A stretch of 37,472 nucleotides of DNA from a virus. Under the pieces are notes generated by a model. The model was not told where the DNA came from. It did no database searches and saw nothing but the letters and a program-made list of their open reading frames with translations. The stretch spans positions 1-37,472 of IMG/VR virus record IMGVR_UViG_3300042907_000250. The stretch is one strand, 5' to 3'. Positions 1 to 37,472 of this stretch are shown here, piece after piece; the stretch's first letter is position 1; each line of letters begins with the position of its first letter. A program made the translations under genes and the position numbers.

Positions 1-284
1 TTGACGTTCTGCTCGTCTGCAACGAAGTGGCCGATTGTCGTGTAGCCCTCTGGCAGTGCGCCGACAATCGCGTGATGTGCCGTCCACCATGCGACGGCTG
101 GATTGTTGGGCACAGCGGCTTCCAGCGCCTCGTTGAGGAACGAGTAGATGAACGCCTCGTTCGTTTCGGTGACGTAACGCCGCGTGATCTGTAGCAGTCC
201 CATCACGCCCTCTGGGTCTGGCGTTGCCCTCACGCCCAGCTTTCGCTCAAGGCGTTTTATCTTGTCGTGTTTCACAGAACCCAT
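1..284 (-). CDS. hypothetical protein, 5' part only (continues beyond the left edge)
   Basis: The minus strand is open from ATG at 284 to the window edge, giving at least 94 codons that begin MGSVKHDKIKRLERKLG. An in-frame GTG at 275 is an alternative start. The visible part is soluble and mixed-charge, with a basic start followed by an acidic, aromatic-rich segment (YVTETNEAFIYSFLNEALEA, then AVAWWTAHHAIVGALPEGY). A GGGG run a few bases before the ATG is a weak ribosome site. The start overlaps the end of the 47-residue gene upstream, which suggests coupled translation. I do not recognise the family. The leftward direction and isolation from the late operon suggest a non-structural gene. Confidence 0.6.
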   Translation of the reverse strand, partial: MGSVKHDKIKRLERKLGVRATPDPEGVMGLLQITRRYVTETNEAFIYSFLNEALEAAVPNNPAVAWWTAHHAIVGALPEGYTTIGHFVADEQNV

Positions 285-390
285 TCTGCCCCAACCTGTT
301 CCAGGTCGAGGCCATTCCATGCCAGGGTTCAACGATTGAACTGCATTCGTATTTGATGCACCAAACACGTTGGCAGGCAACACATTTCAT
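247..390 (-). CDS. small Cys-rich protein (47 aa), hypothetical
   Basis: This frame starts MKCVACQRVWCIKYEC and carries Cys at residues 3, 6, 12 and 16. The spacing resembles a small zinc knuckle, but no family is recognised. Its ATG overlaps the stop of the gene upstream as ATGA, and its own end overlaps the start of the leftmost gene by 38 bases. That packing matches the tight gene spacing elsewhere in this phage. Against it are the short length and the lack of a clear ribosome site apart from coupling. Confidence 0.45.
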   Translation of the reverse strand: MKCVACQRVWCIKYECSSIVEPWHGMASTWNRLGQNGFCETRQDKTP

Positions 391-596
391 TTTTCGCCCA
401 CCCAACTGTTGTCGGAATCTTTGGAGTAGGGCCAAGGCTGCCCACCGAAGTCTTTGAGTAGTTCCACTAACACTTTGCGTCTCTTGAGGATGTCGCCAGT
501 CATCTTTGTAATACCCACAGCGCGGCATTCGGCATCTAGCTGCCGCAACGTCATTGCCGTCGCAGAGCGAGCCTCTAACAGGTCATACCTGGGCAT
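387..596 (-). CDS. small SAP/HeH-like helical protein (69 aa)
   Basis: From ATG at 596 the product contains MTLRQLDAECRAVGITKMTG followed by DILKRRKVLVELLKDFGG. This looks like a helix-extension-helix (SAP/HeH-like) module, which in other proteins binds nucleic acid. The frame stays open to 773, but that upstream translation is Pro- and Val-rich and not protein-like. No good ribosome site precedes 596, nor the in-frame GTGs at 605 and 626, so the start is unsure. The stop is coupled by ATGA to the Cys-rich gene downstream. The SAP-like reading rests on pattern memory only. Confidence 0.45.
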   Translation of the reverse strand: MPRYDLLEARSATAMTLRQLDAECRAVGITKMTGDILKRRKVLVELLKDFGGQPWPYSKDSDNSWVGEK

Positions 597-659
597 GTAG
601 CACACAATGAAGGCAACCGGCTTTACACCCGCAACGGGGCGCTGACCAGTAAGAACAGG

Positions 660-685
660 CACCCCCGGCCACGACACCGGGGGTG
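660..685. repeat. GC-rich hairpin, 9-bp stem
   Basis: CACCCCCGG at 660-668 pairs perfectly with CCGGGGGTG at 677-685 across an 8-base loop. No T run follows on either strand, so it is not a classical intrinsic terminator. It lies about 65 bases upstream of the leftward small-gene group and could be an attenuator or leader structure. Confidence 0.6.
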
Positions 686-928
686 GCGCAACCAGCGTTA
701 GCGGTGCGACAGCCAGTCCACGGCGGGAAGGGAATTCACCAAGTAGGACTGACCCCTGCGTCTCAGGGTACACCTGTCCGCATCAAAGATTTTTTTTTAT
801 TAAATCCCAAAAACACTGCGCCGCAGCACGTTTGCGTAACACATTCCTTGCCCCTAGGTGGCTGGGACGGGCACTTGGGAACGCACTCTAGCGACTGCTC
901 TGGTTCCAGCTTGGACAGTCCGCGTTTC

Positions 929-959
929 ACCAATCAGATTCACACACAACGTGATTGGT
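929..959. repeat. inverted repeat, operator-like
   Basis: ACCAATCA at 929-936 and TGATTGGT at 952-959 are perfect inverted half-sites separated by 15 bases, so their centres lie 23 bases apart, about two helical turns. This spacing fits a dimeric regulator binding site in the divergent control region. No cognate repressor gene is visible in the window. Confidence 0.4.
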
Positions 960-1199
960 TGGCCGACACCACCACAGTGCCGACGCTCTCGCGCTATCAC
1001 CGGCCACCACAAGCTCCGACTACACACGCGGAAACAACCCGGCTATGACCCGTGACGCTGACCGGCAAGTAACAACCGGCTGACCCCCTCGCGGAGGAAC
1101 TTTGCAACCACCGTTCTACACCTAGTGACTGACAAGACGTAGCTGCAACAGATCGCGAGACAATAGAACAAAACCGTGCGCGTAAGGAGCAACTTGTTA

Positions 1200-1463
1200 A
1201 TGGCCTACAAACGTAAACAGACCGACACCAAGCCAGCCGACGTTGTTCAGGCGATCCAGGTGAAGCGCCCGTACCGCGACGTGAGCAACACCTTCCCCCG
1301 AACACACATCAGGAACAAGCCATCAGGCGCACTCAACTACATCCGCGTCATCGATGCGCCAGAAGGCAAAAACCAAGCAGCAGAAGGGGATTGGATCGTC
1401 AAATTCCCAGACGGCAGGGTAGAAGTCATCCCCGACAAGGAATTCGGCCAGCACTACAGCTAA
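1200..1463 (+). CDS. small phage protein with a GDWIV...PD.EF..Y motif (87 aa)
   Basis: This is the only rightward gene on the left side. ATG at 1200 follows AAGGAG with a spacing of about ten bases. The first half is basic (MAYKRKQTDTK, then IQVKRPYRD). The second half has EGDWIVKFPDGRVEVIPD and EFGQHY. Similar 'GDWIV..G....PD.F...Y' endings recur in small phage proteins of unknown function, so the family resemblance is from memory. It ends a few bases before a strong terminator and converges on the glutaredoxin end of the late operon. It is probably expressed from its own promoter in the control region. Confidence 0.8.
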   Translation: MAYKRKQTDTKPADVVQAIQVKRPYRDVSNTFPRTHIRNKPSGALNYIRVIDAPEGKNQAAEGDWIVKFPDGRVEVIPDKEFGQHYS

Positions 1464-1464
1464 A

Positions 1465-1497
1465 GGAAAACCCCCGCACACAATGCGGGGGTTTTCT
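1465..1497. terminator. bidirectional intrinsic terminator
   Basis: AAAACCCCCGCA at 1467-1478 pairs perfectly with TGCGGGGGTTTT at 1484-1495 over a five-base loop. The T tract trails the stem on the plus strand, and TTTTCCTTT trails it on the minus strand. It sits between two convergent genes (ends at 1463 and 1504) and should stop both the rightward gene and the long leftward late transcript. Confidence 0.92.
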
Positions 1498-1503
1498 CAT
1501 TCA

Positions 1504-1752
1504 TCAACCAGCGCAAGACATTTCAGACGCAAGAGCATCAATCGCATCCGCGCTGTACCCGGCCCAAACGTCATCCTCATCGATCAGCACAACCGGCGCG
1601 GTAGTAAAGCCCAAATCGCGAACCACCTCAGCCAGATCGGGATTCTCGTCAAGGCGCACCTCATCGAACTGAATGCCCCGGCGCTTCAAATGAATCTTCG
1701 TCGTGTAGCACAGGTGGCATCCCGGCCCTGTAGTGAAAACGGTTACGGTCAT
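1504..1752 (-). CDS. glutaredoxin/NrdH-like thiol-disulfide oxidoreductase
   Basis: The 82-residue product has the thioredoxin-fold order of small glutaredoxins: a first strand MTVTVFTTGPG, the active site CHLC at residues 12-15, then TTKIHLKRRGI, the cis-Pro signature TTAPVVLID near residue 52, and a terminal helix. NrdH and glutaredoxins deliver electrons to ribonucleotide reductase or reduce protein disulfides in the cytoplasm. ATG at 1752 is chosen because AAGGAG lies six bases upstream; upstream in-frame codons have no such site. It is the last gene of the late operon. No reductase gene is in the window, so the partner is unknown. Confidence 0.88.
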   Translation of the reverse strand: MTVTVFTTGPGCHLCYTTKIHLKRRGIQFDEVRLDENPDLAEVVRDLGFTTAPVVLIDEDDVWAGYSADAIDALASEMSCAG

Positions 1753-1802
1753 CCCAAGCTCCTTCTTATACCCTGATTTTGACAACACTGATCTGCCGGA
1801 AA

Positions 1803-1820
1803 TGCAATCAATAGATTGCA
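1803..1820. repeat. 18-bp palindrome between holin and glutaredoxin genes
   Basis: TGCAATC at 1803-1809 and GATTGCA at 1814-1820 are perfect inverted halves around AATA. It lies in the 103-base gap between the holin and glutaredoxin genes, upstream of the latter. It could be an operator or a short RNA hairpin. No terminator-like T tract follows. Confidence 0.5.
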
Positions 1821-1855
1821 ATCCGTTGAGGTTTACCGATTTATGTTACAGCTAG

Positions 1856-2161
1856 TTAGCGCAAAGACTCGCCGCAGCCAAGCGACTCAACCTCAACGCG
1901 AGGCTCAATGTAAGTCTCAACGTGCGGCTCCGAAATGCGTTCGACCGCAACAGCTTTCGACACGTCGGCGCTGCGGTCGATGGACATCAGCACCGACAGG
2001 AAAGCCGCCGCACCGGAGACTCCTACGAGGTTCAACCAGTCAACCGTGAACAGCGAGAATTGTGAAACGCCAAGCATGGCAATGCTGGTCTGCGCGAAAG
2101 TCCTTGCAGCCCTGACGATTACGCCAGTCTCAGAGAACCAAAAAGATTTAGTGAGCATCAT
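1856..2161 (-). CDS. holin, r1t-like (101 aa)
   Basis: Holins permeabilise the cytoplasmic membrane at lysis time and give the endolysin access to the wall. The N-terminal half has two hydrophobic stretches, TGVIVRAARTFAQTSIAMLG and VDWLNLVGVSGAAAFLSVLM, in the pattern of r1t-type holins (W..VDWL...GV....A.LS.L.S). The C-terminal half is acidic and Pro/Val-rich. Tandem ATG codons at 2161 and 2158 are both possible starts. The gene begins five bases after the endolysin stop, so the two form a lysis cassette. The extended tail (roughly residues 65-101) may be regulatory. Confidence 0.85.
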   Translation of the reverse strand: MMLTKSFWFSETGVIVRAARTFAQTSIAMLGVSQFSLFTVDWLNLVGVSGAAAFLSVLMSIDRSADVSKAVAVERISEPHVETYIEPRVEVESLGCGESLR

Positions 2162-2165
2162 GTAT

Positions 2166-3362
2166 TTACCTAACTCCAGTCTTACCGCGATCCGATGTAC
2201 CCAACACTTTGTCCCGCACCTCTGCGAGCGCCTCAACGATTGTCTGACCGCCAAGCGAATTCCAGCGCATAGTCAACTGATCTGCCGCAGGCCCAACCGG
2301 CGCATCAGGTTTAGTCGCAGTCGGTTGCGAAGGCTGGAAACCGGCGTACTTCAAAAACGCCGATTCGAATATGTCCCAAGGGAATCCAGTCCACGGCGGG
2401 TTCATCGGCCCACCGACATCGGTGTGCGTTCCATCCCGCAAGAACTTTGTGACGTAGCGGTGATCGGAAATGCCGCCCGGTGCCGAATAAGGCGGCTTAA
2501 GAACACGTTTCGGAATCGAATACTTTTCGCAGTCTTGTGCGGCGAGGTAGGCCGCGACATCAATCGACCTGCCTGCATACTTCAGCCAGTCCTGTCGAGT
2601 CCACGAAGCCTTAGACCCGGCGAAGACAAGGTTGATCGATCTAGGGTTGGCCGAAAGCACAGACCAAGACGCGAGATCGGTGTCAACAACATCGACAACT
2701 GTCACGCCGTTGTCGCGGTTGTCCTGGCTGATTGAGTAGTGATACGACACCTGCGAGCTTGGCTGAGACATCCACTGCGCCAAGCCATCTGCGTTCGAAT
2801 TCCCCTCTTGGGTGTGCAGTAGGAACAGGTCAACCCGCGCACCGTTCCTGCCGCTGCAATTGGGACTCCAGATCGGATACTCGTTGAAGTCTGGCCGGTC
2901 ACTGATAGCCGCCACTTGAACGGCACCTCCTCCGAATCGATCAAAGAACCCGGCAGCCTTATCGATGTGGCGCTTGATCTCCTGCAAGTACGCCTGCCTG
3001 CCATTGCGGTAGGCCACGTCGGCGCTAGGTTCGCTTGGCCGCTGCTGAAGCCAAAAGATGTTGAGCCACGGGTCTTTTGACGCCCCAGAAGACTTCCGCT
3101 TCACGTCGAGCCGATCAAGGAACGCAGTCACCTGTGTCTTGGCGACGTACCGTCCTGGGTATCCCGAATCCTGCTGGTACAGCCCAACCCACAGTCCATT
3201 TTTTGAAACTGCTCGCGGATCAAGGTAAGACTCTTGAATTGCCGTAGAAAGATTAGCGATAGCAGCCGGTCGATCATATCCACGTCGCACACTTTCTTTG
3301 ATGATGGCTTCGGCAACATCATCGAAAGATGAAGTGTCCGTTAATGAGTCAAGTGTCGCCAT
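2166..3362 (-). CDS. endolysin (lysin A): transglycosylase/lysozyme-like domain plus Amidase_2
   Basis: This 398-residue lysin degrades peptidoglycan. Residues about 15-115 resemble the N-terminal lytic domain of actinophage lysin A: IANLSTAIQESYLDPRA with a candidate catalytic Glu, then GLWVGLYQQ. Residues about 165-330 form an N-acetylmuramoyl-L-alanine amidase (Amidase_2) domain with candidate zinc ligands in LLHTQEG and in GTHTDVGGP, followed by PPW. The last 60 residues may be a small wall-binding or linker segment. ATG at 3362 overlaps the preceding stop as TAATG; the longer open frame to 3485 is not needed. The holin follows directly. There is no signal peptide, consistent with holin dependence. 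Confidence 0.92.
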   Translation of the reverse strand: MATLDSLTDTSSFDDVAEAIIKESVRRGYDRPAAIANLSTAIQESYLDPRAVSKNGLWVGLYQQDSGYPGRYVAKTQVTAFLDRLDVKRKSSGASKDPWLNIFWLQQRPSEPSADVAYRNGRQAYLQEIKRHIDKAAGFFDRFGGGAVQVAAISDRPDFNEYPIWSPNCSGRNGARVDLFLLHTQEGNSNADGLAQWMSQPSSQVSYHYSISQDNRDNGVTVVDVVDTDLASWSVLSANPRSINLVFAGSKASWTRQDWLKYAGRSIDVAAYLAAQDCEKYSIPKRVLKPPYSAPGGISDHRYVTKFLRDGTHTDVGGPMNPPWTGFPWDIFESAFLKYAGFQPSQPTATKPDAPVGPAADQLTMRWNSLGGQTIVEALAEVRDKVLGTSDRGKTGVR

Positions 3363-3697
3363 TACTTTGGCCTCTTCCTCTCTGCGGCAAGAATGCCTGC
3401 CGTCCATGAGATTGCGGGATCGCCACCCCAAGCCGCCCAGGCAACGCGGCCCGGTGATGGATAGCCATCCTCGCCGGGACTCCAACCCTTACCCTGATCG
3501 TCCTTGCTATGTCGCCCAAGGTAATTCGCAATGCGCCCAATGGTTTCGCGGCTAACCGAAGAACCCCTCGCCAGATCAGATGCACGCTTGCGCCCGACAT
3601 CTGTGAACCCGCCGCCAGCATGACCGTCCGCAATCCACTTCAATGCCTTGCGTGCTTCAGAGCGCACACCGCTTGGGGGAGAATATGATTCGGCCAT
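3362..3697 (-). CDS. small phage protein with KGWSPGEDGYPSPGRVAWA.WGGD motif (111 aa)
   Basis: The C-terminal half carries GKGWSPGEDGYPSPGRVAW followed by GGDPAISW. From memory this motif recurs in small or fused phage proteins found near head or capsid-maturation genes. The N-terminal part (SGVRSEARKALKWIADGHAG, then GRKRASDLARG and SRETIGRIANYLGRH) fits the same family. No enzymatic role is established to my knowledge. It lies between the second LtfC-like tail protein and the endolysin, joined to both by TAATG overlaps, an unusual place for this family. A virion or DNA-handling role is possible. Confidence 0.75.
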   Translation of the reverse strand: MAESYSPPSGVRSEARKALKWIADGHAGGGFTDVGRKRASDLARGSSVSRETIGRIANYLGRHSKDDQGKGWSPGEDGYPSPGRVAWAAWGGDPAISWTAGILAAERKRPK

Positions 3698-4716
3698 TAC
3701 GGGGCATCCGCAATCAGCCAGTCAGATACCTGCACACCGGAAGTGCCCACAACGTCGGCACCGAACTTGAAACCGACATACCGTTCACCCGCACCGTGCG
3801 TCACGATATTTGTTGAGTCAGTCCAAGACAGAACCTGCGAAGCGCCCTTGAACAGACGGTAGGTGTTGTCGAGCGGAGAGTAAGCCGCCGTGTAGTAAGT
3901 GTTGTTTGCGGTGTCGCCAGCCACTGAAGCCCGAACAACAACTGGGCCAGAGGGATTGGACAATGTTCCAGTGCTGATAGCTGAAGCGCGGTTACCCGTG
4001 ACAATCCGAAGAGAGTCATTATCCCAACTGCCAACACCCCAAACCTGTCGATGCTCAAACCCCACCCAGTTGGTCAAGTCATACGACGAACAGATGATGA
4101 CGGTCATGCCGCCGCTGCTGTTGGCGCTAGACCGAATTGTGTTGTAGGTCAACCGAACCGCATCGGTATTGAGTGGTGCGTAGTACAACATAGTTGCGGT
4201 TCCGTAAGGGACGGGGAAAATGCTTGGGTTGCTGAACCCGGCAGCGTTGGGCAAGCTCCTCGCGGCGTTGTCGTACACAAATGGCCTGCCGGTGATGATG
4301 CGCCAAGCCGGATCAGTAATGACCCCAGTTGATCCGAAGCTGTACTGGAAGCGCACACCGTCGTACTCCGAAGACTGCGGCGGCGCATCGGGATACGGTG
4401 CCTCAGTGCGTATTACCGTTCCCTGCGAAAGCAACCTGTCGATACCGTCGTCAGAAGTGAAAAGCTGCCAAACAGTTCCCGCAGCAATGGCATCAGCGAC
4501 AGTAGAGGTTTCATCGAAAGTGATTGTGCTGTCCCAGACTTCACCAACCCAAGTGCCAACCGTTTGACCATACGAGTTAGTTAACTTCATGTATGCGGTT
4601 GTCCCTATGGGGAATGATCCCGTGCCAAGTGAGTAAACCCACGTCGCCCGGTTGCCGCGATTTAAGTCCAGCACCCGGTTACTGTGAACCGGCTGTAAAG
4701 CATTGAAACTGTTCAT
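3697..4716 (-). CDS. minor tail protein, N-terminal LtfC-like domain plus C-terminal LamG-like domain
   Basis: The 339-residue product begins with an LtfC-like beta-sandwich: LDLNRGNRATWVYSLGTGSF, an acidic turn and GTVWQLFTSDD. It continues into a larger beta-rich region (FQYSFGSTGVITDPAWRI, VIICSSYDLTNWVGFEHRQ, NTYYTAAYSPLDNTYRLFKG, then a YVGFKFGAD...VSDWLIADAP ending) that resembles laminin-G/concanavalin-type lectin folds in tail proteins. It starts 13 bases after the repeat fibre stop. Its N-terminal domain is paralogous to the 106-residue protein at 17198-17518. It probably forms part of the distal tail adhesion apparatus. Confidence 0.75.
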   Translation of the reverse strand: MNSFNALQPVHSNRVLDLNRGNRATWVYSLGTGSFPIGTTAYMKLTNSYGQTVGTWVGEVWDSTITFDETSTVADAIAAGTVWQLFTSDDGIDRLLSQGTVIRTEAPYPDAPPQSSEYDGVRFQYSFGSTGVITDPAWRIITGRPFVYDNAARSLPNAAGFSNPSIFPVPYGTATMLYYAPLNTDAVRLTYNTIRSSANSSGGMTVIICSSYDLTNWVGFEHRQVWGVGSWDNDSLRIVTGNRASAISTGTLSNPSGPVVVRASVAGDTANNTYYTAAYSPLDNTYRLFKGASQVLSWTDSTNIVTHGAGERYVGFKFGADVVGTSGVQVSDWLIADAP

Positions 4717-4729
4717 CTTTCAACTCCTG

Positions 4730-7528
4730 TTAGCACAACACGGCAATCTTTTGCTCAGGTAAAGCATCTACTTCTCTGTCATATTCCGCATGGGAATAGC
4801 GCGGCTCTGTTTCTACGGCGCAGGCGCGGAAGCCGGAACCCACTGGGGTGTAACGGTTTATGTTCCCGGCGGCGAATGCCCTGTTGTCTGGCCCGACAAC
4901 AACCACACGTCCGTAAGTTTCAACAATGACGATTCGGTTATCCGGCTCGACACAGACATCGGGAACAAGTAATTCAATGTTCGCCGCAGCCGTTGACGCG
5001 ACAGCCAGTGCCGCGCTGGCGCGGTCGGTAGATGTTGCCGCTGCCGCAGTCGCGGATGTAACCGAAAGCGAAGCGGTGGCGCGGTCTGTTGAGATCGCCG
5101 CAGCAGCCGTAGTCGAAGCAACAACCGCAGTCGATGCCGCAACACTGACTTCCCTTGAGGCGGCAGTGGTTACGCTCGCAACAGACAGCGAGGCAGTCGC
5201 GTTATGCCCACGCAGACCAGTAGCGGTTGCAGCAGAAGCAACACCCAAGCTGGCAGAGGCGCGATCAATCGCCGTCGCCGCAGAAGAAGCCGCCGCCGAA
5301 ACACCAAGCGCGGCATCAACAAATCGCGTTTTTCTAACATCAGACGTTGCAGCCGAATTCACCACCAGTGCTGCCGTGGCACGATCTGTCGATAAAGCAG
5401 CCGCAGCAGTTACCGAAGCAACAACCGCCGTCGATGCCGCAACACTGTTTTCGAGAGTGCTTGCAGAAGACGCACTAACTACAGACAGTGCCGCAGTGGT
5501 GTTATGCCCACGCACACCAGCGCCAGCCGCAGCAGACGCAACACCCAAGGTCGCCGACGCACGATCTATAGCCTGAGCGCCAGCAGAAACGGCAGACGCA
5601 GCCACCAGGGCCGCGCCGCCACTCTGCCCTCGCCTAAGATCAGCCGCAGCAGCAGAGCCAACCGATTGTGTTGCGCTGCAACGCAATACGGCGGTAGCGC
5701 CGCCGTTGCCGGAAGACCCGACAGACAGTGTTGCCTGACCGAACTGTGTTCGCCGCACAATCGCGGAAGTCGCCGCAACAACATTCAGCGCACCCTGAGC
5801 GCGATCAGTTGACACCGCATTAGCGGCGGCACCCGACTGTACCTGAACCGAAAGTGCTGCCCCTACGCTGTTTTCAACAGCGTTAGAAGAAGTTGTCGAA
5901 GTGACCGGCAAGCTCGCCGTAACAAGAACCGGACTGCGTACCACAGTTGCGGCTGTAGCCGCCGTAACACCAAGACTCGCACCACGGGAAGTACTGTTAC
6001 GGAGAACGGGTTGCGAAACCGATGTAACCGCAAGGGAACTCGTAGCCCGGTCAATCGAAGTAGCCGAAGCTGTCCGTGCAGACGAAACCGAAAGTGCGCC
6101 CTGCACTCCGTAACCCGCAGCAGCAGTTGTCGATGACGCAGCATTAAGGCTTGCAGAAGCCCGATCAATCGATGTTGCCGCAGACGTGACCGCCGCAGTA
6201 ACCGTTAGGGGCGCACTGGCCCGATCAGTTGACAGCGCAGAAGCAGTAACAACCGCTGCGGAACCTTGGGACGCTGTAGCAGTCCGAAGTATTGAAACCG
6301 TGGCTGTCGCCACAGACGAAATGCTTTGTGCCGCATCAGCTATCTGGCCCGTGGAGCGAATCCACACCCGGCCAGCGGAACCTGCGCCACCATTCGCCGT
6401 TAAACCCAACAGGAAGCCACCGGAGCCGCCGCCACCAGCGCCCGGTGCCGTCGCAGCCGCAGGCTGTGCTCCGCTGTTGGTGTTGAGCGATCCGATGCCG
6501 CCGACATACGTTTGCCCGTTGAAGGTTTTATCCCCCGGCGATCCACCCCTGCCCGTAGGTGGGGCAACCCAGGTGATGGAGTTCGCCGCACCGCCAGTAC
6601 CGGAAACCCCACTCCTGGGTTTCAGCAGAACTGCAACATGCCCCCAAGGTGTTGCGGCACTGAACAGCACCTCTGACCATGCAGCCTCAGTGTCGAGGAT
6701 GATGAAGGACGGCGTGGTGTTGTTCAGGAATCGCTGCGTGTATCCAGCGTTCAGTGCTCCAGCCGTGTTTGTTAGTCCAGTCGCGGCCCCGACGAGCACG
6801 CCACCGAAGGCAAAGGCAATAGGAGACTGAGAAGCAAAAGTGTTGCCAAAACTTGTTACAGCGGAAACCGTTGCGGTATCTACGTTTCCGTAGGACGTTG
6901 AACTGGCCTTCACCGCCGAATAGGTTGTGGCAGCCTTCGACACAGTGACAGAGACGGTCTGTGCGCTAGACATTGGCGTGATCGCAATGCCGTATGACTC
7001 AACCCAGCCACTGGTTCCGTTATTGGCATTGACCGCGCCCAGGAACGTCATGGCCGCGCCACCGTAAGTCACGGTGCGCGTATGCGTCGAGAAGCTGCCA
7101 AAAGTTGATCCTGTTGAGGCAGCCAGGGACACGATCACATAGTTGTCGTATCCGTTAGGCGTGTGCGTCCAAGACAGCGCGACACTGCCAGTGCCCGATC
7201 CGGTCGCGCCAGGGCCGACGGCACCGAACTCAACAGCAAGGGCCGAATTGAAACCCGCAGTGCCATTGCCGCCGACACCACCAGCACCAGCACTTCCGAC
7301 ATAAGCCCTGAAAGTTGTTTTATTCCAGGGAAAATCAACGCCCCGCGTTAATGTCAGGCCAGCGCCATACGAACCGGCGGCACCCGCTTTGCCGTTATTG
7401 AAACCGGCACCGCCACCCTGACCGCCACCACCAGCGCCCAGCGCAATGACATCGATCTTCGTTGCGGTTGAAGGCAGCGTGTAAGTGACGTAACCGGGCG
7501 TGCTGAACGTGTCTAACTGGGACGGCAC
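4730..7528 (-). CDS. large repeat-rich tail fibre (932 aa) with Gly-rich and adhesin-like domains
   Basis: The product has four parts. A Gly-rich N-terminal domain (LGAGGGGQGGGAGFNNGKAG) starts at about residue 30. It is interrupted at about 105-305 by a beta-rich adhesin-like domain (YDNYVIVSLAAS, TYGGAAMTFLGA, AQTVSVTVSKA), then the Gly-rich domain resumes (GTGGAANSITWVAPPTGRGG). About 450 residues of degenerate 20-residue repeats follow (core S[TI]DRA.A.L.V.SA), then a cap of about 80 residues with PDNRIVIVETYGRVVVVGPD, typical of actinophage minor tail proteins. Translation starts at GTG 7528. A terminator-like hairpin precedes the gene, so it may be expressed at a reduced level. Role: host-surface binding fibre (inferred). 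Confidence 0.82.
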   Translation of the reverse strand: MPSQLDTFSTPGYVTYTLPSTATKIDVIALGAGGGGQGGGAGFNNGKAGAAGSYGAGLTLTRGVDFPWNKTTFRAYVGSAGAGGVGGNGTAGFNSALAVEFGAVGPGATGSGTGSVALSWTHTPNGYDNYVIVSLAASTGSTFGSFSTHTRTVTYGGAAMTFLGAVNANNGTSGWVESYGIAITPMSSAQTVSVTVSKAATTYSAVKASSTSYGNVDTATVSAVTSFGNTFASQSPIAFAFGGVLVGAATGLTNTAGALNAGYTQRFLNNTTPSFIILDTEAAWSEVLFSAATPWGHVAVLLKPRSGVSGTGGAANSITWVAPPTGRGGSPGDKTFNGQTYVGGIGSLNTNSGAQPAAATAPGAGGGGSGGFLLGLTANGGAGSAGRVWIRSTGQIADAAQSISSVATATVSILRTATASQGSAAVVTASALSTDRASAPLTVTAAVTSAATSIDRASASLNAASSTTAAAGYGVQGALSVSSARTASATSIDRATSSLAVTSVSQPVLRNSTSRGASLGVTAATAATVVRSPVLVTASLPVTSTTSSNAVENSVGAALSVQVQSGAAANAVSTDRAQGALNVVAATSAIVRRTQFGQATLSVGSSGNGGATAVLRCSATQSVGSAAAADLRRGQSGGAALVAASAVSAGAQAIDRASATLGVASAAAGAGVRGHNTTAALSVVSASSASTLENSVAASTAVVASVTAAAALSTDRATAALVVNSAATSDVRKTRFVDAALGVSAAASSAATAIDRASASLGVASAATATGLRGHNATASLSVASVTTAASREVSVAASTAVVASTTAAAAISTDRATASLSVTSATAAAATSTDRASAALAVASTAAANIELLVPDVCVEPDNRIVIVETYGRVVVVGPDNRAFAAGNINRYTPVGSGFRACAVETEPRYSHAEYDREVDALPEQKIAVLC
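4975..6330. repeat. 60-bp coding repeats with 300-bp higher-order period
   Basis: Inside the repeat fibre gene, near-copies recur every 60 bases (for example the SIDRA/STDRA codons near 5020, 5080 and 5380). A five-unit block repeats at exactly 300 bases: GTTATGCCCACGCA occurs at 5201 and again at 5501. Units further from the 3' end of the gene are more diverged. The array gives a long alanine/serine-rich beta or helical shaft and is a likely site of length change by recombination. Confidence 0.85.
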
Positions 7529-7555
7529 GCAATCACCACCCCACGATAGTTAAAC

Positions 7556-7586
7556 GGAAAGAAAACCAACCTGCGGACAGCCGCAG
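7556..7586 (-). terminator. terminator or attenuator before the repeat fibre gene
   Basis: On the minus strand CTGCGG (7586-7581), loop CTGT and CCGCAG (7576-7571) form a perfect 6-bp stem, followed by GTTGGTTTTCTTT. It lies in the 70-base gap between the fibre-tip gene and the 932-residue fibre gene. The stem is short, so partial termination is more likely than a full stop. Confidence 0.65.
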
Positions 7587-7598
7587 CACAAACCCTGG

Positions 7599-7985
7599 CT
7601 ACGCAGCTTGAGTGCTGAGAGTCAACGTGCAAGCAGTCAACGTCAACGTGTCACCACTGTTAACCGCTTTCGCAGTGCCAAGGGCCGCACTCCACAGAAA
7701 GTTACCGGCAGTTGCGTTGTCCCACACCGAAATATGGGTGATCGTCTCATTCGCAGTCATCGACCAAGAGGGAGTGTTACTCAACGCCATAGAGCCAGCC
7801 GCAGCCGCACCAAAGGTTGCAGCAGGGCGAGTGGTGACCGCCGAAGCGGCAGTCGCACCAGCCGCACCAGGATCAGCGGTATGAAGCTTCACGAACAACC
7901 CGGCAGGCTGCGCGAACGCAGTACCCAAACGGATATGATCAAGAATCTTGTTGCACAAGTTCACAGTTGAAAGACCAACGGCCAT
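7599..7985 (-). CDS. tail fibre-like structural protein (Gp80-like, 128 aa)
   Basis: The protein begins MAVGLSTVNLCNKILDHI, then PAGLFVKLHTADPGAAG, SNTPSWSMTANETITHISVW and a beta-rich end. This order (small N-terminal helix, 'LHTADPG', 'ITHISVWDNATAGNFLW') is typical of short fibre proteins in actinophage tail operons. It was recognised by pattern, with no search run. AGGAAG just before ATG 7985 lies in the end of the 31-residue gene upstream. With the adaptor at 8082-8369 it probably forms a tail-tip appendage. Confidence 0.75.
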   Translation of the reverse strand: MAVGLSTVNLCNKILDHIRLGTAFAQPAGLFVKLHTADPGAAGATAASAVTTRPAATFGAAAAGSMALSNTPSWSMTANETITHISVWDNATAGNFLWSAALGTAKAVNSGDTLTLTACTLTLSTQAA

Positions 7986-7986
7986 A

Positions 7987-8082
7987 TTACTTTTCTTCCT
8001 CTAGATCGACATTCATGTTACCGCGAACAACCTCTGCCTCTGCGGTAGCAGAGATCGACAGAGACATGTTTTCTTCACTCAT
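7987..8082 (-). CDS. 31-residue acidic microprotein coupled to fibre adaptor
   Basis: ATG at 8082 shares its A with the stop of the adaptor gene (TGATG). The frame runs MSEENMSLSISATAEAEVV and ends NMNVDLEEEK before TAA at 7989. It is acidic, has no Cys and no membrane segment. Its end carries the ribosome site of the next gene. The exact fit between two real genes with coupled start and stop makes translation likely. No family is recognised. It might be a chaperone or tip peptide for the adjacent fibre proteins. Confidence 0.65.
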   Translation of the reverse strand: MSEENMSLSISATAEAEVVRGNMNVDLEEEK

Positions 8083-8369
8083 CACAAGTCCTTACACACG
8101 ATAGTGATCGTCCGTTCATCCTCACGCAGTTGCGTCGTAACGATGTGAACAGTCACGTCATAAGAAGTACCCGCCACGCCGCCCGAAACCCACACTGTCG
8201 TAGCGGTATTCGTCTTCGTAGCCTGAGTGACCGTAATGCCAGAAGCCACACCAACCGCAGGAACAGTTGTCACCGTATTGATCGTGTCAGTGCCCGTCAT
8301 CCAAGCAGACCAATCAATCGTGTAATCCAGCTTCGCGCCAGGGTCTTTAACGAACTTTGCAATTGCCAT
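8082..8369 (-). CDS. phage fibre-tail adaptor-like protein (95 aa)
   Basis: MAIAKFVKDPGAKLDYTIDW followed by SAWMTGTDTINTV, a beta-rich middle (GITVTQATKTNTATTVWVSG) and GTSYDVTVHIVTTQLREDER matches the small Ig-like fibre-tail adaptor proteins common in tail operons ('K.PG..LDY.IDWS.WL...DTI'). Such proteins link fibres to the tail tip. It is followed immediately by the microprotein and the Gp80-like fibre protein, which fits assembly as a unit. Confidence 0.8.
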   Translation of the reverse strand: MAIAKFVKDPGAKLDYTIDWSAWMTGTDTINTVTTVPAVGVASGITVTQATKTNTATTVWVSGGVAGTSYDVTVHIVTTQLREDERTITIVCKDL

Positions 8370-8405
8370 TAGCCCTCACCTAATTCTATCATCCAAGACC
8401 ATCAA

Positions 8406-8735
8406 TCAACCGGCCTTTTTCGCCTGTTTTATCTTGTTACGCAACGCAGTTCGCTCTTCAGGATGCAGACTGTCAACAATCTTCGGAAAGATTTCATCCA
8501 ACAGGTCGGTCAACCCAATCATGGCTTCAGCGATCCGATCCATGCGCTCACGCAGATCGGCATTCTCTTTCCTCACCTCGTCGCGGATCGCCGTGCTAAT
8601 CCGCGAAAGAGCTTCTGCCTCATCAAGTTTCCGCTTCCTGCCGCCAGTCAAGGTTGTAAAAACGGTAGTCATAAATCCACCGGCAAAAATTGCTGCAACT
8701 AACGCAAGCAACAACTCAATCGTTTGCGTGTTCAT
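8406..8735 (-). CDS. single-span membrane protein with coiled coil (DUF2746-like, 109 aa)
   Basis: Residues about 5-28 form one transmembrane segment (TIELLLALVAAIFAGGFMTT). A short basic patch (GGRKRK) and a charged helix (AIRDEVRKENADLRERMDR) with heptad character follow, with a second helix near the end (HPEERTALRNKIKQAKK). Size and layout resemble DUF2746-type membrane proteins of actinophages, some of which are treated as holin candidates. Its ATG overlaps the preceding stop as TAATG. It is separated from the lysis cassette by fibre genes, so a lysis role is uncertain. A virion-associated or spanin-like role is also possible. Confidence 0.75.
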   Translation of the reverse strand: MNTQTIELLLALVAAIFAGGFMTTVFTTLTGGRKRKLDEAEALSRISTAIRDEVRKENADLRERMDRIAEAMIGLTDLLDEIFPKIVDSLHPEERTALRNKIKQAKKAG

Positions 8736-9055
8736 TAGATCGGAGTCTCCTCAACTGGGGGAGGATCGACCGGGGCATCCTCAACAATCGGTTCAAACAC
8801 AGAAGCCGAATTATCAACGTACTCAACAGAAGTCGGCTGAACATTATCGGCAGAAGGCAAGGTTGGAACATACAGATCATCCCAACCCTCAACCAAGACA
8901 GAGGGCACATACTTAGACCCGAAGTTCGTTGTCACAACAAGCCAAGCCATGTCGGGAATTTCATCCTCGCGGAACTGAGTACGCAAGGCGACACGGTTCG
9001 TCGCAGGGTCACGCTTAACGTGCCCCTCAAGGCAAAACGCAACTGGTGCAGTCAT
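8735..9055 (-). CDS. hypothetical tail-operon protein with acidic Pro-rich tail (106 aa)
   Basis: Starts MTAPVAFCLEGHVKRDPATN and continues RVALRTQFREDEIPDMAWLV and SKYVPSVLVEGWDDLYVPTL, then a low-complexity acidic end (EDAPVDPPPVEETPI). The first 70 residues look folded and beta-rich, the last 35 disordered. It abuts the C1q/LamG-like tail protein upstream with no gap and overlaps the membrane-protein gene downstream. I do not recognise the family. A small accessory of the tail adhesion section is likely from context. Confidence 0.7.
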   Translation of the reverse strand: MTAPVAFCLEGHVKRDPATNRVALRTQFREDEIPDMAWLVVTTNFGSKYVPSVLVEGWDDLYVPTLPSADNVQPTSVEYVDNSASVFEPIVEDAPVDPPPVEETPI

Positions 9056-10918
9056 TTACGCATAACTCCTATTGATCAAGGCAACTGAGAACCACGTCAA
9101 GGTTCCATCCTCGTCGCCAATCAAGACATTGCTAATGGCAGAATCCGCGTTGTATCCCGGTTCGATCCACTCGCCAGCCCTCAAGTAGACGATGTAAGTT
9201 CCCGTCACGCCGTTGAATCCCGTTGTTGAGTTGTAGGTTTGAGCAAAGCCCTCTTGGTCAATGAAAGCCGACTGCGTACTGGTCGATCCGGCTGGCCTGT
9301 TCTTCCAGAGAATGCTGCGAATACGTCCACCCGCGCCCACCGCAGGAACTGCGTTGCCATGCTGATTAATGACAACGTGATACCAGCCCTCAACGGAAAC
9401 CGTCACCTTGCCTGTCTGAGAATCGTAAGTCAGATCAGGTGTCTTGTTAGAAGTCTGCCCAAACCATCCAGTGGGGAAAATGTTGTTCCCAGTCGATAAG
9501 GTTGCGGGAGTGGTGCTAGACCTGTAACACCTTACGCCAGAACCTAATACGGGAGCCGGATAGTTATCGGCAACAGAGAAGATCGCCACCGCGCCGGGAG
9601 TTGACTGACCGCCACCCGCCCTTGGTGCAGAATCCCACGCCAGCCCACCAAAGTTGTTGGTGGCAGCACTCTCTACCGACATTGGGCCGGTAGTAACCCC
9701 AGGATTGGTGCTGTAGTAAGTGCTGTCAGTACGGGAAAAAGCAGACTTGTTGTTGACGTACACCTTGAACTGATAGATCGAATCCACAGTCCCAAGAACC
9801 AACTGGATCGTGTCACCGACCTTCGGCGTGTACGAGACTGCATCACCAAGCGGAATGTCTGACCCGCCAACAACTTTGAACAACCGAAGCGAGTTGTACC
9901 CAATCTTCAGATACACATACGAGGTGTAGGCGGCGTTCATCCGGCCAATGAGGTAGTTGAAGCATTCCGCACCACCAAAGATGGGAGACTCCAAGATCGG
10001 AGAAGCAAGCACCATCGTCAAAGACTGATAAGACGTGACAGTTGGCGTATCCTTCAGTCTCGCAACAAGAGTCCCATCAGCGCCGCCCACGTCAACCCAA
10101 AAAGCCTTAACGCCATCGGTGCGAACGTAGCCCTGATTGTTAGTGACAAAATCCCACCGGAGCGGATCAAGATTCGATAAGTTGACGTAATCGAAGTTGT
10201 CCAAACCGTAAGCGCCAGAGTTTGTATTGGCCGTCTGTGCAGCCTTCAACGCCGTTAACTCAGCAGCGTTAGCAACGGCAGCCTTGTTCGCATCATCTGC
10301 GCTTGTCTGAGCCTTATCGGCATTCAGGATTCCCGTATCCGCGTTATCCCCAGCACTTTTCGTCAAACCGGCGAGACTGCCAGCACCGGCCTTAACCTGC
10401 TGCACAGTCTTAAACGAAGTGTCAGCATCACCAGTCGAGCCTTGTCCAGTGAAGGCATTCCACAGCGACATGAGGAACTGGCCGAAGTTAGCGACACCAT
10501 CGACAACAACTTCAGCAATGTTGCCGATAACCTTCCCGGCATCATTCAGAACATCCCCGGCAAAATCGGCCAACGCCGCAGCGCCGTCGAAGATTCCCTT
10601 AACAACATTGAACAACGTGTTGCTAATGGCCGCTACAACATCCTCGACGGTTTCCCAAACGAAATCCGCGAGTCCAGTGATTGCCTGCCCCGCTTTCACC
10701 AAGATGGCAAGCGGCAGAGGCGTTCCCGGCGGCAACCCGGCAAAAACAAGATCAGAGAAACTAGTCAGCGTCCCATTGTTCTTAACCTGATCGTTTTGCA
10801 GCCCTTGAATATTCTCCTGAGTGCGGTACTGCAAAGCAGACAAACCGGCACCGATGATTGCCCCATCAACGTCAGTGTTGTAATCGGCACCGGGACTACC
10901 TGGAGCGGGGGTTGTCAC
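9056..10918 (-). CDS. minor tail protein with helical N-terminus, LamG-like and C1q-like domains (620 aa)
   Basis: GTG at 10918 overlaps the preceding stop as GTGA. Residues about 20-240 are helical and Ala-rich, with repeated alpha segments (FAGDVLNDAGKVIGNIAEVV, then ADKAQTSADDANKAAVANAA), likely a trimeric stalk. Residues about 250-420 form a LamG/concanavalin-like domain (NYLIGRMNAAYTSYVYLKIG, IQLVLGTVDSIYQFKVYVNN). Residues about 440-620 resemble a C1q/TNF-like jelly roll (VEGWYHVVINQHGN, FIDQEGFAQTYNS, YLRAGEWIEPGY, TLTWFSVALINRS). Jelly-roll tips on trimeric stalks commonly bind receptors. Domain names come from pattern recognition. Confidence 0.82.
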   Translation of the reverse strand: MTTPAPGSPGADYNTDVDGAIIGAGLSALQYRTQENIQGLQNDQVKNNGTLTSFSDLVFAGLPPGTPLPLAILVKAGQAITGLADFVWETVEDVVAAISNTLFNVVKGIFDGAAALADFAGDVLNDAGKVIGNIAEVVVDGVANFGQFLMSLWNAFTGQGSTGDADTSFKTVQQVKAGAGSLAGLTKSAGDNADTGILNADKAQTSADDANKAAVANAAELTALKAAQTANTNSGAYGLDNFDYVNLSNLDPLRWDFVTNNQGYVRTDGVKAFWVDVGGADGTLVARLKDTPTVTSYQSLTMVLASPILESPIFGGAECFNYLIGRMNAAYTSYVYLKIGYNSLRLFKVVGGSDIPLGDAVSYTPKVGDTIQLVLGTVDSIYQFKVYVNNKSAFSRTDSTYYSTNPGVTTGPMSVESAATNNFGGLAWDSAPRAGGGQSTPGAVAIFSVADNYPAPVLGSGVRCYRSSTTPATLSTGNNIFPTGWFGQTSNKTPDLTYDSQTGKVTVSVEGWYHVVINQHGNAVPAVGAGGRIRSILWKNRPAGSTSTQSAFIDQEGFAQTYNSTTGFNGVTGTYIVYLRAGEWIEPGYNADSAISNVLIGDEDGTLTWFSVALINRSYA

Positions 10919-11364
10919 TGCCTACCCCTAACGTACTCCGCAAGCTTTGCAATCGACTTGATGTTTTCTTCCAGTTCCCTTAGCAGAGACTGCTTTTCGT
11001 CATCAGTACCGGCAGAGCGAATCCTTCTCAACATGTCAGCGAACTGAGGATTATCCGATCCGATGAACTCCAAAAGCTCTTCAGCGGTTTCCTCAAGCGT
11101 TGGCACGTCAGGCTTTTCGTCAACAATAGCGGCAACGCAGAACTGACCGCCGCCCTTCAGCCACCTTGTCGCAAGCTCAGGATGCCAACGCAAACCCAAG
11201 TCCCACCACAACTCTGAAGTTGGCTCCCAAGACTGCACCAAAGCCATCGGCTCCCGATCCTGAAACGTCTTACCGTTTCGCGGATCAACAAATCCGGCAC
11301 CCATAACAAAGGCCATGCCCTTGGGGTTATTCGGATCGGGTGGATGAACCGTGGAATGCGACAC
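10915..11364 (-). CDS. hypothetical tail-operon protein, C-terminal helical (149 aa)
   Basis: GTG at 11364 has AGGAG six bases upstream. The N-terminal half (AFVMGAGFVDPRNGKTFQDR, SWEPTSELWWDLGLRWHPEL) is aromatic-rich. The C-terminal half is strongly helical and acidic (TLEETAEELLEFIG, KQSLLRELEENIKSIAKLAE). No family is firmly recognised. It sits between the Gp37-like and C1q-like tail proteins. An extended -10 promoter candidate lies just upstream, so it may head a secondary transcript for the fibre and lysis genes. Confidence 0.7.
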   Translation of the reverse strand: MSHSTVHPPDPNNPKGMAFVMGAGFVDPRNGKTFQDREPMALVQSWEPTSELWWDLGLRWHPELATRWLKGGGQFCVAAIVDEKPDVPTLEETAEELLEFIGSDNPQFADMLRRIRSAGTDDEKQSLLRELEENIKSIAKLAEYVRGRQ

Positions 11365-11382
11365 TGAAAGCTCCTAATACCT

Positions 11383-11391
11383 AGTATATCA
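11383..11391 (-). promoter_or_regulatory. candidate internal promoter, extended -10
   Basis: On the minus strand TGATATACT (11391-11383) reads as TGnTATACT, an extended -10 element, in the short gap before the GTG at 11364. A weak TTGATC lies 15 bases upstream of the hexamer. The start site would fall a few bases before AGGAG, giving a very short leader. It could raise expression of the distal fibre, endolysin and holin genes. Confidence 0.4.
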
Positions 11392-11405
11392 ACACAATTC
11401 GCAGA

Positions 11406-13172
11406 TCAAGAGATCAAATGAACGCCGATGTTGTTCACGATGTCCCGCGTCTTCTTCACAAGCCGCGCAAGACGTTCGCCCGTAGAAAGCGCAGACTTGT
11501 TTTCCCCAATCTTCACCTGGATGTTGAGCGCACCATCCCCAGTGTTGTCCCAGCTTGGAATGATCTCCTCAACCTGTGCAATGAAAATGATGTTGTCGAA
11601 GCCTCGACACGTCGATCCAACCCTGGAACCGATCTGAAAATGCACACCGGGAATGATCCAAGAATTGCCGCCCACAGACAGTGTGTGCGACGTTTCGGAA
11701 CGAGTCGCCAGGAACCCCCCACGAAGGGCCGCTATCGCAGACAAAGACCACGAATTGTTCTCTGCCCCTTGCTGATACAGTTCCCACAGGTGAACCCAAC
11801 CAAGGTTGTTTTCACGCGAAACATTCTTCCACTCAAGCCAAGCGAACAGCGTACCGACCAGGAATGGCATAGCGAGGTCAGCCGCTATAGTCCCTGCGCT
11901 AGAGAACCCCGCAAGAAGGAAGTAACCCAAGATGTTTCCAGTAGCCTCAATCACCAAACGTATCGTCGCATCGGCAGCCGGATTGTCGCCGCCCACAACA
12001 ACACTCACCGCCGTAGCCGGTGACCAAGTCAGTTCAGATGTCTCAACTGGTGACCAAGTGTTATCCCTTATCACAAGCCAAGGCGCTTGAGCTAGCGTGC
12101 CCAAAAACCCTGGCCCGTAATACTCATCGGGATAATAGGTTTCGTCATCCTTTATCAGAACGCCAGCATCCTCAACCAAGCCGCCAACATACTGAACAAC
12201 AGAACGCGCCATCCCATCGATGATGCTCCCGCCCAAGAACGTGCCACCCAAAGCCTTGTTGTAATAGCCTGAGTCATCAACGATTTCGTAAATCAAGGCA
12301 CCGTTAGCAGGAGTGGCCGCGAACATTACTCCGTTCTCAATCTCGCCCTCGTCAGTGAAAACCCTTCGCCAACGGACAGTTAATTGAGCATCCGAAAGTG
12401 AATCTGCGAGGACACTATCGATGGCGTTCATCCTTGTGCCAAGCACAGTCCACAGAGACGAATCGTCAAACGGCAGAGCCTTACACTTAATGTGTACCTG
12501 ATGATCCTTCCAGGGATTCGCAATCATCTCCCCCCACTGGTCGATATCGAACGGATCATCCGGCAGGTTAACCAAGCCCTGTACACGAATTAGGTTGAGC
12601 AGCACCATGATTGAGCATGCCCACTTCGCTGGCCCCAGAATTGGAAGCACGCGAGGCCACTGTAGAATGGGGATTGGTAGCGCAGGATTTGGTGGGCCAA
12701 GTAAGAACTGAAGGAACTGCAAGTCATCGTTGAATGTAAACTCCATGTAGCGCATGCCATCTCGCATTTTTGCGGCGTGATGATGCAGCAGCCCAGTCCA
12801 TCGAAGCTTCCCGCCGAAAAAGTCAACGCGAACGATGATGTTCTTCTTATGCTCTGGATCGTTAGGAACCGAACGAAGCCACTCACTGATGTAGTGATCG
12901 TACCGAAGTTCAAGCACCCCTTGGGTACTCACGTTTTTCTTGAACGGAAAAGAAGCCTTGATCGTGTCCTGGTAAGCAACCCTTCCGTAATACTCAAGCC
13001 CAGAACTGCCGTCCTCCCGGTTACGGTAAAACGTAATCATCGGCTTGGCCTTGCGAATAAACGCAAGCTGATTGCGCCAGCTTTCAGCCTGATCCGAAAT
13101 CCCATCAAGCTCAGCAACTCTCGTACCACCAGAAAGTGTTACGGGTAGCTGAAACGGTACAACGCTAGACAA
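11406..13172 (-). CDS. minor tail protein, siphovirus ReqiPepy6 Gp37-like (588 aa)
   Basis: Key stretches are KPMITFYRNREDGSSGLEYY, DTIKASFPFKKNVSTQGVLE, IIVRVDFFGGKLRWTGLLHH and MEFTFNDDLQFLQFLL, then a long region ending in DGALNIQVKIGENKSAL. Order and length match the Gp37-like tail proteins of actinophages, which sit in the tail-tip region after the distal tail protein. The start appears to be TTG at 13172, with GGAGG nine bases upstream and no in-frame ATG or GTG near it. It follows the preceding stop without a gap. Confidence 0.85.
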   Translation of the reverse strand: MSSVVPFQLPVTLSGGTRVAELDGISDQAESWRNQLAFIRKAKPMITFYRNREDGSSGLEYYGRVAYQDTIKASFPFKKNVSTQGVLELRYDHYISEWLRSVPNDPEHKKNIIVRVDFFGGKLRWTGLLHHHAAKMRDGMRYMEFTFNDDLQFLQFLLGPPNPALPIPILQWPRVLPILGPAKWACSIMVLLNLIRVQGLVNLPDDPFDIDQWGEMIANPWKDHQVHIKCKALPFDDSSLWTVLGTRMNAIDSVLADSLSDAQLTVRWRRVFTDEGEIENGVMFAATPANGALIYEIVDDSGYYNKALGGTFLGGSIIDGMARSVVQYVGGLVEDAGVLIKDDETYYPDEYYGPGFLGTLAQAPWLVIRDNTWSPVETSELTWSPATAVSVVVGGDNPAADATIRLVIEATGNILGYFLLAGFSSAGTIAADLAMPFLVGTLFAWLEWKNVSRENNLGWVHLWELYQQGAENNSWSLSAIAALRGGFLATRSETSHTLSVGGNSWIIPGVHFQIGSRVGSTCRGFDNIIFIAQVEEIIPSWDNTGDGALNIQVKIGENKSALSTGERLARLVKKTRDIVNNIGVHLIS

Positions 13173-13529
13173 CTAGATCAACCTCCAGTTGGCGTTATCC
13201 GAAATGATATCGACGCTCTGCTCTGGCCGAATCAGTATCGAAGTAACGCCATCAATGGTCTGCGCCGACGTAGTCGCAATCGTCCGGTTGACCGTGGAAA
13301 TGTTTTTGATCGTGTACCGGCTCTTGTTGTTGACCGCAGTCGGAAGAATCGGCGCACCGGCAGAGGTCACCAACACCACATAGTCGGTGTCGGTCAACGC
13401 GGCCAGGGTTTGAGAAGCGGAAACCGTCACAACAGTTCTCTTTGTTCCCGAATTAGCTTCTGTAGCAAGGGCGTTCAGTTCAGCCGCACTTACAACCTCA
13501 CCGGCAGCCCAGGTGTTCTTGACAGTCAT
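13173..13529 (-). CDS. small virion surface protein with beta-rich tip (118 aa)
   Basis: A short N-terminal anchor (TWAAGEVVSAAELNALATEA) is followed by VVTVSASQTLAALTDTDYVV and a C-terminal beta domain, SRYTIKNISTVNRTIATTSA then LIRPEQSVDIISDNANWRLI. The 'YTIKN......TI..QTIDG.....I.P..SV.I.SD...W' pattern is common at the ends of phage fibre and head-decoration proteins that form small trimeric knobs. AAGGAG eight bases upstream of ATG 13529 supports the start. It is likely a tail or capsid surface attachment, but the location is not shown by sequence. Confidence 0.75.
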   Translation of the reverse strand: MTVKNTWAAGEVVSAAELNALATEANSGTKRTVVTVSASQTLAALTDTDYVVLVTSAGAPILPTAVNNKSRYTIKNISTVNRTIATTSAQTIDGVTSILIRPEQSVDIISDNANWRLI

Positions 13530-13541
13530 TTGAAATGCTCC

Positions 13542-14381
13542 TTAAACGTAAGTCGCGGTGACCTGCACGGCGGCGACACCGCTCGACACGTCGGCGGCAG
13601 CCATAGCTCCCGTAACGGCAGAAGCCACACCAGTGGAGAAGCGCAAACCAAGCGCACCAAACTGATGGATAGTCGCAGAGGTGGCCGGGACGGGAATCGT
13701 CACCAAGGGAACATCGGTGCCAAGCGTCGGCGCTGAAGCCTTATTGAACAGCTTGTAAAACACCGGAGTTGCAGTCGGATTGCTCAGCGTCACACCGTAA
13801 ACCGTTCCGGCGCTGGCTTTCACCGACACCACGTTGGTGCTAGCCGTGGTGACAGCCGAATACGTTGTGGGAGTTGCCGGTTGGCTAGAAGTAATGCTAC
13901 CGCTAGTAACCGTCACTGCTGGAGTTCCCACCACTCCAACCATGCATGTGCTGGTGGTAAGGGAAGCGGAACCCGCAATAGTTCCTGACGTGTACGCAGT
14001 ACTAAGAATCCGCGCAGAAGATATGCCGGGAACGCTCACTTGATACAAGCCATTAGCGGTCATTGCGCCGCCAGTCACATACGCGCCAGTACCAACATTC
14101 ATAACCACGTTATTGCCGGTGAGGTTCACAAAATTGGTTCCATCCCGCGAAACCTGAACAATCACAGTTCCGACCCACGTTCCAGTCAACTGCACTGTGT
14201 AGGTATCTGCGCCGCCGATGGACGTGCATCCACCAGAGCCGTTGTTCACCGCAACGAGGTTTATCGCTGAAGTCACATCGACATTCTTGATGGATACAGC
14301 GGATTGATCGGAAGCAATCACAACCGGCGACGAGTTCGCGGATGTCGCCTGCCCGTTCGCATTCTGAGGTGTGTATGCCAT
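13542..14381 (-). CDS. virion surface/appendage protein, beta-rich (279 aa)
   Basis: Begins MAYTPQNANGQATSANSSPV with the phage appendage signature VVIASDQSAVSIKNVD. It continues with a TYTVQLTGTWVGTVIVQVSR domain and SSARILSTAYTSGTIAG, then a Ser/Thr/Val-rich end. The signature ('SSPVVIASDQ..V') occurs in many uncharacterised virion proteins. AAGGAGT precedes ATG 14381. It lies in the adhesion cluster between two other surface proteins. Substrate or partner cannot be named. Confidence 0.75.
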   Translation of the reverse strand: MAYTPQNANGQATSANSSPVVIASDQSAVSIKNVDVTSAINLVAVNNGSGGCTSIGGADTYTVQLTGTWVGTVIVQVSRDGTNFVNLTGNNVVMNVGTGAYVTGGAMTANGLYQVSVPGISSARILSTAYTSGTIAGSASLTTSTCMVGVVGTPAVTVTSGSITSSQPATPTTYSAVTTASTNVVSVKASAGTVYGVTLSNPTATPVFYKLFNKASAPTLGTDVPLVTIPVPATSATIHQFGALGLRFSTGVASAVTGAMAAADVSSGVAAVQVTATYV

Positions 14382-14410
14382 AACTTGTTACTCCTTAAAA
14401 GTGTTGTGGC

Positions 14411-15688
14411 CTAAAACATTTGGAAGAACTGGTTGGTTGGGACAGGCGATCCCATCAGAACCTCAATGGACAAAGCCGCAAACCAAGTGCTACCCACCTT
14501 GGTTTGCACTGCCGCTGGTGACGTAGTGGTCACATCCTTTGTATTAAGGACGGCAGCCAACAGCGTCGTCGGCTGATACAGCATTTTCCTGCTGTATCCG
14601 GCAGCCGGGGCAGCAGAAACGCTCACAGTGTTAACTGCATCACCACTACCGTAGTAGTGAAACAACCTAGAAGTGCCGTCGCTGCGGGTGAGTGTGACGG
14701 CGGGTGCAGTCATCGTTGCGCCAATGCCCAATGGGCTAACCGCCGTACCTCCGATGGGCGTTGTGGTGTTTGCGTCCCTTATCACCGCACAAAGCAACAT
14801 GCTGGCGTTAGTCCAAACGCCAGACGTTGACGAGCCAGTCCCAACCGCCCATGCGGTACGAACATTTGACCAACTGTTCCCGGCAGTATTGTTGATGGGA
14901 TTCCATGCCGGGACGGTGCCGCCAGCGGCGGGTGTTGCCGCAGTGGTGTTTTGGGAACTTGCATGGGCGAACATCACCAACAAGTCACCGGCACTGTGCG
15001 GAATGCTGCTGAAACTTGTTCCATTTGTCGCGTAGGTATCGAACGTGGTGGCCTCAAGAAGCGGAACGGTAACTCCGTACCACGCTTCACCCGCCGACGT
15101 TGCCGTGAAAGTGATTGGCGCACCCGCACCTTGGGCATCACCCATGAGAAAGCTCATTGAGTTTTGAAACGCCGCAAAGGTGTTGGCTCGCGTTGTTTGG
15201 TTGTACGCGGAGAGTGTCGCAGGCGCGTTGTACTTGTATCCCTGAAAAGCGTTGAAACACATACTGCCAGTAGGTATCGACTGCGAAGTTACTGTCGCCG
15301 CGCTGTTGTTGACTGCCGCAAAGGTGGCACTACCAAAAGAACCAACGCCACTGTAGGAAACGGAGTTGACGATCCCCGTACCGTAGAAGTTTGGATCGCT
15401 GACGGTCAGCGTGATGGTTTGCGGCCCGGTTGGAGGGTTGAGCATCCCCAACACGGCAATGCTGCTGCGCTGCTGACCCTGAGATGACCACCAAGCGTTT
15501 TGTTGTCTCAACATGGTCAACGGCACACCGTTGATACTCGCGCTGACACTAGGGTTGGCTTGCGCGTAGTAGCCCATGTCAACCGAAACGATCAGCGCAT
15601 TGCCGACAATGTTATGCGAATGGGAAACGGTAGTAGTGCCGTTACCCCAAGTGGTTTGGGTTCCGATAGAAGCGTAAGCAACAGGCAT
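14411..15688 (-). CDS. minor tail/adhesin-like protein (425 aa)
   Basis: ATG at 15688 shares its A with the collagen-like fibre stop (TGATG). It contains two related beta-rich modules. The first has HSHNIVGNALIVSVDMGYYA, SINGVPLTMLRQQNAWW and PQTITLTVSDPNFYGTG. The second has SIPHSAGDLLVMFAHASSQN and LLCAVIRDANTTTP. Both resemble the domain inserted in the Gly-rich region of the 932-residue fibre (NYVIVSLAAS, GGAAMTFLG, QTVSVTVS). This suggests a shared adhesin-type fold used in several proteins of this phage. Role: tail-surface binding, inferred. Confidence 0.75.
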   Translation of the reverse strand: MPVAYASIGTQTTWGNGTTTVSHSHNIVGNALIVSVDMGYYAQANPSVSASINGVPLTMLRQQNAWWSSQGQQRSSIAVLGMLNPPTGPQTITLTVSDPNFYGTGIVNSVSYSGVGSFGSATFAAVNNSAATVTSQSIPTGSMCFNAFQGYKYNAPATLSAYNQTTRANTFAAFQNSMSFLMGDAQGAGAPITFTATSAGEAWYGVTVPLLEATTFDTYATNGTSFSSIPHSAGDLLVMFAHASSQNTTAATPAAGGTVPAWNPINNTAGNSWSNVRTAWAVGTGSSTSGVWTNASMLLCAVIRDANTTTPIGGTAVSPLGIGATMTAPAVTLTRSDGTSRLFHYYGSGDAVNTVSVSAAPAAGYSRKMLYQPTTLLAAVLNTKDVTTTSPAAVQTKVGSTWFAALSIEVLMGSPVPTNQFFQMF

Positions 15689-17205
15689 CAGTAACCTGCC
15701 GCATCCACCGCTACGCAAACCCAATCCTGCAACGCGGCATCCCACACCAAACCAACAGTGTGCGTCTTACCCGCAACCGTAGAAGCCAACAACGTCGCCA
15801 CACCCGACGAAATGAAAGACGCACCCCACGAAATTGTCTGTGCCGCAGCGCCTTTAATCCGAATCATCAGCTTCTGACCGTCCGTAGGGGTGCCAGTCAA
15901 GCCACTCGTCATTGACGTGATGTTCGTAGCCAGTGCAGTGATCGTGAACATGTCTGTCGTATCAGTGTTGATCGCTGGCGTAGCAGACGAGGTGATGGTG
16001 TTCACACGTTGCGTGATCCGTTTCGACGTTAACGTCTGGGCGTTAGTGGCATAAACAATATCGGCTGGAACATCAGTCAACCCAGACCACGTTGTCGTAC
16101 CGGCAGGCCCGGTTGCGCCCGTCGCACCAGTCGGGCCAGGGACTGTCGAGTCCGCGCCGGGTGCGCCCGTCAAACCCTGCAACCCGCGCTCACCCTGAAT
16201 GCCTTGTGCCCCATCATTTCCCGCGTCACCCTTCGACGCAAACAAAGACCACGACGAAGGAGAATCAGTCGGACTCTGCGTAGTGCTAGCAGTCAAACAC
16301 ACATACGACGAACCGGAAAACGAAACAACATCATCGACCGCATAAGTGTTGCTGCCAGAGAAAGCGCCCCGCCAAGTGAAACCTCGCCCGGTGTCGCCCT
16401 TCTGCCCCTGTACGCCTTGAATCCCTTGTGCGCCAGCCGATCCCGTTGCGCCAACGGAACCCGCTGGGCCAGCCACGCCGGGAACTCCCTGTGCGCCGGT
16501 TGGGCCAGCCACGCCGGAAGGCCCGACCGGGCCTTGAATGCCCTGCGGCCCTTGGAAAGGCACGCCCTGACCATCGGCAGGGAAGCCCGTAGCGTCACGA
16601 AAATAGAGCTTGCCATCCGACAACACGATCCATGCGTCACCCGGTTGGGCGTTGGTGGGAAGATTCGCATACGCAGAAACTGTTCCCTGAATGTCAAGGG
16701 ACACACCGGCATTGCCTTGTGCGCCGGTTGCACCGGCAGGCCCGGTTTCCCCACGCTCACCCGGCATTCCTTGTATGCCCTGTATTCCTTGTGCGCCGGT
16801 TGCCCCGGTTGCACCGGCTGGCCCCGCAGGCCCAACCTCGCCAGGTATCCCCTGCAACCCTCTTTCGCCCTGAATCCCCTGTGCGCCTGGAGAACCCGCT
16901 ACGCCCTGCGCTCCAGCCGCACCCGCCACGCCACCCGGCAACGTGAAGTTGAAAACGGCAGCAGAAGACGTACCAGTGTTAGTTACATACGCCTGCGAAC
17001 CAACCGGCCCAGTCGAGACAGAACCAAGCGAAATCGTCGCCGCCGCACCGGGATTCCCCGCAGACCCGGCAGGCCCAGCAGACCCGGCAGGCCCAGTAGC
17101 ACCCGGTGGGCCTTGAATCCCCGCAACAGGAATGATCGAAAACTCGCCATCGACAGCAGACACATCGATGACAGTCCCATCATCAAACACATACAGGTCA
17201 GCCAT
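15688..17205 (-). CDS. collagen-like tail fibre with CBM5/12-like module (505 aa)
   Basis: Residues about 30-155 and 215-360 carry many Gly-X-Y triplets (GPPGATGPAGSAGPAGSAGN, GAQGIQGERGLQGIPGE), forming a collagen-like triple-helical shaft. An intervening segment (SAYANLPTNAQPGDAWIVLS) separates the two blocks. A chitin-binding-like module with WRGAFSGSNTYAVDDVVSFS and SSYVCLTAS lies near residue 285. The C-terminal beta domain (GQKLMIRIKGAAAQTISWGA, LVWDAALQDWVCVAVDA) is a common fibre end. ATG 17205 is preceded by GAGAGG and overlaps the LtfC-like gene. Role: trimeric receptor-binding fibre. Confidence 0.85.
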   Translation of the reverse strand: MADLYVFDDGTVIDVSAVDGEFSIIPVAGIQGPPGATGPAGSAGPAGSAGNPGAAATISLGSVSTGPVGSQAYVTNTGTSSAAVFNFTLPGGVAGAAGAQGVAGSPGAQGIQGERGLQGIPGEVGPAGPAGATGATGAQGIQGIQGMPGERGETGPAGATGAQGNAGVSLDIQGTVSAYANLPTNAQPGDAWIVLSDGKLYFRDATGFPADGQGVPFQGPQGIQGPVGPSGVAGPTGAQGVPGVAGPAGSVGATGSAGAQGIQGVQGQKGDTGRGFTWRGAFSGSNTYAVDDVVSFSGSSYVCLTASTTQSPTDSPSSWSLFASKGDAGNDGAQGIQGERGLQGLTGAPGADSTVPGPTGATGATGPAGTTTWSGLTDVPADIVYATNAQTLTSKRITQRVNTITSSATPAINTDTTDMFTITALATNITSMTSGLTGTPTDGQKLMIRIKGAAAQTISWGASFISSGVATLLASTVAGKTHTVGLVWDAALQDWVCVAVDAAGY

Positions 17206-17518
17206 CATGCCTCTCAAACGTACCCACAGCCAAAGGAGTCTCAACACCGCTGGCGGTCATAACAATTCGCCACTTAGTGCCAGACTTTACTAAGTCAACT
17301 ACGGTGGACTGAAGCGTGAACGTAGCCAAGCCACCGTCGATAACAGCCAACACCCGCGTAGGACTTGCCTTGTTAATATCGATGTCGATATAAACCTGTG
17401 CAGCCCAGTTTACCAACTGCCCCAACGCATTTCGCTTACGCAGAGTGAAAGACCTGTCGCAGCCAAGTGTTACAGAAACAATAAACTGCTTCGGCGGTTT
17501 AACCAGATAGTTGCCCAC
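17198..17518 (-). CDS. LtfC-like tail protein, single beta-sandwich (106 aa)
   Basis: The pattern VTLGCDRSFTLRKRNALGQL, then VYIDIDIN and KSGTKWRIVMTASGVETPLA with a short GTFERHDG end matches LtfC/p132-type beta-sandwich domains of actinophage minor tail proteins. GTG at 17518 is the likely start, with GAGGGG a dozen bases before. It lies directly after the distal tail protein and probably docks the collagen-like fibre encoded next. A second copy of this domain begins the protein at 3697-4716. Confidence 0.78.
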   Translation of the reverse strand: MGNYLVKPPKQFIVSVTLGCDRSFTLRKRNALGQLVNWAAQVYIDIDINKASPTRVLAVIDGGLATFTLQSTVVDLVKSGTKWRIVMTASGVETPLAVGTFERHDG

Positions 17519-17535
17519 TACTTCATCCCCTCTTA

Positions 17536-18447
17536 CTAGATTCTTCCAACCGGCCTAGACCACGGACGCGAATACCACTTGGGCACCTCAAGGCGACACG
17601 CATAACCAGCAACCGCATCCGAAACAGAAACCGGAATAGACGAATACGTCCCTCCCGCAATCGGATACAACAAATCCTGCCCACTCCACAAACCCTGAAG
17701 ATTGATCCGATTAGAAGCTAACAACGTCTGCACGCGAGGATCAGAGTCGGCCACACAACCGGCACCCAGCGGGAGGAACGGCAACTCCACAATCCTCTGA
17801 CTATCCATAACCCCACGCCCATACTCCTCGTTGCCAAACGAGAAATCTGGCAGCCGCCACCGCGCCTGATCAGTCAAAGTCCACTTAGGCCAAACCGGAA
17901 CGTCACAATCCGCATTCAACTTGAAAGTTGTTCTGCCAGTTGACGTTGAACCAGACCACTCATAAAAATCCGAAGGGCCAACAAAGAACGGAAGCTCCGC
18001 AGCCGTCGTCATCACAACCGTTGAAGCCGCATACAAGTGAGGGTCTTTCCCCTCCCACTCGCCCTCGTAACTCTTAGGCTCCTCAATCATCTGAACCTTC
18101 AAGTCGCGGTAGCCATCAGAGGTTGTAAACCGAATTGTTGACTGCTTGACGTAATCAAAACTGTACCGCCACTTAGAGTCCAGCGAATGCCAAGACTCAG
18201 AATCCCCACCATCATCAAAAATCGAAACAGTGAAGATCACTTCCCTTCTCTCCCAACGGAAGTCAACAAAAGTCTGACCATAGGCACCCGGCAACCACAT
18301 CGACTTAACCGGCGCATCGATTGCACCCTTCAGCTTCGGCTGAAGAAAAACGCCCTGCTCGCCAGCGCCCTCACCGGAAATGCAGAAGTACTCACCATGA
18401 ACACCAAAAATCTCAATCTTGGCGCGGGAGTTAGCAATTGAGTCCAT
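17536..18447 (-). CDS. distal tail / first minor tail protein (303 aa)
   Basis: Located immediately after the tape measure (three-base gap), where siphophages encode the Dit-like hub. The sequence shows beta-rich Dit-type features: KIEIFGVHGEYFCISGEGAG, MWLPGAYGQTFVDFRWERRE, VIFTVSIFDDG, then a galectin-like C-terminal half (TFKLNADCDVPVWPKWTLTD, then NLQGLWSGQDLLYPIAGGTY). The distal tail hexamer joins the tail tube to the adhesion proteins. Assignment rests on position and general pattern. Confidence 0.8.
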   Translation of the reverse strand: MDSIANSRAKIEIFGVHGEYFCISGEGAGEQGVFLQPKLKGAIDAPVKSMWLPGAYGQTFVDFRWERREVIFTVSIFDDGGDSESWHSLDSKWRYSFDYVKQSTIRFTTSDGYRDLKVQMIEEPKSYEGEWEGKDPHLYAASTVVMTTAAELPFFVGPSDFYEWSGSTSTGRTTFKLNADCDVPVWPKWTLTDQARWRLPDFSFGNEEYGRGVMDSQRIVELPFLPLGAGCVADSDPRVQTLLASNRINLQGLWSGQDLLYPIAGGTYSSIPVSVSDAVAGYACRLEVPKWYSRPWSRPVGRI

Positions 18448-18450
18448 TTG

Positions 18451-21400
18451 TTAATACTTTCCGATGAACGGCATAGCGGCCTGAGCATCCATGCGCTCAG
18501 TAGTCCTACGATAGTCAGCAAGGTCTGTCACATAAATATCTCCATTATGAACCCTGCCGCCGCCAATAGCTGGAACACCGCTCTGAACAGGTGGCCTCTG
18601 CGGAAGCATCGGAGTGCCAGAAGCAGAAGCAGTAGAGCCACTAGTTGCAGTGCCAACTAGCAAGCTGGACAAGATGTTTACGGCACCGTTGGTTATCGCA
18701 CCGGCCATCTGCGCCCCGGCCTGAATGCCCGAACTCATGCTTGAGCCAACACCGGGCGCGGCAGCAATTGCGCTACTCGCGCCGAAACTTCCGGCAGCCA
18801 TACCGGCTTGCGCCGCCATAGCGGCAGCAGAACCAATCGCTGAAGCAACACCCGAAATCGCCCCTGACAGAGCGGGATTCGTATGATTCTGCGAAACCGG
18901 AGCGGCACCAAGGGTCGCTCGCGGATCGCCCTCAGCAGGCCCAGAAGCACCCGGCTGCGGAACACCGCCACTGCCCATGCCGCCAAGAGCGGAACCCATG
19001 CCGCCGAAAGCAGCAGTCGCATCCGCTACAGAGGGGAGGGCACCGGGGTCAGGTGCGGGAGCAGTCGCACCCGGCCCCGGTGCGCCTCCGGTAGAAGGCA
19101 CCGCAATAGCATCCATTCGCGGCGGCGCAACCGTCGATAACGGAGCGGCCTGCTCAGGTGCAAGCGGTGCGGGAGGAGGTGCCATAGGTGGTGCCGGTGG
19201 CGGTGCGATAGACAACGGGCCAGCAGCCTGCATCGAAGGATCAAGCGGCCAACCGCCGGGAGCAAAGCCACGAATCCCACTGCGGCTCAAGCCCTTTGCA
19301 ACACCCTTCGGAATTTCCTTGGAGTTCAACGCATTAAACAAACTTGCGCCATAGTAAGAGGTTGCCTGCGGATTAGTCCTGAACTCACCATTGGAGAGCC
19401 AAGCCATACCGTTAGCCGCCTCGCCACCCGCAGCGAAAGACGGATGATCCGGTGCCCCAGCCGAATTCACACCCCACATGCGAACAGCATTCGAAAGCGC
19501 AGCACCAGCCTTCTGCTTCGCAGTGCCCGTGCCACGCGCCCCGCCGGTAGAGAAGATGCCGCTCTTGTCGCCAGAAGATTGAGCCTGAATCATGGCCTGC
19601 ACCCAAGCCTTGGGGTTCTTGCTTATGCCAAGAAGGCCACCCATCTCATCGACAGCGGCCTGAATAGCTTCCGGCGTAATGGAAGTGACTGAATCAAGCA
19701 AGCCCATGTTGAAGCCTGTGCTAGCCAGTGCCTCGCGAACATTCGGATCATCAAGTGCCAGTTGGCCGTTCGCCACGCCATTCGCAACAGAAGAAATAAT
19801 CGATCCGGCGGCATCAGTACCGGGAGAAGCGCCACTGACATCAGCTTCGGAACTGTCGCCACCAAAACCTAAAAGACTGTCCAGCACGGGATTACCCGTA
19901 GAAGGCGCGGAGCTATCACCGTTGTTATCCTTCGGCCCCCACGCCGCCATACCGGCATTGCCGATGGTCTGTGCAGTGTTCGTCAAGAAACCGAAATCGA
20001 TGCCGGTGATCCCAGAAAGGAAAGACGTACCAACATTGAGAAGAGTTGAGCCGATCCGCGAAGCCTCACCGCTCAAGAACTGAGTGATGTTCTTCTCGCT
20101 GAAAAGGTTTTCGTTCTCGTCATCCTCCTGCGCTGTCAGCGTTGACGTTGTCAACAGTTCAGAAGGGATACCGCCAGGGAATAGGCCAGCAAGTCCAGCA
20201 AGCCCACCGGGAAAAATGGACGAAAGTGCTTGCAGCCCATTGATGTTCGCCCCACCAGCAAGTGTAGGCATCCGATAGGTTTCAGAACCATTCGGCAGAC
20301 CGCCGCCAGTAGTAAGAACGTGAATGTGATCCAAGTGCCCTTGGGTTGGGCCTTGGCTTGAAGCACGGTTCTGCGCCCTTGCCTTAGACGGGTCACTCAT
20401 CGGCGTGTAAGTGTCTTGCCAGATCATCGAATCAATGCCAAGCGCAGCAGCGTTCGCCTGAAGGAAGCTCTTGATCTGATCCCCGTAAGCCTTGCCCTCT
20501 GGCGTATCCCAATTCGGAATCATAATGTCAACTGCCTGACCCGATGGATGATCGGGATGCGGGTCAGTGGCACGCCAGCCGCCAATAGTCGAGATTCCTG
20601 GGAACATCGACTCCACAACACGTTTCACGCCAATGGAGTTCTTCTGAAGGTTCATCTCCCCGCCAGTGCGAGGGCCGGGAAGGGGAGTACCGGCAGGTAT
20701 CTGAACCATCGGAGGTAAACCGGGAATCTGCGGAACCACAGATGGCACACCGGGACTCGTACCAGCCGGTGTGGTCAACACAGAAGAGGGCGCAGCGTTA
20801 CGCCCCGCAATACCGGGGAACACCGGGGCGGGTTTAGCGACTGTCGGGCTAGTCGGGTTATTGCCGGGAAGACCTTCTACATACCCAACCCGCTTCTTCC
20901 AATCCGCAGTGGTTTCACCAGGATTCGACGGTGGATAGTCAGTCGATTGAGTGGTCGGAAGCGGAACAACAGGTTTCGTCGGAAGTGGCACAACCGGCTT
21001 CGGAGAAGGAGACGGCGGCGACGGCTGCATCGGCGGCGGCTTCAACGGAACATTCGGCCAACCACCCGGCGCAAACCGTGGAATGTTCATGTTATTCAAA
21101 TCGTTGAACAAACCCTGCCCGTAGTACTGCACAGCCGCAGCATTCGTAATGTGTTCGCCTGAAGAGACTTTCGCCAGAACCTTGTCGTCCCGTGGCCCAC
21201 CCGGCCCACGAACCATGCCGCCGTCTTTGTACGCCTCAAGATAGGGTTCAATCTCGCTCGCGGGAATCGTGATCTTCCCCGGCGCATACGGCCCATTGTC
21301 CTGGTAACTAATTTGACCGGCATCCCAAACAGCAATCTGCTCCGCTGATGGCTTCTCGCTGATCTCAAGCACGCCGTTGCCGGTAGCCGCATCAATCAAA

Positions 21401-24400
21401 ACACTGGAATCGTTCACACCAAACGAACCAAACGCAGCACGGCCAGCATCAGTCAGCTTCGCCTTGCCAACAGACCGCTGCCCCCCAAGGATATTTGCTC
21501 GCTCAGCCGCATTGGAAGCCTGTGCGCCAGTAAGGAATTCGGCCAAGAACGTCGCATCCCTATTCGGCAAAGACGCACGCAAGTCGGCCAGATCGGGAAT
21601 CGTGATCGGAGTAGGCACACCACGCGGCCCAACCGGCGCGTTGTACTTCGGCTTCTCCTTCGCCTCATTAACCTTCTTCAAAGACTCCGCATCACCGCGA
21701 GCAGCCTTCGCCAAAGTCATAGAATCAAGACCGTACTGCTCGAAAGCCTCACGGTTATCACGGTATTCGGCAGAATCCTCAATCTGCTTCTTCACCGTCT
21801 CATCAAGAGAAGCAATGTCAGAATTAAAGTTCACCGAACGAGTCGGATCGCCAGCATTCGTAAACAACTCATTGGCATTGAGGCCAAGCCTCGAAACGAT
21901 CTCGTTGATGTTGACATTATTGCCAAAGGCACCGCTACCTGGCGCGAATGACTGTGCAGCACTTGCCATTTCGGCTAGCGTCTGGCGAGTAAAGCCACCA
22001 GTAACCGCATCCAAAGTTCCCGCAAGATTGCGGAGACTGTCCTCTTGCTGCTTCGCCGCCTCTGCCGCATCACGATGAGCTTCACCCATCACGTTAATGA
22101 TCTTTGTGACAGCCAAAATGCCCATAGTCAAAACTGCTGGGCCAGCCAACGCTCCCGCAAGGCCAACGAGCCTTCCGACTAGGCCAACCCTACCGCCGGA
22201 ATCCCCAACCTTATCCCCGGCTTCCTTTGCCGCAGTACCAATTTCAGCAATCTTGCCCTTCGCACCCTTAGCCGCCTCACCCGCGTCAGAGACAGCGTCC
22301 TTGGCCTTACTGGAACTGCTCGCAATCGAATCCACATTACTTGCAGCAGCCTTAGCGGCCTCACCGAAGCTCTTAGCTTTAGGTGTCGCCTTAGAAGACG
22401 AATCCCCAACGCTCTGAACAGATTTCGCGCCCTTATCGGACTCCGTCCACATAGCCTCAACAGAATCGGCACTCGCAGCCGAAGCAATGCTCAAGCTCCG
22501 CAAATAATTTGAAGTCGCATCACTCGAATTGCCAAGCGACTTAACAGATTTCTCCGTCTTTGTCGCCTTCGACGTGAACTCATCAAGCGCAACCGGCGGC
22601 AACTCTGGGCCTTGCATACGGCCCATACCGCTAGTGCCAAGATTCGTTGGAGTCGGCTGAATCAAATCGGCGTAGTACTTAGCCCACTGCGCCTTTAGCT
22701 CTTTGTTTCTCTTACGAGTATTAGTCTTCTTGCCGGTGTCCATCCAAGACTGCGGACGCTCTTTCGGCGGCTGCGGAAGCTGCGTCGAACTTGGCAACAT
22801 CATTGCCGTCAACCCAGACGGGCCACTAGAACCAGCCGCAGCCAACGCAGCCGCACGCCGCTGACGATCATCCTGCCGAAGCAAATAAGCAGCCTCACCG
22901 GCAGCCAGACGATCCTTCAAAGTGCCAGGGCCAGAACCGATCCCAGCAGCATCACGCCTAGCCTTCTCAGAAGCACTCAAGGTGCTTAAAGGAGAAACCG
23001 GCCCAGCAGGACGAGCAGCAGCAGCCTGACTGACAGACTCAACAGCCTTCTTCGTTGCGACAGCCTCGCCGCGCATCTTCGCCAAGCTGTCCGAATGGAA
23101 CTTCAAAAGCTTGTTGTCAGCGAACGCAGTATTGTTCGCCGCCGACATCACCAACCGCTCGTAGTTCTTGAAAGAACTAGACAGCACTTCCCAAATCGGC
23201 TTCACCGTCTTGGTGGTGAAGTACAACATCAGAAGAGGCTTAATCAGACCAGTGTGCTTTTCGATGGTGGTAGCCATCTGCGCGAAAACACCAAGACCGT
23301 TAAGAAGAAACAGTGACCACTCACGGGCAACCTCAACAACATCCTTGATGATCGGCTTGACATCTTGATAGCCATCACGAAGCGCATGAAGGAACTCCTG
23401 CGTCTGCTTGAAGTAATCATGCAGACGGTTCTTGCCCTTCGGCGTATCCAAGTAGTCAGAAAGCTGTTTTGACTTGTCCGACAACAGCTTTAAGAAGCCG
23501 CCACTGTTACCAGTCGCCCGATCAAAAATCTCCGACATCGAACTGATCGAATGACCAATGTTCAATATCGTGTTACCCAAGTGCGTGAAACCGTCTAAGC
23601 CCTTGTCGATCCACCTGTCCAAACGGCCATCACTAGAGATTCTCGCAACCCAATTATCAAACTTGCCAAAGACTTTCGTAGAAGCAGCACCAAGGCGAGG
23701 CAAGAAATCCGAAGACTCTGCCATCAACCGCATCAAGCCATCCGTGAGTGGCTTCATCCCAACAGAGAGCCTCTCCAAGCCCTCGTTAGTGTTCCCAAAT
23801 ATCTTGTCCATCATGGACTTTGACGAATCCGAACCCAAGCTCTCGCCCAGATTCTGGAAGTTCTTGTTCAACCCAGTCGCGACACGCGAAAGCCCACTCT
23901 CCAAAGTTGGGAGAGTGGAATTGCCAAGATTCAATATTGCTTTGTCTAAATCCTGAAAAAGGTTGTCCTGCACAGCATTCTGAAGACTCTTCCACTGGCC
24001 TTCCATGCTGCGGGTGGCCTCAACGAAAGACCGGGCATTCGGAGAGAGCTTCTCCATTGCCAGACCGACCTTGTCGATCTTGTCCGTTTCGATCTTCTCA
24101 ATATTTTTACTGATCTGATCCAGGGCATCCGCAACCCTGTCAGCACCCTGCACTCCCTTAGAGTTCGCCTCCGCAACATCTTCCGAAACCCGTTGCGCCC
24201 TAGTCTGAACCTCCTGCAAACGATCAACAGACTGAAGGTAACCCAACTGATCGCGCCGCAACTCAAGAAGCGTCTTCTGACCGCCCTGCCGAAGACGATC
24301 AGCAGCTTCCTGCACACCAAGAATCGCATCCGCAACATTCAAAGACGAACGCCGATTCTCAGCGTTCAAATCCTGAATCTCGCGAGTTGTATCCCTAACC

Positions 24401-24963
24401 GCCGTACCGTAATCCCGGTAAGACTGCCGCAACTGCCGATTGCCGTCAGCGATCAAACGAGCCTGAGTCGCAACCTGCTTCTGATCCTGCGAAAAAGATT
24501 TAAACGCATCCGAAACACCATGCAGGCCAACGCCTAACGCCCCAACAGACGTAAGCGCACCAGCAAGCAAACCTGGAAGAGCAAGAGAAGCTTTCGCCAA
24601 AGCATCCAAAGACGCAGTCGCGCCAGCAGCCGCATACGCCAACGCCGGAAGCAAATCCAAACCGGCAATGACAATGTTCATGCGAATCGCACGGCTGAAC
24701 GAATTGCGCTTGAAGATATGTTCAACCTGAGACAAGTCTCGCTTGAAACCATCCCAGTCAGTACGAACCCTGACCGTTACCGGCCTAGCCTCTTGAGCCT
24801 GCCGGTAAGCCTCAAGCTTCGCCATCCCGGCGTTATCAAGATCAACCTTCGCCTGAACCGTGAAATCAACACGCTTCTGCTCAAGCTTCCGCTTCGTGTC
24901 AGAGTGAAAACCCTTGACAGAAGGGACAATCCGTACTGCGGCTTCGCCAGCAATAGATGCCAT
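18451..24963 (-). CDS. tape measure protein with embedded M15/VldE-like peptidase domain (2170 aa)
   Basis: The longest gene in the window, placed directly after the tail chaperones. Residues 1-80 are strand-rich (VDFTVQAKVDLDNAGMAKLE). A hydrophobic stretch is at about 98-150, long coiled coils at 150-600, and a second hydrophobic segment near 930-960. At about 1440-1560 a metallopeptidase-like domain has HPSGQAVDIMIPNWDTPEG and GHLDHIHVL, the zinc-type signature of the ARB-07466/VldE group, probably for local wall opening during DNA entry. A motif YYGxxLFNxLN followed by FAPGGWP occurs twice, near 1281 and 1871. At about 0.15 nm per residue the tail would exceed 300 nm. Confidence 0.93.
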   Translation of the reverse strand: MASIAGEAAVRIVPSVKGFHSDTKRKLEQKRVDFTVQAKVDLDNAGMAKLEAYRQAQEARPVTVRVRTDWDGFKRDLSQVEHIFKRNSFSRAIRMNIVIAGLDLLPALAYAAAGATASLDALAKASLALPGLLAGALTSVGALGVGLHGVSDAFKSFSQDQKQVATQARLIADGNRQLRQSYRDYGTAVRDTTREIQDLNAENRRSSLNVADAILGVQEAADRLRQGGQKTLLELRRDQLGYLQSVDRLQEVQTRAQRVSEDVAEANSKGVQGADRVADALDQISKNIEKIETDKIDKVGLAMEKLSPNARSFVEATRSMEGQWKSLQNAVQDNLFQDLDKAILNLGNSTLPTLESGLSRVATGLNKNFQNLGESLGSDSSKSMMDKIFGNTNEGLERLSVGMKPLTDGLMRLMAESSDFLPRLGAASTKVFGKFDNWVARISSDGRLDRWIDKGLDGFTHLGNTILNIGHSISSMSEIFDRATGNSGGFLKLLSDKSKQLSDYLDTPKGKNRLHDYFKQTQEFLHALRDGYQDVKPIIKDVVEVAREWSLFLLNGLGVFAQMATTIEKHTGLIKPLLMLYFTTKTVKPIWEVLSSSFKNYERLVMSAANNTAFADNKLLKFHSDSLAKMRGEAVATKKAVESVSQAAAARPAGPVSPLSTLSASEKARRDAAGIGSGPGTLKDRLAAGEAAYLLRQDDRQRRAAALAAAGSSGPSGLTAMMLPSSTQLPQPPKERPQSWMDTGKKTNTRKRNKELKAQWAKYYADLIQPTPTNLGTSGMGRMQGPELPPVALDEFTSKATKTEKSVKSLGNSSDATSNYLRSLSIASAASADSVEAMWTESDKGAKSVQSVGDSSSKATPKAKSFGEAAKAAASNVDSIASSSSKAKDAVSDAGEAAKGAKGKIAEIGTAAKEAGDKVGDSGGRVGLVGRLVGLAGALAGPAVLTMGILAVTKIINVMGEAHRDAAEAAKQQEDSLRNLAGTLDAVTGGFTRQTLAEMASAAQSFAPGSGAFGNNVNINEIVSRLGLNANELFTNAGDPTRSVNFNSDIASLDETVKKQIEDSAEYRDNREAFEQYGLDSMTLAKAARGDAESLKKVNEAKEKPKYNAPVGPRGVPTPITIPDLADLRASLPNRDATFLAEFLTGAQASNAAERANILGGQRSVGKAKLTDAGRAAFGSFGVNDSSVLIDAATGNGVLEISEKPSAEQIAVWDAGQISYQDNGPYAPGKITIPASEIEPYLEAYKDGGMVRGPGGPRDDKVLAKVSSGEHITNAAAVQYYGQGLFNDLNNMNIPRFAPGGWPNVPLKPPPMQPSPPSPSPKPVVPLPTKPVVPLPTTQSTDYPPSNPGETTADWKKRVGYVEGLPGNNPTSPTVAKPAPVFPGIAGRNAAPSSVLTTPAGTSPGVPSVVPQIPGLPPMVQIPAGTPLPGPRTGGEMNLQKNSIGVKRVVESMFPGISTIGGWRATDPHPDHPSGQAVDIMIPNWDTPEGKAYGDQIKSFLQANAAALGIDSMIWQDTYTPMSDPSKARAQNRASSQGPTQGHLDHIHVLTTGGGLPNGSETYRMPTLAGGANINGLQALSSIFPGGLAGLAGLFPGGIPSELLTTSTLTAQEDDENENLFSEKNITQFLSGEASRIGSTLLNVGTSFLSGITGIDFGFLTNTAQTIGNAGMAAWGPKDNNGDSSAPSTGNPVLDSLLGFGGDSSEADVSGASPGTDAAGSIISSVANGVANGQLALDDPNVREALASTGFNMGLLDSVTSITPEAIQAAVDEMGGLLGISKNPKAWVQAMIQAQSSGDKSGIFSTGGARGTGTAKQKAGAALSNAVRMWGVNSAGAPDHPSFAAGGEAANGMAWLSNGEFRTNPQATSYYGASLFNALNSKEIPKGVAKGLSRSGIRGFAPGGWPLDPSMQAAGPLSIAPPPAPPMAPPPAPLAPEQAAPLSTVAPPRMDAIAVPSTGGAPGPGATAPAPDPGALPSVADATAAFGGMGSALGGMGSGGVPQPGASGPAEGDPRATLGAAPVSQNHTNPALSGAISGVASAIGSAAAMAAQAGMAAGSFGASSAIAAAPGVGSSMSSGIQAGAQMAGAITNGAVNILSSLLVGTATSGSTASASGTPMLPQRPPVQSGVPAIGGGRVHNGDIYVTDLADYRRTTERMDAQAAMPFIGKY

Positions 24964-24971
24964 GAAATCCC

Positions 24972-25412
24972 CTAAACGGAAGCTTGTTGGGCACGCGCCA
25001 GCGCGGCCTCTATTGCACTCTTAGTCCTAGAAACCTTCAGCTTGGTACGAAGCTCAAAGCCGGGGATCAGAGGACGCTTCATCGGCTTACCCGTAGCGAC
25101 TTCAATCTGCGTCATCAGCAGACTCACTTCTCTGGTGTGCCCGAAAATTCGCGGCCTCACAACACCGCGATCAGCTTCCTGGGAAGACATCCACTCAACA
25201 GTCTCAGGATGCAAAAGAACAGCCTCGTTCAGGGCGGTTCCCTCAATGTTCATCAAACGATCAAAGAAGCCAAGAAATTCATCCCAGGTACGTTTGCGCT
25301 GCCATCGTGCGCCAACACGTTCCCACTGGAAGTACTCGTAAGCCGAAAAGTGAAGTGTCTGTTGACAATCCCAGCACATCGGCTCCCAGTAGTCATTGAC
25401 TATCTTGATTAT
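24972..25412 (-). CDS. tail assembly chaperone, frameshift extension (T part)
   Basis: This frame has no need of its own start. It is entered by -1 slippage at 25412-25418 and continues IIKIVNDYWEPMCWDCQQTL, HFSAYEYFQWERVGARWQRK and so on to the stop at 24972. The combined product from 25741 would be 256 residues (110 + 146). The segment has two Cys near the join and a basic, Ala-rich end. In siphophages the G and GT chaperones bind the tape measure and guide tail-tube polymerisation; GT is made at low ratio. Internal ATG at 25379 has no evident ribosome site. Confidence 0.88.
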   Translation of the reverse strand: MIKIVNDYWEPMCWDCQQTLHFSAYEYFQWERVGARWQRKRTWDEFLGFFDRLMNIEGTALNEAVLLHPETVEWMSSQEADRGVVRPRIFGHTREVSLLMTQIEVATGKPMKRPLIPGFELRTKLKVSRTKSAIEAALARAQQASV

Positions 25413-25741
25413 TTTCCCAACTGGGCTTCTTCACCAGTCCCAAACATATGCTTCAAATACTTGAGATTGAAGTTCTCCCAAACGTATTCGGGCTGGCTGC
25501 GAAACAAGTCATGGATCGCGTCGTACTGATCACCGAACAGCGCACGCTCACCATCTTCAGCCGTAGTGGAAAGCCGCCACTTATCGACCTGCTCTTTGGT
25601 GGGCTGCTTCAGGACGATGCCCTTCACCTTCATCGGCGGGACAAGGTTCTCACTTACGAGATCAGCCCAAATGTCGTCAGCGTCCAGTTCCTCATCAACT
25701 GCAACGTCTGCCGTCTTACTCTTTGCATTAGCGGTTGCCAT
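25409..25741 (-). CDS. tail assembly chaperone, short form (G, 110 aa)
   Basis: ATG at 25741 follows AAGGAG at good spacing; the open frame upstream to 25798 is not needed. The acidic N-terminal region (KTADVAVDEELDADDIWADL) is followed by PPMKVKGIVLKQPTKEQVDK and a helical end FLNLKYL-like segment (FNLKYLKHMFGTGEEAQLGK) before TAA. Position between major tail protein and tape measure, small size and acidic start fit the G-type chaperone. Its last codons contain the slippery heptamer that yields the longer form. Confidence 0.9.
   Translation of the reverse strand: MATANAKSKTADVAVDEELDADDIWADLVSENLVPPMKVKGIVLKQPTKEQVDKWRLSTTAEDGERALFGDQYDAIHDLFRSQPEYVWENFNLKYLKHMFGTGEEAQLGK
25412..25418 (-). 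promoter_or_regulatory. programmed -1 frameshift site GGGAAAA
   Basis: Minus-strand reading is TTG GGA AAA TAA in the short frame. The heptamer G GGA AAA fits X XXY YYZ, so two tRNAs can slip to GGG AAA and continue ATA ATC AAG ATA GTC in the long frame. The stop of the short frame follows at once, and the long frame is open without interruption to 24972. Confidence 0.9.
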
Positions 25742-25759
25742 GTCTGCTCCTTCAATTTT

Positions 25760-25772
25760 GTTGTGACACAAC
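25760..25772. repeat. 13-bp palindrome before the chaperone gene
   Basis: GTTGTG-A-CACAAC is a perfect odd palindrome. With one mismatch it extends to 23 bases by flanking ATTT/AAAT. It lies between the strong hairpin and the ribosome site of the tail chaperone. It could be an operator or part of a second RNA hairpin. Confidence 0.5.
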
Positions 25773-25777
25773 GAAAT

Positions 25778-25822
25778 CCCCGGCAACCCGGTGGGCAACT
25801 TTCGTCACCCACCGGGCCGGGG
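25778..25822 (-). terminator. strong hairpin after major tail gene, partial terminator candidate
   Basis: CCCGGTGGG (25787-25795) pairs with CCCACCGGG (25808-25816) around a 12-base loop. The outer CCCCGG (25778-25783) pairs with CCGGGG (25817-25822), giving 15 pairs with a three-base bulge. The leftward transcript continues ATTTCGTTG after the stem, a poor U tract. The site lies between the abundantly needed major tail protein and the low-level chaperones, where partial termination or 3' end protection would make sense. Confidence 0.6.
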
Positions 25823-25867
25823 GTCAAACCATCAAGCCCATGAGAGGGCCAACCGATGCACCAAGAT

Positions 25868-26788
25868 TTAGGTAGCGACGGTGATGGCAACAGACGGGAT
25901 CGTCAGGGCCGGGGTCACACCGTTGTAGGTGACCGCGATTGTGGTCGAGCCGCTAGCGATACCAGTGACAAGACCAGTGGACGAAACGGTGGCCTTCGTC
26001 GGATCGGCGCTGACATACGAGCAATCCGGCGTGTAGTTGATGCCGTTGCTGCCAGTGATCACAAGCTGCTTGGTCTTGTTGGGGCCAGCAGTAGCCGTCA
26101 GGCCGGTGACCGCAGCAGCACTGATCGAAGTCGGCTTCGCAACGAACCCGGTCTTGTGAACCAGCGAACGCCAACCCGGCCCACACCAACCCTGCAAGAG
26201 CGAAAAGCCTGCTGCCGCATCACGAAACGCGCCGAACGTCATGGTGTACGAAACCGCGCCGTCATCCTTGTTGTCCTGGTTAGCGACGTTGGTCAGCTTC
26301 ACCTTGGGCAGGATGTAGTACGAGTACAGGTCTTGCCCGTTCACGTCATCCAGGCCAACGAGGTAAGCGCGGTAGAACACGTTCTTCGGAAGGGTCGGAG
26401 CCTCAATGGTGGTGCCGCCCTGTGCGCTCACAGCGAAGTTGGTGGCATCGAACGTGGTGCCCCAATACTTCTCCAGCACAACCTTATTCGTCTCCAGAAA
26501 GTTCGCCTCAAACGTAACCATACGCTTGGAGATGATCGAACGAACCGGATCGGCCTCGCCGTAACCTTCGATGTCAGTGTTGGTGATGTCCTGCGCCAAA
26601 GCGACACCAGCAGACTTCTCAATGATGCCAGCGGACTGAGCGGTAGTCGGCAAAACCAGTTCGCCAGTGGATGGACTCTCCAGCGTCTGCGGAACCGGGT
26701 TCAGCATGGAGTCGAACAGAACCGCGAAATGCTGATTACTAAGAACCAGATCGTTTTTCGCGTCCCGAATTGTTTCAAAGTCAGGCAT
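25868..26788 (-). CDS. major tail protein with C-terminal Ig-like (Big_2-type) domain (306 aa)
   Basis: Residues 1-220 are the tail-tube subunit: MPDFETIRDAKNDLVLSNQH, MVTFEANFLETNKVVLEKYW and YILPKVKLTNVANQDNKDDG are typical of actinophage major tail proteins. Residues about 228-306 form a bacterial Ig-like domain (TKQLVITGSNGINYTP, then KATVSSTGLVTGIASGSTTI). Such domains decorate the outside of the tube and may bind surface sugars. The same domain type ends the major capsid protein. The gene stands between the tail terminator and the chaperones, as in other siphophages. Confidence 0.9.
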   Translation of the reverse strand: MPDFETIRDAKNDLVLSNQHFAVLFDSMLNPVPQTLESPSTGELVLPTTAQSAGIIEKSAGVALAQDITNTDIEGYGEADPVRSIISKRMVTFEANFLETNKVVLEKYWGTTFDATNFAVSAQGGTTIEAPTLPKNVFYRAYLVGLDDVNGQDLYSYYILPKVKLTNVANQDNKDDGAVSYTMTFGAFRDAAAGFSLLQGWCGPGWRSLVHKTGFVAKPTSISAAAVTGLTATAGPNKTKQLVITGSNGINYTPDCSYVSADPTKATVSSTGLVTGIASGSTTIAVTYNGVTPALTIPSVAITVAT

Positions 26789-26801
26789 TTTTACTTTCCT
26801 T

Positions 26802-27302
26802 CTAGATTGGGAGTGACTGCAAAATTTGACGGTAGTTAGGAAGGAAACGCGGCTCGCGAGTGCAAAGCTTAAACGTCACCGGCACAAACTTTTCATCAAT
26901 GAACTGCTCAGGAACCTGTTGTGGGCCAAGCCATTCCATCGATTCAAGAATCTTCGATGTAGACCCGTCTTTGCGAGGAATCGGAAGCATCCCGATAACC
27001 CCATCGTCCATCATCTGCCTAACGAACCCCACCAGTTCCCAAGTGGTAGAACGCTTTTGAGTGATGCACGCTATCTGCACAAGGCTTTCGTCAGTCCTGA
27101 GCGAACTGTCTGCCTTTCCTGGCTGCCGCCAAATCCGCAGAGTAGGCTGCGTCCCTTGTCCCGATGCAGGATCGTAATAACCTGGCGGTAACCATGTGAA
27201 GGTCTTAACCTTCCCATCGGTAATCCAGTCAAAGTAGTCACAGATTATGTCCTCGACATCCTGGTAACCCGTCGTGAACCAATCCGGCAGAAAATCTGTC
27301 AT
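26802..27302 (-). CDS. tail terminator protein (166 aa)
   Basis: Starts MTDFLPDWFTTGYQDVEDII, with TFTWLPPGYYDPASGQGTQP, TLRIWRQPGK, SLVQIACITQKRSTTWELVG and a terminal region around VTFKLCTREPRFLPNYRQIL. Its place directly before the major tail gene and this pattern fit the tail terminator, which caps the tube once the tape-measure length is reached and joins the head. The ATG overlaps the previous stop as ATGA. Confidence 0.78.
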   Translation of the reverse strand: MTDFLPDWFTTGYQDVEDIICDYFDWITDGKVKTFTWLPPGYYDPASGQGTQPTLRIWRQPGKADSSLRTDESLVQIACITQKRSTTWELVGFVRQMMDDGVIGMLPIPRKDGSTSKILESMEWLGPQQVPEQFIDEKFVPVTFKLCTREPRFLPNYRQILQSLPI

Positions 27303-27730
27303 ATCCGTTCCGACAGATGCATATACAGCGCATCAACAAGATTGCCGGAACCCTCATACGGCGAATACTGATTCCTGCCGTACTCGTCAGCAGCGCCATA
27401 CGGAGTCGAAGACGAACCAACCCGCACCTCACCAACCCAACGATCACGCTTGTAACCCCAATACGGATTAACCGTAGCGGTGATACTTGCCGCGAGAGCG
27501 CCACTCCTAGAACGAGTTTCGATCATCGTTGAGTAAGTCTGTGCAACCCTCTGCGTGTAATCGTGGACGATGGAGCCAACCCTGCCATTAAGCAGAATCT
27601 CTCCGATGGCCTTATTGGGAGGGCCGTAAAGCCTTATGTACCAAGGGCCGGGAGCAATATCCACAAGAGACTTGCCAGCAGCAATGTTCGCAACACCACC
27701 ACCGTTGGAGACTGTCGCATAGCTAGCCAT
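27299..27730 (-). CDS. head-tail joining protein, HK97 gp10-like (143 aa)
   Basis: ATG at 27730 (MASYATVSNGGGVAN) is preferred over the upstream ATGs. Central segments IGEILLNGRVGSIVHDYTQR, MIETRSRSGALAASI and a VGEVRVGSSSTPYGAADEYG signature with a final LVDALYMHL helix resemble gp10-like neck proteins. These sit between head closure and tail terminator. It overlaps the stopper gene by eight bases and the terminator gene by ATGA. Confidence 0.72.
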   Translation of the reverse strand: MASYATVSNGGGVANIAAGKSLVDIAPGPWYIRLYGPPNKAIGEILLNGRVGSIVHDYTQRVAQTYSTMIETRSRSGALAASITATVNPYWGYKRDRWVGEVRVGSSSTPYGAADEYGRNQYSPYEGSGNLVDALYMHLSERI

Positions 27731-28091
27731 ACACACCCTCCACATCAAGCCAGTAGTAACCGAAATCAGTTCCGGTCAAACCACTAGGGTAATCCCACTC
27801 AGGCCGCGAAATCACTTGGTATCTAACACCATTGATCTCAACCCGGTCACCAAACAAAACCCGAACAGAAGCTTTCTTCGGCAACCCAATCATACCGCGA
27901 GAACTGGAAGACTCCTGGCCCTTCATTGAAGGACTCGCAGACAAACCGCCCATCACAACATTCGAAACAACACCAACAAAGGCGTTGCCCTCGTCGTCAA
28001 GCATGTCTACCGGATTGCCTTGTGCGTCAACAGGATCGCCGTGCCGATCACGCTCAGGAGCGCGAAACACCCTCACCGTCTGATTCCTCAC
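27723..28091 (-). CDS. head-closure / stopper protein (122 aa)
   Basis: GTG at 28091 overlaps the connector stop as GTGA. The sequence has VRVFRAPERDRHGDPVDAQG, a middle strand set (FVGVVSNVVMGGLSASPSMK) and VRVLFGDRVEINGVRYQVIS followed by RPEWDYPSGL. A C-terminal strand like 'DRV.INGV.Y.V...P.W' is typical of stopper or head-closure proteins of siphophages, which plug the portal channel after packaging. The call relies mainly on position. Confidence 0.75.
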   Translation of the reverse strand: MRNQTVRVFRAPERDRHGDPVDAQGNPVDMLDDEGNAFVGVVSNVVMGGLSASPSMKGQESSSSRGMIGLPKKASVRVLFGDRVEINGVRYQVISRPEWDYPSGLTGTDFGYYWLDVEGVYG

Positions 28092-28558
28092 AGATGATCC
28101 GTATCATCCCAGCCAGGATCAAGAGGAGAGAACATCGGAATCGGCTTGTTCATGTCGATTGCGTACAAGTACCCGATGGTCAAATCCTCATCATCCTTGT
28201 AAGAAGTGAGACTCCACAAGCCAGCACCCTTGCGCTGCCTACGAAGAAACTTGTACTCGCCCTCAGTGAAAAACCCTGGAGGACAGTTCTGTTGGCTGTA
28301 CGAAGCAGCCATCGGCCCCATGACCTCGTAGGTGGCCCTGCGAGGATTCTCAATCTCCCGACGAGCGGAAGCGAGAATGATCCCTACAACAGTCCTAGGA
28401 GCGTCTTGCGCTGTGGGCCAAGGCTTTCCAGCGATAGAACGCGCCCACTCTGAGGCCATCAGAAGAACGTCTTCCGCTTGAGCGGACTCAGCGGGAGTCG
28501 ATAACTCCCACTGAGTCCACCTAGCGAGTTCTTCTACCGTGGCAAGCGATTGTGCCAC
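28088..28558 (-). CDS. head-tail connector (adaptor, gp6-like, 156 aa)
   Basis: The first gene after the major capsid, starting at GTG 28558 directly after the capsid stop. N-terminal helices AQSLATVEELARWTQWELST, VLLMASEWARSIAGKPWP and VVGIILASARREIENPRR show the all-helical fold of gp6-type adaptor proteins, with a more variable C-terminal part (GFFTEGEYKFLRRQRKGAGL). Adaptors form a dodecameric ring beneath the portal. Confidence 0.82.
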   Translation of the reverse strand: MAQSLATVEELARWTQWELSTPAESAQAEDVLLMASEWARSIAGKPWPTAQDAPRTVVGIILASARREIENPRRATYEVMGPMAASYSQQNCPPGFFTEGEYKFLRRQRKGAGLWSLTSYKDDEDLTIGYLYAIDMNKPIPMFSPLDPGWDDTDHL

Positions 28559-29713
28559 TTACGCACCGACAGTCAGTGCCCAAGTAGCGGTCTTGCCGTC
28601 AACCACAGCAGTGATGGTGGTAGCGCCAGCGGCGACACCAGTCACCAAACCACCGGAAGAAACGGTGGCCTTAGCGGTATCAGACGAAGACCACGTTGCG
28701 TCAGCAGTGCGGTCATCACCGTTGCTGTCAACGAGACGCAGTTGGCGAGTCTTGTTCGCACCAGCCGAAGCGGTGACGGTGCCCTGGTTGCTGATCGTCA
28801 CGCTGACCGGGATGAGCTGAATCTTCGCGCCACGAACGAAAGCATTCGGGCCGGGATCAACAATCGCCTTGTAGCCAACGAACGTGTCAACGAGCGAGCG
28901 GTCAGAAGTGACCGAAGGATCGTAATCACCCAGCCAACGCAGAGCAATGTTGTTCGCAGAGCCAACAGCGGCCACACGGTCAGCACCAGACATCGGCGCT
29001 GACGGTGGACGAGTCACCATTGCGAAAGCGGTCATGTGGAACAGGTAGGCATCACCGTGCGGAATGTAATCCGAAACGATAACCTCATGTCCCGCAATGC
29101 GTCCCACGCGAGCCTCACGCAAAGCAGATGCCGCGTTATCACCCGTCGAGTCATAGCGAGTGAAGCGATCATCAAGCAGCAGAGCCTCTTCCACGGCGCT
29201 GCCGCAGATCAGGTAGCGGCCCTGGCGAGGAACGAAAGCATCGTTCAACTGACGGCGAGCGTGGACGATTGCGTCGTACACACCATCGACAGTGGCGGTA
29301 TGGGTGGTCACATACGCGGCGTTCTGAATGGTGTCCGACAGACCCTGCTCCAGCTTGCGAGCAACAGCATCCACCTGACGGTTCAAAACCTGTCCAGCGT
29401 AATCGAAGATGTCCAACGTCTTCTCTTCGTCCGTAAGGACAACGAGGCTGTAGACATCGTCGGTGAGCTTGACATCCACCGACGTTTCGGTCAGATCACT
29501 GACGGTGAGGTTACGGGCAGCACCAGTCCCGCGCAGCACGCGAGTGTTTGCATCAGTCGGATTCGGAATCCGAATGGTGATGGTGTCATTGTATTTACCC
29601 GCGAAGTCGCCCAGGCCATCTTTCCACACAAGCTGGGTCAGGACGAGTTCGCCCTGAAGCATTCCCAGAACAGTGTCGATGATGGCATTAGGCTTGATAA
29701 AAGCGTTTGCCAT
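28559..29713 (-). CDS. major capsid protein, HK97-like, with C-terminal Ig-like domain (384 aa)
   Basis: Residues 1-300 show the HK97-type coat pattern of actinophages: MANAFIKPNAIIDTVLGMLQ, ELVLTQLVWKDGLGDFAGKY, DTITIRIPNP, LVVLTDEEKTLDIFDYAGQV and the P-domain region YLICGSAVEEALLLDDRF. Residues about 308-384 are an Ig-like (Big_2-type) domain (KTRQLRLVDSNGDDRTADAT, KATVSSGGLVTGVAAGATTI) that would project from the capsid surface. The scaffold precedes it and the connector follows without a gap. Confidence 0.93.
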   Translation of the reverse strand: MANAFIKPNAIIDTVLGMLQGELVLTQLVWKDGLGDFAGKYNDTITIRIPNPTDANTRVLRGTGAARNLTVSDLTETSVDVKLTDDVYSLVVLTDEEKTLDIFDYAGQVLNRQVDAVARKLEQGLSDTIQNAAYVTTHTATVDGVYDAIVHARRQLNDAFVPRQGRYLICGSAVEEALLLDDRFTRYDSTGDNAASALREARVGRIAGHEVIVSDYIPHGDAYLFHMTAFAMVTRPPSAPMSGADRVAAVGSANNIALRWLGDYDPSVTSDRSLVDTFVGYKAIVDPGPNAFVRGAKIQLIPVSVTISNQGTVTASAGANKTRQLRLVDSNGDDRTADATWSSSDTAKATVSSGGLVTGVAAGATTITAVVDGKTATWALTVGA

Positions 29714-29744
29714 GAAACGGTTCCTTAGTTATTGATGCGCGAAA

Positions 29745-30431
29745 TCAGTTGCCGCGCAGCGAGAATGGGTTACGTCCACCGCGACCAAGGCCACGCTCTT
29801 GCAGTCTTTTCATAACTACATCGGCAGTGATTTCTTCGTCGTCGTCGCCGCCACCAGCACCGCTATAACCTCTGCCCGAAGGAGAATCATCATCTTCGGT
29901 TGACTTCGGCTTCAACGATGCAGGCTTCTTTTTGGTGGCCCGTCCGTCCTCGACACTCAGGACGTTGAGTAGATCATCTATGTCCGCTGCGATTGATTCA
30001 GCGTCATTTCCCTTGATCCTGCTTGCAAAGCGGGGAGGGAGTCCCTTTTCCTCCGCGAGATCGCGGACAAGGTCATCACGTTCGCGGGACTCACGAAAAG
30101 CTTTCAACTCATCCAATTCCTTGGAGAACTGCAATCTTTCGGCTTCCCAGCGTTCAGCGTCAGTCTGCGTGGCCGACTTTAGCGGACGCAATTCCTCGAC
30201 TTCCGCTTTCAGTTTACCATGCTCTTCAAGAATCGGATCGTACTTCTTCCGTTCTCGCGCAAGCCTTTTCGTAACAAGGTTGTTCGCCCACTCTTCGGCA
30301 GTATCCTTTGAGTCGAACTTCCACCAGTTAGAACTAGCAGGAGGAGGGGTGAAATCATCCGCAACCTCTGAGGCACCGGACTCAACAGAACCCGAAGTGT
30401 CCTCTGCACCAACAGCAACATCTTCCGACAT
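29745..30431 (-). CDS. capsid scaffolding protein (228 aa)
   Basis: Highly charged and helical, with a long coiled coil (KRLARERKKYDPILEEHGKL, KAEVEELRPLKSATQTDAER, LQFSKELDELKAFRESRERD), a disordered Pro/Ser/Gly/Asp-rich segment and a basic end (ERGLGRGGRNPFSLRGN). This is the usual scaffold layout, where the C-terminal end contacts coat protein. ATG at 30431 (MSEDVAVGAEDTSGS) is preferred, with GGAGAG upstream. A GTG at 30467 with GAAGG seven bases before it is also possible. Confidence 0.85.
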   Translation of the reverse strand: MSEDVAVGAEDTSGSVESGASEVADDFTPPPASSNWWKFDSKDTAEEWANNLVTKRLARERKKYDPILEEHGKLKAEVEELRPLKSATQTDAERWEAERLQFSKELDELKAFRESRERDDLVRDLAEEKGLPPRFASRIKGNDAESIAADIDDLLNVLSVEDGRATKKKPASLKPKSTEDDDSPSGRGYSGAGGGDDDEEITADVVMKRLQERGLGRGGRNPFSLRGN

Positions 30432-30478
30432 TGAATTACTCACTCTCCGTACCGTTTTAGGCCGCACGTCTCGCCTTC

Positions 30479-30518
30479 CGCACAGAAGCTGTGCGTAAAC
30501 CTAAGCAGCTAGCTGCTT
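30479..30518. repeat. two hairpins at MuF-gene end and scaffold leader
   Basis: AAGCAGCTAGCTGCTT at 30503-30518 is a perfect 16-bp palindrome covering the last codons of the MuF-like gene. CGCACAG at 30479-30485 pairs with CTGTGCG at 30489-30495 over a three-base loop. They flank the junction between the portal/MuF genes and the scaffold/capsid genes. They could tune transcript stability or termination there; no T tract follows. Confidence 0.5.
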
Positions 30519-31772
30519 CCTCATATCGAACGTCCAACGAACCCGTGGATCACGCGGACTAAGGCCAGAATTCAAAAGCGTCTCACCAGCATCCCGAAGC
30601 TCACCGTTCATCAACGCCATATCAAACTGGTTCCCATCGAAAGCCTTCGTTTCCGCGAAAACCTCACGCCACAAAGTCATTTCAGCACGCTTACGAGCCT
30701 TGCCAGACAAGCTCTTGTCAACCTTCTGCCAAACCTTGTCCCGCCAAAGGTTGTTCCAATAAAGGGCCGCAGCGTCCTGGGCACCCTTCGTCGTATACAC
30801 AGGGCGAAGCATGCACCGGCAGTTGTCATGCACCTTCGCAATGTCGTACCAGCCTTCCGGCACCGTGCGCTCAACATCTGGGCTGGCCTTAAACCTCTTG
30901 TTACTTCCAATGAATGAGCCTTTACCGAACACCGCTCCGCGAGCCGCCAGCAAGGCACACAGAGGGCAAGGATCGCCATCAGTGACGCGAGCAAAGCCCT
31001 TAATCCTCTTGTCGCGAGCCATAACTGAGTTAGTTACCCCACGCGCACCATTCATCGACTCACGCACAGCGGCACCAGCAACACGAACCGAAGCATCACG
31101 CATGATCTTCTCTTCAGGCCCAGGCATGGCTCGCTTGGTCATGTAATTCGACTCAATCATAACGGTTTTCGCGACATCGACCCGATCAAACCCTTGCAGC
31201 GGAACGGAAACCTGCCGCAGCCGTCCAGTGCGAAGATCATCAAGCTCCTGCATCCGATCAAGCACAAACTGCGGAGTTCCCATAGCAGCGCCGCGAGCAA
31301 TCTGATCCGCAATCCTCTGAGACTGAGCATCAAGCACAAGCTCAACAGGGGAAACCCCAACCGGCGCAACAGGATTCAAATCCACAACCGGATTAAACTC
31401 AAAATCGGTCACCGCCAACTGCGGCATCCGAAACGAGTCAAGCGAAACACCGGAAGGCCGCTGAACATCTGGGTAATCAATCAACAGCGGAAGCTCAACC
31501 GTAACCTCCGCATACCTGGCATTCGCCACATAAACTGACGAAACCCTTTGCGACTGAAGGAAAGCCGTCTCAATCCACGGCAGGACAGCAGAAGTGAACC
31601 TCTCCGATGAAGCATCCAAATTGCGGAACCTCATTATCTGCCACAAAGGAAACAGAGCCAGGACAAGGTTGTCCGCAATCGTCTCCTGATCCTTCGCGTG
31701 CCTATCGGCAAGCCACGCCGACAACATCGTCATCGGCGCAATCTGACCCTCCGTAGTAACGGGAGCCGTCAT
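30501..31772 (-). CDS. MuF-like head maturation / minor head protein (423 aa)
   Basis: ATGA overlap with the portal stop. The N-terminal half is helical (LSAWLADRHAKDQETIADNL, DRVDVAKTVMIESNYMTKRA). The central MuF-type region has DGDPCPLCALLAARGAVFGK and KVHDNCRCMLRPVYTTKG, a Cys/His cluster (CPLC, then HDNCRC) typical of the MuF-like capsid-maturation proteins encoded after the portal in actinophages. A C-terminal helical segment (SGKARKRAEMTLWREVFAET) follows. It is thought to enter the prohead with the portal. No separate prohead protease was seen. Confidence 0.87.
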   Translation of the reverse strand: MTAPVTTEGQIAPMTMLSAWLADRHAKDQETIADNLVLALFPLWQIMRFRNLDASSERFTSAVLPWIETAFLQSQRVSSVYVANARYAEVTVELPLLIDYPDVQRPSGVSLDSFRMPQLAVTDFEFNPVVDLNPVAPVGVSPVELVLDAQSQRIADQIARGAAMGTPQFVLDRMQELDDLRTGRLRQVSVPLQGFDRVDVAKTVMIESNYMTKRAMPGPEEKIMRDASVRVAGAAVRESMNGARGVTNSVMARDKRIKGFARVTDGDPCPLCALLAARGAVFGKGSFIGSNKRFKASPDVERTVPEGWYDIAKVHDNCRCMLRPVYTTKGAQDAAALYWNNLWRDKVWQKVDKSLSGKARKRAEMTLWREVFAETKAFDGNQFDMALMNGELRDAGETLLNSGLSPRDPRVRWTFDMRKQLAA

Positions 31773-33307
31773 GCATTCTGCCCACCAGTCCGGTTATTCA
31801 ACGGACGCTGATTACGGGTTGAGTTTGGGCCACCTGGGCCATCCGTCGCAGACCCAACAGGATTTTCCGACTGGGCAGCAGCGGGTTTCACATTCAAATC
31901 CCTCAAGTACAAGTTGAGTGGATCGGTATCGTCCCAATGTTGTTTCCATTCAAGAACTTCCGACTGATCGACACCAGGAATGCGATTCCAGGCAGCCCAC
32001 TTCGGAACACCAAGCTGATCAACAATCTTGCCCCAGGCATCAGCGAACTGACTCAAGGAACGCACCTCAACGTCCTGCCAATGAACACGGGCAGAGAAAT
32101 CGTTAGCGTCCTCCTCGCGCCCCTCAATGTGAGCGGCCAGCCGCAAAGCCTGCGCGTGACTGCGGCCCATAATTGTCTGCTTCTCGAAAAGACGTTGGTA
32201 CGTCTGCCTTCTCGCGCCATCAAGAGCATCGGCAGCAACATTCACAATCTGGCCCAACAGGTTAGGCGGCAACTGTGTCACAGCGGCGAACGCCTCAAGG
32301 TCAGCCTTGTACGCCTCAATGAAACCCTGCATAGAAGTCTCATCAAGAGTGCCGAACTTCGCCTGCACATCAGAAGCAATCAGAATGTCCTCGTTGGCAA
32401 GTCGAATCTTGTCCATCGAAACCTCCTCTTCCGTATCCGGCTGCTCCAGGCCAGTGGCCCACCGAATCTTGAAAGAGTTGAAGTGCTGCACCAGAAGTCG
32501 ATCAAAAGCCGTCTTATCGATACGAGCCGCAAGATCAATGATCGGCTCAACGTCACCCCAAGTGCGGCCCTCAAGATCAATCTGATTCACATACCGCACA
32601 AAGGGATTCACGCCGTAATCGTGAACCTTCGTCTCAACTACCTTGAACTTTGAGCCATCAAACTGAAGGACATGATACCCCTCACCGTTGAACCACCAAC
32701 GCCAACTTCCATCAAATCGCTTCTCTAGCACATACTCTGGGTACTCATCACCGAAAGGATCGGCGTACAAAGCGAAACAACGGGCCGGTGACACGCCGCG
32801 CATAACCGCCATGCTTTCGCCGCCGCTGTCAGCCGGGATCACCTGACCGCTGTCCGCATCCCGAATGCCCCGCGTCACACGAAGATACGAATACCCGGCA
32901 ATCATCGTCGTCCGATTGATCGACAACTGCTGAGACTTCATATCGTTGAATTCCCAAGTCTTCCAAGCCTCTTGGTTCTCCATGTCGCCCTCACGGCGAT
33001 AACCATCAACAACCATCTGCTGCGCGAACGTAGAAACCATCAAAGGAATCCACGGCGTGCGAGCAAGACGCTGAAGCAGATGCCGCTCAGTGTTGCGCTT
33101 CAACGGCTTAACCTCTGGCTGCTTGCCGTTACCCCAAGACTCAAGCTTCCGAATCCGGTGCCGCTCATGGTCAAATGCCGGGAACAACTCAGTTCCCAAA
33201 TACTTGATCAAGGTCTTCGTATTCGCGCCATCGGAAGGAAAGGCCACCCTCTCGCGAGGCCCGTCCACCCAAATGTCGTCGGAGTAGTAATTGTGGTAAT
33301 TCACCAT
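31769..33307 (-). CDS. portal protein, SPP1 Gp6-like (512 aa)
   Basis: The product includes ERHLLQRLARTPWIPLMVST, FAQQMVVDGYRREGDMENQE, GVSPARCFALYADPFGDEYP, the RTWGDVEPIIDLAARIDKTA helix and TQLPPNLLGQIVNVAADALD, all typical of SPP1-type portals. The last 60 residues are disordered and Asn/Pro-rich. Portal dodecamers form the DNA channel and nucleate the head. ATG at 33307 overlaps the terminase stop by seven bases, and the MuF-like gene follows at an ATGA overlap. Confidence 0.94.
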   Translation of the reverse strand: MVNYHNYYSDDIWVDGPRERVAFPSDGANTKTLIKYLGTELFPAFDHERHRIRKLESWGNGKQPEVKPLKRNTERHLLQRLARTPWIPLMVSTFAQQMVVDGYRREGDMENQEAWKTWEFNDMKSQQLSINRTTMIAGYSYLRVTRGIRDADSGQVIPADSGGESMAVMRGVSPARCFALYADPFGDEYPEYVLEKRFDGSWRWWFNGEGYHVLQFDGSKFKVVETKVHDYGVNPFVRYVNQIDLEGRTWGDVEPIIDLAARIDKTAFDRLLVQHFNSFKIRWATGLEQPDTEEEVSMDKIRLANEDILIASDVQAKFGTLDETSMQGFIEAYKADLEAFAAVTQLPPNLLGQIVNVAADALDGARRQTYQRLFEKQTIMGRSHAQALRLAAHIEGREEDANDFSARVHWQDVEVRSLSQFADAWGKIVDQLGVPKWAAWNRIPGVDQSEVLEWKQHWDDTDPLNLYLRDLNVKPAAAQSENPVGSATDGPGGPNSTRNQRPLNNRTGGQNA

Positions 33308-34860
33308 ATTCGGCCACCTCTTGGCTTGCCTTCGTAGGGCTTACGCTCTGTCAGCGCATCGGCCCTCTTCATGTTCAGACCCCACAAGGCATAAGTGACA
33401 GCGCAAACGCCCGTAATATCCACAGTCGGATCAACCCGGCTCCAACCCCAACCGTTGTACTCATCAGTACCGACCTTCCCGCCCACCATGTACTGCCGCG
33501 CACCCGAAAGTCCTTGCGCCAGAGACTTATCCCCCAAATGAACCAAGGAACCGTCATACACAGAATCAAAGAAGAAACCAGTACTCCCCATGATCTCCCT
33601 CGTACCAAAAGGGATCACCTTAGCGCCCAAAGCCTCAAGCTCAGGAATCAAAGCACCGGCACGGGCACCCGACTGCACACACACAGCAAGCGGAACAGGA
33701 TTATCCGTTGCCCCGTAAAGCTTTTCAATCACATCAACACACCAGGAGATGCCGCCACCATCCTGAACAATCTCAACCTGCTTCAAGCCATCAGCCGTAT
33801 AACCAGCCAAAGCTATTGTCGCACAAGACCTATCAGGTGCCGCATCAATCGCAACCACATACTGCGAAGTGATCTCCGACATCGGCTGGCCCTTGCACTC
33901 ATCGTGCGACAAGCCGCCACAGCGACACAAAGAACGCCAAGTGTCGGCATCTATCGGAGAATTAACGTGAGTATCAGCCCAAAGACCAAGGCGCTCCCGC
34001 GCAAAATCCTTGTCGGACAAAGACCGGCGTTCAAGTTCGATGAACTCCTCATTCAGGCGAATCCCTAACGCGGGGTTAGCTTTATACCACTGCTCGCGAT
34101 CATCCAACGGACTATTCGGATCAGCGCACCACTCAAACAGTGCGATCCCCGGCTCATGCGACAGGCCGCGATCACGAACCTGCAAAAGCACATCGGAGTC
34201 CTCATGCCCAGTCGAAGACGCATACCAAATCTGCGGATTCGGACGTGCGCTCAAAGCCGGGATCAACGCGCCAATCATCTCTGGCGCAAGGGAATACGCC
34301 TCGTCAAGAACAACCAAATCTCCAGAGAAGCCCCGGCCAGGATCGCGGCCACGGGCCATATAAAGCAGACGCGCCCCATTCTTAAGCTCAATCCCAACAT
34401 TGTTGTTACCGCTCCGCTTCTTGTGAACCATCTTGTCCAAGTCGGGGCAAGACTCAATCAACCGGCACATACGCAGATAGGACTCATGTGCAGTCGGAAA
34501 CAACTGTGCGCTATGGATAATCAGCTTCTCGCCAAGCAAGAACAGACCAACAAGCTCCCTAGCCTCAACGATGACCGTCTTCCCCTGCTGGCGCGGCACC
34601 AAGAGCGCAACCTCTTTGGCGCTCCACTTGTTATTAACCAGGCCAAGCGACTCCAGAAGGCAAAACCGTTGCCACTCATCAAGATTCACGCCAACAGCAT
34701 CAAGAAACGCTATGCACTTAGCGCCAACCGTGTGGTTGTAGTCGGGAATCCAACAGTTAGAAGGAACCTGACTGCCAATGCGTTCACCCTCAACAACATT
34801 GACGCGATCTTCACCAAGCTTGAACGGCTTGCGAGTCGCCGGAACTGTGCCAGCAGGCAT
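33301..34860 (-). CDS. terminase large subunit (519 aa)
   Basis: Motor and nuclease of DNA packaging. The ATPase part has a Walker A-like VALLVPRQQGKT near residue 90, a Walker B LVVLDEAYSLAPE near 185 and the coupling motif region YASSTGHEDSD. The C-terminal nuclease (RNase H fold) shows VVAIDAAPDRSCATIALAGY with a metal-binding Asp. ATG at 34860 is chosen because GAGG lies six bases upstream; a TTG at 34872 is an alternative. The gene follows the small subunit closely and overlaps the portal start. Confidence 0.95.
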   Translation of the reverse strand: MPAGTVPATRKPFKLGEDRVNVVEGERIGSQVPSNCWIPDYNHTVGAKCIAFLDAVGVNLDEWQRFCLLESLGLVNNKWSAKEVALLVPRQQGKTVIVEARELVGLFLLGEKLIIHSAQLFPTAHESYLRMCRLIESCPDLDKMVHKKRSGNNNVGIELKNGARLLYMARGRDPGRGFSGDLVVLDEAYSLAPEMIGALIPALSARPNPQIWYASSTGHEDSDVLLQVRDRGLSHEPGIALFEWCADPNSPLDDREQWYKANPALGIRLNEEFIELERRSLSDKDFARERLGLWADTHVNSPIDADTWRSLCRCGGLSHDECKGQPMSEITSQYVVAIDAAPDRSCATIALAGYTADGLKQVEIVQDGGGISWCVDVIEKLYGATDNPVPLAVCVQSGARAGALIPELEALGAKVIPFGTREIMGSTGFFFDSVYDGSLVHLGDKSLAQGLSGARQYMVGGKVGTDEYNGWGWSRVDPTVDITGVCAVTYALWGLNMKRADALTERKPYEGKPRGGRIW

Positions 34861-34868
34861 AACCGTCC

Positions 34869-35243
34869 TCAACCGTCCAAGCTAAACGCCGCCATCAACT
34901 TTTCGATAGCGGAATCCTCGCCAGTAGCCTCATCAACTTTCCCAAGCTTGAGGTGAGCGATCATGGTACGCAACGCAATTCGCTGCTGACGTACCTCGCC
35001 AAGAAGGGGATTGACGATAATCTGAACCCTCGCAGCGCCATCGGCCAAAACCTCAGCCTCTTCGGCCAGCCGAACCCACTCCTGCGAATTCGACCTCAGC
35101 GCCGCAGAAAGCCTCTCAATGATGTCAGCGGTACGACACGCCTCACCCAACAGCAAAAGACCGGCAGCGTCGAAATCAGATACCTCTAAAACGGCATCCC
35201 AAAGCTCCCGGCCCCGGTGATCAAGCCCGTTAGGTGGCTGCAT
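34869..35243 (-). CDS. terminase small subunit, P27-like (124 aa)
   Basis: MQPPNGLDHRGRELWDAVLE, then DFDAAGLLLLGEACRTADII, with a final NPLLGEVRQQRIALRTMIAH helix, matches P27-type small terminases ('G..LW..V....D.......LL..AC...D...RL'). The protein recognises the packaging site and loads the large subunit. ATG at 35243 is selected by similarity. ATG at 35273 has a better ribosome site (GAGAAGG) but would add a low-complexity ICIGIGIGI stretch. It overlaps the 85-residue gene by 14 bases. Confidence 0.85.
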   Translation of the reverse strand: MQPPNGLDHRGRELWDAVLEVSDFDAAGLLLLGEACRTADIIERLSAALRSNSQEWVRLAEEAEVLADGAARVQIIVNPLLGEVRQQRIALRTMIAHLKLGKVDEATGEDSAIEKLMAAFSLDG

Positions 35244-35487
35244 GATTCCTATACCAATCCCAATGCATATCATGCGCCTTCTCAAGCAGCGCAACAGTAT
35301 TCAAGAGCCGCCGGTTCACACCAGTCAGCCCAAGCTCCTCGCGGCGCGACTCATCAAGCGCCAACCTCGCGTACAACGAAGACAACTCAGCAACATCCCA
35401 CCGGATCATCTCTTTGATCTCATCAAGCGAAAGCTTATTGCCCCGAAAGTCAACGGGCACTTCATCTTTGGCGGCAGCAGCCATCAT
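35230..35487 (-). CDS. first gene of the late operon, small helical protein (85 aa)
   Basis: Tandem ATGs at 35487 and 35484 follow AGAGGGG by six bases. The open frame reaches 35532, but that part contains the promoter -10 element. The product is helical and charged (LSLDEIKEMIRWDVAELSSL, YARLALDESRREELGLTG, LLNTVALLEKAHDMHWDW). No family is firmly recognised. Position before the small terminase suggests a packaging accessory, but an HNH nuclease can be excluded because no such motif is present. Confidence 0.78.
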   Translation of the reverse strand: MMAAAAKDEVPVDFRGNKLSLDEIKEMIRWDVAELSSLYARLALDESRREELGLTGVNRRLLNTVALLEKAHDMHWDWYRNHAAT

Positions 35488-35506
35488 ACCGCACCCCTCT
35501 TGATTA

Positions 35507-35515
35507 ATTGTATCA
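35507..35515 (-). promoter_or_regulatory. candidate late-operon promoter, extended -10
   Basis: On the minus strand TGATACAAT (35515-35507) is an extended -10 (TGnTACAAT). A weak TTGGGA lies 19 bases further upstream. The transcript would start near 35500 with a leader of a dozen bases carrying AGAGGGG. It is the best candidate to drive the leftward packaging and structural operon. Confidence 0.5.
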
Positions 35516-35570
35516 GCGAAAACATCAGACATCCCAAGCCATCACTGCCCCTACCTGCGACAGATTGATA

Positions 35571-35576
35571 GATAAT
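35571..35576 (+). promoter_or_regulatory. candidate promoter for the rightward small-gene block
   Basis: GATAAT at 35571-35576 matches five of six bases of the -10 consensus and lies 28 bases before ATG 35605, with GAGGAG between. No good -35 is seen at 16-18 bases upstream. The two divergent -10 elements are about 60 bases apart. Confidence 0.35.
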
Positions 35577-35604
35577 AAAGGAAGCCGCCCATACGAGGAG
35601 CGAA

Positions 35605-35811
35605 ATGCCAAGGGAGCTAAAGAAAAAGCACCAAAACCGGGTCTGGAAAGACTCCTGCGGAGACATCTGGTTCTTCGAAGAAGCGAGCCTACGCTGGATG
35701 TGCCTACTCGCATCCCTAGACGGCTACTACGTCGAAAACTGGATCGCACCAACGGAATTCGACGGCCCGTACAAAGAGATCGCCCGAAACAGGGTCTACG
35801 GACTGCCATGA
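35605..35811 (+). CDS. hypothetical small protein (68 aa), first of rightward block
   Basis: GAGGAG four bases before ATG gives a strong start. The sequence MPRELKKKHQNRVWKDSCGD continues IWFFEEASLRWMCLLASLDG and ends in NRVYGLP. It is basic at the start, then aromatic-rich with Trp residues and two Cys. It may be a small single-domain beta protein. No family is recognised. Its stop overlaps the next ATG as ATGA, so the block is translationally coupled. Confidence 0.75.
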   Translation: MPRELKKKHQNRVWKDSCGDIWFFEEASLRWMCLLASLDGYYVENWIAPTEFDGPYKEIARNRVYGLP

Positions 35812-36035
35812 ACTGGCACAAAACCGACGAACACCAAAAAGTGTTCAGCAGATACCAAGCGCACGATGACCAGAAACCGGGCCACACATATGTCATCCAG
35901 AAAAAGCGCACCGGATCATCCGGCTGGCGGCTCGCGTACCGCACAACCGAAGATCAGCCACTCCGAATCATCTACCTCGCAACAACATTGGCCGAATGCA
36001 AAGCCTACGCAGAACACTACCGGAAGGCCCAATGA
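35808..36035 (+). CDS. hypothetical small protein (75 aa)
   Basis: Starts MNWHKTDEHQKVFSRYQAHD, then GHTYVIQKKRTGSSGWRLAY and IIYLATTLAECKAYAEHYRK. A strand-strand-helix arrangement is likely, with a final helix rich in Ala and charged residues. The ATG shares four bases with the previous stop. The frame is open far upstream, but ATGA coupling selects this start. Function unknown. The gene is part of the divergent accessory block next to the packaging genes. Confidence 0.72.
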   Translation: MNWHKTDEHQKVFSRYQAHDDQKPGHTYVIQKKRTGSSGWRLAYRTTEDQPLRIIYLATTLAECKAYAEHYRKAQ

Positions 36036-36205
36036 CATCACACCTGGAATGTGGCTGCCCCACATACCTTTACAAGCACGATTCCTGGTGCCCAGCCACG
36101 CCAACCTACATGCAACTAGTGAAGGAAAACGGCAGCGACCCATCAAACCTCTGGGAATTCATCGTCTTCGGACTAGGGGCGCTACCCGACTGGGACAAAA
36201 TATGA
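36032..36205 (+). CDS. small Cys-containing protein (57 aa)
   Basis: MTSHLECGCPTYLYKHDSWC is followed by PATPTYMQLVKENGSDPSNL and a hydrophobic end WEFIVFGLGALPDWDKI. Cys at residues 7, 9 and 20 with His at 4 and 16 could form a small metal site. ATGA overlaps tie it to both neighbours. Family unknown. Confidence 0.7.
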   Translation: MTSHLECGCPTYLYKHDSWCPATPTYMQLVKENGSDPSNLWEFIVFGLGALPDWDKI

Positions 36206-36390
36206 TCTACATCATCTGCGCCGCATGCAAAAAACCGCTCGCACTCGTTGAAGACGACGATGAGTACATCCAAAAAGCAGAAGTTGCAGCACTAGCCCAC
36301 TCCGAAGTGTGCGAATCCTCCGACGAAGACTACCGACAAGCCGTGTACGACATCAGATTTCGACAACTAACAAAGGATATCGATCTGTGA
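36202..36390 (+). CDS. small acidic protein with CAAC pair (62 aa)
   Basis: MIYIICAACKKPLALVEDDD carries a CxxC pair at residues 6 and 9. A later His33...Cys37 (ALAHSEVCESSDED) could complete a zinc site, so a zinc-ribbon or treble-clef-like fold is possible. The rest is acidic (EDDDEYIQKAEV). ATGA overlap with the gene before, GTGA overlap with the gene after. No known family assigned. A protein- or RNA-binding adaptor is conceivable. Confidence 0.7.
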   Translation: MIYIICAACKKPLALVEDDDEYIQKAEVAALAHSEVCESSDEDYRQAVYDIRFRQLTKDIDL

Positions 36391-36548
36391 GCTACATCGA
36401 AGAAGCCAAAGCCGTAGTACGCGACATCGGAAACGATGACCTCGCCATCTACGACGATCAACCAGCAGTCCTCTGGGGAATCCTCAACGCCCTCATCGGA
36501 ATTCACGAACAACTCAACAACGGCTTAGTAGCGGAAGTCTTCGAATGA
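36387..36548 (+). CDS. hypothetical small acidic protein (53 aa), GTG start
   Basis: GTG at 36387 overlaps the previous stop (GTGA), with AAAGGA nine bases upstream. The product MSYIEEAKAVVRDIGNDDLA, IYDDQPAVLWGILNALIGIH, EQLNNGLVAEVFE is acidic and mostly helical, with an amphipathic or partly buried helix near residues 27-40. No family recognised. ATGA coupling to the next gene. Confidence 0.68.
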   Translation: MSYIEEAKAVVRDIGNDDLAIYDDQPAVLWGILNALIGIHEQLNNGLVAEVFE

Positions 36549-36832
36549 GTGACATCCAAGCGGCCTTCCGCTCGCACCAGTACTGGCTCACCGGAGCCGA
36601 CTACATCTGCTCATGCGGATGGAAAGGCCACAACCCGCCCAAGCACGTCATCGAAGAAGTTCTTCTCTACCAAGGACTCCGGTCAGAATGGCCGCACGCC
36701 AAGCACCGCAAGTCCGAACTCACCGAAGCAATGACCCACCCACTGAGCGAGCCTCGAAAGAACCGGCGCATCACCGTAAGCGTTGCCGGGTTCCGCGACA
36801 AGCTCGCCAAACTCCTAGGCGCATACACCTAA
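36545..36832 (+). CDS. small protein with CSCGWKG zinc-ribbon-like motif (95 aa)
   Basis: MSDIQAAFRSHQYWLTGADY is followed by ICSCGWKGHNPPKHVIEEVL and a basic C-terminal half (HAKHRKSELTEAMTHPLSEP, RKNRRITVSVAGFRDKLAKL). The CxCGWxG motif with two nearby His residues resembles short zinc-binding modules common in phage accessory proteins. A basic end suggests nucleic acid contact. It is coupled on both sides (ATGA and TAATG). Confidence 0.72.
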   Translation: MSDIQAAFRSHQYWLTGADYICSCGWKGHNPPKHVIEEVLLYQGLRSEWPHAKHRKSELTEAMTHPLSEPRKNRRITVSVAGFRDKLAKLLGAYT

Positions 36833-37011
36833 TGAAAACCATTGCAACACTTCTCATCACAGCCCTCGCCCTAACCGGCTGCGCCCCATCCGATCAGCTT
36901 GACCAGATCATGGGCCGCACCCAAGGCACCCCAACAACGGAACCGCGAAAGCTGGACTGCGACTTAATCTTTCCCGCCCCAACAGATCGATCCAAGGAGG
37001 AGGTGAACTAA
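36832..37011 (+). CDS. small lipoprotein (59 aa)
   Basis: A signal peptide MKTIATLLITALALTGC ends in the lipobox LTGC, with the lipid-modified Cys at residue 17. The mature part is about 43 residues (APSDQLDQIMGRTQG, then TTEPRKLDCDLIFPAPTDRS). TAATG overlap with the gene before. It would be anchored outside the cytoplasmic membrane. Small phage lipoproteins include superinfection-exclusion factors (as in T5 and TP-J34), but no sequence match is claimed. Alternative: a lysis-related o-spanin-like protein, less likely in a host without an outer membrane. Confidence 0.8.
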   Translation: MKTIATLLITALALTGCAPSDQLDQIMGRTQGTPTTEPRKLDCDLIFPAPTDRSKEEVN

Positions 37012-37015
37012 CGCA

Positions 37016-37102
37016 ATGGATTACAAGAAGCCAGCGCCCAAGAAGCCGAAGAAAGCAACCGCAACCCCCAAGAAGGGAATGATGACACCCAAAAAGAAGT
37101 AG
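37016..37102 (+). CDS. Lys/Pro-rich basic micropeptide (28 aa)
   Basis: ATG at 37016 lies about ten bases after the strong site AAGGAGGAGG inside the end of the lipoprotein gene. The product is MDYKKPAPKKPKKATATPKK followed by GMMTPKKK, with 12 Lys and 5 Pro, resembling a histone-H1-tail-like or nucleic-acid-binding peptide. The stop is eight bases before the tmRNA-like RNA. The Shine-Dalgarno sequence and reading-frame placement support translation, but the short length leaves doubt. Confidence 0.62.
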   Translation: MDYKKPAPKKPKKATATPKKGMMTPKKK

Positions 37103-37110
37103 GGGTGGCC

Positions 37111-37190
37111 GGGGCAGGTAACGGTTTCGACAATCCGAAAGTCCGCACGTCGGAACGGATTGGACTAGGGTTCGACTCCCTACTGCTCCA
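37111..37190 (+). ncRNA. tmRNA-like RNA reduced to the tRNA-like domain
   Basis: GGGGCAG (37111-37117) pairs with CTGCTCC (37183-37189) as a 7-bp acceptor stem whose third pair is G:U, the alanine identity element, followed by A73. AACGGTTTCGAC (37120-37131) is the 5' segment of actinobacterial tmRNAs. TAGGG/CCCTA with loop TTCGACT (37166-37182) is a perfect T-arm preceded by GGAC, as in tmRNA. The centre is only AATCCG/CGGATT (37132-37137 with 37156-37161) enclosing TCCG/CGGA. No tag frame, resume codon or pseudoknots fit. CCA is not encoded (ACAA follows). Confidence 0.8.
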
Positions 37191-37218
37191 CAAACTAATT
37201 GGGTTCAGTTAATTGCGC

Positions 37219-37239
37219 CATTCCGCGACATGCGGAATG
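37219..37239. repeat. 8-bp hairpin CATTCCGC/GCGGAATG
   Basis: CATTCCGC at 37219-37226 pairs with GCGGAATG at 37232-37239 over GACAT. It lies 29 bases after the tmRNA-like RNA and may define its 3' end or stop the rightward block, though no T tract follows. The same octamer recurs at 37423-37430. Confidence 0.6.
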
Positions 37240-37285
37240 AACAAATAAGCCGAACGCACCTTCCGGCGGCACGATCCGCACCGTC

Positions 37286-37319
37286 TGACAATCCCAGGCC
37301 AGCATTGACAACCCCAGGC
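37286..37319. repeat. tandem near-repeat TGACAA(T/C)CCCAGGC
   Basis: Two 14-base copies with one mismatch start exactly 20 bases apart (37286 and 37306). They could be iteron-like protein-binding sites, for example for small terminase or a regulator, or chance similarity. Confidence 0.45.
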
Positions 37320-37440
37320 TCAACCCTGAGCGCCGCTGTCGGCACCGGCCTGCCCGAATGCGTTGCCATTGTTCCAGGTCAAAATAGGTTTCAGCCGAAA
37401 ATCGCTGCTAGGGGGAAAGCCGCATTCCGCTGAAGTGTCC

Positions 37441-37469
37441 CGCGTGTCGCGAGGTCGGGGGTGACCCCC
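37441..37469. repeat. paired GC palindromes at the window edge
   Basis: CGCG-TGT-CGCG (37441-37451) is followed by GGGGGT-G-ACCCCC (37457-37469), a perfect 13-base odd palindrome. Such symmetric GC elements are seen near cohesive ends of actinophages, but I cannot place a cut site. Confidence 0.45.
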
Positions 37470-37472
37470 TGG

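Follow-up and report, generated by a model that had tools for sequence, protein, structure and literature searches.

The row of small genes beside the terminase genes of the phage sequence analysed here (the window, a 37.5-kb virus record) closes with an RNA that, judged from its sequence, is the tRNA-like domain (TLD) of tmRNA alone, carrying neither a tag frame nor pseudoknots. We suspect, with a probability of roughly 0.6, that this RNA may interfere with host trans-translation as a decoy or competitor. Its kind is already known from mycobacteriophage DS6A and two plastid sequences, and the window RNA is a further member. The breadth of its occurrence, its covariation, its retained alanine identity and its conserved position appear to be unreported in the open-access literature searched.

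The phage itself is, on sequence similarity, a mycobacteriophage relative and a relative of the Vilmaviridae. Its large terminase subunit (TerL) is 68% identical to that of Mycobacterium phage Kumao and about 64% identical to those of cluster M phages such as Bongo, and Kumao and Bongo both belong to the Vilmaviridae. Nine of ten large genes sampled in the window have structural, packaging or lysis functions, and the tenth is of unknown function. The small genes diverge from the two terminase subunit genes, both on the minus strand next door, as the initial annotation had described. In Kumao (genes 1-10) and Bongo (genes 1-11), too, small genes run leftward in a row that diverges from terminase; they are hypothetical except for Lsr2-like proteins and, in Kumao, ThyX, and a homologue of ORF 2 occupies the same position. 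However, no TLD-only RNA was seen in the left arms of these two phages, and the row in the window is without Lsr2 and ThyX genes. A near-DNA search of phages with the region gave no match.

Table 1. Features of the small-gene block, its RNA and the adjoining terminase genes (window coordinates).
Feature	Position	Strand	Basis or remark
Terminase large subunit	33301-34872	-	Adjoins small subunit gene
Terminase small subunit	34869-35294	-	Adjoins plus-strand small-ORF block
ORF 1, 68 aa	35605..35811	+	33-aa match in L145 only, besides identical contig
ORF 2, 75 aa, phrog_14568 family	35808..36035	+	PHROG match 6e-16; homologues in Kumao and cluster M
ORF 3, 57 aa, Cys/His pattern ECGC	36032..36205	+	Homologues in L154 and L145
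ORF 4, 62 aa, Cys pattern CAAC	36202..36390	+	Homologue in L154
ORF 5, 53 aa, GTG start	36387..36548	+	No homologue found besides identical contig
ORF 6, 95 aa, CSCGWKG motif	36545..36832	+	No homologue found besides identical contig
ORF 7, 59 aa, small lipoprotein, LTGC lipobox	36832..37011	+	No homologue found besides identical contig
ORF 8, Lys-rich 28-aa peptide	37016..37102	+	No homologue found besides identical contig
TLD-only tmRNA-like RNA, 80 nt to discriminator A	37111..37190	+	Rfam RF00023, 58.8 bits; model R1, 74.1 bits; covariation
Acceptor stem 5' strand, GGGGCAG, G3 at 37113	37111..37117	+	Rfam alignment, R1
Linker GTAAC and tmRNA-type D-loop GGTTTCGA, without D stem	37118..37130	+	
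Short P2 stem AATCCG/CGGATT, C37131-G37162 closing, small hairpin cap	37131..37162	+	Replaces mRNA-like domain and pseudoknots
T arm, TAGGG-TTCGACT-CCCTA	37166..37182	+	Rfam alignment, covariation
Acceptor stem 3' strand, CTGCTCC, U70 at 37187; discriminator A at 37190	37183..37190	+	

A local Rfam scan assigned the RNA to tmRNA (RF00023; E 1.9e-22, above the gathering score), in an alignment that spans model positions 1 to 374 and in which about 16 nt take the place of the roughly 308 of tmRNA. Neither ARAGORN at the RNA locus nor the whole-window Rfam scan made a call. With full-length tmRNA (RF00023, and the molecules of Kumao and the host) the RNA shares the acceptor stem with G3·U70, A73, the GGTTTCGAC D-loop and the T arm. 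It differs from them in having no mRNA-like domain, resume codon, tag frame or pseudoknots; the roughly 30 nt that separate D-loop and T stem leave pseudoknots no room. The G3·U70 pair, which is the alanine identity pair for AlaRS, is formed by positions 37113 and 37187, and CCA is not encoded at the 3' end, which reads CAA. A tRNA is not indicated either, since there is no cloverleaf D stem or anticodon arm and, of the Rfam families in the clan, tmRNA matches best. Folded singly, the RNA has an unremarkable minimum free energy (z -1.7) and takes another fold; the identification therefore depends on the tmRNA model and on covariation. Thus the tmRNA-like RNA with which the initial annotation ended the block is indeed there, although the likeness is to the tRNA half alone, which that annotation did not say.

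The loops of this RNA recur widely. A search of viral contigs with a pattern made of the D- and T-loops only, the acceptor stem not being part of it, returned at least 119 stretches. Among the matches listed, 86 hits were unique, and the acceptor stem formed at least six of its seven pairs in 84, with G3·U70 in 81 and A73 in 83. Viral contigs had far fewer copies of the D-loop variant GGATTCGAC (10 stretches, against at least 119 for GGTTTCGAC). From the matches listed, 79 RNAs (78 distinct) were aligned by pattern scan and covariance model R1. In this alignment, which is fitted to the model, has D- and T-loop conservation by construction and contains sequences related to an unknown degree, 96.8% of paired cells were complementary (65.3% when shuffled), double-change cells numbered 488 against 152, and the covariation score was 0.739 against 0.134, all slid controls lying below 0.1. 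G3·U70 is kept in 77 of the 78 distinct RNAs and A73 in every one. The insert measures 17-38 nt and contains stop codons at chance level, which argues that there is no tag frame; a hidden mini-tag was ruled out by the same count. The smallest phage forms are 60-63 nt long (L008, L041, L051 and L110), their P2 capped by a short loop. Taken together, the covariation, the retention of G3·U70 and A73 and the lack of a tag signal indicate that the RNA is under selection and probably alanine-charged, rather than a decayed tmRNA or a phage attachment site (attP).

The eight tiny accessory ORFs reported by the initial annotation are present on the plus strand, and the RNA begins 8 nt past the last of them. 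Its account of their coupling also holds, in that ORFs 1-7 are chained by ATGA overlaps (at 35808, 36032, 36202 and 36545), a GTGA (36387) and a TAATG (36830-36834), and ORF 8 starts 4 nt past the stop of ORF 7; the Cys/His patterns, the lipobox and the Lys-rich peptide were all as it had given them. ORFs 2, 3 and 4 have homologues in one relative, in unchanged gene order. The differences in ORF 2 fall mostly at codon position 3 (26/24/40), and those in ORFs 3 and 4 do so less clearly. ORF 2 is conserved across the left-arm rows of Vilmaviridae. An identical contig aside, no homologues were found for ORFs 5-8 and just the 33-aa L145 match for ORF 1, so it is only the coupling that argues for the reality of these five. 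The model of ORF 2 (pLDDT 89) has five strands and one helix; fold searches with it in PDB and BFVD gave nothing at E < 0.001, and a sequence-profile search in PDB gave nothing significant. Pfam and PHROGs were uninformative for the ORFs, phrog_14568 being a family of unknown function, and PADLOC found no match to a defence family. Two candidate assignments were rejected, ORF 2 as a CofB pilin (a Pfam match below Pfam's cut-off) and ORF 7 as a member of the Cor exclusion family (E 0.21 only, over the signal peptide). No sigma-70 promoter was found by scanning, and there was no terminator call on the plus strand.

Given the row position shared by the family and the private nature of ORFs 5-8, we regard the protein genes as what their sequences indicate, an ordinary, fast-changing accessory operon of the Vilmaviridae left arm. 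The initial annotation had read the block as a non-virion accessory operon, which we retain, and as a possible host-takeover or exclusion module, which we do not extend to the protein genes. These are variable left-arm genes of Vilmaviridae relatives, and the profile searches and structure prediction that it had proposed gave nothing pointing to exclusion or takeover. Manipulation of the host by the RNA, rather than by the protein genes, is plausible.

A relative for comparison is a 67.7-kb contig (L154) whose TerL is 83% identical to that of the window. Its RNA lies at the same site: at 204-283 it directly follows the leftward row's last gene, with some 200 nt separating it from the end of the contig. 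The two RNAs are 91% identical over 81 nt, while near terminase the DNA is 74% identical and the left-arm genes cannot be aligned as DNA. Searches of this contig for a full tmRNA, for SmpB and for a tyrosine integrase (PF00589) found none. The last gene before its RNA (L154:293-880, minus strand) encodes a PE-PPE/cutinase-like hydrolase (PF08237, 1.1e-16) that is absent from the window operon. A 34-bp motif at window positions 37392-37425, with a CTGCTAGGGGGAAA core, is 85% identical to a stretch near the L154 contig end in otherwise unalignable DNA, and may mark a genome end or packaging site.

Isolated phages also carry the RNA, unannotated as such, including Streptomyces phages pSt2308, Shaeky, LuckySocke and BRock and Stenotrophomonas virus Jojan60, and GiJojo and Alone3 gave a near-full-length BLAST match. 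Copies in isolated phages are mostly in or near tRNA clusters, and the neighbours vary by phage (TerL, portal, head protease or capsid; DnaB helicase; replication initiation). Of 395 genomes from one actinobacterial class, strict filters left just 4 with a hit, so that this is mainly a phage feature. A long tmRNA was present as well in five of six MAG bins holding such a contig, although binning may mix phage and host.

Several related observations were made along the way. One viral contig has a Pistol ribozyme (L160:5916-6012, minus strand, 50.7 bits) about 2.2 kb from its TLD-only RNA. Two ARAGORN calls of long tmRNAs (L050:5905-6228, minus strand; L101:10045-10574, plus strand) have the TLD-only RNA as their 3' end and unusual tag peptides, and look false. 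Microbacterium phage Armstrong has a TLD variant, tmRNA-like but unannotated, in which the insert is longer (L179:1138-1227, plus strand; 39 bits with R1). This variant adjoins tRNAs near the genome end, and its matching 3' part is common to eight Microbacterium phage records. The viral contig of L048 has a TLD-only RNA (G012:C1:21438-21520) at most about 1.1 kb from a tyrosine integrase gene, and this copy may have an attP role.

Among the open-access papers searched, DS6A was the single phage example of a message-less tmRNA, although earlier work may have been missed. Like the DS6A molecule (tmRNA Website 11587), to which it is likened by description only, the window RNA is phage-encoded and codes for no tag, consisting of little more than a tmRNA-type acceptor stem (G3·U70 and A73 included), a D-loop and a T arm. 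Its setting is different, since it closes the accessory operon next to terminase in a relative of the Vilmaviridae, and it is one of a broad covarying set of phage RNAs. The CDS-less plastid tmRNAs of Mallomonadaceae (about 65 bp; PMC11915505), also likened by description only, are similarly tag-less and TLD-sized, but are plastid genes. The same architecture was engineered with a UUCG loop for the crystal of TLD with SmpB (PDB 2CZJ; PMC3929946). The 60-63-nt phage forms are likewise short-capped, whereas in the window RNA P2 is longer and a small hairpin is retained, and the UUCG molecule is a laboratory construct.

The TLD of tmRNA binds AlaRS, SmpB and EF-Tu, and with SmpB it mimics a tRNA in the ribosome (PMC3929946). 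According to PMC4131195 and PMC11915505, the former citing Mao 2009 for the result, a TLD-only molecule of the DS6A type strongly inhibits tmRNA in E. coli, whether or not it can be charged. Given this inhibition and this mimicry, a decoy or competitor is the simplest reading. We suspect that the RNA would be transcribed together with the tiny genes, and that RNase P would trim its 5' end out of the spacer behind ORF 8. The host would then add CCA, AlaRS could charge the RNA via G3·U70, and host SmpB and EF-Tu could bind it. With no resume codon or tag of its own, it would compete with genuine tmRNA both for stalled ribosomes and for the partners SmpB and EF-Tu. Trans-translation would be weakened or diverted during infection, with consequences for the tagging and proteolysis of truncated phage proteins and for non-stop mRNA decay. 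Transcription, processing, charging, SmpB binding and inhibition by this RNA are all steps that we infer. Some observations sit less easily with a decoy, namely that other phages hold the RNA in tRNA arrays, compatible with a supportive role in translation, and that no TLD-only RNA was seen in the contig of another relative (L145), which may be a fragment.

Because the published inhibition needs no charging, the near-perfect alanine identity suggests more than passive titration of SmpB; charging may matter in nature, and with it entry into the ribosome. These considerations lend some weight to active, tag-less rescue, in which the charged TLD with SmpB and EF-Tu would enter stalled ribosomes, accept the nascent chain, add one or more alanines and free or recycle the ribosome with no degradation tag added, from which the phage would benefit. 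Its company of tRNAs in several phages would suit such a role, as would the polyalanine synthesis without mRNA that a TLD fragment and SmpB perform in vitro (PMC3929946). We nevertheless consider this reading possible but doubtful. A tag-less rescue would have to end synthesis without the stop codon of the tag, and we know of no way to do so. Equally tentative is the wider idea that many phage lineages share convergent or mobile alanine-charged TLD-only RNAs that, beyond titrating SmpB, reprogram rescue, with Ala-TLD, SmpB and EF-Tu on stalled ribosomes leading to tag-less release or template-free alanine tailing.

Readings without a role in the ribosome fare worse. RNase P and RNase Z could cut a tRNA-like fold at the end of an operon, which would thereby set the 3' end of the mRNA, like the mascRNA of MALAT1. 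The RNA directly follows the last gene both in the window and in L154, and the plus strand has no terminator call, but neither enzyme requires G3·U70 or a tmRNA-type D-loop, and elsewhere the RNA stands in tRNA arrays, so we think this unlikely. The Rfam mascRNA model itself (RF01684) matches at 29.7 bits, below its gathering score of 42.5, and was rejected. Derivation from host ssrA, as an attP core or recombination scar, draws on the fact that ssrA is a known phage integration site (PMC10865867). Sequences resembling the 3' end of tmRNA lie beside tyrosine integrase genes in Gordonia phage BetterKatz (L178:1136-1231) and Mycobacterium phage LilSpotty (L180:1201-1229); these are probably attP cores, unlike the TLD-only RNAs. 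In the latter both TLD halves are present and the stems covary, and their sequences are unlike the full tmRNA of a Mycobacterium MAG. The search of the L154 contig covered tyrosine integrases, finding none, and the window represents just a portion of its genome, yet an attP origin is already contradicted for this phage group and is very improbable here. Least probable of all is that the RNA is what decay has left of a full phage tmRNA, of which Kumao carries one of 407 nt elsewhere in its genome. A relic would hardly remain a 91% conserved island where other left-arm DNA fails to align, be uniform in size or show compensatory changes over 78 distinct sequences.

The message-less kind of tmRNA is thus common in phages (at least 119 contigs), structurally selected with its alanine identity kept, and missed or miscalled by ARAGORN. 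Its presence in dozens of diverse phages suggests that disturbing or redirecting ribosome rescue in the host may be a common phage tactic, and the decoy reading predicts that phages would jam or reroute the trans-translation of their hosts with such an RNA.
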